Assembly (NCBI RefSeq): GCF_022921095.1
Contig: NZ_CP095053.1
Span: 2,088,501-2,152,500, forward strand
DNA from: Hymenobacter aerilatus
GTDB taxonomy: Bacteria > Bacteroidota > Bacteroidia > Cytophagales > Hymenobacteraceae
Length of the DNA stretch: 64,000 bases
Direction of reading: 5' to 3'
Below the pieces are notes generated by a model. The model saw only the letters and a list, made by a program, of their open reading frames with translations. It was not told the DNA's origin and made no database searches. The first letter of the stretch is position 1. Every line of letters starts with the position of its first letter. The translations under genes were made by a program, and so were the position numbers. Positions 1 to 64,000 of this stretch are shown here, one piece after another.

Positions 1-1
1 G

Positions 2-223
2 CGCCTGAAGCTGGGCCTGGCCCTCTACGCTGACGCCCCTCTCCTCCTGCTCGACGAGCCCACCACTAACCTCGACCGGGCCGGTGTAGCCTGGTACCTG
101 GAGCACGCCCGCGCCACCATTGCCGGGCGCACGGTGCTGGTCAGTTCCAATGTACCGGAGGAATATGAATTCTGCTCTGAGCACCTCAGCGTCACGGACT
201 TTGGCGCCAAGGCGGCACGCTGA
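2..223 (+). CDS. ABC transporter ATP-binding protein, C-terminal fragment (5' end outside window)
   Basis: Only the last 73 residues are visible, entering the window in frame. They hold the Walker B and D-loop region (LLLLDEPTTNLD, about residues 14-25 of the fragment), so this is an ABC-type nucleotide-binding domain. Where most ABC ATPases have the H-loop histidine, this one reads VLVSSN, with asparagine in place of histidine. The same Asn is known in some CcmA-like ATPases of Bacteroidota. The likely role is powering a small export system or a heme/cytochrome c maturation-type transporter. The partner permease and substrate cannot be told from this window. The ABC assignment is firm; the subfamily is a guess. 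Confidence 0.85.
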   Translation, partial: RLKLGLALYADAPLLLLDEPTTNLDRAGVAWYLEHARATIAGRTVLVSSNVPEEYEFCSEHLSVTDFGAKAAR

Positions 224-266
224 TTTTGGGCAGGAGCATGTATATTTGGCTATGACCTACTTGCCT

Positions 267-855
267 ATGTCAGCCCAGCAACAACCCTACGTCACGCCCG
301 AAGAATATTTGGCCGCCGAGCGGGCTGCCAATCGTGACACCGATGGCAAGCACGAGTATTTCCAAGGAGAAGTATATGCTATGGGCGGCGCCAGCCGGCA
401 GCATAACTTATTGGTGACCAATCTAATCGTGGGGTTAGATACACGGCAACGTGTATCCCAGCGATATGCGTGTGCATGTAGCCAGCAATGGTCTGTATAC
501 TTACCCGGATGTAGTGGTGGCCTGCGGTGACGAAGAATTTCTGCCAGACGCCTACCTCGATACGTTATTGAATCCGGTTGTGCTAGTTGAAGTTTCTTCT
601 CGCTCTACAGCACAGTACGATCAGGAAGGCAAGTTTCTCCTGTACCTTAATATTTCTAGCCTGCGACACTACTTGCTGGTTGACAGCCAACGCGTGCGCA
701 TCCTATGCATTACGCGGCTGGAAACCGATACGTGGAACTTTCGCGAGTATAGCCAGCTGACAGAGCAGGTAGAATTATCGGCTTTGCAGCTGGGAATTCC
801 CATTAGCGAAATCTACCGAAAAGTGCTTTTGCCGGCTGCTAACAGCACTTTGTAA
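267..855 (+). pseudogene. Uma2-family (DUF820) restriction-like endonuclease, frameshifted
   Basis: Two reading frames together make one Uma2 protein. The first (ATG at 252 or, by family habit, 267) encodes MSAQQQPYVTPEEYLAAER and the KHEYFQGEVYAM motif. The second, from about 452, continues with VYPSDMRVHV, then YPDVVV and LVEVSS, the PD-(D/E)XK-like core, to the stop at 855. The join lies at about 437-452. Family members have roughly a dozen residues between the HNL...NLIV helix and YPSDMR. Here only 19 nt remain, as expected for a 17-nt deletion, which would restore a 201-residue protein. Uma2 proteins are abundant putative nucleases of unclear function. The gene is probably inactive unless the frameshift is a sequencing error. 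Confidence 0.8.
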
Positions 856-972
856 GATTCTCTTTACCTTTCGCCCGAACTTCTAAACGCCCTGCCCCGT
901 ATCTTCGCCCTTGGGCAGTGGCATAACTAAGCTACTTCATTTTTTCACCTCTTTTCGCCCCTTACCACGGCC

Positions 973-1335
973 ATGAGAACGTACGACGACTTCGACGACG
1001 ACAACCTCGACGATGACGACGAGCTTGACAATTTTGCCAAATCCGGCGGCAGCAAAACCCGCGGCAGCGACGAGGATAAGCTTTCGGCTAAGTACTCCGA
1101 CTATCTGATGTGGCGCGACACCGGCTCCTCGCACGACGAGGCCCTAGACCTTGCCAACATGACGGAGGAAGAATACGCCACGGCAGAAGCTGCCGACGAC
1201 TCCAGCGACAGCAGCGGCTTCGGCAGCTTCGATGACGACCTGGACGATGACGACGATTTGGATGATGACGACAGCTACAGTAGCCGCGGCAGCAAGCGCG
1301 GCGGCAAAGGCGGTTATGACGACGACGATTATTAA
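973..1335 (+). CDS. Aspartate-rich acidic protein, function unknown
   Basis: A 120-residue protein with no recognisable domain. Residues 1-22 and 88-103 are runs dominated by Asp, and the C-terminus is a Gly/Ser/Lys/Arg-rich stretch (RGSKRGGKGG) followed by DDDDY. The middle (about 32-75) is less biased: it contains KYSDYLMWRDTG and LANMTEEEY and looks helical, so it may be a small folded module between disordered acidic tails. No signal peptide is visible. It is followed by a strong bidirectional terminator. The coding call rests on the long open frame, the sensible start and the terminator. A metal-binding, nucleic-acid-mimic or ribosome-associated role is possible but unsupported. Confidence 0.65.
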   Translation: MRTYDDFDDDNLDDDDELDNFAKSGGSKTRGSDEDKLSAKYSDYLMWRDTGSSHDEALDLANMTEEEYATAEAADDSSDSSGFGSFDDDLDDDDDLDDDDSYSSRGSKRGGKGGYDDDDY

Positions 1336-1396
1336 TGTGTTGATTGTTTGATGTGCTGGTATGCTGATTCTCTGTATATAATGCACTCGTAACACA

Positions 1397-1440
1397 CAAA
1401 AAGAAAGCCCGTGCTTAGGTAAGCACGGGCTTTCTTTTTG
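1397..1440. terminator. Bidirectional rho-independent terminator between convergent genes
   Basis: Perfect 20-bp inverted repeat (1397-1416 and 1421-1440) with a 4-nt loop. The GC-rich core is flanked by A-run and T-run, so it can serve both the acidic-protein gene on the + strand and the DUF4197 gene on the - strand. Confidence 0.9.
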
Positions 1441-1471
1441 CAGTTTCATCACCAATCAGCCCACCAAAAGA

Positions 1472-2227
1472 TTAGCCTCTGCCGAATACGCGCTTTAGTA
1501 GCTCGGTGGTGCGGGCAACGGGGTTTTCGCGGATGTTGGCTTCTTCCTGCGCTACCAGCGTAAACAAACCGTCGATGGCCTTGCCGGTGGCATACTGGTT
1601 GAGGTCGGTTTGCACGGGCGTCACCAGTGGAATCTTGTTGTAGCGCGTGGTCAGGGCCGAGTAGTAGCGGGTAGCATTCACCTTATCCAGCGACTGTTGG
1701 ATGATGGGCTGGAAGGCCGTGGTTAGCTGCGTAGTAGTAGTGCGCTTCAGGTACTGAGTGGCTGCATCCTTCTGGCCCGTCAGGATGCCCCACACATCTT
1801 TAAAAGTCAGGCTTTTGATGGCTGCCAGAAAAATAGGCTTAGCACTCTTGGCAGCATCTTCGGCCCCACGATTCAACGACAGTTCAAACTGATCTACCTG
1901 GCTACCCAGTCCAATGGTACGCAATGTGTTGGCTACGCGCTGGGCATCGGGCGGAAACGGGATACGAATGAGCTTATTGAGGTAGAAACCATCTGTTTGA
2001 GAAGCCTGATCGGTGCCTTTGCTGATGCCCTGAATCAAGGCTTGTTTTAGTCCTTCAGCAGCTTCCGTCTGGCTAACGGAGCCGGTGGTGGAGGTAGTGG
2101 TAGTTTTCTTGGATGTGGGCAGCTTGATGCCTCCGATCTTGGGTAGTTGGAATACCTGGGCCGAGGCTGACACGTGTAGGCCGAGCACTAAACCGGCCAT
2201 CAGGAAAGAAGCGCGAAGATTTTTCAT
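1472..2227 (-). CDS. DUF4197 domain-containing exported protein
   Basis: A 251-residue protein with an N-terminal signal peptide (MKNLRASFLMAGLVLGLHVSASA, cleavage about residue 23). A Thr/Ser-rich linker (about 35-52) follows, then a helical DUF4197 domain to the C-terminus. Recognisable family features are GLKQAL followed by YLNKLIRIPFP, SLTFKDVWGIL and the ending IRENPVARTTELLKRVF. DUF4197 proteins are predicted periplasmic or envelope proteins of unknown role found widely in Bacteroidota and Proteobacteria. The gene is monocistronic, convergent with the acidic protein gene and divergent from cinA. Confidence 0.85.
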   Translation of the reverse strand: MKNLRASFLMAGLVLGLHVSASAQVFQLPKIGGIKLPTSKKTTTTSTTGSVSQTEAAEGLKQALIQGISKGTDQASQTDGFYLNKLIRIPFPPDAQRVANTLRTIGLGSQVDQFELSLNRGAEDAAKSAKPIFLAAIKSLTFKDVWGILTGQKDAATQYLKRTTTTQLTTAFQPIIQQSLDKVNATRYYSALTTRYNKIPLVTPVQTDLNQYATGKAIDGLFTLVAQEEANIRENPVARTTELLKRVFGRG

Positions 2228-2323
2228 AACTCAAAGCAGCAATTCGCAGTTAGTGGAAGCGAATCTTTTCTTGAAAAGACACAAACCGGACCAAAAACCT
2301 TCGCATCCCTCCTACCCTACACT

Positions 2324-3583
2324 ATGCAACAGGTACCCAACGCAGAAATTATCACAATCGGCGACGAGCTGCTCTACGGGCAGGTTATCGATACCAATTC
2401 GGCCTTCATGGGGCAAGAACTAGGAAAACTGGGCGTACGGGTACGACAAATTACGAGCGTGTCGGATAGGGGAACTGAGATTGTGCAGGCCCTGGATGCG
2501 GCCCGCGAACGGGCCGATGTGATTCTGCTCACGGGTGGCCTCGGACCTACTAAAGACGACCTGACCAAGCACGTGCTCACTGAGTATTTTCGCTCGGAGC
2601 TGGTGCTGCACGAGCCTACCCTACAACACGTAGAGGCCATCTTTGCCCGCTATAACCGGCCTATGCTAGAGGTGAATCGTCAGCAGGCCTTCGTGCCGCG
2701 CGTGTGCCAAGTAGTGCCCAACCCTATGGGTACGGCGCCGGGCATGTGGTTTGAAGACCGGGGCACCGTGTTCGTGTCGATGCCGGGCGTGCCGTTTGAG
2801 ATGAAGCGCATGATGACCGACACGGTGCTACCACGCCTGCAAGAGCACTTTCATACGGCTCCCATCGAACACGTGGTGGTGCAGACTGTTGGGCTCGGCG
2901 AGTCGTTTCTGGCCCAGCAGATTGCTGATTGGGAAGATTCCCTACCCCCCAATATGAAGCTGGCCTACCTACCCTCGCTCGGGGCCGTGCGCCTACGCCT
3001 CACCGGCACCGATGATGGCCAACCTGACCTGCGCGGCCGGATGCTGGCCCTACTCCCTGCTCTGCGCGAGCGGCTGGGCACGCATATTTTTGCCGAAGGC
3101 GAAGTGAAGCTGGAAGAAGCCTTGGGGCAGCTCCTGCGTGAGCGGGGCCTCACGGTGGGCACCGCCGAAAGCTGCACCGGCGGCTACATTGCCCAGCGTC
3201 TCACCAGCGTGCCGGGTAGCTCGGCCTACTTTCAGGGTAGCATTGTGGCGTATCATAACGACATGAAGGTGAAAGAGCTAAGCGTGAAGCCCGAAACGCT
3301 GCAAGCCCACGGCGCCGTAAGCGAAGCCACTGCCCGCGAAATGGCCGAAGGCCTGCGCCAGCGCCTGGGCGTAGATGTGGCGGTGGCCGCCAGCGGCATT
3401 GCTGGCCCCGGTGGCGGCACCACCGAAAAGCCGGTGGGTACCATCTGTATTGCCTACGCCGACGCCCACCAAACTGTCAGCCGCCAGCTCAATTTTGATC
3501 GGGGCCGCCAGCTTAATATAGAATACACCTCCACGGCCGTACTGAATCTCCTACGCCTGAGCCTACCCCCAGTGGTGAAATAG
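2324..3583 (+). CDS. cinA: CinA-family nicotinamide-nucleotide amidohydrolase
   Basis: A 419-residue protein of full CinA length with two domains. The N-terminal MoCF-biosynthesis-like domain (about 5-175) has IGDELLYGQ and GGLGPT (71-76). The C-terminal CinA amidase domain (about 258-415) has AESCTGG (about 281-287) with the candidate catalytic Ser and GSIVAYHN. In the CinA family the C-terminal domain deamidates NMN for pyridine-nucleotide salvage, and the N-terminal domain can act as an ADP-ribose pyrophosphatase. It is cytoplasmic. The start ATG at 2324 gives the usual family N-terminus. It stands alone, upstream of the E2 gene and separated from it by a 165-nt gap containing simple GTGAGGTGG-like repeats. 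Confidence 0.93.
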   Translation: MQQVPNAEIITIGDELLYGQVIDTNSAFMGQELGKLGVRVRQITSVSDRGTEIVQALDAARERADVILLTGGLGPTKDDLTKHVLTEYFRSELVLHEPTLQHVEAIFARYNRPMLEVNRQQAFVPRVCQVVPNPMGTAPGMWFEDRGTVFVSMPGVPFEMKRMMTDTVLPRLQEHFHTAPIEHVVVQTVGLGESFLAQQIADWEDSLPPNMKLAYLPSLGAVRLRLTGTDDGQPDLRGRMLALLPALRERLGTHIFAEGEVKLEEALGQLLRERGLTVGTAESCTGGYIAQRLTSVPGSSAYFQGSIVAYHNDMKVKELSVKPETLQAHGAVSEATAREMAEGLRQRLGVDVAVAASGIAGPGGGTTEKPVGTICIAYADAHQTVSRQLNFDRGRQLNIEYTSTAVLNLLRLSLPPVVK

Positions 3584-3586
3584 TGA

Positions 3587-3690
3587 GGTGGTGAAATGGT
3601 GAGTTGGATGTGTTAATGGCTCTATCAGGGCAGCTTACGCAGTCAAAACGTCAAACTCGCCATCTCACCACCTCACCATTTCACTATTCC
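3587..3690. repeat. Short inverted/microsatellite-like repeat (GTGAGGTGGTGAAATGG type)
   Basis: GTGAGGTGGTGAAATGGTGAG after cinA is mirrored imperfectly by CTCACCACCTCACCATTTCAC at about 3660-3684. The same word recurs at 30081 (GTGAGGTGGTGAAA) and near 32733. It probably forms a weak terminator hairpin. Confidence 0.5.
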
Positions 3691-3691
3691 C

Positions 3692-3699
3692 TACCTTTG
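3692..3699 (+). promoter_or_regulatory. Bacteroidota -7 promoter element (TACCTTTG) for the E2 gene
   Basis: Matches the Bacteroidota sigma-A -7 consensus TAnnTTTG, 50 nt before the ATG at 3749. This implies a 5' leader of about 45 nt. Confidence 0.7.
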
Positions 3700-3748
3700 C
3701 GGCACCAATCCTCTCCCACCCCCAACCTCCTTATACCTCCCGCGACTT

Positions 3749-5185
3749 ATGGCACGAATGGAAATGACGATGCCCAAAATGGGCGAATCCATTATGGAAG
3801 GCACCGTTCTGAAATGGCTGAAGCAAGTAGGCGACACCATTGAACAGGATGAATCGGTACTGGAAGTAGCTACCGACAAGGTAGATACGGAAGTGCCCGC
3901 CCTTCATGCCGGCGTGTTGCAAGAAATTCTGGTGCAAGAGGGCGATGTGGTAGCTGTAGGCGCCCCCATTGCCATTATCGAAACCGATGCGGCCAGCGCC
4001 AGTGCTCCTGCTCCGGCTGCAACGGAAGCTACTGCGCCCGCAGCAGCTTCTGACGACGAAGAGGAGGAAGCCGCCGCTACGGTACCGCACGTGCCCAACG
4101 CTACCCCTCCCGCTCCTACCCCAGCGTCGCCGGCTGCTGGCCGCTTCTACTCGCCCCTGGTGCTCAGCATTGCCCGCGAAGAGGGCATTTCCCTGGCCGA
4201 CCTGGAGCAGCTGCCTGGTACCGGGGCAGAAGGCCGCGTAACGAAAAAAGACATTCTAGACTACGTGGCCGACGGTAAGAAGCCACTGGCTCCGTCGCCA
4301 GCAGCGCAGTCGGCGGCCTCCGCTCCTACCCCGTCGGCTCAGGCAGAGGCCCCAGCAGCTCCTGCAGCACAGCCCGAAACCAAAGCCCCTGCTATCTCAC
4401 AACCCGCCGCCAAAGCGGAGACAGCAAAGCCAAAAGCGGAAGAGCCGAAAATCAAGCCAGCGCCTTCTGTGAGCGGCAATGATGAGCTGGTGGAAATGGA
4501 CCGCATGCGCAAGATGATTGCGCAACGCATGGTAGACAGCAAGCGTATTTCGCCGCACGTAACAAGCTTTGTAGAGGCTGATGTGACGGAGCTGGTAAAC
4601 TGGCGCAACCAGCACAAAGACGCCTACAAAAAGCGCACGGGCGAAAACCTGACCTTCACGCCGCTGTTCATCCAGGCTATTGCACGCGCCATTCAGGACC
4701 TTCCGAACATCAACGTATCGGTAGAGGGCGACTACATCATCAAAAAGCGCGATATCAACATTGGCGTGGCCGTGGCCCTGCCCTCCGGCAACCTGATTGT
4801 GCCCGTGATTCACAATGCCGACCAGCTGAACCTGAACGGCTTGAGCAAGCGCGTGAACGACCTGGCTAATCGTGCCCGCCAGAACAAGCTAAAGCCCGAA
4901 GACCTGGAAGGCGGTACCTACACCGTCAGCAACGTGGGCTCGTTCGGCAACGTGATGGGCACGCCCATTATTATGCAGCCGCAGGTGGCTATTATGGCAG
5001 TAGGCGCCATCAAGAAGAAACCGGCCGTCATCGAAACTCCTCAAGGCGACCTGATTGGTATTCGTCACTTCATGTTCTTATCGCACAGCTACGACCACCG
5101 TGTGGTGGATGGTTCGCTGGGCGGCATGTTCGTGCGCAAAGTGGCCGACTACCTGGAGCAGTTCGACCCCAATACTACCATCTAG
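3749..5185 (+). CDS. 2-oxoacid dehydrogenase complex E2 (dihydrolipoamide acyltransferase)
   Basis: A 478-residue E2 subunit. It has an N-terminal lipoyl domain (about 3-78) with the lipoylated Lys44 in ATDKVDTEV; an Ala/Pro-rich swinging linker; the E3/E1-binding domain (about 132-172, YSPLVLSIAREEGISLADLE); a second long Ala/Pro/Lys linker; and a catalytic domain (about 245-478) with the active-site motif DHRVVDG (H450, D454). E2 transfers the acyl group from lipoyl-Lys to CoA. Whether the substrate is pyruvate, 2-oxoglutarate or branched-chain 2-oxoacid cannot be decided. The single lipoyl domain and the LEVATDKVDTEV context resemble the branched-chain or generic Bacteroidota E2. E1 and E3 genes are not adjacent. 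Confidence 0.92.
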   Translation: MARMEMTMPKMGESIMEGTVLKWLKQVGDTIEQDESVLEVATDKVDTEVPALHAGVLQEILVQEGDVVAVGAPIAIIETDAASASAPAPAATEATAPAAASDDEEEEAAATVPHVPNATPPAPTPASPAAGRFYSPLVLSIAREEGISLADLEQLPGTGAEGRVTKKDILDYVADGKKPLAPSPAAQSAASAPTPSAQAEAPAAPAAQPETKAPAISQPAAKAETAKPKAEEPKIKPAPSVSGNDELVEMDRMRKMIAQRMVDSKRISPHVTSFVEADVTELVNWRNQHKDAYKKRTGENLTFTPLFIQAIARAIQDLPNINVSVEGDYIIKKRDINIGVAVALPSGNLIVPVIHNADQLNLNGLSKRVNDLANRARQNKLKPEDLEGGTYTVSNVGSFGNVMGTPIIMQPQVAIMAVGAIKKKPAVIETPQGDLIGIRHFMFLSHSYDHRVVDGSLGGMFVRKVADYLEQFDPNTTI

Positions 5186-5212
5186 CGCTGTATCTTCGCG
5201 CACTGGTTCCAC

Positions 5213-5245
5213 ATAAGCCCATCCAGCCGGATGGGCTTATCTTTT
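5213..5245 (+). terminator. Rho-independent terminator after the E2 gene
   Basis: 12-bp perfect stem (5213-5224 and 5229-5240), 4-nt loop, then CTTTTT. It ends the E2 transcript before the next small gene. Confidence 0.88.
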
Positions 5246-5260
5246 TGCTTACCCACTTCG

Positions 5261-5470
5261 ATGAAAAATTACCTTTTTCTAGCGGCACTGCTCATCGCGC
5301 TAGGGCTGATTCTCTACCTATTCCGCCAACTCACGGCCACCGAAGAAGCTCTGAAATTGGCCGAAAAGCGCTTCGCCGACTGCGAGCAGGTGACCTTTCA
5401 ACTGCAAATGCAGAACCGCGGCGTGAAGCCCCGCGGCCGACAAGACGTAACGAGGGACACGTTGCGGTAA
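5261..5470 (+). CDS. Small single-pass membrane protein with short coiled coil
   Basis: A 69-residue protein starting at ATG 5261 (MKNYLF). One membrane helix (about 5-24, LAALLIALGLILYLF) is followed by a charged helical segment (TATEEALKLAEKRFADCEQ) and a basic tail. The frame is open further upstream to 5231, but that start lies inside the terminator stem of the preceding gene, so 5261 is preferred. No family is recognised. The topology (TM plus coiled coil) resembles small envelope or septal accessory proteins, but that is not evidence of function. Confidence 0.6.
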   Translation: MKNYLFLAALLIALGLILYLFRQLTATEEALKLAEKRFADCEQVTFQLQMQNRGVKPRGRQDVTRDTLR

Positions 5471-5492
5471 GTCAGTTACCCGTTATTATTCT

Positions 5493-5620
5493 CCAGCAAA
5501 AAGCCGCGTCATCCTGAGCAGAGCGAAGGACCTTATGCCAGTTGAACGAGTCGTTAAACGATTATCGTTCTGGTATGATAAGGTCCTTCGCAAGCTCAGG
5601 ATGACACGGCTTTTTGCTGG
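5493..5620. repeat. Dispersed palindrome, family A (GTCATCCTGAGC...GAAGGACCTT)
   Basis: Arms GTCATCCTGAGC...GAAGGACC and its complement enclose the inner word GTTGAACGAGTCGTT. The flanks CCAGCAAAAAGCCG and CGGCTTTTTGCTGG extend the palindrome outward. It lies between convergent genes and may act as a bidirectional terminator. Confidence 0.85.
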
Positions 5621-5635
5621 TAACTTACGACTAAC

Positions 5636-7744
5636 CTACGCCCGCATTCCCAGCACCAGCATCATGAACGCATACTGCCGAGCCGTGTCGTGGAGTGACT
5701 TGAAGCGGCCGGAGGCGCCGCCGTGGCCGGCGGCCATATCGGTGTGCAGGAGCAACATATTCTTGTCGGTTTTCATAGCGCGCAGCTTGGCCACCCACTT
5801 GGCCGGCTCGAAGTACTGCACCTGCGAGTCGTGCAGGCCCGTGGTGACGAGCATGTTGGGGTAGGCCTGCTTCTTCACGTTGTCGTAGGGCGAGTAGGAC
5901 AGCATGTAGTCGTAGTACTGCTGCTCGTTGGGGTTGCCCCACTGGTCATACTCGCCGGTGGTAAGCGGAATGGTTTCGTCGAGCATTGTGGTTACCACGT
6001 CCACAAATGGCACGCCCGCAATAATGCCTTTGTAGAGGTCAGGACGCATGTTCACCACGGCACCCATCAGCAAACCGCCCGCCGAGCCGCCCATGGCGAA
6101 AAGTTTCTGGGACGAGGTGTATTTCTCCTTAATCAGGTACTCCGAGCAGTCGATGAAGTCGGTGAAGCTGTTTTTCTTGTGCAGCATCCGGCCGTTCTCG
6201 AACCATTCCCTACCCATTTCCTGCCCACCTCGAATGTGGCAGAGCACATAAGCAAAGCCCCGGTCGAGCAGGCTGAGGCGGGCCGCCGAGAAGCTGGGGT
6301 CCTGCGAGAAGCCGTAGGAGCCATAGGCGTATTGCAACAGCGGCGCGCTGCCATCCTTCTTAAAGCCTTTTTTGTAGACGATGGAAATCGGTACCATGGC
6401 CCCGTCGCGGGCCTTCACGAAGGTACGCTCCGTCACGTAGTCTTCTTTCTTGAAGCTCCCTACCACCTCCTGCTGCTTGAGCAGGGTGGTTTTGCCGGTT
6501 GCCATGTTGTACTCATAAGTGGAAGGCGGCGTGGTGAGCGAGGTGTAGTTGTAGCGCAGCACCGGCGTATCCAGCTCCGGATTGACACCGATGGTAGCGG
6601 TATAGGCCGGCTCACTGAAAGCCATGTACTTTTTCTTGCCGTCCTTTATCCCCATAATGAGCAGCTGACGCAGGCCCTCCTTACGCTCATTCACCACAAG
6701 ATAATCTCGAAACACATCGAAGGCATCAATAAAGGCATCTTTGCGGGCTGGAATGACGTCTTTCCACGACGATTTAGCAGTATTGCTTACCGGCGTCGCC
6801 ATCAGCCGGTAGTTGGGTGCCTCCCAGTTGGTGCGCACGTAAAACTTGTCGGCCAGGTGCTCTACGTCGTAGAGGTGGTCTTTCTCGCGGGGTAGGAAGG
6901 TTTTGAACTCGCCGGTGGGCGCGGTGGCGTCGAGGTAGCGAAACTCGTTGGAAAGCGAGCTGCCTAGCACCAGGAAAATGTACTTCTTGGACTTGGAGCG
7001 CCCTACCCCCAAGTTGAAGGTGTTGTCCTTTTCCTCGTAAATCAGCTTGTCTTCTTTAGGGTCGGTGCCGAGGGTGTGGCGGTAGAGCTGGTAAGGCAGC
7101 AGCGTGGTCACGTCCTTTTTAGCGTAGAACACGGTTTTGTTGTCGGCAGCCCACACGGCGTTGCCGCTAGTGTTCGGAATGGCTTCAGGGTAGGCTTTGC
7201 CGGTTTTCAGGTCCTTGAAGCGCAGCGTGTAGAGGCGGCGGCTCACTGTATCAGTTCCATAGGCCAGCAGCTGGTTATTGTCGCTGACTTCGTAGCCACC
7301 AATTTGAAAGTATGTCTTGCCCTGACCCATTTGGTTGGCGTTCAGCAGCACTTCTTCCAGTGCTTTCAGGTCGCCTTTCTTGCGGCAGTAGATGGGGTAT
7401 TCACCGCCCTTTTCGTAGCGGGTATAGTAATAGTACCCGTTGTCGCGGTACGGCACCGACTCGTCCTGCTCCTTGATGCGACCCTTCATCTCCTGGTAGA
7501 ACTTTTCTTCCAGGTCTTTCACCGGCGCCATCACTTTGTCGAAGTAGGCGTTTTCGGCGTCGAGGTAGCTGATGACTTCTGGATTGGTGCGCTCGTTCAG
7601 CCAATAGTAATTATCGGTACGGACGTTGTTGCCCATTTTCAGCTCTTTGGGCTTCACCAAAGCCACCGGCGGCGTGGGTGCCTGCTGCGCCTCGGCGCCG
7701 GCGGCCATTGCCAACGCACTAAACAGAATAGTAGATTTTTTCAT
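5636..7744 (-). CDS. S9 family prolyl oligopeptidase / oligopeptidase B-like, exported
   Basis: A 702-residue protein from ATG 7744 (MKKSTILFSALAMAAGAEA signal peptide, cleavage about residue 19-20). The N-terminal peptidase S9 beta-propeller domain spans about 25-420, starting with the MGNNVRTDNYYWLNER segment typical of PtrB/POP. The C-terminal alpha/beta-hydrolase domain has the nucleophile in GGSAGG (S554), the acid near D639 (HDSQVQ) and His about 674 (AGHGG). These cleave short peptides after Pro or basic residues. Oligopeptidase B (PtrB) architecture is favoured by sequence style. An in-frame ATG 36 nt upstream would bury the signal peptide, so it was not used. It is transcribed alone from a TATCTTTC-like element. 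Confidence 0.93.
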   Translation of the reverse strand: MKKSTILFSALAMAAGAEAQQAPTPPVALVKPKELKMGNNVRTDNYYWLNERTNPEVISYLDAENAYFDKVMAPVKDLEEKFYQEMKGRIKEQDESVPYRDNGYYYYTRYEKGGEYPIYCRKKGDLKALEEVLLNANQMGQGKTYFQIGGYEVSDNNQLLAYGTDTVSRRLYTLRFKDLKTGKAYPEAIPNTSGNAVWAADNKTVFYAKKDVTTLLPYQLYRHTLGTDPKEDKLIYEEKDNTFNLGVGRSKSKKYIFLVLGSSLSNEFRYLDATAPTGEFKTFLPREKDHLYDVEHLADKFYVRTNWEAPNYRLMATPVSNTAKSSWKDVIPARKDAFIDAFDVFRDYLVVNERKEGLRQLLIMGIKDGKKKYMAFSEPAYTATIGVNPELDTPVLRYNYTSLTTPPSTYEYNMATGKTTLLKQQEVVGSFKKEDYVTERTFVKARDGAMVPISIVYKKGFKKDGSAPLLQYAYGSYGFSQDPSFSAARLSLLDRGFAYVLCHIRGGQEMGREWFENGRMLHKKNSFTDFIDCSEYLIKEKYTSSQKLFAMGGSAGGLLMGAVVNMRPDLYKGIIAGVPFVDVVTTMLDETIPLTTGEYDQWGNPNEQQYYDYMLSYSPYDNVKKQAYPNMLVTTGLHDSQVQYFEPAKWVAKLRAMKTDKNMLLLHTDMAAGHGGASGRFKSLHDTARQYAFMMLVLGMRA

Positions 7745-7769
7745 GGTTGTGGAAGGGTAGGGTTCTGAT

Positions 7770-7777
7770 GAAAGATA
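7770..7777 (-). promoter_or_regulatory. Putative -7 element for the S9 peptidase gene
   Basis: GAAAGATA on the + strand reads TATCTTTC on the - strand, one base from TAnnTTTG, 26 nt before the start at 7744. Confidence 0.45.
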
Positions 7778-7820
7778 CAACTGCCGAACGAAGGTTGCGC
7801 TGATTTATACAGCATAAACC

Positions 7821-7919
7821 AGAACGTCCTTTCGACCAGCGGGAGAAGTCTTGCGTGCTTCCGGTAACTATTTCGGTGTCAGCACGCGAGACTTCTCTCG
7901 CTGGTCGAAAGGACGTTCT
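7821..7919. repeat. Dispersed palindrome, family C (AGAACGTCCTTTCGACCAGC...)
   Basis: 39-bp arms (7821-7859 and 7881-7919) with two mismatches and a 21-nt loop. The inner words (TCTCGCGTGCT) are shared with the family B copy at 42889; the outer words are different. Confidence 0.85.
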
Positions 7920-7939
7920 ATTGGCTTGCGTACTCTCGC

Positions 7940-10570
7940 TTATAGCGCCGCCAGGCTTTGCTCTAGTGCCGCAATCTTGGCTTCGGCGTCGGCCAGTTTC
8001 TGCCGCTCGCGCTCTACCAGATCCGGCTTGGCATTCTGCACGAACTTTTCATTCGCGAGCTTTTTCAACACCGATTCTCGGAAGCCTTGGGCATATTCCA
8101 GCTCTTTAGTCAGGCGTTCTTTCTCGGCACCGAGGTCAATCTGGCCTTCCAGCGGAACAAAAAACTCTGCCCCACCCGATACGAAGCCTACTGCCGCTGC
8201 GGGCGCGGTATCTACTACGTTGATGACCTCTAACGCTCCCAGTTTGCGTAGGATGCCGTCATAGTCTTGCAGCAACTGCGTGTCGTCGGTTTTAGCGGCT
8301 AGGGTCAGCGGCTTGTTGGGGCCAAGACCTTTTTGGTTGCGGATGTTACGAATGCCAGCCACAATGTCAAGGGCCTGGCTCATGCGCGCCAGCAGCTCGG
8401 TGGCACCTGCTTCGGGCTGTGGCTTGGGCCAGGCCGCTATGCAGAGGTAGTCCTTATCGGTGCGCTCGGCCAGTTCATGCCAGATTTCCTCCGTGATGAA
8501 GGGCATGAACGGGTGCAGCAGCTTCAGCAGGGTTTCGAGGTAGGCGGTGGTACGGCGCAGCGTCTCGGCGTCGATGGGTGCCTGGTAAGCGGGCTTCACC
8601 ATTTCCAGGTACACCGAGCAGAAGTCGTCCCACACCAGCTTGTACACCGTCATCAGCGCGTCACTCATCCGGAACTTCTCGAAGTGCTCATCCAGCTCTA
8701 CCAGCGTGGTGTGCAGCTTCGCCCCGAACCACTCCACGGCCTTTTGGTTGGCGAAGGGTAGGGCTGCGTCTACCTCCCAGCCTTGGGTCAGGCGGAAGGC
8801 GTTCCAGAGCTTGTTGGTAAAGTTGCGGCCTTGCTCTACCAGCTTGATATCGAACAGCAAGTCGTTGCCAGCCGGCGAGGAGAACAGCATACCGGTGCGC
8901 ACGCCATCGGCGCCGTACTGGGCAATAAGGTCGAGCGGATCGGGCGAGTTGCCGAGCTGCTTGCTCATCTTCCTTCCCTGGTCGTCGCGCACAATGCCGG
9001 TGAGGTACACGTTCCGGAAGGGTACCTCCTTGCGGTACTCCAGGCCGGCCATGATCATGCGAGCCACCCAGAAAAACAGGATTTCGGGGGCCGTTACGAG
9101 GTCGTCGGTGGGATAGAAATAGTTGATATCGGCATTGTCGGGGTCCTTGAAACCGTCGAACACCGAAATCGGCCATAGCCACGACGAGAACCACGTATCG
9201 AGCACGTCTTCGTCCTGGCGCAGGTCGCTGGCTTGCAGGTTTTGGTTGCCGCTTTGCTCGCGGGCCAGTTTCAACGCCTCTTCCGTATCTAGAGCTACTA
9301 CAAACGAGCCGTCGGGCAGGTAGTAGGCTGGAATACGCTGGCCCCACCACAGCTGCCGCGAAATGCACCAGTCGCGCACGTTTTCCATCCACGAGCGGTA
9401 CATGTTCTTGAACTTGGGCGGGTGCAGCTTGATTTCGTCGTTTTCGACTACTTCCAGCGCCTTCTTGGCCATGTGGTCCATCTTGCAGAACCACTGCAGC
9501 GACAAGCGCGGCTCAATCACGGCCCCGGTGCGCTCCGAGGTTTGCAGCACGCTGGCGTACTCTTCTACCTTGTCGAGCAGGCCGGCTTCCTCCAGGTCCT
9601 TCACCACGTTGCGACGCGCGGCAAAACGGTCCTGGCCCACGTACAGCACGGCTTTTTCGTTGAGCGTGCCATCGTTGTTTAGAATGTCGATAACCGGCAG
9701 GTTGTGCTTCAGCCCTAGCTCGTAGTCGTTCAGATCGTGCGCAGGCGTCACCTTCAGCGCGCCCGTGCCGAAGTCAATGCTCACGTACTCGTCCAGAATC
9801 ACCGGAATCTCGCGGCCCAGTAGCGGAATACGCACTTTCGCGCCGTGCAGGTGCGTGTAACGCGGGTCGTTGGGATTTACCGCTACGGCTACGTCGGCCA
9901 TAATGGTTTCTGGACGGGAGGTAGCTACCGTCAGCGCTTGTCCTTCGGCTCCTACTACCTCATATTTGAGGTGATACATCTTCGCCATCGTGTCCTTCGG
10001 AATCACTTCCTCGTCACTTAGCGCGGTACCGCCTTTGGGGTCCCAGTTCACCATGCGCACACCGCGATAGATCTGGCCTTTGCGGTACAGGTCCACAAAC
10101 ACGCGCAGTACGGCCTCGGTCAGCTCGGGCTCCATGGTGAAGCGCGTGCGGTCCCAGTCGCAACTAGCACCTAGCTTCTTGAGCTGCTCCAGAATAATGC
10201 CGCCGTACTTTTCCTTCCAGTCCCAGGCGTGGGTCAAAAACTCCTCGCGGGTTAGGTCCTTCTTGCTGATGCCTTTTTCCTGCAACAGCGCCACTACCTT
10301 GGCCTCGGTGGCAATGCTGGCGTGGTCGGTGCCGGGCACCCAGCACGCTTCCTTGCCCTGCATGCGCGCCCGGCGCACCAGCACATCCTGAATGGTATTG
10401 TTGAGCATATGCCCCATGTGCAGCACGCCCGTCACGTTAGGCGGCGGAATCACGACGGAGTAGGCGGGCTTGCGCGGGTTGGGCTTGGCGTGAAAAAAGC
10501 CTTTTTCCTGCCAGCGCTGGTACCACTTGGCTTCAACGTCGGCGGGAGAGTAGGTTTTGGCGATAGACAT
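7940..10570 (-). CDS. valS: Valyl-tRNA synthetase
   Basis: An 876-residue class I aminoacyl-tRNA synthetase that charges tRNA-Val in the cytoplasm. The HIGH signature is present as HMGH (51-54) within PPPNVTGVLHMGHMLNN, and the KMSKS loop as KMSKQ from K534. The editing (CP1) domain lies between them and contains TSRPETIMADVA. The anticodon-binding domain follows, and the C-terminal ValS coiled-coil arm (about 805-876, EKERLTKELEYAQG) is intact. Length and domain order are normal. It is monocistronic with its own consensus promoter about 26 nt upstream. Confidence 0.97.
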   Translation of the reverse strand: MSIAKTYSPADVEAKWYQRWQEKGFFHAKPNPRKPAYSVVIPPPNVTGVLHMGHMLNNTIQDVLVRRARMQGKEACWVPGTDHASIATEAKVVALLQEKGISKKDLTREEFLTHAWDWKEKYGGIILEQLKKLGASCDWDRTRFTMEPELTEAVLRVFVDLYRKGQIYRGVRMVNWDPKGGTALSDEEVIPKDTMAKMYHLKYEVVGAEGQALTVATSRPETIMADVAVAVNPNDPRYTHLHGAKVRIPLLGREIPVILDEYVSIDFGTGALKVTPAHDLNDYELGLKHNLPVIDILNNDGTLNEKAVLYVGQDRFAARRNVVKDLEEAGLLDKVEEYASVLQTSERTGAVIEPRLSLQWFCKMDHMAKKALEVVENDEIKLHPPKFKNMYRSWMENVRDWCISRQLWWGQRIPAYYLPDGSFVVALDTEEALKLAREQSGNQNLQASDLRQDEDVLDTWFSSWLWPISVFDGFKDPDNADINYFYPTDDLVTAPEILFFWVARMIMAGLEYRKEVPFRNVYLTGIVRDDQGRKMSKQLGNSPDPLDLIAQYGADGVRTGMLFSSPAGNDLLFDIKLVEQGRNFTNKLWNAFRLTQGWEVDAALPFANQKAVEWFGAKLHTTLVELDEHFEKFRMSDALMTVYKLVWDDFCSVYLEMVKPAYQAPIDAETLRRTTAYLETLLKLLHPFMPFITEEIWHELAERTDKDYLCIAAWPKPQPEAGATELLARMSQALDIVAGIRNIRNQKGLGPNKPLTLAAKTDDTQLLQDYDGILRKLGALEVINVVDTAPAAAVGFVSGGAEFFVPLEGQIDLGAEKERLTKELEYAQGFRESVLKKLANEKFVQNAKPDLVERERQKLADAEAKIAALEQSLAAL

Positions 10571-10595
10571 CGGCGGGAGAATCTTATTGAAGTAG

Positions 10596-10603
10596 CAAAA
10601 GTA
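10596..10603 (-). promoter_or_regulatory. -7 promoter element (TACTTTTG) for valS
   Basis: CAAAAGTA on the + strand is TACTTTTG on the - strand, an exact TAnnTTTG match 26 nt before the valS start. Confidence 0.7.
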
Positions 10604-10654
10604 TGGATTTAGCAGGGTCTAGAGTAGTGGCTTGAGGTAGGATTGGGTAAGGCC

Positions 10655-10772
10655 TGTCATCCTGAGCGCAGCGAAGGACCTTCTCACGCTGGCACGACAG
10701 GCGCACTAACGATTCGTCCTCACGTACATCGTTCACGCGTGAGAAGGTTCTTCGCTGCGCTCAGGATGGCAG
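10655..10772. repeat. Dispersed palindrome, family A
   Basis: Left arm TGTCATCCTGAGCGCAGCG, right arm CGCTGCGCTCAGGATGGCA. The inner halves CTTCTCACGC and GCGTGAGAAG also pair. It lies between ferredoxin and valS. Confidence 0.85.
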
Positions 10773-10803
10773 ACGGCTTTCTCAGTCCCTAACTTTTACC
10801 CCA

Positions 10804-10834
10804 CAAAAAAGCCTACCCCTTGGCAGAGGCAGGC
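10804..10834 (-). terminator. Terminator downstream of the ferredoxin gene
   Basis: On the - strand AAGCCTGCC and GGTAGGCTT form an imperfect stem followed by TTTTTTG. Confidence 0.65.
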
Positions 10835-10856
10835 TTCTGAGGAAAAGAAAACTAGC

Positions 10857-11207
10857 TTACGCTTCGGCGTGCAGCCATTCTTTCTTTTTCAGTAGCTCTG
10901 GCTCCGATTCGCGGTAGTCGGGGTCGTCTACGCAGCAGTCTACGGGGCACACGGCGGCGCACTGAGGCTCCTCGTGGAAGCCCACGCACTCGGTGCACTT
11001 ATCGGACACGATGTAGTAGTACTCGTCGGAAATCGGGGTTTGCGGAGCCACGCCCGACACCACCGTACCGCCGTCCATTTCCACTTCTTTCAGAGCCGTT
11101 CCATCGGCCCAGCGCCACTGGGCGCCGCCTTCGTAAATGGCATTATTGGGGCATTCCGGTTCGCAGGCACCACAATTGATGCACTCGTCGGTTATCATGA
11201 TGGACAT
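10857..11207 (-). CDS. Dicluster 4Fe-4S ferredoxin
   Basis: A 116-residue bacterial-type ferredoxin. The first cluster motif is CINCGACEPECP (C9, C12, C15, C19). The second is CTECVGFHEEPQCAAVCP (C71, C74, C83, C87), with the lengthened spacing between its second and third Cys that is typical of the FdxA/YfhL-like group. About 50 residues separate the clusters and contain a Trp- and Gly-rich insert. It is a soluble low-potential electron carrier. It is divergent from the acyl-CoA reductase gene with a 187-nt shared control region, so the two may be co-regulated. The electron partner is not known. Confidence 0.92.
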   Translation of the reverse strand: MSIMITDECINCGACEPECPNNAIYEGGAQWRWADGTALKEVEMDGGTVVSGVAPQTPISDEYYYIVSDKCTECVGFHEEPQCAAVCPVDCCVDDPDYRESEPELLKKKEWLHAEA

Positions 11208-11226
11208 AGCCGTCTGTCTTTTTATG

Positions 11227-11260
11227 CTAAAGTAACGTCTTCTCTTACGTAAGAAGAGCC
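11227..11260. promoter_or_regulatory. Divergent control region: -7-like element and TCTTACGTAAGA palindrome
   Basis: CTAAAGTA (11227-11234) reads TACTTTAG on the - strand, a near-consensus -7 for the ferredoxin. Next to it, at about 11243-11254, is the 12-bp perfect palindrome TCTTACGTAAGA, which could be an operator. No regulator was identified. Confidence 0.4.
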
Positions 11261-11394
11261 GCGAACGTAACGCGGGCCGACAAAAATAGAAACTAACTCG
11301 CAGTGCGCGTAATTTTAACCCGCGAATATTGACCTGAAGTGGGTTTACAGCCTGGCTTCACGTAAACTTCAGCCTTCCACCCCATCTTTCCTAT

Positions 11395-12405
11395 ATGAAT
11401 CATTCTGACCGCCTGGCGGCCTTTGTGGCCCTGGGCCAGCGTTTACAACACTTATCTGAAGACGAACTTGCCGGCCTCGGTGCCCGCGCCCGCAATCAAA
11501 ACAATTGGTTTACGCCGACCAACGTAGCCTACGCACTCAAAGGCATTGCCGAGCTACTGGCCGAGGAGCCGTTGCGGCAGTGGGCTGGCCGCTACCCCGC
11601 CGAGCCAGAGCAGCCCCGCCAGATTGGCGTGGTGATGGCCGGCAACATTCCGCTAGTAGGCTTCCACGATCTACTGTGTGTACTGCTAAGTGGCCACATT
11701 CTGCTGGCCAAACCCAGCTCCGACGACACCGTGCTCATGACCTGGATTGCCAGTGAGCTGGTAAAGCTAGAGCCGCGCTTCGAGGAAATGATTCGTTTTG
11801 TGCCGCGCCTAAATGCGGCCGATGCGTTTATCGCCACCGGCTCCGACAACACCGGGCGCTATTTTGAATACTACTTCGGCAAGAAGCCCAACCTGATCCG
11901 GCGCAACCGCACCAGCCTGGCTATCCTAACGGGCCGCGAAACGGAACACGACCTAGGACTGCTGGGTGAGGATATTTTCCGCTACTATGGCCTGGGTTGC
12001 CGCAACGTGAGCAAGCTGTATGTGCCGGTGGGCTTCTCCTTCCCTACCCTGCTCGATGCGCTGCAACCCTGGCAGCATATTCTCGACCATCACAAATACC
12101 AAAACAACTACGATTACAATAAGAGCATTCTGCTGGTGAACGGCGTGCCGCACTACGACAACGGATTTGTGCTGCTCACGGAAAGCCCGCAGCTGGTGTC
12201 GCCTATCTCGGTGGTGCACTACGAGGGCTACCAGCACGAGATAGACCTAGTAGAGCGCCTAACCACTGTGGCTGCGCAAACGCAGTGTCTGGTGTCGGCG
12301 GGAGGGCAGTATCCGGGCAGTTTTGCGTTTGGTCGGGCCCAGCATCCGCAGGTATGGGATTACGCCGACGGCATCGACACGATGAAGTTTTTGGCTCAGT
12401 TTTAA
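11395..12405 (+). CDS. Acyl-CoA reductase (LuxC-like)
   Basis: A 336-residue protein of the LuxC/acyl-CoA reductase family (aldehyde dehydrogenase-like fold). Visible features are IGVVMAGNIPLVGFHDLLCV, the VLLSGHILLAKPSSDD segment and the candidate catalytic Cys202 in YYGLGCRNVSKLYVP. This is shorter than classical LuxC, but matches the version common in Bacteroidota. The family reduces acyl-CoA to aldehyde with NAD(P)H. The physiological acyl substrate here is unknown. It faces the dicluster ferredoxin gene divergently, an arrangement that suggests a functional link. No LuxAB or LuxE gene is nearby, so bioluminescence is not implied. Confidence 0.88.
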   Translation: MNHSDRLAAFVALGQRLQHLSEDELAGLGARARNQNNWFTPTNVAYALKGIAELLAEEPLRQWAGRYPAEPEQPRQIGVVMAGNIPLVGFHDLLCVLLSGHILLAKPSSDDTVLMTWIASELVKLEPRFEEMIRFVPRLNAADAFIATGSDNTGRYFEYYFGKKPNLIRRNRTSLAILTGRETEHDLGLLGEDIFRYYGLGCRNVSKLYVPVGFSFPTLLDALQPWQHILDHHKYQNNYDYNKSILLVNGVPHYDNGFVLLTESPQLVSPISVVHYEGYQHEIDLVERLTTVAAQTQCLVSAGGQYPGSFAFGRAQHPQVWDYADGIDTMKFLAQF

Positions 12406-12513
12406 TGGAAGTATAATTCCATTTTAATACGTTTCAAATGAGTAGAAGCGTTATTTACCAACTTCTCCCCTAATCAGACGCCCCCGCGTCTACCCACTTT
12501 AGCTTTTCAACCT

Positions 12514-12819
12514 ATGCCCTTCACACCTTCGACAGACACAGCTGAAATCATTGAGAAAGAAGCTATTCCTAGTCTGCACTTTCCTACCGAAGATGTTCTC
12601 ACCGACCCGCTCGACCAGCAGCGCCGCCGCCATGATGCTGAACGGGCTACAGCCCTAGGCAACAACTACCAAGGCAAAGTAGACATCTATTTCCGCACGT
12701 CCGACTACATCACCCGCCGCGTGCACACCAGCATCTGGGCCAGCCACGACAACAGCCTTACCTTGAAAGCCGGTGTGTCCCTACCCTTGCAGGCTGTGCT
12801 AGGGTTTGATTTTTATTAA
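12514..12819 (+). CDS. Conserved-looking hypothetical protein
   Basis: A 101-residue soluble protein with no signal peptide or membrane segment. The N-terminal half is acidic (TDTAEIIEKEAIPSLHFPTE). The C-terminal half reads like a small beta-rich domain (GKVDIYFRTSDYITRRVHTSIWA, then LKAGVSLPLQAVLGFDFY). No known motif was recognised. The good frame, the codon usage like its neighbours and a following family A palindrome support a real gene. Function unknown. Confidence 0.65.
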   Translation: MPFTPSTDTAEIIEKEAIPSLHFPTEDVLTDPLDQQRRRHDAERATALGNNYQGKVDIYFRTSDYITRRVHTSIWASHDNSLTLKAGVSLPLQAVLGFDFY

Positions 12820-12831
12820 TAGAAGCGTAAG

Positions 12832-12947
12832 ACAAACATGTCCTCCTGAGCGCAGCGAAGGACCTTCTCACGCGTGAACGACCGTCATAATAACGACTCG
12901 TTCACGCGTGAGAAGGTCCTTCGCTGCGCTCAGGAGGACATGTTTGT
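12832..12947. repeat. Dispersed palindrome, family A: perfect 49-bp inverted repeat
   Basis: Arms 12832-12880 and 12899-12947 match at every position around an 18-nt loop. The usual CATCCTGAG word is CCTCCTGAG here, changed in both arms. The outer ACAAACATG/CATGTTTGT flanks also pair. It is a convergent intergenic location. Confidence 0.95.
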
Positions 12948-12972
12948 TTAAAACACCTAAACAACCTATCAA

Positions 12973-13845
12973 CTACAACCGATCCAGCGTCTTCACAATC
13001 AAATCGTTGATGACGTCTTCTGAATTGGTGGCAAACTCGCCGGTGGCGCGGTTGGCTACAATGGCGTTCAACGACACAACTTCGTGGCCGAGTAGGCGGC
13101 CCAGGGCATAGTACCCGGCCGTTTCCATCTCAAAGTTGGTGAGGCGCAGCTCGCCCTCGGCGCTCTGGTGGCGGAAGTTTTGGAATTGCTGAATCAGATC
13201 GGGCTGGCGTAGGTCGAGGCGCAGCACGCGGCCCTGGGGTCCATAGAAACCGGGGCAGGTGAGCGTGTTGCCTACCACCATGTCTTTGCCAAGCTGCTCA
13301 CGCAGCAAATCGGAGCCGCGCACGCAGTAGGGACGGTAGGGCAGTTGTAGCGCCTCCTGAATGCCGGTGGCTACTTCCACTTCCAGACCAGTTTCTACCA
13401 AGGGATAGAACTGCATCAGCGAGTCCAAGCCCACGGCGTGCTCCGTAACCAGGTGTGAGCCCACTGGAATATCGGCCTGCAAGGCGCCGCTGGTACCAAT
13501 ACGCACAATGCGCAGCTGAATCCGCTCGTCGTGCGGGCAAGGCTCCCGCCCTACAAAGTCGATGTTGACCAGCGCATCCAGCTCATTGAGCAGAATATCA
13601 ATATTATCGGTGCCCATGCCGGTCGAAATTACGGTGAGGCGCTTGCCTTTGTAGTAGCCTACGTGGGTCACAAACTCGCGCTTGTGAATTTGCGTCTCAA
13701 TAGAATCGAAATGCCGGCTGACCATTGGCACCCGCTCCGGGTCGCCCACCGTGATGATGGTGTCGGAAATATGATCGGGGAGCAGGTTGAGGTGGTAGAT
13801 GCTGCCGTCTTTGTTCAGGATCAGCTCCGATTCGGGGATGGGCAT
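12973..13845 (-). CDS. Nucleoside phosphorylase (uridine phosphorylase-like)
   Basis: A 290-residue PNP/UDP-phosphorylase-family enzyme. Features include TIITVGDPERVPMVS (phosphate-binding Gly-Asp-Pro region), VISTGMGTDNIDILLNE, RIGTSGALQADIPVGS and the nucleoside-binding segment around NFEMETAGYYALGRLLGHEVVS, whose FEMET is the ribose-binding Glu-Met-Glu motif. It cleaves purine or pyrimidine nucleosides with phosphate in the cytoplasm for salvage. The base specificity is uncertain; uridine is favoured by the overall resemblance to Udp. A TATCTTCG-like element lies upstream near 13871. Confidence 0.9.
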   Translation of the reverse strand: MPIPESELILNKDGSIYHLNLLPDHISDTIITVGDPERVPMVSRHFDSIETQIHKREFVTHVGYYKGKRLTVISTGMGTDNIDILLNELDALVNIDFVGREPCPHDERIQLRIVRIGTSGALQADIPVGSHLVTEHAVGLDSLMQFYPLVETGLEVEVATGIQEALQLPYRPYCVRGSDLLREQLGKDMVVGNTLTCPGFYGPQGRVLRLDLRQPDLIQQFQNFRHQSAEGELRLTNFEMETAGYYALGRLLGHEVVSLNAIVANRATGEFATNSEDVINDLIVKTLDRL

Positions 13846-13887
13846 AGGAAGGTGTTTTAGGTAGGAGAAGACGAAGATAAAAAAAGC

Positions 13888-13987
13888 GTCATCCTGAGCG
13901 GCGCGAAAGACCTTGTACCCACAAAACGAGTCGTTGGTACGATGGTCGTTTTGGCGTGAGAAGGTCCTTCGCGCTGCTCAGGATGAC
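13888..13987. repeat. Dispersed palindrome, family A (partly degenerate inside)
   Basis: GTCATCCTGAGCGGCGCGAAAGACCTT is mirrored by AAGGTCCTTCGCGCTGCTCAGGATGAC with small differences. The inner word ACGAGTCGTT is shared with the copies at 5493 and 56698. Confidence 0.8.
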
Positions 13988-14003
13988 AAACTATTTACAG
14001 TAC

Positions 14004-14957
14004 CTACTTCGCAGGTGCTCTATACGACAACAAGCCCTGCTCGGGGTTATAGTTGTTGCTGTTTTTGGGGTAGGTGCCGGTGCCGTCGTAGGGACGCTTA
14101 TCGGGGTGCTGCTGGCAGGTAGGCGAGCAAGCGCCCTCCAATTGCTCGGCGCAGGCTTCGCAAAGCGGCAAGTGGTCGTTGCAGTGCGGATTGGCACAGT
14201 TCACCATGCGCGCCGAGGGCGTGTGGCAGTTATGGCAAGTGGAAATAATCGTCGGGTTGACGCTGTTAACATCTACGGCCACACGGCCGTCGAACACGTA
14301 GCATTTGCCGTCAAAATCCTCGCCGCCGGCTTCCAGACCGTACTTAATAATGCCACCGTGCAGTTGGTACACGTTCTCGAAGCCCTGCTCCAGCAGAAAC
14401 GCACTGGCCTTTTCGCATTTGATGCCGCCGGTGCAGTAGGTCAGGATTTTCTTGTCTTTGTACTGCTCCAACTCCCCTACCTTACCCGGAAACTCACGGA
14501 AGTTTTCGATGTCGAGCGTGACGGCGTTTTTGAAGCGCCCCAGCTCGTGCTCGTAGTCGGAGCGCACGTCTAGCACCACCACATCGTCCTGGTCCTTCAT
14601 GTCCTTGAATTCCTGGGGCGAGAGGTGGATGCCGGTACGTTCGTAGGGCTTGATATCGGGTAGGCCTACGTGCACGATTTCGGGCTTCACGCGCACGTGC
14701 AGTTTCTGAAAGGTGTGCGCCTCAGCAGGTTCTATTTTAAACTCCAGCGCCGCAAAGCGCGAATCGGCCTTCACTACCCGCATGTACTCCTCGCAGTCGG
14801 CCCGCCGGCCCGATACCGTGCCGTTCAGTCCTTCCGGTGCCACAATAATGCGGCCGCGCAAGTGCAGGCGCAGGCACAGGCGGTGGTGCTCTTCCCGAAA
14901 CGCCTCCACATCGTCGATGGGTGCGTAGCAGTAGTACAACAGAACGAGGTAATCCAT
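14004..14957 (-). CDS. trhO: tRNA uridine(34) hydroxylase, rhodanese-domain (TrhO/YceA, UPF0176)
   Basis: A 317-residue protein. It has an N-terminal acylphosphatase/ferredoxin-like UPF0176 domain (about 1-105, with IVAPEGLNGTVSG), a central rhodanese domain (about 120-215) with active-site Cys175 in TYCTGGIKCEKAS, and a C-terminal Cys/His-rich segment (about 237-285, CHNCH...CANPHC...CEACAEQ...CSPTCQ) that looks zinc-binding. TrhO hydroxylates U34 of tRNAs in an oxygen-dependent step toward cmo5U/mcmo5U. Length and motifs are normal, and the gene is monocistronic. Confidence 0.92.
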   Translation of the reverse strand: MDYLVLLYYCYAPIDDVEAFREEHHRLCLRLHLRGRIIVAPEGLNGTVSGRRADCEEYMRVVKADSRFAALEFKIEPAEAHTFQKLHVRVKPEIVHVGLPDIKPYERTGIHLSPQEFKDMKDQDDVVVLDVRSDYEHELGRFKNAVTLDIENFREFPGKVGELEQYKDKKILTYCTGGIKCEKASAFLLEQGFENVYQLHGGIIKYGLEAGGEDFDGKCYVFDGRVAVDVNSVNPTIISTCHNCHTPSARMVNCANPHCNDHLPLCEACAEQLEGACSPTCQQHPDKRPYDGTGTYPKNSNNYNPEQGLLSYRAPAK

Positions 14958-15064
14958 TTTCCAATTAAAAATTAAGAATCGAGAGTTAAAATCTTGGCAT
15001 ACTGACTATTCAACCAGGACTTCTTCAACTCAACAACCTAGTCTACACTTTTTAGCAGCTATTC

Positions 15065-15700
15065 TTAACTGACTTTCGCAGCGGGGTTTCCGAACACAGT
15101 TTGATTGGCCGCCACATCGGCCACTACAACCGAACCAGCGCCTACACGAGCTTTCTTCCCAATTTTAACGCCTGCCACCACAATAGCACCCGAGCCAATG
15201 AACGCCTGGTCGCCTACCTCGACGCCGGTATTGAGGATAGCGCCGGCGCCTACCTGCGCGTATTCGCCCAATTGCACTTTGGTTTCGATTACCGCGTTGG
15301 CCCCGATAATGCAGCCATCGGCTATTTTGGCGGTGCTGGCCACTACGGCATTGGCACCTACCAGGATGCCGTGGCCGAGCCACGCATGCTCGGCTACGCT
15401 GGCGCGGGCGTGAATGGCGTTGACGGGCGCTACCTCATACTCGTCGTGCAGCATACCGGTGAGGCTGCGGCGGCTGGCTACGTCCTCGGTGGCCACAAAC
15501 ACCTCGCACTTCTTACCCAGCAGTTTCAGCAGGTCTTTATTGTCGGTGTTGCCCATCACGGGCACATCGTTTACTTCGGTGTCTTGCAGTTGGGCGTCGT
15601 CGTCGAGCAGGCAGTAGACCACCACATCGTTGCTCAGAAAGGAGTCGAGGGCAGCGGTGCCCACGCTCTGAGCGCCCAGAATGATTACGGGATTTTCCAT
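15065..15700 (-). CDS. NeuD/PglD-like hexapeptide-repeat acetyltransferase
   Basis: A 211-residue protein from ATG 15700 (MENPVIILGAQSVGTAALD). The N-terminal Rossmann-like NeuD/PglD domain (about 4-80) is followed by a left-handed beta-helix of hexapeptide repeats (about 95-205: VGANAVV, IGANAVI, VGAGAIL, IGSGAIV, VGAGSVV). Such enzymes transfer acetyl from acetyl-CoA to amino or hydroxyl groups of nucleotide-linked or surface sugars. Substrate unknown. The frame extends upstream to 15802, but the -7 element at 15747-15754 lies inside that extension, so 15700 is the likely start. Confidence 0.87.
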   Translation of the reverse strand: MENPVIILGAQSVGTAALDSFLSNDVVVYCLLDDDAQLQDTEVNDVPVMGNTDNKDLLKLLGKKCEVFVATEDVASRRSLTGMLHDEYEVAPVNAIHARASVAEHAWLGHGILVGANAVVASTAKIADGCIIGANAVIETKVQLGEYAQVGAGAILNTGVEVGDQAFIGSGAIVVAGVKIGKKARVGAGSVVVADVAANQTVFGNPAAKVS

Positions 15701-15746
15701 ATAAAAGAGAACAGCCCACGCGGGGCCGGAGTTTGCAGCGAAACCA

Positions 15747-15754
15747 CAAAGATA
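15747..15754 (-). promoter_or_regulatory. -7 promoter element (TATCTTTG) for the NeuD-like gene
   Basis: CAAAGATA on the + strand is an exact TAnnTTTG match on the - strand, 47 nt before the chosen start. It argues against the longer reading frame. Confidence 0.65.
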
Positions 15755-15797
15755 GGTTGAATGGTGAAGTTGTGAATAGAGAAGTTGAGCAGCGTGT

Positions 15798-15914
15798 GTC
15801 ATCCTGAACGTGCGAAAGACCGTCTGTCAGTTGAACGAGTGATTGTTACGTCATTCGTTCTAGTGTGATGGAGTCCCTCATCCCCACTTGATGCGCGGAA
15901 TACCTACGTGACAG
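15798..15914. repeat. Degenerate dispersed palindrome, family A
   Basis: GTCATCCTGAACGTGCGAAAGACC and an inner CAGTTGAACGAGTGATTGTTACG are recognisable. The right arm has decayed to a few words (GTGATGGAGTCC, GTGACAG). It is an ageing copy between a membrane protein gene and the NeuD-like gene. Confidence 0.6.
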
Positions 15915-15936
15915 ATGTATTGCATTTACAACTTCA

Positions 15937-17241
15937 CTATCTCAGCACTCTCCGCACATACTCATTTTGCAGCAACAGCAACAGTAGAAACGGCAGCAGC
16001 ACCGTACGGTAGCGGCTGAGGGTGCCCAGGTTGGGAGTCGTTAGGCCCAGCAACACGGCCAGGCCCAGGCAGTATATGGCCAGTACCAACACGAGCGCAA
16101 AGGGTAGGCGCCCGCCCCTACCCCGCCACACGGCCACGGCCGCCGTGAGCAGCAGCGTCAGCAACACCACATTCTCCAGACTCACAGCCAGGTAGTTCCA
16201 CTGAGTGCTTTCCCAAGGCCAAGGCCGTAATAACGTGTTGATGGCGGCAGCCGGGGCGTTAGTAGCGACGCTCTGCCAAGTAGGCGCCAAGTGGTCGTAC
16301 TCAATGTGCGGCTTGTGGCGCGATTGATCCAGCATGCCATAATAATTGCGCAACAGTTGGCTGCTGAATCTATTGAAGCGAAAAATTGAATTCACCTCGC
16401 TCAGCACCCAGCCGCCTCCGCACAGCAAGAGTACCACCAGGGCCACTTGCACCCCACGCTGCCGCACGCCCAACTGCTCCCCCACTCGGATAAGAGCCAG
16501 CCCCAGCAATGCAGCAAACAGCAGCACCGCGAAGAAATACCGCATCTTAAATCCGACTACCATCAGTACTATACCTCCCACCACCGACCACACACGTACA
16601 GGCTGCTGCCCATACAGCCAGCCCAGCACCAGCGCCGTCAGCCATGCTAGTGCCCCTACCAATACGCTTTCCTTGGTTATGCCCGAGGTCCAGTACAGCA
16701 CTGTGGGCCACAGCAGGAAAGCAACAGGTACTGCCAGCGCCAGCGTATCCGGAAACAGCTTTGGCACCTTCCGGACTAACTGCCAGCATCCTACCAGACA
16801 AAATACTGACAAATACACCGCATTTAGCCACACGCTCCCCAGCGAGCCCAAGTTTAATGCGGAGAGCACCTTGATGAGGAAGAACGTGTTGGAGTAGCCG
16901 TGATAGATAAGCTGCTGGCCCGCTGCATGAAACTCGTCGCCCAGCAGCGTGCCTACCCAGGCAGCGGGGGTGGCCCAGAGCTGCTCGGTGAGGGCGCGCC
17001 CCCAATAGTGAAAGTAGCGGGCGTCCTCGGTGAGCAGCATAACGGTAAGCAGCGTTATGGTCAGCTTCAACACCAGTATGGGAAGTAGCAACGGCCCTAC
17101 CCCCGGCGCCTGTTGCTCCCGGCGCACCCAGCGCCACAGCAGCCACAGCAGGCCAGTATTTAGTATAATAGCAAGTAGGAGCCTCAACGCAGCACGGGTT
17201 TGGGTTGTAGAATACGGCTGCCAATAGCACAGCGCAAGCAT
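15937..17241 (-). CDS. Polytopic membrane protein, possibly GT-C glycosyltransferase-like
   Basis: A 434-residue protein with about ten predicted membrane helices across its length (for example LLLAIILNTGLLWLLW, LLLPILVLKLTITLLTVMLL, LPFALVLVLAIYCLGLAVLL). The loop between the early helices has LTEDARYFHYWGRAL and YHGYSNTFFLIKVLSALN. The acidic first loop followed by a polytopic core resembles lipid-linked-sugar GT-C enzymes and oligosaccharide-repeat membrane proteins. That is a resemblance only. The start at 17241 overlaps the DUF2851 gene by 58 nt. A TTG at 17187, overlapping the DUF2851 stop, is an alternative start that would suit translational coupling. Confidence 0.8.
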   Translation of the reverse strand: MLALCYWQPYSTTQTRAALRLLLAIILNTGLLWLLWRWVRREQQAPGVGPLLLPILVLKLTITLLTVMLLTEDARYFHYWGRALTEQLWATPAAWVGTLLGDEFHAAGQQLIYHGYSNTFFLIKVLSALNLGSLGSVWLNAVYLSVFCLVGCWQLVRKVPKLFPDTLALAVPVAFLLWPTVLYWTSGITKESVLVGALAWLTALVLGWLYGQQPVRVWSVVGGIVLMVVGFKMRYFFAVLLFAALLGLALIRVGEQLGVRQRGVQVALVVLLLCGGGWVLSEVNSIFRFNRFSSQLLRNYYGMLDQSRHKPHIEYDHLAPTWQSVATNAPAAAINTLLRPWPWESTQWNYLAVSLENVVLLTLLLTAAVAVWRGRGGRLPFALVLVLAIYCLGLAVLLGLTTPNLGTLSRYRTVLLPFLLLLLLQNEYVRRVLR

Positions 17242-18482
17242 TGGCGCGGCTGGCAGTAGCCGTTGTGCAGCGCCAGCAAGCCCTGCGAATCGGCGGCGGT
17301 GCGGTGCTGGAAACCTAGTAGGTCGTAGGTGTCCGTAATGGCATTGCGTTCGGCGGGCAGCTGCGTGAGCAGCGTCACGGCTTGTTCTACCAGTTCGGGC
17401 TGGCCTATATGGCGGGCGTAGGCCACGCGCAGGGGCACTACCACGTTGGTTATCAGTAGATGGGCGCTGCTCCTACCCAACTGGTGCGGCACCTTGCCCG
17501 CCCTACCCGGCCGGGTGTGCCCCTGCCAATACTCCGACACCGGCGCTGCAAAGAATTGCTCCAGCGTCAGTACGTCCTGGGCCGTAAGCAAGGCATCGAA
17601 CAGTGCGGGGCGGGCGTGCAGCACAGCGGCCAGCTGGGCCAGCCGTACCGGAGGAAAGTTAGCTGGCCGCAGGCGCAGGAAATTCCAGTCGTGTGGGGCC
17701 AGGGCAGCGGCTTTCAATTGATATTTATGCACCAGGAACTCGTACTCGGCCCGCAGATCAGCCACAAACAAGTCGTGACGATTTTCGTCGTTTTCAGTTA
17801 GAAAACCAGCTTGCCCGAACAACAGCGCTTCCAGTTGGCGCCGGTCGTGGCGGTGGCGGCGCAATACCGGCAACGGCAGGGCTTTAGCAAGGCGCTGCAA
17901 AGGCTCCGTATTTTTCTTGAAGCCAAAAGCCGCCAGCAGTGCATGGTAGGCAGTGGCCTCCCAGTCGCCGCCCAGGTGCTGGTGCAGGGCTTCGAGGGTA
18001 GCGGCTTTTTGCTCTACCCGTTCCAACAACGTTCGTTCTACCATCATTACCCGCGCAATAACGGGCACTTGCGCCAAAAGAGGCGCGCAGGGTAGGGCGG
18101 GCGTCTCGGTAAGGAGTTGCTGGTAGCGGCCCAACAGCTCCGGCGCTAGGCGGCCTTCCAGCACCAGCGCGGGCACCTCGGAGCCGTTAGTGCGGCGCAC
18201 GGGCTCGTCGGCATGCAGTACCACGTGCAGAATTACCTGGTCGTACTTGAGGTCGTGCTGGTGCTGGTGGCGGTGCCAGTCGGAAGCGCGTAGGTGGATT
18301 TCTACGGCGCCGTTCCACTCTACTTCGCCCAGGTGCAGGCGGGCGTTTAAGAAATCGGGGCCGGCATCGTGATTGTGCAGGCCGGGCTTTAGTACGGTAA
18401 TGGTTTCACCATTGGTGGTACGCAAGTCGGTTTTATCGAAGTACTGGTGCTGCCAGACGTAATGGAGGAAATCTTCTTGCAT
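17184..18482 (-). CDS. DUF2851 family protein
   Basis: A 432-residue protein from ATG 18482 (MQEDFLHYVWQHQYFD). The DUF2851 N-terminus is clear: LKPGLHNHDAGPDFLNARLHL, WNGAVEIHLRASDWHRH, then YDQVILHVVLHAD, where His/Asp residues line a nuclease-like core. The C-terminus ends in a Cys-containing segment (NGYCQPRQCLRCAIG). DUF2851 is a Bacteroidota-enriched family of unknown function. The PD-(D/E)XK-like look of its N-terminal motif is my inference. The in-frame extension to 18515 adds an unlikely hydrophobic leader. It is transcribed ahead of, and overlapping with, the polytopic membrane protein gene. Confidence 0.85.
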   Translation of the reverse strand: MQEDFLHYVWQHQYFDKTDLRTTNGETITVLKPGLHNHDAGPDFLNARLHLGEVEWNGAVEIHLRASDWHRHQHQHDLKYDQVILHVVLHADEPVRRTNGSEVPALVLEGRLAPELLGRYQQLLTETPALPCAPLLAQVPVIARVMMVERTLLERVEQKAATLEALHQHLGGDWEATAYHALLAAFGFKKNTEPLQRLAKALPLPVLRRHRHDRRQLEALLFGQAGFLTENDENRHDLFVADLRAEYEFLVHKYQLKAAALAPHDWNFLRLRPANFPPVRLAQLAAVLHARPALFDALLTAQDVLTLEQFFAAPVSEYWQGHTRPGRAGKVPHQLGRSSAHLLITNVVVPLRVAYARHIGQPELVEQAVTLLTQLPAERNAITDTYDLLGFQHRTAADSQGLLALHNGYCQPRQCLRCAIGSRILQPKPVLR

Positions 18483-18535
18483 AGCAAGTATAAAAGCACG
18501 TGGATAACTAGGCAATGTCTATTCTCCCTGTTAGC

Positions 18536-18649
18536 CCTGAGCATGTGGCGCACCAAGCCAGGGGCCAAGGATGCTCTCACGCTGGAATGACAGACGTAAC
18601 AACAACTTATTTTACGGGCAGCAGGTCCTTCGCAAGCTCAGGATGACAG
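18536..18649. repeat. Degenerate dispersed palindrome, family A with GAGCATGTGGCGCA arm
   Basis: The right arm GCAGGTCCTTCGCAAGCTCAGGATGACAG is intact. The left arm reads CCTGAGCATGTGGCGCA.., a different arm word that also occurs, inverted, in the copy at 30101. Confidence 0.65.
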
Positions 18650-18675
18650 ATGATTTTTAAGATTACTCCCAAAGC

Positions 18676-18712
18676 AAAAACCGGCCCGCCTCCTGTGGGA
18701 AGCGGGCCGGCC
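18676..18712 (-). terminator. Terminator downstream of lolA
   Basis: 9-bp GC stem CCGGCCCGC/GCGGGCCGG (18681-18689, 18702-18710). On the - strand it is followed by TTTTTG. Confidence 0.8.
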
Positions 18713-18734
18713 AAAACGGCAGCGTGGCTGTCAA

Positions 18735-19379
18735 TTAACGCAGATCTACCACTTTCACGCCTTTATACTTCGATTTATCGAAGTTGAAGGTAGTGGCGTC
18801 TACCGGCGGGTTGGGCTGAAACTGCTTGATAGTGTAGGTATAGCGGTTGCCGTTCTTCTTGAACATCTGCCAGCTTTTCACCGATTTATCGGCCTTTCCT
18901 ACCTTGATGCGCACTTTATACACAGCATTGGAGCGGTCTTCCGGCGACAAATCGATGATGTCGATAGCCTGGCCGCCTTCTTTGGCTTCCTGCACGTAGG
19001 TGTACTTATACCCCTTCTTATATAAAGTAAATATTTGAGAAGGAGACACTTCCTGATCATCCGGGTCGTAGTCGGAGATGTTCACCTCGTTTTCCGACTT
19101 CAAGTAGGTCCACATGGTCTGGCCATTGTTGATGACCTCTTGGCCATTCACTTTCAGCCGGAACTTAGGGCCACTCACAATGATGTCGCCGGTGATATTT
19201 TCCTTCACCTTGGCCTTATCATTTTCCAAGGTTTGCGTGAAGTTAGCCCGGAATGCTTTCATCGCCTGATACTTAGCACTCATATCATCGAGAATCTTAC
19301 CGGCCTTGGGGTCCTGCTGCGCCGATGCGGCTTGTATGAACGAAGCAGACAGCGCGAGCAGAGCGAGAAATTTTTTCAT
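18735..19379 (-). CDS. lolA: LolA-like outer-membrane lipoprotein carrier protein
   Basis: A 214-residue periplasmic protein with a signal peptide (MKKFLALLALSASFIQAASA, cleavage about residue 20). It has the LolA fold signatures: KAGKILDDMSAKYQAMKAFRANFTQ, the GPKFRLKVNGQEVINNGQTMWTY beta-sheet, then VYKVRIKVGKADKSVKSWQMF and a final NPPVDATTFNFDKSKY. LolA ferries lipoproteins from the inner-membrane LolCDE complex to the outer membrane. It sits just downstream of ftsK on the same strand with a 114-nt gap. The ftsK-lolA order is common in Bacteroidota, which supports the call. Confidence 0.9.
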   Translation of the reverse strand: MKKFLALLALSASFIQAASAQQDPKAGKILDDMSAKYQAMKAFRANFTQTLENDKAKVKENITGDIIVSGPKFRLKVNGQEVINNGQTMWTYLKSENEVNISDYDPDDQEVSPSQIFTLYKKGYKYTYVQEAKEGGQAIDIIDLSPEDRSNAVYKVRIKVGKADKSVKSWQMFKKNGNRYTYTIKQFQPNPPVDATTFNFDKSKYKGVKVVDLR

Positions 19380-19493
19380 TGCAGAAATTGGTGTAGCGAG
19401 CTTGAGTAGTAGAGCGAAGTGCTCTGCGAAAGTTTAAACGAAGAAAACTAAAAGTAGAACAACGCTAAGCTCTAATTTTCTCCTGGCTAAGTT

Positions 19494-22442
19494 CTATTTC
19501 TGCATCGTGTTCAACAACTGTTCCAAACTGTACTCATCGGGGATGAGCACTTCGCGGGCTTTGCTACCCTCAAACGGCCCTACAATGCCGGCGTGCTCCA
19601 GCTGGTCGATGAGGCGGCCGGCACGGTTGTAGCCCAGCTTCAGCTTGCGCTGAATGAGCGAGGTGCTACCCTGCTGATGAGTTACGATCACGCGGGCGGC
19701 TTCCTCAAACATCGAGTCGCGGTCGGCGGGGTCAAAGTCCTCGCCGCCGTTGCCACCACCGTCTTCGCCGGCTACCTCAGGCAGCTGGTAGGCGTCGGGG
19801 TAGCCCTGCTGCTCGCCCACAAAGTCGCAGAGGCGGTCTACCTCCGGCGTGTCGATGAAGGCGCACTGCACCCGGATGATATCGGAGCCCTGCGAAATCA
19901 GCATGTCACCCTGCCCCACCAATTGGTCGGCACCGCCGGCGTCGAGGATGGTGCGTGAGTCGATTTTGCTGGTCACTTTAAAGCTGATGCGGCACGGAAA
20001 GTTGGCCTTGATGATACCCGTAATCACGTTCACCGACGGGCGCTGGGTGGCCACAATCAAGTGAATACCAATGGCGCGGGCCAGCTGGGCCAGGCGGGCA
20101 ATGGGCGTTTCCACTTCCTTGCCAGCCGTCATCATCAGGTCGGCCAGTTCGTCAATCACCAGCACAATGAAGGGCATGTAGCGGTGGCCCTTTTTGGGGT
20201 TGAGGCGACGCTCCACAAACTTGCGGTTGTACTCCTTCAGGTTGCGGCAGCCGGCGTCTTTAAGCAAGTCGTAGCGCCGGTCCATCTCCATACACAAGGA
20301 GTTGAGCGTGTTCACCACCTTTTTAGTGTCGGTGATGATGGCTTCCTCGGTGTCGGGCAGCTTGGCCAGGAAGTGACGCTCAATCTTGTTGAAGATGCTT
20401 AGTTCTACCTTCTTGGGGTCGACCAGTACAAACTTCAGCTCCGAGGGGTGACGCTTGTAGAGCAGCGAGGCTAGTATCACGTTCAGGCCCACCGACTTAC
20501 CCTGACCGGTAGCCCCGGCCATCAGCAAGTGAGGCATTTTGGCCAGATCGACCACGAATACCTCGTTGGTGATGGTGCGGCCGAAGGAAATCGGCAGGTC
20601 CATTTCGGTGTTGATGAACTTGTCGGTGGCGAAGACCGAACGGATGCTCACCATCTCCTTCTTCGTGTTTGGCACCTCAATACCGATAGTACCCTTACCC
20701 GGAATAGGCGCGATGATACGAATACCTAACGCGGCCAGGCTCAGAGCAATATCATCTTCCAGGCTCTTGATTTTGGAGATGCGCACGCCCGCATCCGGCA
20801 CAATCTCATAGAGCGTAACGGTAGGCCCAATGGTGGCCTTGATGCTGGCGATGTTGATGCCGTAGTGCCCCAGCGTTTCCACGATGCGGTCCTTGTTGGC
20901 CTCCAATTCCTCTTTGGATACTTGAGCTTTGGGGGCGCCATAGTCGTTGAGCAGCTCCAGGGTAGGGTACTGGTAGCGAGGTAGGTCGAGGGTAGGATCG
21001 TAGTTGACGGCGGGCATGGCCTCGGCGTCCTCGTCTTCCTCGGCAATAACGGCCATGTCGGCGCCGGCCGAAGGGTCTAGCTCGCCGGTCTTATCCTCAA
21101 TTTCGAAGGGTGCTTCGGGCTTGGCAGGCTCTACGGTCAGCGGCAGTGCCGAGGCCGTGGCAGCTGGCAGCGGCGTAGTATCGTCAGCCAAGTCGGCGAG
21201 GGAAAGCGGGGTTGGCACACGCGATGCGGACGTAGCAGTAGATGCTACTTCAGGCTCAGCAGTGGGCATCTCGAAGGAGAAGCTGGGGCCGCTGGCGGCA
21301 GCTTTAGCCGCCACGGCACCCGCGTCAGCCACGGTAGCCGCCGCTCCGGCGGAGGCAGCAACTGCCGGCGCCGCAACGGCCGCCGGTGCCACACTCAGGG
21401 CCACGGCACCACCGGCCACGGCACCCGTACGCACCACTTCTGGCTCGGTGGGTACGGGGGTAGCAGCCACTGGGCGACGGTCGTGCAGGGTGATGTTCAG
21501 AGCATCATCCTCTTCATCTTCATCAGGCTCCAAGGTGTTATCTTCCTCCATCTCTTCCGAAGCAGCCGGCGAGAAGCGCGCCGTATTTCCGGCACGATTG
21601 GTCGCAGTAGTCGGCGTAGCCACAGCAGGAGAAGAAACAGCTTCCTCCTCTCCTACCCCCCGGCTCAGGCCCAGGGTAGTCACGTTGAAGAAGAACACCA
21701 CGAAGGAAATCAGCAGGAAAGCCAGCAACAGCACCGTGCCCCAGCCAATAAGACTGCTCAGCCACAACGCGGCCTCGTAACCTACTCCGCCGCTCAGAAA
21801 ATCGAGGCGATGTGCCAGGTTGGGGTCGGCGTCGGGAGCCTGCATGCTGAGCACCACGTAGCCTAGCAACACACTCAGCCACAACATACTAAACAAGCTC
21901 AACGCCAGTACGTAGCTCACCGACACATCGGCCCGGCGAAACACAATTTTATAGCCCAGAAAGAACACCACTGGAATAACGGCAAACGCCGCCACGCCAA
22001 AGCCTTTGTAGATTAGAAGTTGCGCGGCCCAAGCTCCTACCAGTCCCAGCAGGTTGCTGGACTCCTGCCCGGCTTCTTTCACCGGGGTGTTGGCCAGGTT
22101 CTCTACCACACTTTGGTCGGCGTGCCCCGTGAACAGGAACGACACAAAGGCAATGGTGAGGTAGATGGAGCTGAGCAGGAAGAAAAAGCCCAGAAATAGC
22201 TGAAAACGCCGGTCGCGCAGGAAACTAAACAGCCCGCCCAGACGCACGGAGGGTAGGCGCAGGGGCGGGCGGGCAGCGCGGGGCGCAACCTTCGGCTTTT
22301 CCTTGTTGCGCGGCTCGCGCCGGGGCTGCTCGCGGGCGGGGGCTGCCTCCTCAGCCACGGGGGTCGCCGCTCGTGTCGGGCGCGGCTCGTTGGCACGGGA
22401 AGCGGGGGCAGTATTCGTTTGCTTATATGTATTCTTCGCCAT
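19494..22442 (-). CDS. ftsK: DNA translocase FtsK/SpoIIIE
   Basis: A 982-residue translocase. The N-terminus is basic and disordered (1-75). Four or five membrane helices follow (about 78-270), then a long Ala/Pro/Thr/Glu-rich linker (about 270-480). The alpha/beta motor domain has Walker A GATGQGKS (about 642-650) and Walker B VLVIDELADLMM. The C-terminal winged-helix gamma domain (about 905-975, STSLIQRKLKLGYNRAGRLIDQLE) recognises orienting sequences and contacts XerD. It pumps chromosome DNA through the septum and activates dimer resolution. Its partner recombinase xerD lies 4 kb upstream in this window. The linker is a frequent site of in-frame length variation and is low-complexity here. 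Confidence 0.96.
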   Translation of the reverse strand: MAKNTYKQTNTAPASRANEPRPTRAATPVAEEAAPAREQPRREPRNKEKPKVAPRAARPPLRLPSVRLGGLFSFLRDRRFQLFLGFFFLLSSIYLTIAFVSFLFTGHADQSVVENLANTPVKEAGQESSNLLGLVGAWAAQLLIYKGFGVAAFAVIPVVFFLGYKIVFRRADVSVSYVLALSLFSMLWLSVLLGYVVLSMQAPDADPNLAHRLDFLSGGVGYEAALWLSSLIGWGTVLLLAFLLISFVVFFFNVTTLGLSRGVGEEEAVSSPAVATPTTATNRAGNTARFSPAASEEMEEDNTLEPDEDEEDDALNITLHDRRPVAATPVPTEPEVVRTGAVAGGAVALSVAPAAVAAPAVAASAGAAATVADAGAVAAKAAASGPSFSFEMPTAEPEVASTATSASRVPTPLSLADLADDTTPLPAATASALPLTVEPAKPEAPFEIEDKTGELDPSAGADMAVIAEEDEDAEAMPAVNYDPTLDLPRYQYPTLELLNDYGAPKAQVSKEELEANKDRIVETLGHYGINIASIKATIGPTVTLYEIVPDAGVRISKIKSLEDDIALSLAALGIRIIAPIPGKGTIGIEVPNTKKEMVSIRSVFATDKFINTEMDLPISFGRTITNEVFVVDLAKMPHLLMAGATGQGKSVGLNVILASLLYKRHPSELKFVLVDPKKVELSIFNKIERHFLAKLPDTEEAIITDTKKVVNTLNSLCMEMDRRYDLLKDAGCRNLKEYNRKFVERRLNPKKGHRYMPFIVLVIDELADLMMTAGKEVETPIARLAQLARAIGIHLIVATQRPSVNVITGIIKANFPCRISFKVTSKIDSRTILDAGGADQLVGQGDMLISQGSDIIRVQCAFIDTPEVDRLCDFVGEQQGYPDAYQLPEVAGEDGGGNGGEDFDPADRDSMFEEAARVIVTHQQGSTSLIQRKLKLGYNRAGRLIDQLEHAGIVGPFEGSKAREVLIPDEYSLEQLLNTMQK

Positions 22443-22463
22443 TCTGTTATCTCACCAAAAAGC

Positions 22464-22471
22464 CAAATCTA
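22464..22471 (-). promoter_or_regulatory. -7 promoter element (TAGATTTG) for ftsK
   Basis: CAAATCTA on the + strand is TAGATTTG on the - strand, matching TAnnTTTG 22 nt upstream of the ftsK start. Confidence 0.55.
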
Positions 22472-22572
22472 GCAAATTCGAGGGGGAAACCGGGGAGTGA
22501 AACCGTAAAACGGTGACGGAGTGAAGTTACTATTTTCGCGCCCCGATTTGTTTGTAAATTCTTTCCCGCGTC

Positions 22573-24291
22573 TCACTTCGCTACCTCGTACACGAACAGT
22601 TTCCAGTAAGCTGCCGCATCGGCCTGCACGGCCAGCAGGCGCAGGCCACTCTCCTGCGGCCGGGCCAGCCTCGCAGCCGACAGCACAAAGCGCCCCCCCA
22701 ACTGGCGAAACGCCGCGGCATCGAAAGCCCAGTGTTGCACCACGCGGCGCGAAGTAGCGCCTACCCGAAAGTTTCTGCCAAGCTCGGCTGAGAACAGGTA
22801 GCAACGGTTGCCCCAAGCATCGAAGTAAGCGCGTAGCGCAGGGTCCTTGGCCAGCTCTCCGGCAATGAGGGGCCGAAACCGGCGCTTGTAACGCAGGGGG
22901 TAATTGTTCTGGTAGCTGTCGAGGGTATAGAAACCGTTGAGCTGGGCCACGCCAGGCGGTAGGCCCAGGCAGGCTACCCGGTAGGCGGGCGGCTCCTGGC
23001 CGGTGCGCTCGTGCAGCAAGGCCCGCACGCGCGCAAACAGCCGAGGTGCTACGTAGGCGGCATAGTCGGGGTCGGTGGCGGGGGCGGCGCCTGCCAAGTG
23101 ACGCAGGTTAGTGGTCCACTCGGTGTTCATGGCTAGGCCTACTATGAGCTGCGCTGCCACTAGCCCTATCCGCAAACGGCCGGGGGGTAGGGCGCGCAGG
23201 CAGAGCAGCAGCACCACAAACCAGAGCAACGGCGTCAGGAAGTGAAACCGACTTACGTTGAACGTGCGCAGCAGCAGCAGTTGGTCTTGCAACGCTGTAA
23301 GCAACTGCGGGTAGAAGCCACAAAAAGCGGCCACCAATACCAGCACCACACTCAGCGGCAGCAACTGCCGGCCAAGCTGCCGACGTGCCGTTGGCTGGCT
23401 CCGGGCCAGCGCCACCGCTACTGCCACCAGCATCACCCCTCGGAAAAACAAGCTGGCGTGGTACTGCCCGAGCAGCAGGTAACGCAAGGCGCTTTTTAGG
23501 CCACTTAGTAATCCCATGGGCGCCAGCTGGCTGATATCAAACTCCACTCTATGCGACACAAACTGCTTGGCTATCAACAGGGAATAGAACAGCGGAAACT
23601 CCACTATCAGGTAGCTTAGCAGCAACAGCCCAGCGCCCATTAGCACCCCGCCCAGGTAGGCGCGGCGGCCGTGCCACCAGTCCCACGCCAGCAGCCCCCC
23701 GATACCCACCAGCAGAAACGGCCCCACGTACACGAAAATCGACCACAGCGGAAACGTGGCCAGCAGCAACCAGCTTACACCTCGCTGCCTACCCTCCCGC
23801 AGGTTCAAGATGGCCCATAGCACCCAGGGCTGCCCCACCACCGACAGCCCATAGATAGTGTAGAGCGGCAGCGTAGCCCAGGCCAGGGCTAGCAGTGCTG
23901 CCAGGATAGCGTCGGGAGGGTGGCGTAGCCAGTGCGTGCGGGCCAGTGCGTAGAAGCCCAGCAGCGCCACCACACGCACCAGCAGTGCGTGCAGCAGGTA
24001 GGCTGGCAACGGGGGTAGCCAGGCAAACAGCCACATGGTCACGCTCAGGCCAGGGCGCAGGGCGTTGCGCGGCAGGCCATCCATCAGAGGTGGAACCACG
24101 GCGGTAGGGCGGTAGTCCAGCAGTACGTCGTGGCGGGGCAGCAGGTAGGGCGCTACCAGTTCCGAGTCGAGGTTGTCATCGATGGTCAGGTAGGCGTGCT
24201 CGCCCAGTAGCCACGTGGGCACCAGCAGCACCAGCAACACCAGCAGCGCCCAGCGCAAAGGAGTACTAGAAAAGCGAAAAAAAGCGGGCAT
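22573..24291 (-). CDS. Large polytopic membrane protein, function unknown (GT-C-like)
   Basis: A 572-residue protein. An N-terminal membrane anchor (WALLVLLVLLVPTWLL) is followed by a polar loop with YLTIDDNLDSELVAPYLL, then about ten further helices, and a soluble C-terminal domain of about 170 residues (about 395-572). The acidic Asp-Asp pair after the first helix and the helix pattern resemble GT-C mannosyl- or arabinosyltransferases (DUF6044/YkoS-like). This is inferred from topology only. The C-terminal domain contains LPPGVAQLNGFYTLDSYQNNYP, which could bind a glycan or lipid-linked donor. It is upstream of ftsK on the same strand with its own promoter. Confidence 0.78.
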   Translation of the reverse strand: MPAFFRFSSTPLRWALLVLLVLLVPTWLLGEHAYLTIDDNLDSELVAPYLLPRHDVLLDYRPTAVVPPLMDGLPRNALRPGLSVTMWLFAWLPPLPAYLLHALLVRVVALLGFYALARTHWLRHPPDAILAALLALAWATLPLYTIYGLSVVGQPWVLWAILNLREGRQRGVSWLLLATFPLWSIFVYVGPFLLVGIGGLLAWDWWHGRRAYLGGVLMGAGLLLLSYLIVEFPLFYSLLIAKQFVSHRVEFDISQLAPMGLLSGLKSALRYLLLGQYHASLFFRGVMLVAVAVALARSQPTARRQLGRQLLPLSVVLVLVAAFCGFYPQLLTALQDQLLLLRTFNVSRFHFLTPLLWFVVLLLCLRALPPGRLRIGLVAAQLIVGLAMNTEWTTNLRHLAGAAPATDPDYAAYVAPRLFARVRALLHERTGQEPPAYRVACLGLPPGVAQLNGFYTLDSYQNNYPLRYKRRFRPLIAGELAKDPALRAYFDAWGNRCYLFSAELGRNFRVGATSRRVVQHWAFDAAAFRQLGGRFVLSAARLARPQESGLRLLAVQADAAAYWKLFVYEVAK

Positions 24292-24314
24292 AGCACAGAA
24301 ACCAGACAGAAAAA

Positions 24315-24322
24315 CAAAAGTA
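24315..24322 (-). promoter_or_regulatory. -7 promoter element (TACTTTTG) for the polytopic membrane protein gene
   Basis: CAAAAGTA on the + strand, exact TAnnTTTG on the - strand, 24 nt upstream of the start at 24291. Confidence 0.65.
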
Positions 24323-24360
24323 TCCTGCGCCGGTCGTATTTCCTGTCCAGGTTGTTATTC

Positions 24361-24385
24361 GTGCGAAATCTACCCAGTTTCGCAC
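24361..24385 (+). promoter_or_regulatory. Small hairpin upstream of the 24428 gene
   Basis: GTGCGAAA and TTTCGCAC (8-bp arms, 9-nt loop) lie about 43 nt before the ATG at 24428, between divergent genes. It could be an operator or a leader hairpin. Confidence 0.4.
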
Positions 24386-24427
24386 ATTCAATTTGTTACA
24401 ATTATTTCCGGTTCCCGCTTTTTTACC

Positions 24428-24841
24428 ATGCTTTTAAATTCCGCTAGCGACCCCACCGACGGCAGCTCCTGTATCCTTGTATATGATGAGGATAACCACT
24501 GGCTGCGTGCCACCTGGAAGGGGTTTGTAGACAAGGGCGAAGCCACTAGAGGGGCTGATCATTACTTGATTTCCATGCGAGACGTCAATTGCCCTTACCT
24601 GTTAAATGACAACAGCCAGCTGGTGGGGCCGTGGTTTGATTCGATTGAGTGGTTGCAGCGAATATGGGGGCCCCAGGCCAATCGGCTTGGTCTACGCTAC
24701 GTAGCCCACGTAACGCACCGGCTGCGCAGTGAGCTGGCAGTGCTGGACAAGCATCATCCCTTTCAGGGTCAGTTTGAAGTACAGCTTTTTGAAACCGTAG
24801 CCGCCGCTGAAGATTGGCTGCGCGCTTGCCAGAAACGGTGA
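24428..24841 (+). CDS. Hypothetical protein resembling STAS/SpoIIAA-like domain
   Basis: A 137-residue soluble protein from ATG 24428 (MLLNSASDPT). The order of predicted elements fits the SpoIIAA/STAS-like proteins common in Hymenobacter: strand ILVYDEDNHWLRATWKGFVDKGE, helix, CPYLLNDNSQLVGPWFDSIEWL, then GLRYVAHVTHRLRSELAVLDKH and VQLFETVAAAEDWLRAC. The central LLNDN.. followed by W.DSIEW is the recognisable part. The longer frame to 24215 was rejected because it would cross the upstream hairpin and the divergent gene. Function unknown; possibly a signalling or stress-response scaffold. Confidence 0.7.
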   Translation: MLLNSASDPTDGSSCILVYDEDNHWLRATWKGFVDKGEATRGADHYLISMRDVNCPYLLNDNSQLVGPWFDSIEWLQRIWGPQANRLGLRYVAHVTHRLRSELAVLDKHHPFQGQFEVQLFETVAAAEDWLRACQKR

Positions 24842-24894
24842 GATGGTGAGTTTGTGGAGCAAAAAGCGGGTGTCATCCGCTTCTTGCTTCGTAA

Positions 24895-24935
24895 CTGATG
24901 CTGTTGCCAATACCTGCCTGCTCGGCCAGGGCTTT
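24895..24935 (+). repeat. 41-bp direct repeat of an internal xerD segment
   Basis: Bases 24895-24935 match 26560-26600 (inside xerD) at 39 of 41 positions in the same orientation. Homology stops abruptly on both sides. This copy is intergenic, next to the end of the ferric-reductase-like gene. Confidence 0.85.
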
Positions 24936-24979
24936 ACTGGTGAAGAAGGAATAGGCTCCTCACCAGGCATCAGTATGCG

Positions 24980-26290
24980 CTACACCAGATTAAAGTCCTC
25001 CTTGAAAATGCGCTCTAGCGGCACCTTGGCCTCTAGTAGTTCCTCTTCTACAGAACTCATCAGCGCCGCCGGGCCACAGAGTAGAAAGCATTTTTCCGGC
25101 AGGTTGCCTACCTTTTCGCATAGCAGCTTGGCATCGAGCAGGCCCTCAGCATCGGAGTGGTGTGGCACATGGATGCTGTCCAGCTTCTCTAGATCTAGTC
25201 CTTCAATTTCTGCATGGTACAAGGCTTCGTCGGCCTTCGCAACGCTGTAGATCAGGTACGTTTTTCCCTGGCGGCGCTGCATGAACGCGTCGCTCGACAG
25301 CATACTCAGAAAGGGTGTGATGCCGATGCCCCCGGCAATGAGTACGGCGTCGCGCTCGGGCTGCTGCCAAAGGTGGTTGCCAAACTCGCCATACGGCCCC
25401 CACACCCGCGCCCGGTCGCCCGGCTTCAGCTCCGTCATTTTCCGACTCCAGTCGCCTAGTGCCTTCACCGACAGGCGCAGCCTTGTGGCTTCCGGGGCCG
25501 ACGATACGGTGTAGGGGTGCAACTCGCGGCTCACTGCTTCGGCCTCAAACGACACATACAGGAATTGCGCAGCCCGCTGGGGCATGCGCCTACCCACTGG
25601 CTCCAGGTACACCTCAGTAATGTCGTCCAGTTCGCGTACTTCCGCCACGCGGTACTGGTAGATCGGCCCAAAAAAACGGTAGAGCACCCGCATGTATACA
25701 TAGCACCCCAGACCTGCTACTACCCACAGGGTAAACCACGCCCGCAGCAGCGGGAAACGCATAATTTCGCCGTGACCTTGAATGCCGTGGTAGACGACTA
25801 ACAGCAGCACCAACCCAAATAGGTTATGCGTCTGCTTCCAGATGTGATACTTTACAGGGGGCCAGATCGAAATAACGACCAATCCTACCAGCAAGGTCAG
25901 GGCCACGAGGCCCGTGTTGCGCACCACGTCGGCGGAAAACCACAGATAGCTCCCGAAAGCTGACCAATCGGGCAGCAAGTGCATTGCCAGGAAAATCGGG
26001 TGCAGAAAAATCAGACCGAAGGCGGCTTTACCCACGTCTTGGTGGGCTTGGTAGGCTTTATCCAGCCCTCCAAAAAATTTGTTGATTGGTTGTAGGCGAG
26101 TGGCCAGAATCAAGGCCCAGCACATGCATAACGTAGCGGGCATACTCCCGATTTTGGCGACGTACTTGAACTGGTCTTCGTACCAGGCGTCGTAGTACCA
26201 CATCGAACCCAGCCACAAGGCCAGGGTAATCACAATCGACAAGCCAATAGCAAAATAGCCCCAATAGTATTGCTGTTTAAAAAGCTTCAT
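24980..26290 (-). CDS. Ferric-reductase-like transmembrane flavo-oxidoreductase
   Basis: A 436-residue protein. The N-terminal ferric reductase-like transmembrane domain (about 10-210) has six helices and paired His residues suited to heme ligation (AYQAHQDVGK, FLHPIFLAMH, KQTHNLFGL, VYHGIQGHG). A ferredoxin-reductase-type FAD-binding barrel follows (HPYTVSSAPE is the flavin motif), then an NAD(P)-binding domain (GGIGITPFLSML, CGPAALMSSVE). It should move electrons from cytosolic NAD(P)H through FAD and heme across the membrane, to Fe(III) or another acceptor. It is monocistronic. The frame ends at 24980, 44 nt from the 41-bp repeat. The acceptor is unknown. Confidence 0.9.
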   Translation of the reverse strand: MKLFKQQYYWGYFAIGLSIVITLALWLGSMWYYDAWYEDQFKYVAKIGSMPATLCMCWALILATRLQPINKFFGGLDKAYQAHQDVGKAAFGLIFLHPIFLAMHLLPDWSAFGSYLWFSADVVRNTGLVALTLLVGLVVISIWPPVKYHIWKQTHNLFGLVLLLVVYHGIQGHGEIMRFPLLRAWFTLWVVAGLGCYVYMRVLYRFFGPIYQYRVAEVRELDDITEVYLEPVGRRMPQRAAQFLYVSFEAEAVSRELHPYTVSSAPEATRLRLSVKALGDWSRKMTELKPGDRARVWGPYGEFGNHLWQQPERDAVLIAGGIGITPFLSMLSSDAFMQRRQGKTYLIYSVAKADEALYHAEIEGLDLEKLDSIHVPHHSDAEGLLDAKLLCEKVGNLPEKCFLLCGPAALMSSVEEELLEAKVPLERIFKEDFNLV

Positions 26291-26387
26291 ACACGCAGTA
26301 AGTGACGTAATGGGTAAGAGAAGTCTACCGCAATACGCATACCGGGGAAATTATTTGCCTTTTCTACCCCATATCCGCGCACATTTC

Positions 26388-27287
26388 TTAGCTGCGCGGG
26401 TGAAACTCTGTAATGACCTGCTTCAGGTAGTCGCGGTCGAGGTGGGTGTAGATTTCGGTAGTGGTGATGCTCTCGTGGCCCAGCATTTCCTGCACAGCGC
26501 GCAAGTCGGCACCCCCTTCTATGAGGTGGGTAGCAAAGCTATGGCGGAACGTATGCGGGCTGATGCTCTTGCGAATACCTGCCTGCTCGGCCAGGGCTTT
26601 GATGATGTTGAAAATCATGACGCGCGACAATTTGCCACCGCGTCGGTTCAGAAACACAATGTCTTCGTCGCCGGGCTTCACGTCGAGGTGGGCGCGGATG
26701 CCGCTGAGGTAGAAGCCCAGGTGCTTGAGCGCGTCGCGGCCGATGGGCACCAGCCGTTCCTTGCTACCCTTGCCTACCACCCGCACAAAGCCCTGATCTA
26801 CGTACACATTAGAAAGACGCAGCTCCGTCAGCTCCGACACGCGCAGGCCCGAGGAGTACAGTACCTCTAGCAGGGCGCGGTTGCGGGTGCCCTCGGGCGT
26901 GCTCAGGTCGATGGCCACCAGCAGCTGCTCTACCTCGGGGTAGCTGAGCGTATCGGGCAAGTGGCGGCCGATTTTGGGAGCCTCCAGCGTGTCGGTGGGA
27001 TCCAGTTGGAGCAGGTCCTCCATAATCAGGAAATTATAGAAGGCCTTGATGCCCGACAACGTGCGGGCCTGGGAGGTAGCACTCAGCCCCAGCGCCCCAA
27101 GCCACGTCAGAAAAGCGCGCAGGTGCTCAGGCGTCACGTGCTCTGGGGTGATAGGCAGCTGGTGCAGCTCAAAGTACTGGCGCAGTTTGCTCACGTCGCG
27201 GGAGTAGGCTTCCACGGAGTTACCGGACAACGATTTTTCGAGCCGCAGGTAGCCGTCGAATTGCTTTTGCGCAAGGGGCCAGGTCAT
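26388..27287 (-). CDS. xerD: Site-specific tyrosine recombinase XerD
   Basis: A 299-residue tyrosine recombinase of normal XerC/D length. The N-terminal core-binding SAM-like domain spans about 1-95 (FDGYLRLEKSLSGNSVEAYSRD). The catalytic domain has Arg in SSGLRVSELTEL, the Lys hairpin near VVGKGSKERLVPIG, HTFRHSFATHL, the LGHESITTTEIYTH box and Tyr in EIYTHLDRDYLKQV. With XerC at dif sites, and with FtsK, it resolves chromosome dimers. The proximity to ftsK and the lack of phage or integron genes favour chromosomal XerD over an integrase. It carries a 41-bp segment repeated at 24895. Confidence 0.94.
   Translation of the reverse strand: MTWPLAQKQFDGYLRLEKSLSGNSVEAYSRDVSKLRQYFELHQLPITPEHVTPEHLRAFLTWLGALGLSATSQARTLSGIKAFYNFLIMEDLLQLDPTDTLEAPKIGRHLPDTLSYPEVEQLLVAIDLSTPEGTRNRALLEVLYSSGLRVSELTELRLSNVYVDQGFVRVVGKGSKERLVPIGRDALKHLGFYLSGIRAHLDVKPGDEDIVFLNRRGGKLSRVMIFNIIKALAEQAGIRKSISPHTFRHSFATHLIEGGADLRAVQEMLGHESITTTEIYTHLDRDYLKQVITEFHPRS
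26560..26600 (+). repeat. 41-bp direct repeat, second copy inside xerD
   Basis: The genic copy of the 41-bp repeat at 24895-24935. On the coding strand it encodes the KALAEQAGIRKSIS part of the recombinase, so this copy is presumably the ancestral one. Confidence 0.85.
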
Positions 27288-27325
27288 GGATAGGAACTAG
27301 GAAACTGAGAAACCGGGAGGGCGAA

Positions 27326-27333
27326 CAAAGGTC
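27326..27333 (-). promoter_or_regulatory. Putative -7 element (GACCTTTG) for xerD
   Basis: CAAAGGTC on the + strand gives GACCTTTG on the - strand. It keeps TTTG but has GA for TA. It lies 39 nt before the xerD start. Confidence 0.4.
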
Positions 27334-27456
27334 GGCGCTTTTTTCATAGGGTGCCGTTTCCTAGCTGTTTTCAGCTTAGCGAATACAGTTGCTGCACCCT
27401 CTCCTTGCTCAGCATACGTCGAAACTCAACCATTTGCCTTCAACAAGTCACATAGC

Positions 27457-29265
27457 TCACTCTTTCACAAACCGACTAATCACTACGCGTTCTGGCAGTT
27501 GGAACCGAACCAGGTAGTGCCCAGGCTGTAAGTCGCTGATGGGAATGGTCTGATTTGGTACTAGCACACTCGTCCGCAGGCGCTGCCCCAGCAGCGTGGT
27601 CACCTCATAGGGTAGCACTTGGGGCACGCCTAGTACAGTTAGCTCCGTGCGGGCGGGATTGGGGTAGAGCGGCAACCGCACCGCGCCGCCGGCTGCCACT
27701 GCGCCATTGGTGGCGGGCAGCGTCAGGGTTGGGTTGCCATCAAGCACGTACACGGGTTGAAAACCGGTGGACGCATTTTCGGTGTACTCCACTACCCGCA
27801 CGTGGTAGCGACGGCTCGCATCGAGGTGGGGCAGCCGCACCGAATCGGCGGCCGTATTGGCCACCACGTAGGTGCCTGTGCCCAGGGCAGCCGGCGCGCT
27901 TAGTGCAGTAGGCGCGTAGCGGGTACCATCCAATGGAAAATCCACTATCGGCCGTTCGGCTTGCACAAGCACCAGGCAACGCGTGCCGGTACCGCGCTGC
28001 CAGCGCAGCACAACGCCTCCCGAATCGGATAGGGCCGTGAGTTCCGTTGCATTACGGGTAGGTGGCCGCAGATCGTGGGCGGGCATCTTTGCCACGCGCT
28101 GCACGGCTACCCAGCCTAGTTGGTCAAGCTCTTGCCAGCAGGCTTCTGAGGCGGGGCGCGTGTTGAGCAAGATGGCCCAGGTGTAGCCGCCAGCCGTACG
28201 CACCAGGTACGTGCCCGTGCCATCCATTTCGCCGCGGTGCCAGCGGTGGCCGGCGGCATTCACCATCCATCCTTTACCGTAATGGACATTCACGGCTGAG
28301 GGCTGCGCCATGGTAGCCAGGGTGGCAGGCGTCAGCAGGCCCGACTGCCCGGCCCTACCCTCCACCGCTTGCAAGAGTTGCACTAGGCTACGAGCCGAGC
28401 ACACCCAGCCGCCGTGGGCACCCATTGCTTCCAGGTTGAAGCCTCCGTACGCTGCGGGCACTACCTTCCCCGAGCCGTCGCACGCCTCAGTTTGGTAGTG
28501 GCTTTCGTAGGATACCTCCCGCTCCAGCCGGTGGGCGGGTAGGTTGCGGCCCAGGTGCGCCTCGAGGGCGCCAGCGGGTTCCAGCAGTTGCTGGCGCACC
28601 CACGTTTCGTAGGGCTGACCCGTTACGGCTTCCAGCAATTTGCCCAGCACCAGATAGCCGATGTTGGAGTAGGCGTAGTGCGTGCCCGGCGTGGTATTCA
28701 GCCCGCGGGTCAGCAAGAAACGGATTAGGGTAGAGTCGGCTACGGGCGTGGCGGCGTGCATAGCGCGGGCCACGTACACCGGAAAATCGATGGGGTCGCA
28801 GCCATCCTGACCATCGCAATTGGTGTTGCGGTCCCAGCCGGCGGTGTGCTCCAGCAACTGCTGCACGGTGATGTCGTAGATGCGCGGGTCGCGGATGGCC
28901 TCTAGGTAGTATGGGCGCCGCAAGTGGCCCTGCGGCCCAAACACTTTGTCGGTCAGCCGTAGGTGTCCCTGCTCTACCAACTGCATCACGGCCAGCGCCG
29001 TTATAGGCTTCGATACACTAGCCACGCGCAACAGGTGGTAGGGCTGCATGGGCTGCGTGCCCGCCACGTCGGCCGAGCCGAAAGCTCGGGCATAGACCAC
29101 GCCCCCCTGCGTACCAACTGCCACTGAGGCACCCCGGATGCCCCAGCGCTGCATAAACTGCTGCATGGCCCGGTCGAAGGGTTGAAAGGCGGGCTCCGAG
29201 ACGCCCGTTTGCGCAGTTGCCCGCAGGGAAATCAATAAGCAAATGAAAAAGTAAAATTTCTTCAA
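27457..29265 (-). CDS. Secreted beta-lactamase-fold serine hydrolase with T9SS sorting domain
   Basis: A 602-residue protein. Signal peptide MKKFYFFICLLISLRATAQ (about 1-19). A class C beta-lactamase/penicillin-binding-like domain (about 25-370) has SVSK (S83-K86), the Tyr-x-Asn element YAYSN near residue 200, and RWHRGEMDGTGTYL near the third box. A fibronectin-like or linker region follows (about 380-520). The C-terminal T9SS type A sorting domain (about 525-602) has LYPNPARTELTV, LLGQRLRTS and a final GHYLVRFQLPERVVISRFVKE-like segment (key: PG-Y--R, V-K-E). It is probably exported across the outer membrane by the type IX system. Substrate not predictable (esterase or peptidase). Confidence 0.92.
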   Translation of the reverse strand: MKKFYFFICLLISLRATAQTGVSEPAFQPFDRAMQQFMQRWGIRGASVAVGTQGGVVYARAFGSADVAGTQPMQPYHLLRVASVSKPITALAVMQLVEQGHLRLTDKVFGPQGHLRRPYYLEAIRDPRIYDITVQQLLEHTAGWDRNTNCDGQDGCDPIDFPVYVARAMHAATPVADSTLIRFLLTRGLNTTPGTHYAYSNIGYLVLGKLLEAVTGQPYETWVRQQLLEPAGALEAHLGRNLPAHRLEREVSYESHYQTEACDGSGKVVPAAYGGFNLEAMGAHGGWVCSARSLVQLLQAVEGRAGQSGLLTPATLATMAQPSAVNVHYGKGWMVNAAGHRWHRGEMDGTGTYLVRTAGGYTWAILLNTRPASEACWQELDQLGWVAVQRVAKMPAHDLRPPTRNATELTALSDSGGVVLRWQRGTGTRCLVLVQAERPIVDFPLDGTRYAPTALSAPAALGTGTYVVANTAADSVRLPHLDASRRYHVRVVEYTENASTGFQPVYVLDGNPTLTLPATNGAVAAGGAVRLPLYPNPARTELTVLGVPQVLPYEVTTLLGQRLRTSVLVPNQTIPISDLQPGHYLVRFQLPERVVISRFVKE

Positions 29266-29626
29266 TTCCTAGGCTACCAAAAACATACAACATCCTACCC
29301 GAGGTCTGTCTCAGACCCGAGCGTTTATTGCAATTTTTGTAGCACAATCCATCAAAATAACAGACTTAAAAAAGTATGTTCTATAAACTTTCAAATAAAG
29401 TTTCTTCTGACATCCCTTGCACATGAAGCTAACAGCAAAGCCTATCATAATATAACATTACCTATATTTATACAATATAATATCCTCCATACGCGTTGAA
29501 ACTTATTGTTGGCAGACAAAGCGGCGCGTGCTTTTCACCTCGCTGGGTGGCTTCTATCGTCGGGCGTCTTTCCTACCTTGCCAATTGGTTTTTGACACTT
29601 GGCATCTATTCGTTTCACGCCTTTTC
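29266..29626. other. AT-rich intergenic region without a gene
   Basis: A 361-base gap between divergent genes. It is visibly AT-rich between about 29330 and 29500 (for example TATATTTATACAATATAATAT near 29463), unlike the rest of the window. No open frame or RNA hairpin that I can defend. It probably contains divergent promoters. TACCTTGC at 29574-29581 is a weak -7 candidate for aroQ. Confidence 0.5.
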
Positions 29627-30073
29627 ATGCAAATTCTCATTCTCAACGGCCCCAACCTCAACTTGCTGGGCCAGCGCGAGCCGGGCATCTACGGTACCCG
29701 CTCGTTTGATGCCTACCTGCCCGAGTTGCAGGAGGCCTTCCCGAACCTGACCATCGACTATTTTCAGAGCAACCACGAAGGACAACTGATTGATAAGCTG
29801 CACGAAGTGGGCTTCACCTACCACGGCGTGGTGCTAAACGCGGGTGGCTACACGCACACCAGCGTGGCTCTGGCCGATGCCATTGCGGCCATCAACACGC
29901 CCGTAGTGGAAGTGCACCTGAGCAACCTGCACGCCCGCGAGGAGTTTCGCCACAAAAGCCTCATCGGCAAAAACTGCGTGGGCAGCATCGCGGGCTTCAA
30001 GCTCGACAGCTACAAGTTAGCGCTGCACTATTTCGACGGCCTACGGCCTAAGCGGGTAGGGTTTCGGGTGTGA
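29627..30073 (+). CDS. aroQ: Type II 3-dehydroquinate dehydratase
   Basis: A 148-residue enzyme of the usual type II size from ATG 29627 (MQILILNGPNLNLLG). All signature segments are present: NGPNLNLLGQREPGIYG with the catalytic Tyr, SNHEGQLIDKLHE, NAGGYTHTSVALADAI, and the lid/active site EVHLSNLHAREEFRHKS with the conserved His and Arg. It dehydrates 3-dehydroquinate to 3-dehydroshikimate in the shikimate pathway and forms dodecamers. The frame is open upstream to 29528, but that would add a non-homologous leader. It is followed by a family A palindrome, not by other aro genes. Confidence 0.96.
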   Translation: MQILILNGPNLNLLGQREPGIYGTRSFDAYLPELQEAFPNLTIDYFQSNHEGQLIDKLHEVGFTYHGVVLNAGGYTHTSVALADAIAAINTPVVEVHLSNLHAREEFRHKSLIGKNCVGSIAGFKLDSYKLALHYFDGLRPKRVGFRV

Positions 30074-30100
30074 TGGAAAGGTGAGGTGGTGAAAACGGCT

Positions 30101-30217
30101 GTCATCCTGAGCTTGCGAAGGACCTTATGCCAGTTGAACGAGTCGTTATGACGTCGGTCATTCTTACGTGAGAAGGTCCTTCGACACTGGCTTTATGCGC
30201 CACATGCTCAGGATGAC
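30101..30217. repeat. Dispersed palindrome, family A with chimeric right arm
   Basis: The left arm GTCATCCTGAGCTTGCGAAGGACC is standard. The right arm carries CGACACTGGCTTTATGCGCC before ACATGCTCAGGATGAC, the inverted GAGCATGTGGCGCA variant seen at 18536. Confidence 0.8.
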
Positions 30218-30264
30218 AGAACATCAAACTCACATTTTCACAACCTCACCTCTCCCCCATTCCC

Positions 30265-30272
30265 TACCTTTG
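30265..30272 (+). promoter_or_regulatory. -7 promoter element (TACCTTTG) for the class V aminotransferase
   Basis: Exact TAnnTTTG match 29 nt before ATG 30301. It lies after the family A palindrome. Confidence 0.65.
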
Positions 30273-30300
30273 TTTCCCTCATGTTTTGACTTTCCTTCCT

Positions 30301-31365
30301 ATGTATACATTCAATCCAGGGCCGGCTGCTGTGTATCCGGCAGTGCGGCAATACCTAACGGATGCGTATGACCAAGGCTGGCTGTCGGCTCAACACCGGG
30401 GCGACCGGTTTACGACGCTGATGCGGCAGATTGTAGCCGATTTGAAGACCAAGCTCAACATTCCGCAGGACTATACCATCTTCTTCATGAACTCGGCCAC
30501 CGAGTGCTGGGAGGTGCTGGCTCAGAGCCTCACGCCGCGCAAAAGCCTGCACTTGTACAGCGGCGCTTTTGGGGAGAAGTGGTACGAGTACGCCAAGGCC
30601 CTGCGCCCGGCCTGCGTAGGCTACCCCTTTGGTATTGATGAGCTGCCCGACGTGGCCGCCCTACCCCTACCCGACGACGAGCTGGACTTGGTGTGCATCA
30701 CGCAGAACGAAACCAGCAATGCTACCCAGCTGCGCGACGGCTTCATTCTCAACCTGTTCAACAAAACCGGCAACGCCCTGCTGGCCGTGGATGCTACTTC
30801 CTCGATGGCGGGCGTGCAGCTGAAATTCATTAAGGGCGACATCTGGTACGCCTCGGTGCAGAAGTGTTTCGGGCTGCCGGCGGGCCTAAGCATCATGGTG
30901 TTGTCGCCGCGGGCGGTGGCGCGGTTCCGGCACATCAACGAGAGCAGCCACTACAACTCGCTCACGGCGCAGTACGAGAAGATGCTCAACTTCCAGACCA
31001 CCCACACGCCCAACGTGCTCAACCTCTACCTGTTGAGCCGGGTGTTGCAGGACCGGGAGCCCATCAAAACCGTGCATCAGCACCTGCTGGACCGTGCTAC
31101 CAAGCTCTACGACTACTTCGACCAAGCTACTCAGCTCAAGCCCATGGTCACGAACCCCGAAACGCGCTCTACCACCGTCATCGGCCTGCAAGGTCCGCCT
31201 GCTCTCATCGACGAGGTGAAGCGCCGCGCCCTGGAGCAGGGCATGCAGCTGGGCAGCGGCTACGGCAAGTGGAAGCCTAGCACCCTGCGCATTGCCAACT
31301 TCCCTGCCGTACCCGATGCGGCGTTTGAGCAGCTAGTGCAGTTTTTTGCCCGCGAGTTTGCCTAA
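30301..31365 (+). CDS. Class V PLP-dependent aminotransferase (SerC-like)
   Basis: A 354-residue enzyme from ATG 30301 (MYTFNPGPAAVYPAVRQYL). It has the SerC-type N-terminus (FNPGPA followed by QHRGDRF), the cofactor-binding FMNSATECWE, the Asp of VDATSSMAG and the PLP-Lys segment YASVQKCFGLPAGLSIMVLS, which gives the internal aldimine Lys. The family includes phosphoserine aminotransferase and alanine-glyoxylate aminotransferase. The SGAFGEKWYEYAKAL motif and the absence of the full SerC signature leave the exact substrate open. An upstream ATG (30286) would overlap the promoter spacing, so 30301 is preferred. Confidence 0.88.
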   Translation: MYTFNPGPAAVYPAVRQYLTDAYDQGWLSAQHRGDRFTTLMRQIVADLKTKLNIPQDYTIFFMNSATECWEVLAQSLTPRKSLHLYSGAFGEKWYEYAKALRPACVGYPFGIDELPDVAALPLPDDELDLVCITQNETSNATQLRDGFILNLFNKTGNALLAVDATSSMAGVQLKFIKGDIWYASVQKCFGLPAGLSIMVLSPRAVARFRHINESSHYNSLTAQYEKMLNFQTTHTPNVLNLYLLSRVLQDREPIKTVHQHLLDRATKLYDYFDQATQLKPMVTNPETRSTTVIGLQGPPALIDEVKRRALEQGMQLGSGYGKWKPSTLRIANFPAVPDAAFEQLVQFFAREFA

Positions 31366-31370
31366 GATGC

Positions 31371-31435
31371 TTTGAGGGGTAAGTATTGGATGAGCAGGTA
31401 GACTACCTGAACTAACTCAACACTTACCCCTCAAA
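31371..31435. repeat. Locus-specific palindrome (TTTGAGGGGTAAGT type)
   Basis: TTTGAGGGGTAAGTATTG (31371-31388) pairs with CAACACTTACCCCTCAAA (31418-31435). Inside it CAGGTA/TACCTG pairs again. Unlike the dispersed families, this word is not repeated elsewhere in the window. Confidence 0.75.
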
Positions 31436-31448
31436 ACTCAACATTCCC

Positions 31449-32012
31449 ATGATGTTCAGTTTAAAAGAAATCTTCTCGGTTACGCTCACCCTGTTTGCCA
31501 TTATTGATATTCTGGGTTCGGTGCCCATTATCATTCAAATACGGCAGCGCGAAGGGAAGATCCACTCCGAGCGTGCTACTCTGGTAGCAGGCGTGTTAAT
31601 GGTGGTGTTCCTGTTTCTGGGACAGAGCATTTTGTCTCTTTTTGGAGTTGACTTTCAGTCGTTTGCCTTAGCTGGCGCCATTATCATCTTTCTCATCGGC
31701 ATGGAAATGATTCTGGGCATTGAGCTCTTCAAAAACGACCCCACGGCCGCGTCGGGCTCCATTGTGCCGCTGGCATTTCCCATCATTGTGGGCGCCGGCA
31801 CCATGACCACCTTGCTTTCTCTACGGGCTGCCTACTCCCTACCCAACGTGCTGGTAGGCATCGTGCTAAACCTGGTCTTTGTATACATCGTGCTGAAAAG
31901 CTCGGCCTGGATTGAGCGCAAGCTCGGCAAAGCCGGCGAGGACATCCTGCGCCGCGTGTTCGGCGTGATTCTGCTGGCCATTGCCATCAAACTGTTTAAA
32001 AGTAATTTTTGA
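31449..32012 (+). CDS. MarC-family multi-pass membrane protein
   Basis: A 187-residue protein with about six membrane helices. The MarC signature LKEIFSVTLTLFAIIDILGSVPIII opens the protein (N-terminus to about residue 30). The central region has the polar helix LAGAIIIFLIGMEMILGIELF and the cytoplasmic FPIIVGAGTMTTLLSLR motif. The family is annotated as possible small-molecule exporters, but the old antibiotic-resistance role of MarC is not supported. The start is one of two adjacent ATGs (31449 or 31452). Confidence 0.9.
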   Translation: MMFSLKEIFSVTLTLFAIIDILGSVPIIIQIRQREGKIHSERATLVAGVLMVVFLFLGQSILSLFGVDFQSFALAGAIIIFLIGMEMILGIELFKNDPTAASGSIVPLAFPIIVGAGTMTTLLSLRAAYSLPNVLVGIVLNLVFVYIVLKSSAWIERKLGKAGEDILRRVFGVILLAIAIKLFKSNF

Positions 32013-32025
32013 AGAGGGTCTTGAG

Positions 32026-32101
32026 GTCTTGGGGACTTAAGGGTTTGGTTGACGTTCAACGACTTATCGGAACATCAACCAAGCCCCTAAGTCCCCAAGA
32101 C
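32026..32101. repeat. Locus-specific 27-bp palindrome between marC and rnhA
   Basis: Arms 32026-32052 and 32075-32101 match with two mismatches (GTCTTGGGGACTTA..). The word is not shared with the dispersed families. It may form a transcript-stabilising or terminating hairpin. Confidence 0.75.
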
Positions 32102-32123
32102 CCAAAGCCCTAACAACACCCTA

Positions 32124-32588
32124 ATGATTCACCTATACACCGATGGCTCGTCGCGGGGGAACCCGGGACCGGGCGGCTACGGGGCCATTCTGCGCTTCGG
32201 ACCGCACGAAAAAGAGCTGACCCAGGGCTTCCGCCTGACCACCAACAACCGCATGGAACTGCTGGCCGTGATTGTGGGTCTGGAGGCCATCACGCGCCCC
32301 GAAATGCCTATCACCGTCGTTACCGACTCGAAGTATGTGGTGGATGCCGTGGAGAAAAAGTGGGTGTTCGGCTGGGCCAATAAGCCCGATTTTGGCAAAA
32401 AGGCCAACGAAGACCTCTGGCGCCGTTTCCTGAAAGTATACCGCCAGCGCACCGTGCGCTTCCAGTGGGTGCGCGGCCACAACGGCCACCCCGAAAACGA
32501 GCGGTGCGACCAGCTAGCTGTGTGGAGCGCCACTCAAGGCAAGCTGCTGGTGGATGAAGGATATGAGCTGATCGAGGCGAGGAAGTAA
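32124..32588 (+). CDS. rnhA: Ribonuclease HI
   Basis: A 154-residue enzyme of standard RNase HI length. Catalytic acidic residues are present: D7 in YTDGSSRGNPGPGGYGA, E45 in NNRMELLAVI, D68 in VVTDSKYVVDAV and the last Asp in NERCDQLAVWSA. The basic WVRGHNGHPENE loop lies near residue 117-128. It cuts RNA in RNA-DNA hybrids and helps remove R-loops and primers. No dsRHbd extension is present. It is in the same direction as marC but separated by a palindrome. Confidence 0.96.
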   Translation: MIHLYTDGSSRGNPGPGGYGAILRFGPHEKELTQGFRLTTNNRMELLAVIVGLEAITRPEMPITVVTDSKYVVDAVEKKWVFGWANKPDFGKKANEDLWRRFLKVYRQRTVRFQWVRGHNGHPENERCDQLAVWSATQGKLLVDEGYELIEARK

Positions 32589-32611
32589 GGTAACACGTAA
32601 AAAAGCGCCTG

Positions 32612-32710
32612 TGTCATCCTGAGCCTGCGAAGGACCTTCTCACGTAGGAACAGCAGGCGTTAGATAGTTACTGTCTAGCGTGAGAAGGTCCTTCGCAGGC
32701 TCAGGATGAC
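32612..32710. repeat. Dispersed palindrome, family A
   Basis: GTCATCCTGAGCCTGCGAAGGACC and GGTCCTTCGCAGGCTCAGGATGAC match exactly, with GCCTGCG and CGCAGGC replacing the usual GCGCAGCG and CGCTGCGC in both arms. It is a convergent location. Confidence 0.9.
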
Positions 32711-32762
32711 AGGCGTGTTTTATTCACCACTTCACAAACTCACAATTTCACCACTCACTACT

Positions 32763-34202
32763 TCACCGCCTTGCCGCTGGGGTAGGCGTGTTTAGTGTTT
32801 GAGGGATGGTAGGTGCTTGGGGTAGGGTGATGGGCACGGCACGGGGGGCAGGCTGTCGCATGGCGCGCAGCGGGGTACGGCTTAGGATGAGCGTGTCTTG
32901 TTGCAGGCGGGCTTGCAGAAACTGGTAGAGACGTTGGGCTTCAGCGGGGGTAGGCACGGTATCAGGGCGTTGCCAGGCTACGGCCACGGTGAGCAGGGTA
33001 TCGGCGCGGAGGGTGTCAGGGGCAATATCGGTTTGGGGGCGAGCTACGCTTAGGCCCGCCACGCGCGGGAAAGCGGCGCGCACCTCACGCAGCACCTGCG
33101 CCGCCGAGGGTAGCGGGTTGCTGGCCGGGCTGCTAGTGGTGCGGATGGTAGGCGTGCGCGTAAGCTCGGCTTCCAGCTGCATGTTCTGAAACAGATTGCG
33201 GGCAGCTTCCTCGCTTAGCTGTGCTATTTCTTCCTTAGAAATATTCACCCGCGACACCTTTACTTGGTAGTTCTTGAGGTCGCGTTGCTGTAGGCGCTGT
33301 TCCATTTGCGCCACTTGGCGAGGCACCACGTTCAGGCCCGAAAAGTATACCCGCACCAAATTAGTCGAATCGGTGCGCATGATGTCCCAGCGCAGCACTT
33401 CGTTGCCCTGCGCCCGCAATCCCTCTACCACCACCTCTTTCACAATGCGCCGGTCGCGCTCCTCCCGGTACACACTTACCAGAAAGTAAACGCTGGGGGC
33501 CACAATCAGCGCTAGCAGTAGGCCCATAATGATGGTAACGCGGCGCTGCTGACCCTCCTTCACATAGGTGCGTTGCGGGAAGCGCATCACGCGCACAATC
33601 AGGTAGGTAGCTAGACTGATAAACGCCGCGTTAATGCAGTACAAGTACAACGCACCCAGAAAAATCGACCAGTTGAGATGCGCCAGACCAAAGCCGGCGG
33701 TGCACAGCGGAGGCATGAGCGCCGTAGCAATGGCCACGCCCGGAATGGCGTTGGTCTTGTCGCGGCGTGAGTTGGAGATGATGCCGGCCACACCCCCAAA
33801 CAGGGCAATCAGCACGTCGAGCAGGGTAGGGTGCGTGCGCGCCAGCAGCTCGGGTGTGGCTTGCCCCAAGGGTGTAAGGCTGAAATAGAGCAAGCTAGCC
33901 CCCAAGCTAATAGCTGTAGCTACCCCCAGTTGCTGCAGCGCGTGCCGAAACATGGCAGAATCGTTGATGCCCAAACTCATGCCCACCCCTAGAATCGGCC
34001 CCATCAGCGGCGAAATCAACATGGCCCCAATGATAACGGCGGCCGAGTTAGTATCAAGGCCAATGCTGGCTAGCAGCGCCGCGCACAGCAAAATCCAAAG
34101 CACTGAGCCGCGCAGCCCAATGTTGGCTTCGATTGCTTCGATGGTGCTGCCAATGGACGCGCCAGTACGCAGATTTAGTAAATGGAGTAGACGCCGCAGC
34201 AT
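32763..34202 (-). CDS. DUF389 (TIGR00341) multi-pass membrane protein
   Basis: A 479-residue protein. The N-terminal DUF389 membrane domain (about 15-240) has GASIGSTIEAIEANIGLRGSVLW-like start motifs and NSAAVIIGAMLISPLMGPILGVGMSLGIND, the family hallmark, plus VAGIISNSRRDKTNAIPGVAIATALMPPLCTAG. About six to eight helices are predicted. The C-terminal soluble region (about 245-479) has a repeated strand-helix pattern and an Ala/Pro/Thr-rich tail. The family is of unknown function, probably a transporter. It is divergent from trmN6 with a 103-nt gap. Confidence 0.88.
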   Translation of the reverse strand: MLRRLLHLLNLRTGASIGSTIEAIEANIGLRGSVLWILLCAALLASIGLDTNSAAVIIGAMLISPLMGPILGVGMSLGINDSAMFRHALQQLGVATAISLGASLLYFSLTPLGQATPELLARTHPTLLDVLIALFGGVAGIISNSRRDKTNAIPGVAIATALMPPLCTAGFGLAHLNWSIFLGALYLYCINAAFISLATYLIVRVMRFPQRTYVKEGQQRRVTIIMGLLLALIVAPSVYFLVSVYREERDRRIVKEVVVEGLRAQGNEVLRWDIMRTDSTNLVRVYFSGLNVVPRQVAQMEQRLQQRDLKNYQVKVSRVNISKEEIAQLSEEAARNLFQNMQLEAELTRTPTIRTTSSPASNPLPSAAQVLREVRAAFPRVAGLSVARPQTDIAPDTLRADTLLTVAVAWQRPDTVPTPAEAQRLYQFLQARLQQDTLILSRTPLRAMRQPAPRAVPITLPQAPTIPQTLNTPTPAARR

Positions 34203-34272
34203 AAGGGAACTTTGGGTGGGAAAGAGGATGGTAAGACCAGCATACGAAAAGCTCGACAGGAAAGCTGCTCTC

Positions 34273-34280
34273 TATCTTTG
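34273..34280 (+). promoter_or_regulatory. -7 promoter element (TATCTTTG) for trmN6
   Basis: Exact TAnnTTTG match, 26 nt before ATG 34306. It rules out the much longer upstream frame. Confidence 0.7.
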
Positions 34281-34305
34281 CACGTACTTCCAGCGTTCAA
34301 CCCTC

Positions 34306-35028
34306 ATGGCCAACTCCTATTTTCAGTTCAAGCAGTTTCGGGTGGAGCAGGCGCAATGCGCTATGAAAGTGTGCACTGATGCCTGCGTACTGGGCGCCGT
34401 GGCGGCCGTAACTGGCGCCCAGCGCGTGCTGGATATTGGCACCGGCACCGGCCTGCTGGCCCTGATGACTGCCCAGCGCAACCCCTCGGCCACCATTGAA
34501 GCAGTGGAGCTAGACCCCGCCGCAGCTGCTCAGGCCGCCGAGAACTTTGCCACCTCGCCCTGGGCAGAGCGTTTGCGTGCCTACCCTGTTAGCCTAGCCC
34601 GCTTCGCGGCTACCTATCCCACTCCCTACGACCATATTCTGTGCAACCCGCCCTTTTTTCGGGAGTCGCTCCGCTCACCCAATGCGCAGCGTACCACTGC
34701 CCGCCACACCGCCGACGACACGCTTACCTTCACCGAAATCAGTCAATTTGCCGCTGGTTTTCTAACTGAACAGGGTACTCTTACGGTACTCCTGCCGCCA
34801 CCCGAGATGCTATACTTCGAGCAGGCCGCCGCGGCTGTAGGCCTCTACCCTACCACCCGCCTAGCCGTACACCACCGACCCGGCAGCCGGGCGTTGCGCC
34901 ACATCACAGCGTTTGGGCGGCAGCCGCAGCCTGTCATTACACGAGTACTATTGCTGCATGATGCTGATGATACTGTGTATTCGGCGGAGTTCCGGAAGTT
35001 GTTGAGTGACTTTTATCTGCATTTATAG
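34306..35028 (+). CDS. trmN6: tRNA1(Val) (adenine37-N6)-methyltransferase
   Basis: A 240-residue class I SAM methyltransferase (YfiC/TrmN6). SAM motif I is LDIGTGTGLLALM (about residues 44-56), and the N6-adenine motif IV is CNPPFF (about 115-120). MKVCTDACVLGA near the N-terminus is typical of TrmN6. It modifies A37 of tRNA-Val in the cytoplasm. The start at 34306 (MANSYFQFKQF) is set by the family N-terminus and the promoter just upstream. It is convergent with, and almost touching, the ABC ATPase gene, with only 2 nt between stops. Confidence 0.9.
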   Translation: MANSYFQFKQFRVEQAQCAMKVCTDACVLGAVAAVTGAQRVLDIGTGTGLLALMTAQRNPSATIEAVELDPAAAAQAAENFATSPWAERLRAYPVSLARFAATYPTPYDHILCNPPFFRESLRSPNAQRTTARHTADDTLTFTEISQFAAGFLTEQGTLTVLLPPPEMLYFEQAAAAVGLYPTTRLAVHHRPGSRALRHITAFGRQPQPVITRVLLLHDADDTVYSAEFRKLLSDFYLHL

Positions 35029-35030
35029 CC

Positions 35031-35723
35031 CTATACCAACTGCCGGAGCCGCGCGAGCTTTTCTTGGTAAAATTCGTCGAGCAAATCAGTGCTTACCTGG
35101 TCGAACTCGGGGCGGGTGTAGTGGCGGCGCACGGTGCCAGCGGCCAGGATGGTTAGCTCATTGCAGATTTCAGTGAGCGTGCCCAGTAGGTGTGACGTCA
35201 GCAGAATACCGGTGCCGCGCGCCCGCAGCCGCAACAGTATCTCCTTCACCAGCAAGTTAGTACCCAGGTCAAGGCCGTTGAATGGTTCGTCGAGAATAAG
35301 ATAGCGAAAGTCCTGCACCAGCACCGCCAGTAGGGCCAGCTTCTTTTTCATACCGGCAGAGTAGTCTTCGGCATAGGCATCAAGCGGTAGTTCCAGCAAC
35401 GCATTCCATTCCGTGAAATCCGGCACAGCCCGGCCACGCGCCTGCAAGCAAAAGGTGAGGTACTCGCGACCGGTGAGGCGCGGGTAGAAGTAGGGCTCGT
35501 AGGGTAGCAGACCCGTATGCTGGCGCAGGCTGAGGCCAGTGGTTTCGCGCACGGTGCCGCGGTAATCGGCAATCAGCCCGTAGATGCAGTTCAACAGCGT
35601 GGTTTTGCCGGCCCCATTCACCCCTACCAACCCATGGATGGTACCAGGGCGCAGGTCGAGGCTGACGTGGTGCAGCACGGGCTGCGCGTCGTAAGCTTTA
35701 TATAAGTCGCGAACTTCAATCAT
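35031..35723 (-). CDS. ABC transporter ATP-binding protein (ABC-2 type)
   Basis: A 230-residue ATPase. Walker A GVNGAGKTT (about 34-42), the Q-loop region near LLPYEPYFYPRLTGRE, the signature YSAGMKKKLALLAVL, Walker B YLILDEPFNGLD and the H-loop His in LTSHLLGTL are all present. The overall style (MIEVRDLYKAYDAQPVLHHV) is that of ABC-2 type exporters. It overlaps the downstream end of the membrane-protein gene by 8 nt, so the pair is translationally linked. Substrate unknown. Confidence 0.95.
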   Translation of the reverse strand: MIEVRDLYKAYDAQPVLHHVSLDLRPGTIHGLVGVNGAGKTTLLNCIYGLIADYRGTVRETTGLSLRQHTGLLPYEPYFYPRLTGREYLTFCLQARGRAVPDFTEWNALLELPLDAYAEDYSAGMKKKLALLAVLVQDFRYLILDEPFNGLDLGTNLLVKEILLRLRARGTGILLTSHLLGTLTEICNELTILAAGTVRRHYTRPEFDQVSTDLLDEFYQEKLARLRQLV

Positions 35724-36660
35724 AGCGAAAAGCGGCCAACCGCCGTCGGCTTTTGTTCAGTAAAACAGGAAATGCCGCTACGAACAACGCCCCGTACACG
35801 GTATTCAACACAATCAGCAAGCCCAACACTACGACGCCCATTTGGATGGTGCGGCTTAAAAAATCATTGGGGTAGAAAGCGTATTTGGCAAGCAACGCGT
35901 TTCCCAACACGGTGAGGCTCCACAATAGCATTCCCAAAGCGCCTACCCAGGTAGCAGGTCCTGCCGCCATAACCGTTAGGAAAGGAGCCGCCGTGAGCAA
36001 GTAGTAAGCCCACAGCAGCCACAAGCGTCGTCTGAGAAAAGCACCTACCCCGCGGGCAACCAGTAGCACCATGGTAGATGGCTCGGCCGTGCCATAGCAA
36101 CTTAGCACCCAGAACAGCCACAGCACCGCGGCACCGGCTGCTACAATAGGTTGCTGATGTTGCCACACAGCCACGCTCAGCAGCCCCAGCCACACTACCG
36201 TGCCGCCTCCTTGTCGCCAGCCTCCTACCCACTCAAAAGCCTCAGCCCGAAACAGACTACTTCTACCCCGTTTACGCACCCGCACGGCCGGAATCGGCAG
36301 CCACGGCACCGCAGCAGCAGCTAGCCCCACCAGTACAGCGGCGCCTACCCTGCCATGCGCCAGCAGCACTACCGCGGCCGGGCTCAGCAGCAGCGCATAC
36401 TCCGCGGCCAGCCACTGCCGAAACGTGGGGGCCACCGCTTGCAAGAAATGCAGGTCGTTTCGTTGCCAATGCGCACTGAGGCACAACCACATACCCATTA
36501 TCGGCACTACCCACTGTCCTACTGTATGGTGCGCTGCCATAAGCAGGGCTTTGCTAGTCACCGCCAGTAGCATCGCCCCCAGCAGTAGTATTCGCCACCA
36601 GCCTAGCTCTAGCAGGTGGCGCCTCAACACCCGCAGGCGCAGACGGAGATATGCTTGCAT
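35716..36660 (-). CDS. Multi-pass membrane protein, probable ABC-2 permease partner
   Basis: A 314-residue protein with about eight to ten predicted helices (for example WRILLLGAMLLAVTSKALLMA, LLLSPAAVVLLAHGRVGAAVLVG-like, and MGVVVLGLLIVLNTVYGALFVAA near the C-terminus). It ends in a basic tail (NKSRRRLAAFRYD). No domain was recognised, but the 8-nt overlap with the ATPase and the shared strand argue that it is the permease of a two-gene ABC exporter. It is shorter than classical ABC-2 permeases when counted per half-transporter plus extra helices. The call is inferred from context. Confidence 0.8.
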   Translation of the reverse strand: MQAYLRLRLRVLRRHLLELGWWRILLLGAMLLAVTSKALLMAAHHTVGQWVVPIMGMWLCLSAHWQRNDLHFLQAVAPTFRQWLAAEYALLLSPAAVVLLAHGRVGAAVLVGLAAAAVPWLPIPAVRVRKRGRSSLFRAEAFEWVGGWRQGGGTVVWLGLLSVAVWQHQQPIVAAGAAVLWLFWVLSCYGTAEPSTMVLLVARGVGAFLRRRLWLLWAYYLLTAAPFLTVMAAGPATWVGALGMLLWSLTVLGNALLAKYAFYPNDFLSRTIQMGVVVLGLLIVLNTVYGALFVAAFPVLLNKSRRRLAAFRYD

Positions 36661-36811
36661 AACGCTTACAACGGCCGATTGCAGCTTCTATATATACAAT
36701 AGATTCTATTTAATGTGTAGTAAAGGAGTGGCTGTTTGCGGCTTCAAGGTCGCAGTTGTCAGCCAAGTAGCGCTGATGGGCTGATGTGCGGTGATGCGTG
36801 CAAAACAATTA

Positions 36812-38182
36812 TTAACCGGCCGTCAGGCGTCTTTCTACGCCTTCCAGAAAGCTAATTTCATATGCTGCCGCCAGCTCGTGCAAAATAGGCTCGTAGATAT
36901 CGGCCTGTGTAGGAATCACGATACCATATGCGGCAACGTGCCCGGTGGCCAGCCGGCGCACGGCCATACCTAGTGGCAGCCCTACCGTCTTGGCCATGGC
37001 GGTGTGCGTGGCATCATCGCCTAGCACTACTAGCGAGGCAGTGTTACTGTATACCACTCCCGCTATTTCATATTCAAACTGATGCTGCATCACCACCATG
37101 TCGCGGTCGTGTGGCTGGAGCGCCCATTTTTGCAGTAGTAAGTGCTCCAAAAGTTGGGCCGGCGTGGCGTTGGCGAGACCTACCGGCTCGGGCGAGAAGA
37201 TGCCCAGCCACGTTAGCAGTTGCATTTCGGGGCTATTGGGTGCGAACTGTAGGTAGGTAGCGGCCTGGTCAGCTACCGACTCGTGGGGGGTAGGCAGGGC
37301 GTGCAAGCAGCCCGCCACCACCTCGCTCCACGGCAGGGTGGCAGCGTTGCCCAGGCGTACCGAGTCGTCGGTGAGGCCCAGCTGCACCAGCGCGTGCCAG
37401 GCAGCGCAGTAGCCGGGGCGACGCAGGGTGCCGCGCAGCATAGTCGGAATATCGGTGAGGCCATAGAGGGGACGGTAGCTGAGCGAGTCGCGGTTGGGGT
37501 AGCCCTCGAAGTCGCCGTAGCCAGGCACACTAATAGGCTCCGTGCGGGCAAACAGCTGATGGTAGGGCACCAGCCGCAGGCGGCCATTTTCGATGTACTG
37601 CGCCGTGCTCTGGCCGGCCAGCACCACGTTGCGCGGATTCCAGGTGAACTTGTAGCGCCACGGGTTGTCGTCCTCTGAATCGGGTGCCAGCAGGCCGCCG
37701 CAGTAGGATTTGAAGCTGGTGAGCCATCCGCCCCGCGCCCGAATGGCATGGATGGCCCGCATGGCCGACATATGGTCCAGGCCGGGGTCGAGGCCGCACT
37801 CCATGAGCAGCGTGACACCCGCGGCACGGGCCTCGGCGTCCAACGCACGCAGTTCAGGCGTGGCATAGCTGGCCGTGGCTAGGTGACGACGGTGGCGCAA
37901 GCACACCCGTGCCACCGCTGGGTGCAGAAACGCGGGCAGCATCGAAATGACTACGTGGTGCTCCTGTACCAGCTCATCGAGGTGGGTAGCATCGTCGGTG
38001 GAGAAGGGCACGGCGCGGGCGTAGGCGGCGTGCGCGACCAGCACAGGTACTAAGGGCGTAGGGTCGAGGTCGGCAATGGTGAGCTGCCAGTTTTCCTGGG
38101 GTGCGTGGCGCAGCAGATAGGCAATGAGCGCGGAAGCCGAGCGGCCGGCGCCAAGCAGCAACAGGCGAGTGGGGTAGGTCAT
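36812..38182 (-). CDS. Saccharopine dehydrogenase-like oxidoreductase
   Basis: A 456-residue protein from ATG 38182 (MTYPTRLLLLGAGRSASALIAYLL). The Rossmann NAD(P) motif LLLGAGRSASALI sits at 7-19, followed by ADLDPTPLVPV. The catalytic region has STDDATHLDELVQEHHVVISMLPAFLHP and ECGLDPGLDHMSAM, the latter a hallmark of the saccharopine dehydrogenase family. A C-terminal domain follows. Members act in lysine metabolism or in related amino-acid oxidation. In Bacteroidota the physiological substrate is often not lysine, so the name is used in the family sense. The longer frame to 38260 was rejected because the promoter lies inside it. Confidence 0.87.
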   Translation of the reverse strand: MTYPTRLLLLGAGRSASALIAYLLRHAPQENWQLTIADLDPTPLVPVLVAHAAYARAVPFSTDDATHLDELVQEHHVVISMLPAFLHPAVARVCLRHRRHLATASYATPELRALDAEARAAGVTLLMECGLDPGLDHMSAMRAIHAIRARGGWLTSFKSYCGGLLAPDSEDDNPWRYKFTWNPRNVVLAGQSTAQYIENGRLRLVPYHQLFARTEPISVPGYGDFEGYPNRDSLSYRPLYGLTDIPTMLRGTLRRPGYCAAWHALVQLGLTDDSVRLGNAATLPWSEVVAGCLHALPTPHESVADQAATYLQFAPNSPEMQLLTWLGIFSPEPVGLANATPAQLLEHLLLQKWALQPHDRDMVVMQHQFEYEIAGVVYSNTASLVVLGDDATHTAMAKTVGLPLGMAVRRLATGHVAAYGIVIPTQADIYEPILHELAAAYEISFLEGVERRLTAG

Positions 38183-38205
38183 GGCGGAAGGTTCGGGTGT
38201 ACTGT

Positions 38206-38213
38206 CAAAGCTA
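38206..38213 (-). promoter_or_regulatory. -7 promoter element (TAGCTTTG) for the saccharopine dehydrogenase-like gene
   Basis: CAAAGCTA on the + strand, exact TAnnTTTG on the - strand, 24 nt upstream of the start at 38182. Confidence 0.6.
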
Positions 38214-38387
38214 ATAACTCCGGGAATTTCCGTCGGCTGGCCCGATAGGCGGTCTGCCATTCGCCCTACCCCTAGCGCAGTTCAGCCGGTTGCGTTACCG
38301 TTCGCTGAAAAACAGTTCTTCCTGGCCAAAAGGCCTGCTAGGTTTGAGACATCAATCGCACCACAAGACTCCTCTACCCCTACCACA

Positions 38388-39332
38388 ATGAACCTGATTG
38401 CTCGCCTCCGCCCCTTCTGCGCTGCCCTACTCACCAGCGCCACACTCCTCGCCGCCGCACCCACCTCTACTGCCTCGGTCCCTACCCTTCTAGCAGCCGA
38501 TAGCCCAGCCGCCACGCACCCCAACTTCACGGTGCGCGTGGTGGGCAAAGGTCAGCCCATGCTCCTGATTCCTGGCCTGACCTGCCCCGGCGCGGTGTGG
38601 GACGAAACCGTGGCCCACTATCAGAAACAGTATCAGTGTCATATCATTTCCGTCAATGGATTTGGTGGCACCGCCGCCCCAGCAAGCACCGAGCACCTGC
38701 TCCAAAACGTGCGCGACCAACTCCTGACCTACGTCAAAACGCAGCGCCTCCACAAGCCGGTAGTAGTGGGGCACAGCCTAGGCGGTTTCTTGGCGCTCTG
38801 GATGAGCGCCACCCAGCCCGACGCCATGGGGCCGCTGGTGATTGTAGACTCCCTACCCTTTCTCTCGGCCGTGCAGAACCCTATGCTCACCGCCGAAGCC
38901 GCCAAACCCATGGCCGAAGGCGTGCGGCAGCAAGTGAGCCGTGGCAAAATGGACGCCGCCACTGCCCGCCAGATGTCGGCTAGCCTCATGACCGACACGG
39001 CCCGCATCCGGCAGGCCACGCGCTGGAGCGTAGCTTCTGATCCGGCTACCGTCGGCCAGGCCATGTACGACATGTATACTACCGACCTGCGCCCCGATGT
39101 GGCCCGCATTCAGCAGCCGGTGCTGGTGCTGGGCGCCTGGGCCGCCTACAAGGCCTACGGCTCTACCAAAGAAAGCACCCGCGCCATTTTTGAGCAGCAG
39201 TATGCTAAGCTGCCTCAGCACCAGATTGAAATGTCGGAGGCCGGCAAGCACTTTCTGATGTGGGACGACACGCAGTGGTTTCTGGCACAATCGGATGCTT
39301 TTCTGAAGCAACACGCCGTGGCCCGCAAGTAA
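38388..39332 (+). CDS. Secreted alpha/beta hydrolase
   Basis: A 314-residue protein from ATG 38388. The signal peptide is MNLIARLRPFCAALLTSATL (about 1-27, ending near TASV). The hydrolase fold has the oxyanion-hole region LLIPGLTCPGAVWDE, the nucleophile elbow GHSLGG (S130), and a C-terminal His in SEAGKHFLMWDD. It belongs to the broad lipase/esterase/haloalkane-like group; substrate unknown. The frame extends upstream to 38181 and overlaps the divergent gene, which I reject. It is followed by a short family B palindrome that may terminate it. Confidence 0.88.
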   Translation: MNLIARLRPFCAALLTSATLLAAAPTSTASVPTLLAADSPAATHPNFTVRVVGKGQPMLLIPGLTCPGAVWDETVAHYQKQYQCHIISVNGFGGTAAPASTEHLLQNVRDQLLTYVKTQRLHKPVVVGHSLGGFLALWMSATQPDAMGPLVIVDSLPFLSAVQNPMLTAEAAKPMAEGVRQQVSRGKMDAATARQMSASLMTDTARIRQATRWSVASDPATVGQAMYDMYTTDLRPDVARIQQPVLVLGAWAAYKAYGSTKESTRAIFEQQYAKLPQHQIEMSEAGKHFLMWDDTQWFLAQSDAFLKQHAVARK

Positions 39333-39333
39333 A

Positions 39334-39396
39334 AGGCCGTCATGCTGAGCTTGTCGAAGCATCTCTACCGCTTCGACAAGCTCAGCATGACGGCCT
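39334..39396. repeat. Dispersed palindrome, family B, short form
   Basis: 27-bp perfect arms (39334-39360 and 39370-39396) around a 9-nt loop ATCTCTACC. The core words GTCATGCTGAGC and GAAGC differ from family A; the flanking AGGCC/GGCCT also pair. Confidence 0.92.
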
Positions 39397-39456
39397 AATT
39401 TGCCTGGCTCCCCCTCTCCTTTTTTGGAGAGGGGTGAGGCGACCCGTTGCTACTCT

Positions 39457-40260
39457 CTAAAAATCAGAGTAGGCTACTGGGTGCAGAAACTGGATGTCGA
39501 TGTGCGACACGTTGTTTTGGTACTCCGGCAGGGCGGAAAGCTTTTTCCAGTCAGCCGACTCGCCGAACTGTTTCCAGTGCGCGTCGCGGGCAGCTTTATT
39601 GTCGAAGGTGGTCATGTACATCAGGTTGGGCATGTGGCCGCCCGCCAGCACCCGGCCATAGAACACGGCATTGAAGCCCAAGCGCTTGAATATCCCTACT
39701 TCGTCGCCCTGCACAAACATCTGCACCTTGTTGAGGTGCTGGGCCTGAGTGGCGCTTTCGTAGCTACGCAGCTCGTAGATACGCTCCGGCCGCGAGCCAG
39801 TGAGGGGCGGCGTCTGGAGCTTGAGCGGATCGGCAAACGACTCCAGCAAAATGGTTTCCAGGCGCGTGTAGGGTGCTTGATTGTGGGCCGCCTGCCAGTA
39901 TTGTTGACCAGCAGCGCCGTACACCGTTGGCTTCTCCAACTGCGTCGTCAGGCGCTGCCACTGTTGCAACGACTGGCAGGGCACCAGCACCAGCAGGCGC
40001 CGGTCAGCAGTAGTGTCGTTGCCAACGGGCTCAAACACACCGACCTTCGGCACACCCAGCCGGTGCAGCGCTGGCAGGTAGGCATCGCGTAGAAAGGCCT
40101 CTACCTGCTGCTGTTGCTGTTGGTCGCGCAGGTGATACACTTGCAGCTGATACAGCTCGCGGCCCGCGGCGTGCGTGGCGGCCGCGCTCAGCAGCATACC
40201 AGCCAGCAGCAGAAACCGCTGTACTATGGAAGAGAATTGTGGAGGGAAGAAGAGTTTCAT
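39457..40260 (-). CDS. NIPSNAP-family exported protein
   Basis: A 267-residue protein with a signal peptide (about 1-32, ending near THAAG). Two tandem NIPSNAP (dimeric alpha-beta barrel) domains follow: the first at about 34-130 (LYQLQVYHLRDQQQQQQVEAFL), the second at about 155-262 (IYELRSYESATQAQHLNKVQMF with MPNLMYMTTFDNKAARDAHW). NIPSNAP domains form ABM-like barrels, and their role here is unknown. It is monocistronic, between a hydrolase and the two-component operon. Confidence 0.88.
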   Translation of the reverse strand: MKLFFPPQFSSIVQRFLLLAGMLLSAAATHAAGRELYQLQVYHLRDQQQQQQVEAFLRDAYLPALHRLGVPKVGVFEPVGNDTTADRRLLVLVPCQSLQQWQRLTTQLEKPTVYGAAGQQYWQAAHNQAPYTRLETILLESFADPLKLQTPPLTGSRPERIYELRSYESATQAQHLNKVQMFVQGDEVGIFKRLGFNAVFYGRVLAGGHMPNLMYMTTFDNKAARDAHWKQFGESADWKKLSALPEYQNNVSHIDIQFLHPVAYSDF

Positions 40261-40365
40261 GGATACAGTACAGGGTGGATGAATGACCTAAACATACCGC
40301 AAATTCAGCAACGGCTAGCAACGAGCAACGGTGCTTTCTCCTAATCTTACACAACGTTTTTTGCC

Positions 40366-40950
40366 ATGACCGCTTCAACCTCGTCCTTAGCGCAACAACG
40401 TACACAGTTTGCTAGTCGGCGCCTGCTAGCCATGCCCCTGGCGGGTACCCTGGCCTGGGCCGTGGTAGGCGTGGCCGGCCTCACTCTGTCGTCACCTTTG
40501 CAATTAGTCTGGACATTGTATTTGAGCACCGGTAGCATTGTGTATTTAGGCATGTTTTTCTCACGATTTACGGGCGAGCATTTCTTGGACCGTACCAAGC
40601 CCAAAAACGAATTTGACACCCTATTTTTCAGCACAGTGGCTATGTCACTGCTAGTGTACGCTCTTGCTATTCCTTTCGCGCTGACTGATTACACTTCTTT
40701 GCCCCTCACCGTAGGCGTCCTCACGGGGCTAATGTGGCTGCCCCTGTCCTGGATTATCCGGCACTGGGTAGGCGTGTTTCATGCTGTGGCGCGCACGGTG
40801 CTGGTGCTGGCGGCTTGGTATGCATTTCCGGCCCAGCGGTTTGTCATTATTCCGTTTCTCATCGTGGGGCTGTATGTTGCAACCATCCTTATACTAGAGT
40901 ACCGCTGGCGTGCCGTACGGCAACAAAGCGCGGATAGCGAGCTTGCCTAG
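40366..40950 (+). CDS. Five-helix membrane protein upstream of LytS/LytTR
   Basis: A 194-residue protein with about five predicted helices (for example LLAMPLAGTLAWAVVGVAGL, LVWTLYLSTGSIVYLGMFF, VAMSLLVYALAIPFAL, LTGLMWLPLSWIIRHW and FVIIPFLIVGLYVATILIL). A short polar loop (RFTGEHFLDRTKPKNEFD) lies between helices 2 and 3. No domain was named with confidence. It is 34 nt upstream of the sensor kinase gene on the same strand, so it may be a sensor partner or a target of the two-component pair. Confidence 0.78.
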   Translation: MTASTSSLAQQRTQFASRRLLAMPLAGTLAWAVVGVAGLTLSSPLQLVWTLYLSTGSIVYLGMFFSRFTGEHFLDRTKPKNEFDTLFFSTVAMSLLVYALAIPFALTDYTSLPLTVGVLTGLMWLPLSWIIRHWVGVFHAVARTVLVLAAWYAFPAQRFVIIPFLIVGLYVATILILEYRWRAVRQQSADSELA

Positions 40951-40984
40951 CCTAAGTAGATTCTACCCATCCTTGCGTTACACT

Positions 40985-42112
40985 ATGTCTGATTCCGCTA
41001 TATCTAGTCGTCGCCAGCGCTGGTATTGGGGCTTGCAACTCACTGGCTGGGTGCTCTACGCCAGCATGGGTCTGCTAATGATCCACTTATTTGCCGCGAA
41101 GGTTGCCATTACGGGCCATCTGTTGGCTATCCAGGCAGCCATGGCAGTAGTGCTGTTGCTCACCAGCCACGCGTTGCGCACCTGGCTACAGTGGCGCCAT
41201 TGGAAACAACTGCCTGCCCTGGCCTTGCTGTGGCGCCTGGTCCTGGCCAACGGGGTAGCAGCCGTGCTCAGCCAGTTGGTGTTGGGCGTCATCATTGCTT
41301 TTCTGATTCGGCCGCCCGCCAGCATGGGGGGCTTAGCGGGCGGCCCGCAACTGGTGGGCTACATCCTGCAAACCTACTTCGTACTCTGGCTCTGGACAGC
41401 CTGCTACTTTGGTCTTCACTACCTCGACCGTTACAAGCAGGCCGAGGTAGACAAATGGAAGCTGCACGCGGCCGTTCGGGAAGCGGAAATGAGCACTCTG
41501 AAAGCCCAGATCAACCCGCATTTTCTATTCAATGGCCTCAACAACATCCGGGCGTTGGTGATGGAAGACCCCGCCCGTGCCCGCGCCATGATGACGCACC
41601 TCTCCGATTTGCTCCGCTATTCCATCCAGCTCAACGGCACCGAGCAAGTGCCGCTGGCCCGCGAGCTGGAAATTGTGGAGCATTACCTGCAACTGGAAGC
41701 CATGCAGCTGGAAGAGCGCCTGAGCTATACCCTCGACATCGACCCCGCTACCCTGGCCGTACCCGTACCGCCCATGACGTTGCAGCTGCTGGTGGAAAAT
41801 GCCATTAAGCACGGCATTGCGCCCCGGCCCGAGGGCGGCAGCATTACCGTTTCGGCCCAGCTGGCTGCTGCGGGCACACAGTTGCATATGCTAGTACGTA
41901 ATACAGGCTGCTACCATCCGCCCGCGCCCGACCATACGGGCATTGGCCTGCGCAATGCCCGCGAGCGGCTCGCCCTGCTCTTTGGCCCCACCGCTACCCT
42001 CACGCTCGCCAACGACCCAAACGCACCCAGCCAGGTACTGGCCCACGTGCAGCTACCTGTAGCCGCCGCCCTACCCTTCCACTCCACGCCAGCTGCGGCA
42101 GTTAGTGTATAG
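40985..42112 (+). CDS. LytS-type sensor histidine kinase
   Basis: A 375-residue membrane kinase from ATG 40985. Four predicted helices (about 13-150) precede the His_kinase domain, whose phosphoacceptor is H179 in KAQINPHFLFNGLNNIR. The HATPase_c domain has LQLLVENAIKHGI (N-box) and HTGIGLRNARERLALLFG (G-box). It phosphorylates a LytTR response regulator, encoded 14 nt downstream. The signal is unknown. The membrane domain is not the classic 5TM-5TMR_LYT, so the sensory input may be via the helices alone or via the preceding membrane protein. Confidence 0.93.
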   Translation: MSDSAISSRRQRWYWGLQLTGWVLYASMGLLMIHLFAAKVAITGHLLAIQAAMAVVLLLTSHALRTWLQWRHWKQLPALALLWRLVLANGVAAVLSQLVLGVIIAFLIRPPASMGGLAGGPQLVGYILQTYFVLWLWTACYFGLHYLDRYKQAEVDKWKLHAAVREAEMSTLKAQINPHFLFNGLNNIRALVMEDPARARAMMTHLSDLLRYSIQLNGTEQVPLARELEIVEHYLQLEAMQLEERLSYTLDIDPATLAVPVPPMTLQLLVENAIKHGIAPRPEGGSITVSAQLAAAGTQLHMLVRNTGCYHPPAPDHTGIGLRNARERLALLFGPTATLTLANDPNAPSQVLAHVQLPVAAALPFHSTPAAAVSV

Positions 42113-42126
42113 CTAGTTTTTGCGTT

Positions 42127-42864
42127 ATGAATATTTTACTAGTTGATGATTCGCGCCTGGCGCGCCAGGAGTTGCGCCATTTGTTGCAGGCCCACCCCGA
42201 GGTGACGGTGGTAGGCGAAGCCCGCCACGCCGCCGAGGCTCGCCAATTCCTACCCACGCTCCGCCCCGACGTGCTCCTGCTCGATATCCACATGCCCGGC
42301 GAGACTGGCTTCGACCTGCTGGCCTCGCTGGATGCGGCCCCGCACGTCATCTTCACCACTGCCTATGATGAATATGCGCTGCGTGCTTTCGAGGTGAATG
42401 CCCTAGACTACCTGCTGAAACCCGTGCAGGAAAACCGCTTGGCCGCGGCGCTGGCTAAAGCCCGCACGGCCCTCGTGCCGCTCGAAATTACCTTACCCAT
42501 CTCCGTACCTGAGCCAGCCCCTACCCTGCTCACCGAGCACGACCAGGTGTTTGTGAAGGATGGGGAGCGGTGCTGGTTTGTACGGCTGGCCGATATCCGG
42601 CTGTTTGAAATCAACGGCAGCTACACCCAAATATACTTCGAGCAGCACCAGCCCCTCATTCCGCGCACCTTGCAGCACCTAGAGCAGCGCCTCGACCCGC
42701 GGGTATTTTTCCGCGCCAATCGCCAGCAGATTATCAACCTGAAGTGGATTACCGGCATCGAGCCCTGGTTCAGCAACACGCTCAAAATCCAGCTGCGCGA
42801 AGGACCGGAGGTGGAAGTCTCGCGCCAGCAGTCGGCCCGTTTCCGGGAGTTGATGAGCTTGTAG
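42127..42864 (+). CDS. LytTR-family response regulator
   Basis: A 245-residue regulator. The REC domain (about 1-115) has the acidic pair in LLVDDSRLA, phosphoacceptor D53 in LLLDIHMPGE, Thr in FTTAYDEYAL and Lys in YLLKPV. The C-terminal LytTR DNA-binding domain (about 135-243) has VKDGERCWFVRLADIRLFEINGSYT and FFRANRQQIINLKWI. It acts as a dimeric activator at direct repeats. Its gene is 14 nt after the kinase, so they form an operon. A family B palindrome follows. Confidence 0.95.
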   Translation: MNILLVDDSRLARQELRHLLQAHPEVTVVGEARHAAEARQFLPTLRPDVLLLDIHMPGETGFDLLASLDAAPHVIFTTAYDEYALRAFEVNALDYLLKPVQENRLAAALAKARTALVPLEITLPISVPEPAPTLLTEHDQVFVKDGERCWFVRLADIRLFEINGSYTQIYFEQHQPLIPRTLQHLEQRLDPRVFFRANRQQIINLKWITGIEPWFSNTLKIQLREGPEVEVSRQQSARFRELMSL

Positions 42865-42888
42865 TGCGGAGGAAAATGATTCCGAAAC

Positions 42889-43000
42889 GTCATGCTGAGC
42901 GCAGCGGAATTGAAGCATCTCGCGTGCCTTGTTAATCTCAATCGTTCGGGAATTATCGGGAGCACGCGAGATGCTTCTACTCCGCTGCGCTCAGCACAAC
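42889..43000. repeat. Dispersed palindrome, family B
   Basis: GTCATGCTGAGCGCAGCGGAATTGAAGC and GCTTCTACTCCGCTGCGCTCAGCAC pair with a few differences, enclosing ATCTCGCGTGC/GCACGCGAGAT, which is also the inner word of family C at 7821. Confidence 0.82.
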
Positions 43001-43037
43001 ATTCTAAGAGTCGAACCAAATAATCGACAGATAATTG

Positions 43038-43045
43038 TATTTTCG
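43038..43045 (+). promoter_or_regulatory. Putative -7 element (TATTTTCG) for cdd
   Basis: One base from TAnnTTTG, 59 nt upstream of the cdd start at 43104. Confidence 0.45.
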
Positions 43046-43103
43046 CCGCCCCTCTTTACAATCGGGGCCGCAGTTCGGCGCCGTCACTTCTTTTGCCCTG
43101 CCG

Positions 43104-43607
43104 ATGGCTCATTCCCTGCACCTCACTATCACTGTCGACGTACTAGCCTCGGAGGCGGAGCTGACGCCTGCTGAAGCTGCTGTATGGCAGGCCGCCCGCG
43201 CCGCTACCAATCATGCCTACGCACCCTACTCACATTTCCATGTAGGCGCGGCGCTACTGCTGGAGGATGGGAGTGTGTTTCGGGGTAATAACCAGGAAAA
43301 TGCTGCCTACCCCTCTGGTCTTTGCGCCGAGCGCACGGCTTTGTTCGGCTGGGCAGCCAGTCAGCCGATGCAGCGCATTGTAGGTATGGCTGTGGCTGCC
43401 CGCCCTGCCAACGGTGAGTTTACGCTGGCTTGGCCCTGCGGCGCCTGCCGCCAGGTGATGACCGAGTACGAGCACCGCCAGCAGCACCCCATTCCACTAC
43501 TCCTACCCGGCCCCGACGGCACCATTTACCGCTACCGTAGCGTGGGCGACTTGCTGCCGTTCAGCTTCTCAGCCGACAACCTGCCCAATCCGCATTCTAT
43601 TGTCTAA
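43104..43607 (+). CDS. cdd: Cytidine deaminase
   Basis: A 167-residue enzyme from ATG 43104. It belongs to the homotetrameric small CDA class. Zinc ligands and the general acid are in CAERTAL (C74, E76) and PCGACRQVM (C112, C115), and the substrate-binding stretch is NNQENAAYPSGLC. It deaminates cytidine and deoxycytidine in pyrimidine salvage. It is a little longer than the common 130-residue form, with an N-terminal extension of about 20 residues. An upstream frame to 43035 would overlap the promoter and is not used. Its last 8 nt overlap the hydrolase start region. Confidence 0.94.
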   Translation: MAHSLHLTITVDVLASEAELTPAEAAVWQAARAATNHAYAPYSHFHVGAALLLEDGSVFRGNNQENAAYPSGLCAERTALFGWAASQPMQRIVGMAVAARPANGEFTLAWPCGACRQVMTEYEHRQQHPIPLLLPGPDGTIYRYRSVGDLLPFSFSADNLPNPHSIV

Positions 43608-44292
43608 CGCGCTCCTTGTGACTGCTCAGGAACATCACCTTCGCGTTCAAAGCACGGCGCGCTTTTATCAAGTAGGCATGCCTGGCCCCACTACGCGCCG
43701 CGTGTGGGTAGTATGCCACGGCTACGGACAACTGGCTGCTTATTTCATCCGGCATTTTGCCTTTCTCGCCGAGGAAGACCCCACCACAGTTGTATTGGCG
43801 CCCGAGGGACTTTCGCGCTTCTACCTACAAGGTACCAGCGGCCGCGTAGGCGCTACCTGGATGACGCGTGAAGACCGCCTCACCGAAATTGAGGATTATG
43901 TGGCCTACCTCAATCAGCTCTCGGATACCATCTTAGCCCAATGCCCACCCGAGGTGCAAGTGCTAGTCTTAGGCTTTTCGCAGGGTGCCGCCACCGTGAG
44001 CCGCTGGCTGGCCCACGCCCCCTTCCAAGCGGCGCGGCTAGTACTGTGGGCTGGTGCCTTCCCACCCGATATGGACTTAGCAGTGGCTGCTCGCCTACTG
44101 CAACAAGTGCCCGTCACGCTAGTGTGCGGCTCTCAAGATGAATATGTTACAGCCGAGGCTGTAGCGCAGCAGCAGGCGGCTCTTCACAGCCTAGGTGTAG
44201 AGCCAGAAATCATCTGGTTTGAAGGCCGACACCAGTTGGATAGAACGGTATTGCAGCAGCTCAGTGAAGCTATAAGCTCGCCTACCTTGTAA
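43600..44292 (+). CDS. Alpha/beta hydrolase (carboxylesterase/phospholipase-like)
   Basis: A 230-residue hydrolase if the TTG at 43600 starts it; GTG 43618 is an alternative, and no ATG start fits before the conserved HHLRVQSTARFYQVG. The nucleophile elbow is GFSQG (S127 in the long form), the acid is near CGSQDEYVT and the catalytic His in WFEGRHQLD. The shape is that of the small phospholipase/carboxylesterase (YpfH/lysophospholipase) family. Substrate unknown. It overlaps cdd by 8 nt, so the two are likely co-translated. Confidence 0.85.
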   Translation: MSNALLVTAQEHHLRVQSTARFYQVGMPGPTTRRVWVVCHGYGQLAAYFIRHFAFLAEEDPTTVVLAPEGLSRFYLQGTSGRVGATWMTREDRLTEIEDYVAYLNQLSDTILAQCPPEVQVLVLGFSQGAATVSRWLAHAPFQAARLVLWAGAFPPDMDLAVAARLLQQVPVTLVCGSQDEYVTAEAVAQQQAALHSLGVEPEIIWFEGRHQLDRTVLQQLSEAISSPTL

Positions 44293-44297
44293 AACAC

Positions 44298-44402
44298 TTG
44301 TCATCCTGAGCACAGCGAAGGACCTTTTTATTCGTGAACGGTTTTCGTACTAACGACTCGTTCACGAATAAAAAGGTCCTTCGCTATGCTCAGGATGACA
44401 AA
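44298..44402. repeat. Dispersed palindrome, family A with AT-rich inner arm
   Basis: The outer arm words TTGTCATCCTGAGC and GCTCAGGATGACAA are standard. The inner arms are TTTTTATTCGTGAACG and CGTTCACGAATAAAAA, replacing TTCTCACGCGTGAACG in both halves. It is a convergent location. Confidence 0.9.
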
Positions 44403-44417
44403 CCGTTTTCTACTGTC

Positions 44418-45164
44418 CTATCCTTTCTGAATAGCAGTAGCCGCGCCTTGTGCTGTGGGCAACAGCAGTACTTCGGCTACATTCACGTGCGGTGGACGCG
44501 TCACCATAAATCGGATAACGTCGGCTACATCTTCGGCGCGGAGTGGCTCGAAGCCCTGATACACTTTGTCGGCGCGCTCCTGGTCGCCCTTAAAGCGAAC
44601 CTGCGAAAACTCGGTTTCTACGGCACCGGGGTTCACCTCGGCCACCCGAATACCCTGGGGTAGTAGATCCAACCGCATGCCTTTCGTGAGCGAGTCTACG
44701 GCAGCTTTCGAGGCGCAGTATACGTTGCCGTTGGCATAGGCCTCTTTGCCGGCTATAGAGCCGACATTCACGATGTGCCCCTGCCGGCGGCGGGTCATGG
44801 TGGGTAGTACGGCGCGGGTCACGTAGAGCAACCCTTTCACGTTGCCATCCAGCATGGCATCCCAATCCGCCGGGTCGCCATCCTGAATGGGGGCCAGGCC
44901 GTGGGCATTGCCTGCGTTATTAATCAGTACATCAATCTCCTGAAACTCGGCGGGTAGGCTGCCAATGGCTGCCTCCGTAGCCTCCCGGTCGCGCACGTCA
45001 AAGGTAAGCAGGTGGGTAGGCGCGGGTGCTAGCTGCTGCGCCAACTCCTCCAATTTCTCGCGTCGGCGGCCCGTGAGCACCAGTTGGAAGCCAGCTTCGG
45101 CCAGCACCACCGCCGTAGCTCGGCCAATGCCCGACGAAGCGCCGGTAATCAGAGCAGTTTTCAT
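44418..45164 (-). CDS. Short-chain dehydrogenase/reductase
   Basis: A 248-residue SDR from ATG 45164 (MKTALITGASSGIGRAT). It has the classical Rossmann TGASSGIG (about 7-14), NNAG (about 85-88), the catalytic Ser region of VGSIAG and the active-site YCASK (Tyr-x-x-x-Lys). The style matches YdfG/serine 3-dehydrogenase-like members that reduce 3-hydroxy acids with NADP. Specific substrate unknown. It is followed on its 5' side by a family B palindrome. Confidence 0.92.
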   Translation of the reverse strand: MKTALITGASSGIGRATAVVLAEAGFQLVLTGRRREKLEELAQQLAPAPTHLLTFDVRDREATEAAIGSLPAEFQEIDVLINNAGNAHGLAPIQDGDPADWDAMLDGNVKGLLYVTRAVLPTMTRRRQGHIVNVGSIAGKEAYANGNVYCASKAAVDSLTKGMRLDLLPQGIRVAEVNPGAVETEFSQVRFKGDQERADKVYQGFEPLRAEDVADVIRFMVTRPPHVNVAEVLLLPTAQGAATAIQKG

Positions 45165-45215
45165 TACTATCACTAGTTAAATAGCTGTATGGCAATTGTA
45201 TGTTTGAAAAGAACG

Positions 45216-45345
45216 TGTCATGCTGAGCGAAGCGGAGCGAAGCGGAGCGAAGCGGAGCGAAGTCGAAGCATCTCTACCGTGAGTAATTCATTTACTACCA
45301 GTAGAGGTGCTTCGACTTCGTTCCGCTGCGCTCAGCATGACGCCT
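45216..45345. repeat. Dispersed palindrome, family B with 10-bp tandem expansion in one arm
   Basis: The left arm GTCATGCTGAGCG is followed by AGCGGAGCGA three times in tandem (about 45231-45260), then AGTCGAAGCATC. The right arm GCTTCGACTTCGTTCCGCTGCGCTCAGCATGAC has a single equivalent unit. Confidence 0.9.
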
Positions 45346-45357
45346 ACTTATCCTTTC

Positions 45358-46188
45358 CTATTCAAAATTCAAGTAGAGCGTCACGGTGTGGCTGCTCATC
45401 CGTTGCAGGCTAGTGTTGTACACATCGGTTTGGCCTTGCTGTTGCTGAATGTTGCGCAGGCCATGCGAGAAGCGCAGCTCCGGCGCAAACTTAAATAGGG
45501 GATAAAACAGGTCCAACCCTACCCCGTACTCAATGGCTAGGTCCGTTTTGTTGACACGTAGCAGGTTGTTTTCCGGGTCTTTGATGCGGTTGCCCACGTT
45601 CACGCTCGGCTTGATACCGCCTACCATGTACAGGCGGGTGTTGCGCCGCCGCTGCGAGTGAAACTTCAGCAGAATAGGAAAATCCACTTGTGTGGTTTCC
45701 ACTTCCTGGTTTTGAATTTCGCTGGGCATGTCCGGCACGTTCGGGTCAGGCGTATAGCCGAAAGGCTTAAACTCCACCCGACGCGTCATAAAGCTCACAC
45801 CCGGCGCAAAGCGCAGGCTCAGAAACTCCATTAGGCGCGCATCGCCTACAAATCCCACCGAAAAACCGGGACTATTGATGGCGTTGGCCGTCACTCCCAG
45901 GCCGCTACCCCGCCGGTCGATGTAGGCTTGCGTATGCTGAATGCGGTAGCCGGAGAAGTTTGGCGCGATGTAGAACCCTGGGTGAAACCACCGGTCGTTG
46001 TAACCGGGCAGGTTGTTGCTGGTTAACGATTTCACTTGGCCGCGGCGGCCGCGGCTAGCTTTGGTCAGGCTTTTTTTCTGGGCATATGCCCCAAAAGGTA
46101 CCACGGCCGCCAGAACGGCCGCCACGGCCACCCGGCCTATTTGTGCGCGGTATAAATGGAGCTGATGCCGAAAGTAAGTGGCTGCCAT
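45358..46188 (-). CDS. porT: PorT-like outer-membrane beta-barrel protein (T9SS)
   Basis: A 276-residue protein with a basic N-terminus and signal peptide (about 15-36, [15 protein letters not shown]). A long predicted beta-barrel follows, with alternating aromatic/hydrophobic strands ([42 protein letters not shown] at the C-terminus). The length and the location directly downstream of ubiE on the same strand are those of PorT of the type IX secretion system. It overlaps the end of ubiE by 52 nt. The barrel class is firm; PorT identity is strongly supported by context. Confidence 0.87.
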
Positions 46189-46865
46189 GCGGGGGTAGTA
46201 AATCCAACCTGTGAAAGAATTGCCAGAAAATCCGGGCCATCGGGAAACGCCTGCACCGACTCGGGCAGGTAGGTATAAGCCGACTGGTCCTTGGAAATCA
46301 GCTTGCCAAACACGGGCAGAATGTGCTGAAAATAGAAATTGTACGCCTGCTTCATGGGGAAGGCCGTGGGTTTGGAAAACTCCAGAATCACGAGCTTGCC
46401 ACCGGGCCGCAGCACCCGACGCATCTCCGTCAGGCCCTGCTTCAGGTTTTCGAAGTTGCGCACGCCGAACGAAGCCGTTACGGCATCAAAATGATTGTCC
46501 GGAAACGGCAGGTTCTCGGAGTCGCCCAGCTCCAGCTTAATGCGGTTGGTGAGACCCTTAGCCTGAAGCTTGCGTCGCCCTACCTCCAGCATGCCTTCCG
46601 AGATATCTACGCCCGTTACCTGCGCGTCAGGTGTGGCGGCACGCAACGTTTCAATGGCAAAATCGGCGGTGCCGGTCGCAATATCCAGGATTCGAGCCGG
46701 ACGTAGCTGCTTCAACTCACCTACTGCCTTGCGTCGCCAATAGATATCGGTGCCAACGCTCAGAAAGTGGTTCAGAAAGTCATACTTGCCGGCGATGCTG
46801 TTAAACATGGTAGCTACCTGCGATTTTTTGCCGGCAGCATCGTCTTTGTAGGGAACAACGGACAT
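46137..46865 (-). CDS. ubiE: Demethylmenaquinone methyltransferase
   Basis: A 242-residue SAM methyltransferase from ATG 46865 ([29 protein letters not shown]). It has UbiE/MenG motifs: [35 protein letters not shown] (SAM motif I), [32 protein letters not shown]. It makes menaquinone from demethylmenaquinone, the main quinone of Bacteroidota. It overlaps porT. The longer frame to 46910 adds residues not found in the family. Confidence 0.94.
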
Positions 46866-46978
46866 ATCAAGTGCAGAAACGAAGTAAGGGGCGCTGAATT
46901 GCTCAAACATAACGCCCCAGCGCGGATAAAGTTGGGATACGGCTTAGCCACCGCTACAGCCAGCGCCTGTAAACCAAA

Positions 46979-47003
46979 CGGGCCGGGCATGATGCCCGGC
47001 CCG
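46979..47003 (-). terminator. Terminator downstream of the PorE-like gene
   Basis: A 12-bp GC-rich inverted repeat CGGGCCGGGCAT/ATGCCCGGCCCG. On the - strand it is followed by TTTGGTTTA. Confidence 0.6.
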
Positions 47004-47023
47004 CGTCGTTGGCAGCCAGCAGC

Positions 47024-49321
47024 TTACTCGTTGCTGGTTTTCACTTTGGTTTTTTCGCCGGTAGCGGTTTTCGCTTTCGCGTCGATGGTACCGTCCTGTG
47101 TAACGGTTTTTGACTTGGAGCCTTCCGGACCTTTGGTTTTGATTTTCACCTTGTCCGAATCCTCGTCTACTTTCACCTTCACCTTGGTGCCGTCGTCAAG
47201 CTTCACCGTGTTTTTGCCGGGCTCAAGGGCGGCGCTGGTTCCACCGGGCGCCGGGTTCAGGGGCCGGGTCATACGGGGCTGCGAGCTGGGGCTCATCATA
47301 GCACCGCCACCTGAGTTGGTGCTGGTACCCGTGCCGTTCATTTGCGGCATGGTCTCACCCTCACCCAAAATCACGCGGAACTCGGTGCGGCGGTTTAGCT
47401 GCATGTTCTCCGGCGAATCGTTCGGGGCAGCCGGACGACGCTCACCGTAGCTCACCGTCACCATACGGGTTTCTGCCACGCCCTGCTTCTTCAGATAGTT
47501 ATAGGCAGCGTTAGCACGATTCTGACCCAGTACCATGTTGTACTCGTCGGTGTTGCGCGAGTCGCAGTTACCTTCCACCGAAATGTTGATGCCAGGATTC
47601 GCTTTCAGAATACGGGCAATGTTGTTCAGCTCCGTAATCGACTCCGGCCGCAGGTTATACTTGTCGGTATCGAAGTAGATTTTGTTGAACGCGAATTGCG
47701 ACGTGGTATCTACGTACGGTACGTAGAAGTTCTTCACAATAGTGGTAGAGTCGTTGGTGGAAACAGGCACCTCAAACTCCTGCGTTTCAATATTTTTGCC
47801 GTCTTTCGACACGGCTACCTGATAGGTACGCCCCGAAAGTAGGTTCACCTGGTAGTCGCCGGTGCCGGGCTTGGTTACATCGCGGTAGCTCAGGGCCGTG
47901 TTGTCGGCCTGCTTACCACTGAATACCAGCTCTACACCCGGAATCACGGAGGCGCTGTCGCGGGCCGAGAACACCTGACCACGGATGGTTACGTTCTTGA
48001 TATAGTTGATGGTGTAGATGTCCTTCTCACCGTAGCCCCCGATGCGGTAGCTGGAAAGGTAGGCATAAGTACCATCGGGGCTGAGGCGATAATAAGTGTC
48101 ATCATCGGGCGTGTTGATGGGGTAGCCCATGTTTTCGGCCCGGCCCCACTTGCGGCCTACTTCGTCCCACTCCGATTTGAAGATGTCGTAGCCGCCCATG
48201 GTGTTGTGGCCACGCGATGCGAAGTACAGGGTTTTGCCGTCGCGGCTCAAGAAAGGGCTGTCGTCGTCGTAGGGCGTGTTGATAGCGTTGCCAATCGATT
48301 TGGCTGGTCCCCAGTCGCCACCCGGCTGCCGGGTAGAGTAGTAGATGTCCAGCGTACCGTCTTCCGAATACTTGGCCGTTGAGAAGTAAATAGTTTGGCC
48401 ATCGGGCGTGATAAACGCGTCCGACTCGTACGACTTGGAGTTGATATTGCTGTTCAGCTTCTTAGGCTCCGTCCAGTCGCTACCCGACTTCTCCGAGTAG
48501 AAGATGTCGCCATCCTCATCGTTGCGGTACATCAGCAGCTTGGTGTCGTTGTCGAACACCTGGATGGAAGCGTCGTGGCCTTTACCATTGAGTACAGTGC
48601 TCAGCGAACGGGGCTTTTCCCATTCATCTTCGTCAATGCGCCGGGCCTCGTAGATATTCTCGTAGTACTGACCATCAGCGGCCAGCTTCTTATCTTTTAC
48701 CTTACTCTTCTTGGTCTCCGTTACTACCGGCGTCTCGTTCATGTTATCAGAGCGAGACGTGAACAGTAACACTTGGTCGTCCTGCGAGATAACGGGGCTA
48801 TGCTCCGACCATTGTGTATTGATGGTCGGGCCCAGGTTTTTCACGAAGATATCCTTGGGCGTATTGAACTGCACCTTGGCGTTTTTGCTGTGCTGAATCA
48901 GCTGGGCCAGTTCTTTCTTGCGGGTATCCTTGTCCTTCAGGGTTGTATTGTAGGCCTGAAAGTGAGCAATCGCCTCGTCGAAGTTGTAATTGAGGTGGTC
49001 AACGCGGCCCAACCAGTACTCCACATCTCTGGAAACGCGTGGTTTCAGCTTCTGTGCCTTATAAATGTAGTCGCTGGCCTTTTCCTTATCAAACGACATA
49101 TAGGCAATACCAGCCCGAAACAGTGCCAATGCATTGTTGGGATCTTGCGCTAATACCTGCTCATAGTAAGGAATAGAAGCCCGGTAGTTCTCCTGCTCGA
49201 AAAACTTATTAGCGGTCTTCAGCTGCTTGCGGGTGCCTTGGGCCAGCGCAGGCTGGGCCATAGCAGCAGCAAGGGCAAAAGCACAAGAGGCCTTTAATAA
49301 GCTTTTGACTACGTTGTCCAT
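47024..49321 (-). CDS. OmpA-family protein with TPR and PD40 propeller (PorE-like)
   Basis: A 765-residue protein. Signal peptide (about 1-27); TPR-like helices (about 30-150, ANKFFEQENYRASIPYYEQVLAQDPNNALALF); a PD40/WD40-like propeller (about 165-435, with repeats such as DDSPFLSRDGKTLYFASRGHNTMGGYDI-like GG..DI motifs); a carboxypeptidase regulatory-like domain (about 440-540); an OmpA C-terminal peptidoglycan-binding domain (about 545-660, GNCDSRNTDEYNMVLGQNRA); and a Lys/Asp/Thr-rich tail. The domain order is that of PorE of the T9SS. The call is inferred from domains and from porT 0.8 kb downstream. Confidence 0.85.
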   Translation of the reverse strand: MDNVVKSLLKASCAFALAAAMAQPALAQGTRKQLKTANKFFEQENYRASIPYYEQVLAQDPNNALALFRAGIAYMSFDKEKASDYIYKAQKLKPRVSRDVEYWLGRVDHLNYNFDEAIAHFQAYNTTLKDKDTRKKELAQLIQHSKNAKVQFNTPKDIFVKNLGPTINTQWSEHSPVISQDDQVLLFTSRSDNMNETPVVTETKKSKVKDKKLAADGQYYENIYEARRIDEDEWEKPRSLSTVLNGKGHDASIQVFDNDTKLLMYRNDEDGDIFYSEKSGSDWTEPKKLNSNINSKSYESDAFITPDGQTIYFSTAKYSEDGTLDIYYSTRQPGGDWGPAKSIGNAINTPYDDDSPFLSRDGKTLYFASRGHNTMGGYDIFKSEWDEVGRKWGRAENMGYPINTPDDDTYYRLSPDGTYAYLSSYRIGGYGEKDIYTINYIKNVTIRGQVFSARDSASVIPGVELVFSGKQADNTALSYRDVTKPGTGDYQVNLLSGRTYQVAVSKDGKNIETQEFEVPVSTNDSTTIVKNFYVPYVDTTSQFAFNKIYFDTDKYNLRPESITELNNIARILKANPGINISVEGNCDSRNTDEYNMVLGQNRANAAYNYLKKQGVAETRMVTVSYGERRPAAPNDSPENMQLNRRTEFRVILGEGETMPQMNGTGTSTNSGGGAMMSPSSQPRMTRPLNPAPGGTSAALEPGKNTVKLDDGTKVKVKVDEDSDKVKIKTKGPEGSKSKTVTQDGTIDAKAKTATGEKTKVKTSNE

Positions 49322-49383
49322 TTGGGGAGATGTTTGAGAAATAAAAAGGTGCGGTAGCTCGTTTGTGAAATAGCTTCGCCCTG

Positions 49384-49391
49384 CAAACTTA
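49384..49391 (-). promoter_or_regulatory. -7 promoter element (TAAGTTTG) for the PorE-like gene
   Basis: CAAACTTA on the + strand is TAAGTTTG on the - strand, 63 nt before the start at 49321. Confidence 0.5.
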
Positions 49392-49734
49392 GTTTTTATT
49401 GGGCTGCCTCTTATACTTAAAACCTGCTACAGGGTTAAGGGCAAGCGAATAATTCAGTAGCACTGGTACGACGAAATGGAACTAGTTGTTAGTAACAGTC
49501 TGTTGTAGAGCTCCCCCAACAAGCACGTTTGCGGGCAAAGATAGAAATTTTATAATACGTCCTTACTCTTATCCTATCCATTCAAAAATATTGAGAAAAG
49601 GGCTGTTAAAGAGGATTGAGACTTCCAAAAAGTATACCTGTTATTTCAAAATTTTGTACAAATATAGGATTATAACAGTATTTAAGAGAAAGTTCTAAAG
49701 TTTTTTCTCATCGCTCTCTACTGGCATCCTGTTG

Positions 49735-49742
49735 TACCTTTG
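49735..49742 (+). promoter_or_regulatory. -7 promoter element (TACCTTTG) for engB
   Basis: Exact TAnnTTTG match, only 20 nt before ATG 49762. The leader is short. Confidence 0.7.
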
Positions 49743-49761
49743 TGGTTTCGCCAAGCTGCCT

Positions 49762-50379
49762 ATGCAAATTCACGACGCTACTTTCCTGGCCAGCAACACA
49801 CGCCTCGATGCTTGTCCGCCACCTACCCTACCAGAATATGCCTTTATCGGGCGCTCCAACGTAGGAAAGTCTTCCCTTATCAATATGCTGACCGGCCAGA
49901 AGGCACTGGCTAAAACATCTTCTACTCCTGGCAAAACCCAGTTGATCAACCATTTTCTGATCAATAAGAACTGGTACCTGGTTGATTTACCAGGGTATGG
50001 GTATGCTAAAGTGAGTAAGGTGGCGCGGGCGCAATGGGGCAAGATGATTAACTTCTACTTGCGCAACCGTGAGAATCTGACCTGCTTGTTTGTGCTGCTC
50101 GACTCGCGCCTACCCCCGCAAGCCGTCGATCTGGAATTTATGGAGATGCTGGGCACGCAGGGTATTCCCTTCGCTATGGTGTTCACCAAAGCTGATAAGC
50201 AGTCGGCTACGCGCACAAAGCAGTTGATTGAAGCCTACTTGGAGAAAATGAGCACGAGTTGGGACGAGCTACCGCGCCACTTCGTTACCTCCGCTGAGTC
50301 GAAGGAAGGGCGTGAGGAGTTGCTTACTTTCATTGCCAAAATAAATCAACAGCTGCCCGCAGCACCAGAGAATTCATAA
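49762..50379 (+). CDS. engB: Ribosome biogenesis GTPase YihA/YsxC (EngB)
   Basis: A 205-residue TrmE-Era-EngA-EngB-Septin superfamily GTPase. G1 GRSNVGKSS (G30-S37), G2 in STPGKTQ, G3 DLPGYGYAKV and G4 TKADK (about 145-149) are all present. It is an essential factor in large-subunit ribosome assembly. Start at 49762 (MQIHDATFLASN) is chosen because the -7 element is at 49735, within the longer frame to 49732. Standard length. It is divergent from the PorE-like gene. Confidence 0.95.
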   Translation: MQIHDATFLASNTRLDACPPPTLPEYAFIGRSNVGKSSLINMLTGQKALAKTSSTPGKTQLINHFLINKNWYLVDLPGYGYAKVSKVARAQWGKMINFYLRNRENLTCLFVLLDSRLPPQAVDLEFMEMLGTQGIPFAMVFTKADKQSATRTKQLIEAYLEKMSTSWDELPRHFVTSAESKEGREELLTFIAKINQQLPAAPENS

Positions 50380-50510
50380 TCTGGCTTCTTTCTTGACACT
50401 GAGGGTAGCGCGGTCGTTACGTTTCTTTTGATTAGCTGGCCGCTGCTTTCTCCTTCACTGAAACGCTTAGTCAACAACTCGTTTACAGTCAAACGATTAT
50501 TATAACCTCC

Positions 50511-50921
50511 ATGAAAAAATTCGCTTTTCTTCTGAGCTGTGGCTTGCTGGCCAGTGCAACTTCCGTAGTTGCTCAAACCAAACCCGCTGCCCCCTCACCA
50601 GCGGCGGCCCAAACGGCTCCGGCTGGTGGCGTAGCTAAGTCTATTCCGGTAGCCGACTATTACGAGGGTGGCCAGGAAGCTATGTATGCTTTTATAGAGA
50701 AGGAGCTGAAATATCCGGTGCTGGCGAAGCGCAACCGCATTCAGGGTACTTGCATTGTGAGCTTTACGCTGAACACGGATGGTACTACCAGCGGCTTTAA
50801 ACTGGTGAAGGGGGTAGGCGGCGGCTGTGGCGACGAAGCCCTGCGCGTGGCGAAGCTACTGCAATTCAAAAAGCCTGATTACGCGGTGCTCACCAGCCTA
50901 CCCATCGTTTTCAAGCTCTAA
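50511..50921 (+). CDS. TonB C-terminal-domain protein
   Basis: A 136-residue protein with a signal peptide (MKKFAFLLSCGLLASATSVVA, about 1-21). An Ala/Pro-rich spacer (about 22-45) is followed by a TonB C-terminal-like domain (YPVLAKRNRIQGTCIVSFTLNTDG.., LVKGVGGGCGDEALRVAKLLQF). Here the TonB-like domain is in a short secreted protein with no N-terminal membrane anchor of the energy-transducing type, so it is probably a periplasmic adaptor rather than a proton-motive TonB. Such proteins are common in Bacteroidota. Function not determined. Confidence 0.85.
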   Translation: MKKFAFLLSCGLLASATSVVAQTKPAAPSPAAAQTAPAGGVAKSIPVADYYEGGQEAMYAFIEKELKYPVLAKRNRIQGTCIVSFTLNTDGTTSGFKLVKGVGGGCGDEALRVAKLLQFKKPDYAVLTSLPIVFKL

Positions 50922-50965
50922 CTGCATCTTTGGGCGACCAGCCGGCACCAACTCGTTTGGAATGC

Positions 50966-50973
50966 TACCTTTG
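50966..50973 (+). promoter_or_regulatory. -7 promoter element (TACCTTTG) for the DUF5606 gene
   Basis: Exact TAnnTTTG match 31 nt before ATG 51004. It lies inside the upstream open frame, which supports the short start. Confidence 0.65.
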
Positions 50974-51003
50974 CCGCCTTCTACACCAATCGACTTTACT
51001 TCT

Positions 51004-51558
51004 ATGCCCTACGACCTGAAGGAAATTGCCGCTATCAGCGGAATGCCCGGTCTGTACCGCCTCGTGAGCCCTACCCGTACCGGCGTGATTATCGAAGCGC
51101 TGGATGGCCGCGGCACGCGCTCCATCGCCTCGGCCCGCAACAAAGTGTCGCTGCTCCAGGAAATTTCTATCTACACCCAGGACTACGACCAGACGGTGCC
51201 CTTGACGGAAGTGTTCGACCGGATTCACCAGCAATTCGGCGCCGAGCTGGAACTGACCAGCAAGTCGGACGATCGTGACTTGGCTACTTTTATGGGGAAG
51301 ATCATTCCGGACTATGACCGCGACCGGGTGTATATGTCGGACATGAAGAAGCTGGTGACGTGGTACGGCATCGTAAGCAAAAACCTGGAATATCAGGCCC
51401 CAGCTACCGATGAGGACGACGCTACCCCCGCTACTGACGAGCCCTTGAGCACAGGTGGTGAAATCTCGGCTGATGCGACGGCAACGGATGATGCGGCAAC
51501 CGCTAACCCCGAGGCTACTGCTCCAGCACCTAAGAAAGGGAAGAAGAAGGCTGAGTAA
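51004..51558 (+). CDS. DUF5606 domain-containing protein
   Basis: A 184-residue protein from ATG 51004 (MPYDLKEIAAISGMPGLYRLV). The N-terminal DUF5606 domain (about 1-135) has GVIIEALDGRGTRSIASARNKVSLLQEISIYTQD, then VPLTEVFDRIHQQFG. The C-terminal part (about 140-184) is Ala/Thr/Asp-rich and ends in a basic KKGKKKAE. DUF5606 is restricted to Bacteroidota and is often near translation or secretion genes; its role is unknown. It is followed by a strong terminator. Confidence 0.88.
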   Translation: MPYDLKEIAAISGMPGLYRLVSPTRTGVIIEALDGRGTRSIASARNKVSLLQEISIYTQDYDQTVPLTEVFDRIHQQFGAELELTSKSDDRDLATFMGKIIPDYDRDRVYMSDMKKLVTWYGIVSKNLEYQAPATDEDDATPATDEPLSTGGEISADATATDDAATANPEATAPAPKKGKKKAE

Positions 51559-51580
51559 TCGGCTTTTAGACTTTCACTTA

Positions 51581-51625
51581 CACACAAAAGCCCGCTCAGA
51601 AAGTGTCTGAGCGGGCTTTTGTGTG
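51581..51625. terminator. Bidirectional rho-independent terminator between DUF5606 and fbp
   Basis: Perfect 20-bp arms (51581-51600 and 51606-51625) with a 5-nt loop, with T- and A-rich flanks. It serves both convergent genes. Confidence 0.9.
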
Positions 51626-51638
51626 AATTACGTGGCTT

Positions 51639-52649
51639 TTAACTACTCTCTTCAGCGGCCAGCAGTTCTTCTACTTTACTCACTAGCTCGGGTGAGCCTA
51701 TAAAGAATGGGCACCGCTCGTGCAGGCCTTGTGGCTGAATTTCCAACGTGCGCTGGTAGCCATTGCTGGCTTTGCCGCCGGCTTGCTCTACCACGAATGC
51801 CAATGCGTTGCACTCATAAAGCAGGCGCAGCTTACCCGCGGGTGCTTTGCTGGTGGCCGGATACATATAAATACCACCCTTGAGCAGGTTGCGGTGAAAG
51901 TCGGCCACGAGGGAACCGATGTAGCGGCCCGAAAACTCCTGCTCTTTGAAATGCGCCACCACCGCTGCCATGCCTTTGCTGAAGTGCTGCGCCATACCCT
52001 CATTCACGGAATAAATGGTGCCGGTAGCGGGCGTCATAATGGTAGGGTGCGAGAGCACAAACTCACCCAGCGAATTTTCGTAGGTGAAGCCGTTCACGCC
52101 GTTGCCCGTGGTGTATACCAGCATGGTGCTGGAACCGTAGATAACGTAACCCGCCGCTACCTGGTGCGTGCCACGTTGCAGGCAGTCCTGCTCGTTGCCG
52201 GCGCTGCCGGTGGGCGAAATGCGCCGGTAGATGCTGAACACCGTGCCAATGCTCACGTTCACATCAATGTTGGACGAGCCATCCAGTGGGTCGATGGCCA
52301 CCACGTATTTTCCCTTCGTGTTGCCGGTCTGGATCATGCCCTCTTCCTCTTCCGACACGATAGTGCACACCTCGCCGCCATTACGCAGTGCTCGGATAAA
52401 ACGCACGTTGGCAATAACATCAAGCTTCTGCTGGTCTTCGCCCTGCACGTTGCGGTTGCCGTAGGCCCCGGCAATGTCAATCAGGCCGGAGCGGTTGATT
52501 TCGCGGTTCACGATTTTCGCGGCCAGGGCAATGTCGCGCAGCAATTGCGACAACTCACCAGTAGCGTACGGAAAATCTTCCTGCTTGCGCATAATGAAGC
52601 GGTCGAGGGTAGTACCAACCGGCAGGGCCAGCTTATCGTGATGATCCAT
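51639..52649 (-). CDS. fbp: Fructose-1,6-bisphosphatase, class I
   Basis: A 336-residue enzyme of the class I family. Metal/substrate motifs are VSEEEEG (near residue 98-104), [22 protein letters not shown] (near 120-141), and the sugar-phosphate-binding region with [22 protein letters not shown]. It dephosphorylates fructose-1,6-bisphosphate in gluconeogenesis. Length and motifs are standard. The gene has its own promoter and is convergent with the DUF5606 gene through a strong terminator. Confidence 0.97.
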
Positions 52650-52704
52650 AGAGGGCAGACGAATCGAAAGAAAATAGAGTAAAAGGGAAAGAAAACGATA
52701 TGCT

Positions 52705-52712
52705 CAAAAGTA
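52705..52712 (-). promoter_or_regulatory. -7 promoter element (TACTTTTG) for fbp
   Basis: CAAAAGTA on the + strand, exact TAnnTTTG on the - strand, 56 nt before the fbp start. Confidence 0.65.
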
Positions 52713-52775
52713 CAGGTTTTCGCCTAGCAATGTCTACTGAGGGCCTGTTATCTGCGAATTCAATTTCCGAGCCGC

Positions 52776-52783
52776 TACTTTTG
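52776..52783 (+). promoter_or_regulatory. -7 promoter element (TACTTTTG) abutting the aspartate kinase start
   Basis: Exact TAnnTTTG match that ends only 4 nt before ATG 52788, so the expected transcription start falls on or next to the start codon (a leaderless or near-leaderless message). Confidence 0.65.
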
Positions 52784-52787
52784 AGGT

Positions 52788-54056
52788 ATGCACTCACTAC
52801 CCACCCTAAAGGTCTTTAAGTTTGGGGGTGCCTCCGTGAAGGACGCCCCCGCCATCCGCAATTTGGCCGCCATTGTGCACCTGCACCAAAGCCAAGGGCC
52901 GCTGCTGATTGTGGTATCAGCAATGGGCAAAACCACCAACGCCCTGGAAGACATTTTTCAGCGCGCCTACACCGGGAAACCATATGCGGAGGCCTTGCAG
53001 GCGCTGGAAGACTACCATCTGCAAACGGCCCAGGAGTTGGTTGAGCCTACCCACCAAGAGGCACAACCTGTCTTGAACGAGCTATTTGCGCAGCTTCGGC
53101 AACAACTCAGCACGCTCATACCCGCACAATACGACCAGCAATACGACCAGATTGTGAGCTTCGGGGAGCTGCTGGCTACACGCTTAGTGGCGCACACGCT
53201 GGCGGCGCAGTGGCTCGACTGCCGCTCCCTGCTCCGCACCGATAGTACCTGGCGCGAGGCGCGTGTAGACTGGGCCACCACCGAGCAGCAGCTACAGGCC
53301 TCCCTACCCCCGCTGCTGGCCCAGGGCTTAGTGATAACCCAAGGCTTTTTGGGCGGCACCGCCGACGGCCGCACCACCACGCTCGGCCGCGAGGGCTCCG
53401 ACTACACCGCCGCTATTCTGGCGTATTGCCTGGGCGCCGAGTCCGTTACTATCTGGAAGGACGTGGCGGGCCTACTCAACGCCGACCCTAAGTTCTTTGC
53501 CGACACGGTGCGCTACCCCGAAATCAGCTACCAGGAAACCATTGAAATGGCGTACTACGGCGCGTCCGTGATTCATCCCAAGACGATTAAACCACTGGCC
53601 GTGCGCGGCATTCCGTTGCTGGTGAAGTCGTTTTTGTACCCCACGGCCGAGGGCACACGCGTACACGACTGCCAGCACGGGCTGCTGGCACCTGCCTATA
53701 TTCGCAAGGCCGACCAGTGCCTAATTTCCTTTGAGTCGAAAGACCTCGCATTTATTTCGGAGGAAAATCTGGAGGTAATTTTTGGGACGTTGGCGCAGGT
53801 GCGGCTCAAAATTCATGTGATGCAAAACTCGGCCATCAGCTTCTCGGTGTGCACCGATTTTTCGGCCTACCGCCTGGAGCAACTGCTGAGCTTGTTGCGC
53901 GACCAGTTCACGGTGCATTACAACACGGAGCTAGTGCTTTACACTATCAAAAACTACACCTCCGATAGCCTGGAGCGTCTCACGGCAGGCCGTACCTTAC
54001 TACTGGAGCAGCGCACCCGGCAAACCTTTCAGATGGTGTGCCGCGAGGAGGCGTAG
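52788..54056 (+). CDS. Aspartate kinase
   Basis: A 422-residue monofunctional aspartokinase. The amino-acid kinase domain (about 8-290) opens with KVFKFGGASVKD. It has VVSAMGKTTN, SFGELLATRL, TLGREGSDYTAAILA and IWKDVAGLLNADP. The C-terminal ACT domains (about 300-420) give feedback regulation by lysine or threonine. It catalyses the first step of Lys/Thr/Met synthesis. No homoserine dehydrogenase domain is fused. The promoter abuts the ATG, and there is no Shine-Dalgarno. Confidence 0.93.
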   Translation: MHSLPTLKVFKFGGASVKDAPAIRNLAAIVHLHQSQGPLLIVVSAMGKTTNALEDIFQRAYTGKPYAEALQALEDYHLQTAQELVEPTHQEAQPVLNELFAQLRQQLSTLIPAQYDQQYDQIVSFGELLATRLVAHTLAAQWLDCRSLLRTDSTWREARVDWATTEQQLQASLPPLLAQGLVITQGFLGGTADGRTTTLGREGSDYTAAILAYCLGAESVTIWKDVAGLLNADPKFFADTVRYPEISYQETIEMAYYGASVIHPKTIKPLAVRGIPLLVKSFLYPTAEGTRVHDCQHGLLAPAYIRKADQCLISFESKDLAFISEENLEVIFGTLAQVRLKIHVMQNSAISFSVCTDFSAYRLEQLLSLLRDQFTVHYNTELVLYTIKNYTSDSLERLTAGRTLLLEQRTRQTFQMVCREEA

Positions 54057-54114
54057 GCGGGGTAGCGCGGCCGGGCTGGCCGAAACAATGTACCATCCCC
54101 TGCGCTTTTCACCT

Positions 54115-54122
54115 TATCTTTG
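54115..54122 (+). promoter_or_regulatory. -7 promoter element (TATCTTTG) for the PerR-like gene
   Basis: Exact TAnnTTTG match 21 nt before the GTG start at 54143. Confidence 0.65.
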
Positions 54123-54142
54123 CGGTTCCTATTTCCTGACCA

Positions 54143-54604
54143 GTGTCGGTTTCTGCGCTTTCTGCTACCTCTTCGCCTACCCCTGCGCATGTGCGCGACC
54201 TGCTGACGCGGGCCGGACTGCGCGCTACCCAACAGCGCGTCCTGATCCTGGGCGGACTGCTGGCCCTGCGCGACCATCCTACGGCCGAGCAGGTACACCG
54301 CCAGGTAGCCGCCGAGGCCCCTACCCTATCGTTGGGTACGGTGTATAAGGCCTTGGATAGCTTTGTGGTGGCCGGCCTGGTGAAGCGGGTGGCCGTGGCC
54401 GATGGCGCGGCCCGGCGCTACGATGCCGACTGCTCGCCTCACCACCACTTGTTCTGCACCGCTACTCAGGAAATCCTGGACTATCGCGACCCGCAGTTGG
54501 ACCAGCTGATTCAGGAGTTTCTGGCGGCGCGGGGGTTCGAGAACTTCCAGCCGCATTCGTTCTCGCTGCATATCACCGGCGAGAAAATCATTCGCCCTGC
54601 CTGA
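54143..54604 (+). CDS. Fur-family transcriptional regulator (PerR-like)
   Basis: A 153-residue Fur-superfamily repressor starting at GTG 54143. The DNA-binding winged helix (about 15-90) has LLTRAGLRATQQRVLILGGLL and TLSLGTVYKALDSF. The metal site HHHLFC follows with RYDADCSPHHHLFC. The C-terminal paired CxxC of Fur/Zur structural zinc is absent; the only cysteines are in that segment. It sits 62 nt upstream of a peroxiredoxin gene in the same direction, so a PerR role (metal-catalysed peroxide sensing) is likely. Confidence 0.88.
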   Translation: MSVSALSATSSPTPAHVRDLLTRAGLRATQQRVLILGGLLALRDHPTAEQVHRQVAAEAPTLSLGTVYKALDSFVVAGLVKRVAVADGAARRYDADCSPHHHLFCTATQEILDYRDPQLDQLIQEFLAARGFENFQPHSFSLHITGEKIIRPA

Positions 54605-54666
54605 CCTATCCCGCCCAACGATTCCCTTGCTTTTTCATTTCTTTTTACCCCCAATCTCCTAACAAC

Positions 54667-55302
54667 ATGGCAGTTCTCGTTGGCAAACGTGCTCCTTCTT
54701 TCAAGGCTACGGCCGTTATCGACGGCGAATTTGAGGAAGACTACTCCCTCGACCGTTACCTGGGCAAGAAGCACGTGCTGTTTTACTTCTACCCCGCCGA
54801 TTTCACCTTTGTGTGCCCCACCGAAATTCTGGCATTCCAGGAGCGCCTAGCCGATTTCGAGAAAAAAGGCGTGGCCGTGGTCGGCTGCTCCACCGACTCG
54901 CACTTCTCGCATTTTGCGTGGCTGAACACCCCCCACGACCGGGGTGGCATTGAGGGCGTGACCTACCCGCTGGTAGCCGACGCCACCAAAACCATTGCCG
55001 CCAACTACGACGTGCTGGGTGGCCACTACGACTACAACGAAGCTGGCGAAATGATTTTCGTAGGCTCGCCGGTAGCGTACCGCGGCTTGTTCCTGATTGA
55101 TAAAGACGGCATTGTGCGTCACCAGCTCGTAAATGACGGCCCGCTGGGTCGCTCCATTGATGAAGCTATGCGCATGGTAGATGCCCTGCAACACTTCGAG
55201 AAGTTTGGTGAGGTATGCCCCGCCGACTGGGAAGAAGGCAAGCAAGGCATGCAGGCTACGCAGGAAGGCGTATCGAATTACCTGGGCCAGCAAAGCCGGT
55301 AA
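54667..55302 (+). CDS. 2-Cys peroxiredoxin (AhpC/Prx family)
   Basis: A 211-residue typical 2-Cys peroxiredoxin. The peroxidatic Cys50 is in DFTFVCPTEILAF, and the resolving Cys184 is in GEVCPADWEEG near the C-terminus. A third Cys (VVGCSTDSHF) is a family feature. It reduces H2O2 and alkyl hydroperoxides in the cytoplasm, usually with a thioredoxin or AhpF. Its gene follows the PerR-like regulator, so the pair forms an oxidative stress unit. The length fits AhpC/Tpx group members. Confidence 0.96.
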   Translation: MAVLVGKRAPSFKATAVIDGEFEEDYSLDRYLGKKHVLFYFYPADFTFVCPTEILAFQERLADFEKKGVAVVGCSTDSHFSHFAWLNTPHDRGGIEGVTYPLVADATKTIAANYDVLGGHYDYNEAGEMIFVGSPVAYRGLFLIDKDGIVRHQLVNDGPLGRSIDEAMRMVDALQHFEKFGEVCPADWEEGKQGMQATQEGVSNYLGQQSR

Positions 55303-55328
55303 TTGCTTCTGTATCCGTTGCTTTCAGC

Positions 55329-55362
55329 AAAGCCCCGGTCCAGTAGGATTGGGGCTTTTTCG
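55329..55362 (+). terminator. Terminator downstream of the peroxiredoxin gene
   Basis: AAAGCCCC (55329-55336) pairs with GGGGCTTT (55351-55358), 14-nt loop, then TT. Confidence 0.78.
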
Positions 55363-55381
55363 TGGGGCGGCCAGAACGCGC

Positions 55382-55389
55382 TATTTTTG
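55382..55389 (+). promoter_or_regulatory. -7 promoter element (TATTTTTG) for waaA
   Basis: Matches TAnnTTTG, 55 nt upstream of the TTG start proposed at 55444. Confidence 0.55.
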
Positions 55390-55443
55390 CAGGACAATCA
55401 GCGCATTGCTGGTCCTTCTTGTCTGTCCTTTTTGTCTTTACTG

Positions 55444-56697
55444 TTGAGTTTTCTGTATTCTGTTGCCATTTATCTGTACGGCTTGCTGCTGCGACTGGTG
55501 GCTCCTTTTGTGCCCAAGGCGGCGCAGTGGGTAGGTGGCCGTAAGGGCTGGCGAGTCCGCTTACGCGAAGCGCTCCGGCACGAAACGGCCCCGCTGGCGT
55601 GGTTTCACTGTGCTTCGCTGGGCGAGTTTGAGCAGGGCCGACCACTGATGGAGGCCTATGCCCGCCAGTACCCCACGCACAAAATCGTGCTCACGTTTTT
55701 CTCGCCCTCGGGCTACGAGGTCCGCAAAAACTGGCCTGGCGCGGCCTACATCCTGTATCTGCCGCTGGACACGGCGGCCAACGCCCGCGCCTTTCTGGAC
55801 CTGGTACGGCCCCGGCTGGCGGTATTCGTGAAGTACGAGTTCTGGCACCACTTCCTGCGGGAATTGCAGCGCCGCCAGGTTCCTACCCTCTGCGTGTCGG
55901 CTATTTTCCGACCTGAGCAGGTCTTTTTTAAGCCCTGGGGCAGCTTCTTCCGTGCTATCCTGAGTCGGTTCACGCACATTTTCACGCAGAACGATGCCTC
56001 GGTGGAGCTGCTCCGCCAGGCCGGCATTCGGCAGGCCAGCGTGGCCGGCGACACGCGCTTTGATACGGTAGCGCGCACGGCGGCGCAGCCACCTGTTTCC
56101 CTACCCCTGGTAGAGGCTTTCCAGGCCGATGGGGTGCCGGTGATGATTGTGGGGAGCAGTTGGCCAGAGGACCTGCCTACCCTCACCCCCTTATTCCAGC
56201 AGTACCATCAGGAACTGCGCTTCATTGTGGCGCCGCACGAAATTGGGGAGGCTAATCTGCGGCAGGTGGAGGCGGCGCTACCCGGCCAAGTGGTGCGTTA
56301 CTCCACTGCCACCCCAACCACCGTGGCACAGGCCCACGTGCTGCTCATCGACAACGTGGGGCTGCTTTCCCAACTGTACCGCTTTGGGCACTTTGCTTAC
56401 GTGGGCGGGGCCTTTGGCAAGGGCCTGCACAATACGCTGGAAGCAGCGGCGTTTGGCTTACCGGTGTTTTTCGGGCCTACCTACCACAAGTTTCAGGAGG
56501 CCGTGGAACTGGTAGCGCTGGGTGGCGCATTTCCGGTGCACTCGGCACAGGAGCTGGAAACGGCCCTACTCCCCCTGCTCCGCAACGAACCGACCCGCCT
56601 GCTCGTGCAAGACCTCAATATGGACTATGTTTTTCAACATGCCGGCGCCACCCAGCGCATCATGGCGTGGCTCGATGATAAAGTCGATGTGAAATAA
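55444..56697 (+). CDS. waaA: 3-deoxy-D-manno-octulosonic acid transferase
   Basis: A 417-residue GT30 enzyme, taking TTG 55444 as start. An N-terminal membrane anchor SFLYSVAIYLYGLLLRLVAPFV precedes the KdtA glycosyltransferase domain: HCASLGEFEQGRPLMEAY, LTFFSPSGYEVRKNW, KYEFWHHFLRELQRR and the C-terminal FGKGLHNTLEAAAFGLPVFFGP. It moves Kdo to lipid A precursor on the inner membrane's cytoplasmic face. The longer open frame to 55303 crosses the terminator of the upstream gene and the -7 element, so 55444 is preferred, but the non-ATG start is uncertain. Confidence 0.9.
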   Translation: MSFLYSVAIYLYGLLLRLVAPFVPKAAQWVGGRKGWRVRLREALRHETAPLAWFHCASLGEFEQGRPLMEAYARQYPTHKIVLTFFSPSGYEVRKNWPGAAYILYLPLDTAANARAFLDLVRPRLAVFVKYEFWHHFLRELQRRQVPTLCVSAIFRPEQVFFKPWGSFFRAILSRFTHIFTQNDASVELLRQAGIRQASVAGDTRFDTVARTAAQPPVSLPLVEAFQADGVPVMIVGSSWPEDLPTLTPLFQQYHQELRFIVAPHEIGEANLRQVEAALPGQVVRYSTATPTTVAQAHVLLIDNVGLLSQLYRFGHFAYVGGAFGKGLHNTLEAAAFGLPVFFGPTYHKFQEAVELVALGGAFPVHSAQELETALLPLLRNEPTRLLVQDLNMDYVFQHAGATQRIMAWLDDKVDVK

Positions 56698-56803
56698 ACT
56701 GTCATCCTGAGCGGAGCGAAGGACCTTCTCACACTAGCACGAGTCGTTGTTACGTCAGTCGTTCTACTGTGAGAAGGTCCTTCGCTCCGCTCAGGATGAC
56801 AGT
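56698..56803. repeat. Dispersed palindrome, family A, perfect 36-bp arms
   Basis: Arms 56698-56733 and 56768-56803 match exactly. GCGGAGCG and CGCTCCGC replace the usual GCGCAGCG/CGCTGCGC in both arms. ACT/AGT flanks also pair. Confidence 0.93.
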
Positions 56804-56836
56804 TCACAAATTCAATACTCACAAATTCACTATCTC

Positions 56837-57763
56837 ATGGTAGGTATTGTTGTTAAATCGACGGGCTCGTGGTACGTGGTGCGCGACGCGGAGGCGGGCG
56901 CGCTGCACCGCTGCCGGCTGCGGGGTAAATTCAAGCAGAAAGGGCTAAAGGTGAGCAACCCGTTGGCCGTGGGCGACCAGGTGGAATTTACGGTGGAGGA
57001 GCAGACCGAGGGGGCAGGCGTGATTCACCACATCGAGCCGCGCCGCAACTACATCATCCGACGCTCGGTTCACAAAACGGAACATTCTCACATTGTAGCC
57101 GCCAACCTCGACCAGGCGCTGCTGGTGGTTACGCTGGTGTCGCCGGCCACGTCGTTCGGGTTTATCGACCGATTTCTGGTCACGGCTGAGGCATACAGCA
57201 TCCCCGTCACGCTTATTTTCAACAAGGCTGACTTGCACGACGAGGACCTGGCCGACTACCAGCAGCAAATTGCCAAAATGTACCAGCGCGTGGGCTACCC
57301 TAGCCTGCTCACCTCGGCCCAAAGCGGGGTAGGCGTAGCGGAGGTAGACGCCTTGCTCGATAGCAAAACCACCTTGCTTTCAGGCCACTCTGGGGTAGGA
57401 AAGAGCACGCTTATCAATGCCTTGGTACCCGATCTGGACCTGAAAACAGCCGAAATCAGCCAGTTTTCTGATAAAGGCGTGCACACTACCACCTACGCCG
57501 AGATGCTGGAAGTGCGCCCTGGCACCTACCTCATCGACACGCCCGGCATCAAGGAGCTAGGGCTGGTAGACGTGCAACCGGGCGAGCTGGCCCACTTTTT
57601 CCCCGAGATGCGCGCCCTGCTCAACCAGTGCCGCTACCACAATTGCCGCCATGTGCAGGAGCCCGGCTGCGCCGTTATCGAAGCCGTGGAGAAAGGCCGC
57701 ATCGCCCTACCCCGTTACGACAGCTACCTAAGCATGCTCCACGACGAAGACAACCGACATTGA
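56837..57763 (+). CDS. rsgA: Ribosome small subunit-dependent GTPase A
   Basis: A 308-residue circularly permuted GTPase from ATG 56837 (MVGIVVKSTGSWYVV). The N-terminal OB fold (about 1-75), the permuted G-domain with FNKADL (G4, about 131-136), P-loop SGHSGVGKST (about 184-193), DTPGIKELGL (G3) and the C-terminal zinc motif CRYHNCRHVQEPGC (about 265-278) are all there. It matures the 30S subunit. The longer frame to 56747 overlaps the palindrome. Confidence 0.96.
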   Translation: MVGIVVKSTGSWYVVRDAEAGALHRCRLRGKFKQKGLKVSNPLAVGDQVEFTVEEQTEGAGVIHHIEPRRNYIIRRSVHKTEHSHIVAANLDQALLVVTLVSPATSFGFIDRFLVTAEAYSIPVTLIFNKADLHDEDLADYQQQIAKMYQRVGYPSLLTSAQSGVGVAEVDALLDSKTTLLSGHSGVGKSTLINALVPDLDLKTAEISQFSDKGVHTTTYAEMLEVRPGTYLIDTPGIKELGLVDVQPGELAHFFPEMRALLNQCRYHNCRHVQEPGCAVIEAVEKGRIALPRYDSYLSMLHDEDNRH

Positions 57764-57835
57764 GTAAGATGCCGTAGAGAGGCATCCTCGTACACTGATT
57801 CCACAACTGCTCTAGTAGTCAACAACCTAAACAAC

Positions 57836-59293
57836 ATGGCTCACTGCTTCTTATTTGCGCCGTTTGCAGACGCCGCTCGACAACGGCAGTATGAGGCGGT
57901 GTGCGAGGTACTAGAATTAGAGGTAGCCGCTCCTACCACGCTGCTGCTGGGCAATTTAGACGCTGTAGGCATTGCCTTGGATGCTGTGGTCATACGGCCG
58001 CGTAGTATTACGGCGCTGGTGCTGGAACCACGCAACGGCCACCTGAGCGTGCCTACCCTAGAGTACGGCGCCTGGAAGCTGAACGGGCAACCGCTGCCTG
58101 GTCGGTCGGGGGCCGATAATCCGTTTGATCAATACCAGCAAAATCAAGCAAAACTGGCGACTTGGCTAAGTCAGGAGCTGCACCAGCCGGCAGCCGAGCT
58201 GCCGCCCCTCACGGGCATGGTGCTGTTTGAGGCGCCGCTGTCGTTTGGGCCAGAAGTAGAGCGGCAGCTGCGCCACTACCCCGGCGCCGGGGACTTTCAG
58301 CTGCTGAGCAACCCGCAACTGCTGCCGCGGCGCTTGTGGCAACTGGCGCAACCCGAAGCGCTACTAGCCGAGCACGAGCTACAAGAGTGGGCCACCCGCC
58401 TGATGGATTCGTACCAAACCGATGACCTGACTGACGACCCGGCACCTGCCGAAACCGAAGCAGCCGCTGGCTTCTGGACGCGCAAGCTACGGCAGTTTTG
58501 GGGGTGGCTGGGGGCCGAAGACGTACCTGCCGACCCACCCTACGGAGCACCCCTACCCATGCAGCCGGCCGAGCAGCAGCAGGAGCAGCAACGGTTGGAG
58601 CAGCTACGCCAGGAGCTACAGCAGCAGCTTGTCCAGCAGCAACAAGCCGCCGCCACACGCGAAGCGGGACAGGCGCAGGAGCTGGAACGGCTGCGGCAGC
58701 AGGTAGCCCAGACCGAGCAATCAGACGCGGCGCGACGGGCCGAGCAGCAGCAGAAAGCGCTGGAAGAGGCCCTGCGCACCGTACGCGCCGAAGCCGCCGC
58801 CCGCAACGAGGAGTTGGATGCCCGCATTCAGCAGCTTAGCAAGCTACTGGAGCAGCTACGCCACCCGGCCGCTACTCCACTGCTCCAGCCCCCGCTGCCA
58901 ACCGCCGCGCAGCCCTCGCGCCCCACTGCTCCGCACACCTTGCCTCCCCCTGGGCGACCTGCAAAATCCCAGTCCTTGGTTCGTCTCGAACGCATAGGCT
59001 TGCTCGTGCTGGTCCTGTTGCTGGGATTGGTAGTGGGCATTGGTGGGGTGAAATACTTCACCCGCCCGGCCGAGCGCCCGCATGCCCCTACCCGGTCGGC
59101 TCGACACACGCCTGCTCCCACGGAGGAAACTGAGGCCGCTCCCGACTCCATTGCAGCTGATGATTCTGTTGCGGCCCCGGCCACGCTGCCCGAGCCGGAA
59201 ATACTGAACGAGGAGGAGCTAGAGCCGCAGGACCCGGAGCAGATTATGCGGCCGCCATCCGATAGCGCTGCCCGCGCCCTCGAAAATGAGTAG
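57836..59293 (+). CDS. NERD-like domain, coiled-coil and C-terminal membrane helix protein
   Basis: A 485-residue protein that I do not recognise as a named family. The N-terminus (about 35-110) reads like a NERD-type nuclease-related domain: LLLGNLDAVGIALDAVVIRP, then ITALVLEPRNGHL (position of the catalytic-like E-x-K replaced by E-P-R), then NPFDQYQQNQAKLATWL. A long Gln/Glu/Arg-rich coiled coil spans about 240-345. A Pro-rich hinge follows, then one membrane helix (about 385-407, LLVLVLLLGLVVGIGGV). The C-terminal region is acidic. If NERD holds, this could be a tail-anchored defence or repair protein. No partner gene is seen. Confidence 0.72.
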   Translation: MAHCFLFAPFADAARQRQYEAVCEVLELEVAAPTTLLLGNLDAVGIALDAVVIRPRSITALVLEPRNGHLSVPTLEYGAWKLNGQPLPGRSGADNPFDQYQQNQAKLATWLSQELHQPAAELPPLTGMVLFEAPLSFGPEVERQLRHYPGAGDFQLLSNPQLLPRRLWQLAQPEALLAEHELQEWATRLMDSYQTDDLTDDPAPAETEAAAGFWTRKLRQFWGWLGAEDVPADPPYGAPLPMQPAEQQQEQQRLEQLRQELQQQLVQQQQAAATREAGQAQELERLRQQVAQTEQSDAARRAEQQQKALEEALRTVRAEAAARNEELDARIQQLSKLLEQLRHPAATPLLQPPLPTAAQPSRPTAPHTLPPPGRPAKSQSLVRLERIGLLVLVLLLGLVVGIGGVKYFTRPAERPHAPTRSARHTPAPTEETEAAPDSIAADDSVAAPATLPEPEILNEEELEPQDPEQIMRPPSDSAARALENE

Positions 59294-59462
59294 CCGACGG
59301 CGGGTGGCCGCCTTGCGTGGTTCTGGCGTATACCCAGCTAATTGCACGTTAACTTCTCCCAAGAAAATAGCTGGGCATGCCTTCCTGGGATTGGGCAGTA
59401 TGGGCGTTCCTGGGGCTACCCATCCAGGTGCTTCGAGCAGGTTTTTCGCTCACGGGTAACAA

Positions 59463-59512
59463 CGCTTCGCTAAGCGTGAGATGGCACTTTGCAAGCGCAG
59501 GATAACAGGCGA
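59463..59512. repeat. Degenerate dispersed palindrome remnant
   Basis: AACGCTTCGCTAAGCGTGAGA and GCACTTTGCAAGCGCAGGATAACAGG are recognisable decayed words of family A. Confidence 0.4.
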
Positions 59513-59526
59513 AAATAAACGATACA

Positions 59527-59560
59527 ACAAAAAAGCCCGGCTGAAACAACCGGGCCTTTC
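59527..59560 (-). terminator. Terminator downstream of the fasciclin gene
   Basis: CCCGG and CCGGG-type stem (AAAGCCCGG..CCGGGCCTTT), followed on the - strand by TTTTTTG. Confidence 0.8.
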
Positions 59561-59584
59561 CAACCAATCAGGAAATCGTTGATA

Positions 59585-60235
59585 TTATTCAGCAGTGGGC
59601 AGCAGCACACCGTCGATGACGTGGGTTACGCCGTTGTTGGAAACTACATCAGCAGTCTGCACTGTGGCAGGCGCATCTTTACCGTTGCTGATCATCACTT
59701 TACCACCTTGCACCGAGATTTTCACTTTCTCGCCGTTCATGGTAGTCAGTTCTTGTCCGTCTTTTAGATCGGCTGCCAGCAGGCGGCCCTGGATAACATG
59801 GTAAGTGAGCACACCTTTCAGCTTCTCCTTGCTCTCAGGCTTCATCAAGCCAGCCAGCGCCCCTTTGGGCAGCTTATCGAAAGCGGCGTTGGTGGGGGCA
59901 AATACGGTGAAAGGGCCGGGGCCGCTCAGGGTACCGTCGAGGCCGGCGGCTTGTACGGCTTTCACCAGCGTGCTCACGCTGGGCGCCATCACGGCATTCT
60001 GCACAATGGATTTATCCGGCGTCATGGGCACACCGTCTACCAGCACGCCCTCGGGCTTGCCCATGCGCGACGAGTCGTTGGGCATGGTGGCTACCGTGTC
60101 GGTCATAGCCGATTCGGTGCCGGGAGCTTCGGTGGTGGTGTCAGCTCCTTTGTTGTTGTCGCAGCTAGTCAGGCCAAACCCTACCGAGGCAACCGCGCAA
60201 AGCGCCAGGAAAGAAGTACGAAACGTCTTTTTCAT
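59585..60235 (-). CDS. Fasciclin (FAS1) domain lipoprotein
   Basis: A 216-residue lipoprotein from ATG 60235. The signal peptide ends in the lipobox GLTSC (Cys about residue 25). A Thr/Asp-rich spacer (about 26-65) precedes one FAS1 domain (about 80-213): AVQAAGLDGTLSGPGPFTVFAPTNAAFDKLP, VLTYHVIQG, then VVSNNGVTHVIDGVLLP. FAS1 proteins mediate adhesion or ligand binding outside the cell. The longer frame to 60292 adds a non-signal leader and is rejected. Confidence 0.93.
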   Translation of the reverse strand: MKKTFRTSFLALCAVASVGFGLTSCDNNKGADTTTEAPGTESAMTDTVATMPNDSSRMGKPEGVLVDGVPMTPDKSIVQNAVMAPSVSTLVKAVQAAGLDGTLSGPGPFTVFAPTNAAFDKLPKGALAGLMKPESKEKLKGVLTYHVIQGRLLAADLKDGQELTTMNGEKVKISVQGGKVMISNGKDAPATVQTADVVSNNGVTHVIDGVLLPTAE

Positions 60236-60375
60236 AAAGACAGCAAATGAAAATGAGGGTTGAAGAAGGGAGTTGTTTGGCCCGAAAGCCACCGCAAGCT
60301 CGCCTACGGTGGCCGTTCTACCAAATACCTACGACGCGGAAGTAGCAGCCGGATTTCCTACCCCCGCAATTTGGT

Positions 60376-60383
60376 TACTTTTG
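60376..60383 (+). promoter_or_regulatory. -7 promoter element (TACTTTTG) for the cyclophilin gene
   Basis: Exact TAnnTTTG match 60 nt before ATG 60443, inside the rejected upstream frame. Confidence 0.6.
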
Positions 60384-60442
60384 CAGAGCTGCTACTTGCG
60401 TGGCAGACATCATTTCCACCCATCTCACCTTCCGTTTTTCAT

Positions 60443-60901
60443 ATGAAAACCGCTGAAATCCACACCAATAAAGGGGTAATGAAAGTAGAGTTCTACGAGC
60501 AAGACGCCCCCAAAACTGTAAAGAACTTCACCGACCTGGCCCAAAAAGGCTTCTATGATGGGCTGAAGTTTCACCGCGTTATCCCCAACTTCGTGATTCA
60601 GGGCGGCTGCCCCAACTCGCGCGATGGCGCGAAGGGCACCCCCGGCACCGGCGGCCCCGGCTATAAAATTGACTGCGAGCTGACCGGCGACCATCAGTAC
60701 CACGAGCGCGGCGCCCTGAGCATGGCCCACGCCGGCCGCAACACTGGTGGCAGCCAGTTCTTTATTGTGCACGACCGTCAGAACACTGCCCACCTCGACC
60801 GCAACCACACCGTATTCGGCAAAGTGGTAGAGGGCGTAGACGTAATCGACCAGATTCGCGCCAACGATACCATCGAGAAGATTGTGGTGAACGAGGCGTA
60901 G
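60443..60901 (+). CDS. Peptidyl-prolyl cis-trans isomerase, cyclophilin type
   Basis: A 152-residue single-domain cyclophilin from ATG 60443 (MKTAEIHTNKGVMKVEFYE). Signature FHRVIPNFVIQGGCP (about 50-64) has the catalytic Arg and the Phe/Gln of the active site. GGSQFFIVH and HTVFGKVVEGVDVID follow. It speeds proline isomerisation during protein folding. No signal peptide is seen, so it is cytoplasmic. The end is close to the typical PpiB length. A terminator follows. Confidence 0.95.
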   Translation: MKTAEIHTNKGVMKVEFYEQDAPKTVKNFTDLAQKGFYDGLKFHRVIPNFVIQGGCPNSRDGAKGTPGTGGPGYKIDCELTGDHQYHERGALSMAHAGRNTGGSQFFIVHDRQNTAHLDRNHTVFGKVVEGVDVIDQIRANDTIEKIVVNEA

Positions 60902-60923
60902 CCGTTACTGCCTCCCCTCCGAA

Positions 60924-60958
60924 AGGCTCTGCTTCCTGATGGCTAGCAGAGCCTTTTT
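60924..60958 (+). terminator. Rho-independent terminator after the cyclophilin gene
   Basis: AGGCTCTGCT (60924-60933) pairs with AGCAGAGCCT (60945-60954), followed by TTTT. Confidence 0.88.
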
Positions 60959-61032
60959 ATTTTCAATTCATTCAACTGCATCCTTGATTCGTTCGTATTT
61001 ATCAGCAACACAGCCTTTTTATTGCCCTCATT

Positions 61033-61281
61033 ATGAAATTCTCTCACAAAGCTTCTCTGCTAGCCCTACTCTCCATTGGCTCGTTAAGTGGCTGTTCTGC
61101 GTTTCGCTCCGATGCTAATTCCAGCAATCCGGTAGTAGCAGAGCAAGCACGACGGGTGAACGACCTGGAAAGGGAAGTAAAAGACCAAGACCGCATTGTA
61201 GACTCGGAGAAAGCCAAGCTGAAATCTCTTAAATACCAACTGAAAAGCGCCAGAGCGGAGTTAAAAGCCCGTAAGCTATAA
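61033..61281 (+). CDS. Small lipoprotein with coiled coil
   Basis: An 82-residue protein. The signal peptide with lipobox LSGC (Cys about residue 21) is followed by an all-helical, charged heptad-like segment (ARRVNDLEREVKDQDRIVDSE, then KAKLKSLKYQLKSARAELK). It resembles Lpp-type small structural lipoproteins in size and style, but no specific family was recognised. Its gene is followed at once by a strong terminator. Confidence 0.78.
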   Translation: MKFSHKASLLALLSIGSLSGCSAFRSDANSSNPVVAEQARRVNDLEREVKDQDRIVDSEKAKLKSLKYQLKSARAELKARKL

Positions 61282-61304
61282 TTTTTCGCTTTTGCTTTTT
61301 GCAT

Positions 61305-61345
61305 AACAACGCCCCGGCTAGCACTAGCCGGGGCGTTGTTATTTT
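61305..61345 (+). terminator. Rho-independent terminator after the small lipoprotein gene
   Basis: 17-bp inverted repeat (61305-61321 and 61324-61340), then ATTTT. Confidence 0.88.
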
Positions 61346-61455
61346 GTATTGGACGAGCCGTAGAGACGCATCCTTGCATCTCGGCATGGCTGAAGTTGTG
61401 TGCGGGCGCGAGTCGTTCAACGACGAGACGCCAAGAAGCGTCTCGACGGGGAATA
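61346..61455. repeat. Dispersed repeat, family D (GTAGAGACGCATCCTTGC...)
   Basis: GAGACGCATCCTTGCATCTC and GAGACGCCAAGAAGCGTCTC bracket an inner CGAGTCGTTCAACGACGAG. A fragment (GCCGTAGAGAGGCATCCT) recurs at 57771. It is a looser palindrome than families A-C. Confidence 0.6.
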
Positions 61456-61495
61456 AAACACACGCCCCGCGCATCTTCCGATACGCGGGGCGTTT
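61455..61495 (-). terminator. Terminator downstream of the MoxR-type gene
   Basis: 10-bp GC stem (61462-61471 and 61484-61493), followed on the - strand by GTGTTTTATT. Confidence 0.75.
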
Positions 61496-61521
61496 CTACT
61501 CTACTATCTTACGCTCCTACC

Positions 61522-63051
61522 CTACCGGCGCTTGCGCTTGCGCGACGATTGGTAGTCCTCGTCGTCATCGTCATCATCCCCGAAGTTGGGCATGGTGAAC
61601 ATGCTGCTGAGCAGGTCCTTGAACTGGGCGCCAGCCGTGAGGCGGTTGCGCGAAATCAGGCTGTGCTCGGCCATGCCGTGCAGGGCAAACTCCATCCAGA
61701 AATGGCGGTTTTCCTTGCTCAGCTCGCTGGGCACGCTCTGCTGTACCAGGTCTTGTAGGCCGGGCACCACGTCGAGCACCTTGCGGTAATCCTCGTCGGA
61801 GGCGTCGTGCAGCAGGTCGATGGTGCGCGAGCCAAACCAGTCCTGAATGGCTTTGTACGGGTTAGGCTTATCCTTTTGCTTCTTCGACTTTTCGGGGTCG
61901 GGGAAGTAGTTCAGGAACTGCGTGCGCAGGGCCTTGCCCATCAGCTTCTCAGCCACAATGCCGGCGCCTTCCTGCTCGCCCTCGTACACCAACTCTACCT
62001 TGCCCGTGACGGCCGGCACAGCGCCGATGAAGTCGGCAATGCGCACGTAGGTGTTCTTCTCGCCGTTGATGAGCGCACGGCGCTCGGCGGCGGCAATTAC
62101 CTGCTCGTAGGCCGAGATAGTAAGTCGGGCCGACACGCCCGATTTAGCATCTACGTACTCCGAGCCGCGGGCCTCAATGGCTACTTGCTCTACCAAGTCG
62201 TGTACGATTTCGTTGGTGGTCACCAAGCCGCGCTGCTCCTCTTTGATGCGGGCTTCCTGCTTGGTGATGCGCTTCCCAATTTCGATGCTCTTAGGGTAGT
62301 GCGTGATAATTTGTGCGTCGATGCGGTCCTTCAGCGGCGTCACGATGCTGCCGCGGTTGGTATAGTCCTCGGGGTTAGCAGTGAAGACAAACTGGATGTC
62401 CAAGGGTAGGCGCACTTTAAAGCCGCGAATCTGGATGTCGCCTTCCTGCAAGATGTTGAACAATGACACCTGAATACGGGCCTGCAAGTCGGGCAGCTCG
62501 TTGATAACGAAAATGCCCCGGTGCGCCCTAGGAATCAGCCCGAAGTGGATCACCCGCTCGTCGGAATAGGGCAGCTTCAGGGTAGCAGCTTTGATGGGGT
62601 CGGCGTCGCCGATAAGGTCAGCCACCGATACATCGGGGGTAGCCAGCTTCTCGGTGTAGCGCTCGTCGCGGTGCAGCCAGGAAATAGGCGTATCGTCGCC
62701 TTTTTCCTCGATGAGGTTGCGAGCGAATACTGATAGCGGCTGCAAGGGGTCGTCGTTCAACTCGGAGCCTTCCACTACTGGAATGTACTCATCGAGTAAG
62801 CCCACCAGCAGGCGGGCAATACGGGTTTTAGCCTGTCCGCGCAAGCCCAGCATGTTGATGTGGTGCCCGGCCAAAATGGCGCGTTGCAGGTCAGGAATAA
62901 CGGTTTCCTCGTAGCCATAGATGCCAGGAAACACTTCTTCTTTGGAGCGAAGCTTGGCAATCAGGTTGTCGCGCAACTCCTGTTTCACGGAGCGGGGCTG
63001 GTAACCAGACTGTTTCAGTTCGCCGAGGGTCTTGAGGGTAGGTTGAGTCAT
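61522..63051 (-). CDS. MoxR-type AAA+ ATPase (Mg-chelatase subunit I-like)
   Basis: A 509-residue AAA+ ATPase from ATG 63051 (MTQPTLKTLGELKQSGYQPRS). Walker A is GLRGQAKT (about 69-76), Walker B region HRGIFVINELPDLQ, sensor 1 in FTANPEDYTNRG and sensor 2 in the later helix-rich part. It is longer than plain MoxR (about 330) because of a helical C-terminal extension ending in an acidic Asp run and RKRKRR. These pairs with a VWA protein, encoded next on the same strand, act as chaperone-like complexes for metal insertion or remodelling. Substrate unknown. Confidence 0.88.
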   Translation of the reverse strand: MTQPTLKTLGELKQSGYQPRSVKQELRDNLIAKLRSKEEVFPGIYGYEETVIPDLQRAILAGHHINMLGLRGQAKTRIARLLVGLLDEYIPVVEGSELNDDPLQPLSVFARNLIEEKGDDTPISWLHRDERYTEKLATPDVSVADLIGDADPIKAATLKLPYSDERVIHFGLIPRAHRGIFVINELPDLQARIQVSLFNILQEGDIQIRGFKVRLPLDIQFVFTANPEDYTNRGSIVTPLKDRIDAQIITHYPKSIEIGKRITKQEARIKEEQRGLVTTNEIVHDLVEQVAIEARGSEYVDAKSGVSARLTISAYEQVIAAAERRALINGEKNTYVRIADFIGAVPAVTGKVELVYEGEQEGAGIVAEKLMGKALRTQFLNYFPDPEKSKKQKDKPNPYKAIQDWFGSRTIDLLHDASDEDYRKVLDVVPGLQDLVQQSVPSELSKENRHFWMEFALHGMAEHSLISRNRLTAGAQFKDLLSSMFTMPNFGDDDDDDEDYQSSRKRKRR

Positions 63052-63150
63052 ATAGTAGGAGCACGTTGCACGCACCCATCGTTGAACGAAATGATTAGGG
63101 AGATGTCAAGTATATACGCTTCGGTGGTAGGCGAGCCTGTGTAATACGCC

Positions 63151-64000
63151 TTACAAAGTCTTGCGACGATTCTTTTTGTAATCCTCAAACACTAGGTGCC
63201 CCAGCCCTTTCAGACCGCTGTAGTAGGCTTTGCCCTGGTTCACCTCCGTAAACTCCTCCACAAACTGCCGCAGGTAGGGGTCTTGGGCAATCATGAAGGT
63301 GGTAATGGGAATTTTGAGGCGACGGGCGGCGGCGGCCAGGTTCAAGGTTTTATTGACCACTTTACGGTCGAGGCCGAAGCTGTTTTTGTAGTAGCCGGTA
63401 GGCTCCTTCAGGCAGGTAGGCTTGCCGTCGGTAATCATGAAGATCTGCTTGTTGGCAGTTTTGCGCTTGCGCAGCAGGTCCATGGCCAGCTCCAGACCGG
63501 CTACCGTGTTGGTATGGTAGGGGCCTACTTGCAGGTAGGGCAAATCCTTCACCTTGATTTCCCAAGCATCGTTGCCAAATACGATGACGTCGAGGAAGTC
63601 CTTAGGGTACTTCTGCTTCACCAATTCGGCCAGGGCCATGGCTACCTTTTTGGCGGGCGTAATGCGGTCCTCGCCATACAGAATCATGGAGTGCGAGATG
63701 TCAATCATCAACACTGTGCTGGTCTGGGTTTTGTGCTCGGTGTCGCGCACTTCCAGGTCGCCCTCAGTCAGCATAAAGTCGCCGCTGAGGCCGTGGTTGA
63801 GCTGGGCATTGCGTAGCGATTCAGTCATCTGAATCTGCTCCAGCGTGTCGCCGAACTGGTAGTCGCGCATGTCGGTGCCCATCTCGTCGCCCTGGCCCGA
63901 GTGGGGCGTGCGGTGGTTACCACTGTTGCCCTTTTTGAGCTTGCCGAAGATTTCCTCCAGCGCCGATTTGCGGATGTTCTGCTCGCTTTTGGCCGTGATG
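63151..64000 (-). CDS. VWA-domain protein (ChlD-like), 5' end outside window
   Basis: The open frame runs off the right edge, giving at least 282 residues. Near the visible N-terminus is a Lys/Gly/His-rich linker (LKKGNSGNHRTPHSGQGDE), then the VWA domain (about 110-270): MIDAS DISHS in VLMIDISHSMILYG, the Thr of the TDGKPT loop (MITDGKPTCLKE), and VFGNDAWEIKVKD. It is the partner of the MoxR-type gene, which lies 99 nt downstream. An internal ATG at 63882 was listed as a possible start but the frame continues in sequence beyond it. Confidence 0.85.
   Translation of the reverse strand, partial: ITAKSEQNIRKSALEEIFGKLKKGNSGNHRTPHSGQGDEMGTDMRDYQFGDTLEQIQMTESLRNAQLNHGLSGDFMLTEGDLEVRDTEHKTQTSTVLMIDISHSMILYGEDRITPAKKVAMALAELVKQKYPKDFLDVIVFGNDAWEIKVKDLPYLQVGPYHTNTVAGLELAMDLLRKRKTANKQIFMITDGKPTCLKEPTGYYKNSFGLDRKVVNKTLNLAAAARRLKIPITTFMIAQDPYLRQFVEEFTEVNQGKAYYSGLKGLGHLVFEDYKKNRRKTL

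Follow-up and report, generated by a model that had tools for sequence, protein, structure and literature searches.

The inverted repeat at positions 12832–12947 of the 64,000-nt stretch of Hymenobacter aerilatus DNA analysed here (the window) raises the question of how a dispersed repeat comes to be bordered on both sides by host DNA that is specific to the locus and is itself palindromic. An inverted-repeat search of the window places the arms at 12832–12881 and 12898–12947, each 50 nt long and 100% complementary across a 16-nt spacer, so that the perfect 49-bp inverted repeat reported in the preliminary description, flanks included, is borne out with one more nucleotide in each arm. The predicted RNA fold of 12825–12960 has an energy of −110.5 kcal/mol, with a z of −21 against 200 shuffles. 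The boundary of the family core lies at GTC/GAC (12840/12939), the next G being part of the core, which leaves 8 nt of locus-specific mirrored flank, ACAAACAT on the left and ATGTTTGT on the right. No Rfam match at gathering score was found within the window, and a tRNA-linked insertion was rejected, the window being without tRNA.

The same arm, or its GTCATGCTGAGC variant, recurs in about ten other inverted repeats of the window (Table 1). The paired flanks earlier described at 5493, 39334 (AGGCC) and 56698 (ACT) are indeed present, as 14 nt with one mismatch, AGGCC and AACT, respectively, and the core at the first of these three loci (5493–5620) is slightly unusual in having GTCCTCC in both arms where GTCATCC is usual. 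Other repeats in the window were seen in passing. An inverted repeat at 7821–7919 (AGAACGTCCTTTCGACCAGCGGGAGAAGTCTTG...) apparently belongs to another REP-like family and is also present in H. citatus, the H. profundi sequence being longer there, and the one at 32017–32110 (GGTCTTGAGGTCTTGGGGACTTAAGGG..., 41 nt, 85% matched) lies outside the doublet family. The left arm of a doublet at 45218–45340 has GCGGAGCGAA units repeated in a small tandem array within its loop, and in several doublets of 116–132 bp (30101–30217; L123:6257–6388) an insert of about 18 nt, GCGCATAAAGCCAGTG-like, interrupts the loop in one of the REP arms. GTGA-rich low-complexity tracts (TGGTGAAATGGTGAG), mutually inverted, adjoin the stop codons that border many doublets on either side (3575–3684, 30066–30095 and many flanks).

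Table 1. The inverted repeat at 12832–12947, its neighbouring frames and other family doublets, in window coordinates
Feature	Coordinates	Strand	Basis
Left mirrored flank ACAAACAT, locus-specific, outside family core	12832..12839	.	sequence and family comparison
Left doublet arm, REP-like head GTC outward	12840..12881	+	repeat search and family comparison
Asymmetric 16-nt spacer	12882..12897	.	repeat search; orientation compared with H. profundi
Right doublet arm, identical to left arm	12898..12939	-	repeat search
Right mirrored flank ATGTTTGT, locus-specific	12940..12947	.	sequence and family comparison
101-aa open frame left of doublet, pointing toward it; frame end conserved in L009, L010	12514..12819	+	
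Phosphorylase-superfamily gene (PNP_UDP_1) pointing toward doublet, making the gap convergent	12973..13845	-	
Family doublet; 14-nt flank CCAGCAAAAAGCCG mirrored, one mismatch next to core	core 5508..5605, with flanks 5493-5620		
Family doublet, longer spacer, 2-nt flank	10656..10770	.	
Family doublet, tandem genes, without mirrored flank	13888..13987	.	
Family doublet, insert within right arm	30101..30217	.	
Family doublet, convergent genes; flank mirrored only if a 2-nt slip is allowed	32613..32710	.	
Short GTCATGCTGAGC-subfamily doublet, flank AGGCC/GGCCT	core 39339..39391, with flanks 39334-39396	.	
GTCATGCTGAGC-subfamily doublet	42889..43000	.	
Family doublet, convergent genes, 2-nt flank; flank of H. 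citatus orthologue 14	44300..44399	.	
Family doublet, flank AACT (4 nt)	core 56701..56800, with flanks 56697-56804	.	

The doublet family and its known relatives

The usual doublet of this family is 100 bp long (51 of 117 sampled) and is formed by two arms with their GTC ends facing outward around an asymmetric centre. A 26-nt stretch of the arm, allowing at most 3 mismatches, matches the window's genome 116 times in the forward and 115 times in the reverse orientation (0 for a reversed control pattern), and with a loose pattern 155 doublets are counted against 279 unpaired or badly paired arms. The arm pattern is present in 83 of 101 Hymenobacter genomes; of 148 genomes sampled from the order, 17 have a related pattern, which is low in number outside the genus. 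Of 234 arms in the window's genome, 206 are tagged with TGTC (170) or CGTC (36), and of 76 sister-genome arms 71 are. Most doublets belong to a GAAGGA subfamily (88/117) and fewer to a GAAGC subfamily (19/117), the other 10 falling in neither; judged by eye, the stem of the GTCATGCTGAGC subfamily begins AT...AT, and the GTCATCCTGAGC subfamily ends GGAC, with loss of the first pair. Since GAAC, again by eye, usually adjoins the GAAGC core, a 4-nt mirrored flank in that subfamily may be part of the element.

A profile search of the window's genome for the Y1 transposase (PF01797) gave no match, a control search matching in 5 of 14 genomes, and a RAYT-driven REPIN was rejected because the genome has no Y1_Tnp match. 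The possibility that the doublets are the ends of a larger transposon was also rejected, just 1 facing arm pair 250–3500 bp apart being present in the stretches scanned. REPINs (PMC3116915) resemble the present family in that an inverted doublet and its spacer act as one hairpin, with hundreds of mostly intergenic arms, but differ from it in that the Hymenobacter genome is without a Y1/RAYT gene and the GTAG tag is absent. The tag of the family, the way its dimers are arranged and the missing Y1 transposase rather recall the CGTC-tagged REP dimers, which in PMC3733652 likewise have a CGTC/TGTC end tag, a short imperfect stem, an inverted-dimer arrangement, a mostly intergenic location and no linked transposase, and are recorded in Bacteroidetes. 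The stem of those REPs is 8–9 bp long, its first pair being an A with a T, and the loop measures 4–5. Hymenobacter is named nowhere in that paper (0 occurrences); the Hymenobacter stem differs by two non-pairing G/A positions (by eye), and the mirrored flanks here are locus-specific, whereas consensus palindromes are given there as targets. A limited search of the literature on Hymenobacter palindromic repeats, and on the letters of the repeat, did not return a description of the family among the matches listed.

Mirrored flanks beyond chance

Locus-specific mirrored flanks occur far beyond chance, the expectation being obtained by re-pairing left and right flanks at random. In 1.64 Mb of the window's genome, under stricter pairing, a mirrored flank of at least 7 nt is present at 29 of 117 doublets against 0.64 expected, with at least 10 nt at 19 (0.31 expected), at least 16 nt at 7 (0.06 expected) and at least 25 nt at 5, counts that are not unbiased rates, as 19 of the sampled stretches (L099–L108, L119–L126, L128) were picked for listed family matches. 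A first sample of 844 kb had given at least 7 nt at 17 of 64 loosely paired doublets, and 0.4 Mb of H. citatus (G059) give at least 7 nt at 16 of 38 doublets (0.71 expected) and at least 25 nt at 3. Most doublets of the window's genome (88/117) are without a mirrored flank of at least 7 nt. The longest tracts measure 57, 47, 41, 32 and 25 nt in the window's genome and 49, 38 and 27 nt in the sister genome; the 57-, 47-, 41- and 25-nt tracts come from the chosen stretches and the 32-nt tract, together with one of 28 nt, from unchosen ones. At the longest tracts the similarity breaks off sharply where the mirrored tract ends.

These tracts bear on whether the moving unit is simply larger than the core and brings its mirrored flanks along from site to site, as short flanks such as AAAAGCGTCT, found at several loci, might suggest. 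All 17 tracts of at least 13 nt are present in exactly two copies among the stretches compared, namely in their own two arms, and shuffled flank partners seldom match, which makes such a unit a very improbable source. Palindromes are known trouble spots for sequencing and assembly, and an artefact at hairpins is another conceivable origin of mirrored sequence; it is hardly credible here, given that mirrored flanks are found in several independent assemblies of differing contiguity, and a long-read artefact is made unlikely by the same pattern in an assembly with short-read-style contig names (NODE ... cov).

The same loci in sister species

H. citatus BT507 (G059) and H. profundi M2 (G060) both have a doublet between the same genes at the place corresponding to ~12840, where ACAAACAT is replaced by GAAAAAGCGTCT in the former and by ATAAAGCGT in the latter, each of them mirrored. 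The mirrored length is 8 nt here, 11 nt in H. citatus (the exact count within GAAAAAGCGTCT) and 9 nt in H. profundi, so that the comparison with relatives earlier proposed for this locus has a positive outcome, the flank differing between sister species and being mirrored in both arms each time. In many more distant Hymenobacter species (L011–L043), the gap left of the phosphorylase gene holds a different, unrelated perfect bidirectional terminator, which suggests that hairpins in this gap turn over fast in general.

At two loci selected because the window's genome has a long tract there, the mirrored flank measures 57/19/3 nt (L124) and 25/9/9 nt (L101) across the three species, the last value becoming 33 nt, by eye, with one 3-nt slip. 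The window's genome is about 20 nt longer than both sisters on both sides at L124, and whole flank blocks differ there between the sister species without homology. At L117:17955 a full doublet of 98–100 bp in both sisters corresponds, in the window's genome, to a perfect palindrome of 25 bp whose mirrored flanks measure 28 nt, as would be expected of a fold-back inside one arm. A 33-nt mirrored tract near the orthologue of that locus in H. citatus (L226) starts, by eye, about 12 nt outside the doublet and has the look of a copied flank whose inner part later diverged. H. citatus further has a different mirrored flank, of 11 nt, at the 5508–5605 locus and no doublet at the place matching 56701–56800. 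No usable orthologue of L104 or L107 was found in G059 or G060, nor was a place matching the sister-genome doublet with the 49-nt tract found in the window's genome.

A syntenic comparison of 464 kb of the window's genome with 400 kb of G059 places 24 doublets of the former in gaps with a doublet (18), a single arm (2) or none (2) in the latter, 2 being unmapped; for 40 G059 doublets the reverse comparison gives 18, 5, 10 and 7, respectively. The orthology of these shared doublets rests on common gaps, and independent insertion into the same gap is possible at any single locus. Across the 18 shared loci, a mirrored flank of at least 7 nt is present at 4 in the window's genome, at 9 in G059 and at 3 in both, and among these 3 the flanks differ clearly just at the window locus, common short family-like ends being seen at the other two. 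It has to be noted that, as the sister species are ~87% identical, single copying events are not directly visible.

For the outer 34 nt at the 18 shared loci, the edit distance within a doublet is 4.33 in the window's genome and 2.89 in G059, against 7.5 and 5.83 between orthologous arms, so that the two arms of a doublet evolve in concert. Identical 34-nt arms are found in 14 of 82 doublets, with 0.52 expected. The picture is less clear for the 20-nt flanks, whose distances within a doublet (9.72 in the window's genome, 7.22 in G059) are, set against those between orthologues (9.39 and 8.56), no better in the former genome and modestly better in the latter. Inversion of the spacer between orthologues was read by script at 2 of 10 loci and by eye at 2 of 3 more. 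By eye, the spacer is also inverted at L101 relative to each of the sisters and at the window locus relative to H. profundi. As to the donor arm, reading orthologues by eye suggests the right arm in one case (116136 in the sister genome) and is ambiguous at L117, so that no donor is fixed. The comparison with sister species thus presents a replacement of the flank in both arms at several loci, a homogenisation of the arms and an inversion of the spacer.

Whole-unit insertion accompanied by target-site duplications, named beforehand as the outcome that would speak against copying, was not seen at the 8 sister-specific sites inspected, which were aligned or read; none of these sites is clean in genomes ~87% identical.

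Gene orientation, terminators and probable copying between arms

Convergent gaps hold 45 of 113 non-genic doublets, compared with 175 of the 982 gaps of at least 40 nt (odds 3.1, p 3e-7), where genes were called crudely as longest open frames and stretch-end doublets that had no called neighbour were omitted, 2 per genome sample being additionally genic or neighbourless. Mirrored flanks are also commoner between convergent genes (18/45 against 11/68 elsewhere, p 0.008; 13/18 against 2/18 in G059), an excess that is not predicted by copying alone. Several long tracts are nevertheless independent of gene orientation: the 47-nt tract of L107 lies between a divergent DisA-like gene and IS110-type transposase gene, the 25-nt tract of L101 between tandem aminotransferase and PfkB genes, and the 16-nt tract of L115 between tandem rhomboid and MutL genes. 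Since these long tracts lie outside convergent gaps, selection for or targeting of terminators accounts for part of the pattern and not for the long tracts. Like the doublets, bidirectional intrinsic terminators are long hairpins, frequently accompanied by A and T tracts, that separate convergent genes; the doublets differ in having a dispersed family core and in being found also in tandem and divergent gaps, and their terminator function is putative.

One way in which terminators could account for mirrored flanks is that the doublet inserts into the loop of an intrinsic terminator, the flank being the old stem with its A and T tracts. The enrichment in convergent gaps agrees with this, as do the many flanks made of an A-tract and a few G/C bases, the ordinary perfect bidirectional terminators that more distant Hymenobacter species have at the window locus, and the REP dimers reported within consensus palindromes in PMC3733652. 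One candidate is g59 269850, which reads AAAAAGGCC-GTC...GAC-GGCCTTTT, a plain terminator containing AAAGCCCGTC...GACGGGCTTTT being present at that place in the window's genome. The preliminary description had held that a transposed element could not leave palindromic host flanks, and this was too strong, both because doublets are enriched at convergent gaps, where terminators are palindromes, and because g59 269850 fits an insertion into a terminator loop. As a general explanation, however, such insertion is unlikely, as there are tracts of 25–57 nt without terminator form, tracts of 16–47 nt lie between tandem or divergent genes (L101, L097, L115, L107), sister species have different flanks at a common doublet, and just 1 of 8 sister-specific sites looks like it. 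It is still less probable that selection alone, acting on doublets as parts of terminators, built the mirrored flanks by compensatory single substitutions; the association with convergent gaps would fit, but whole blocks differ without homology between the sisters at L124, a terminator needs less than perfect identity over 41–57 nt, and a consensus terminator scan found 0 in 12780–13010, around the window locus, albeit with a loop limit of 8, which is too short for the 16-nt spacer.

The mirrored flanks are probably caused by template switching between the arms, that is, by quasipalindrome correction, for which we infer a switch of template during replication as the enzyme-level cause. The REP-like inverted doublet (two arms of ~42 nt, GTC heads outward, asymmetric spacer) would fold into one very long hairpin, during the replication of which the growing strand would switch to the other arm as template, by intrastrand fold-back or on the sister strand, copy outward through that arm, continue beyond the family core into the host sequence and then switch back. 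A single event of this kind would turn the two arms, together with the adjoining host flank, into reverse complements of each other, and a switch in the first arm would leave the spacer inverted. Between convergent genes the lengthened hairpin with its A/T tract would probably also be a bidirectional terminator, and by virtue of this role copies may be kept more often there. Arm-templated copying past the core is also the part of the earlier proposal that stands, favoured by flanks that differ between sisters and yet are mirrored, by homogenised arms, by inverted spacers and by long tracts outside convergent gaps.

The copying process itself is already known, and the mechanism is most likely a known one in a setting that leaves an unusually rich record. 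Template switching between inverted-repeat arms is reported to homogenise the arms and invert the spacers in yeast genes (PMC8604942), to be a source of new perfect RNA stems (PMC8794818) and to underlie quasipalindrome mutation in E. coli (PMC7202029), so that arm homogenisation, spacer inversion and multi-base matched changes are common to those short template switches and the present case, which differs in involving a dispersed repeat family, many loci and up to tens of bases of host DNA. The literature searched yielded no account of REP dimers with locus-specific mirrored flanks, which is limited evidence.

A bolder and rather doubtful extension is that REP doublets without a transposase are made and renewed by replication, a single REP folding back and being copied with its flank into an inverted partner. 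The length of mirrored host DNA would in that case be a record of how far copying extended, and CGTC-type REP dimers would, if this is true, have a source that requires no dedicated transposase. Template switching at a hairpin is usually met as an isolated, rare event, and here dozens of mirrored host flanks are present in one genome, offering a natural record of the tract length, direction and strand preference of bacterial hairpin copying, and one that bears on the homogeneity of transposase-less REP dimers and on the origin of bidirectional terminators.
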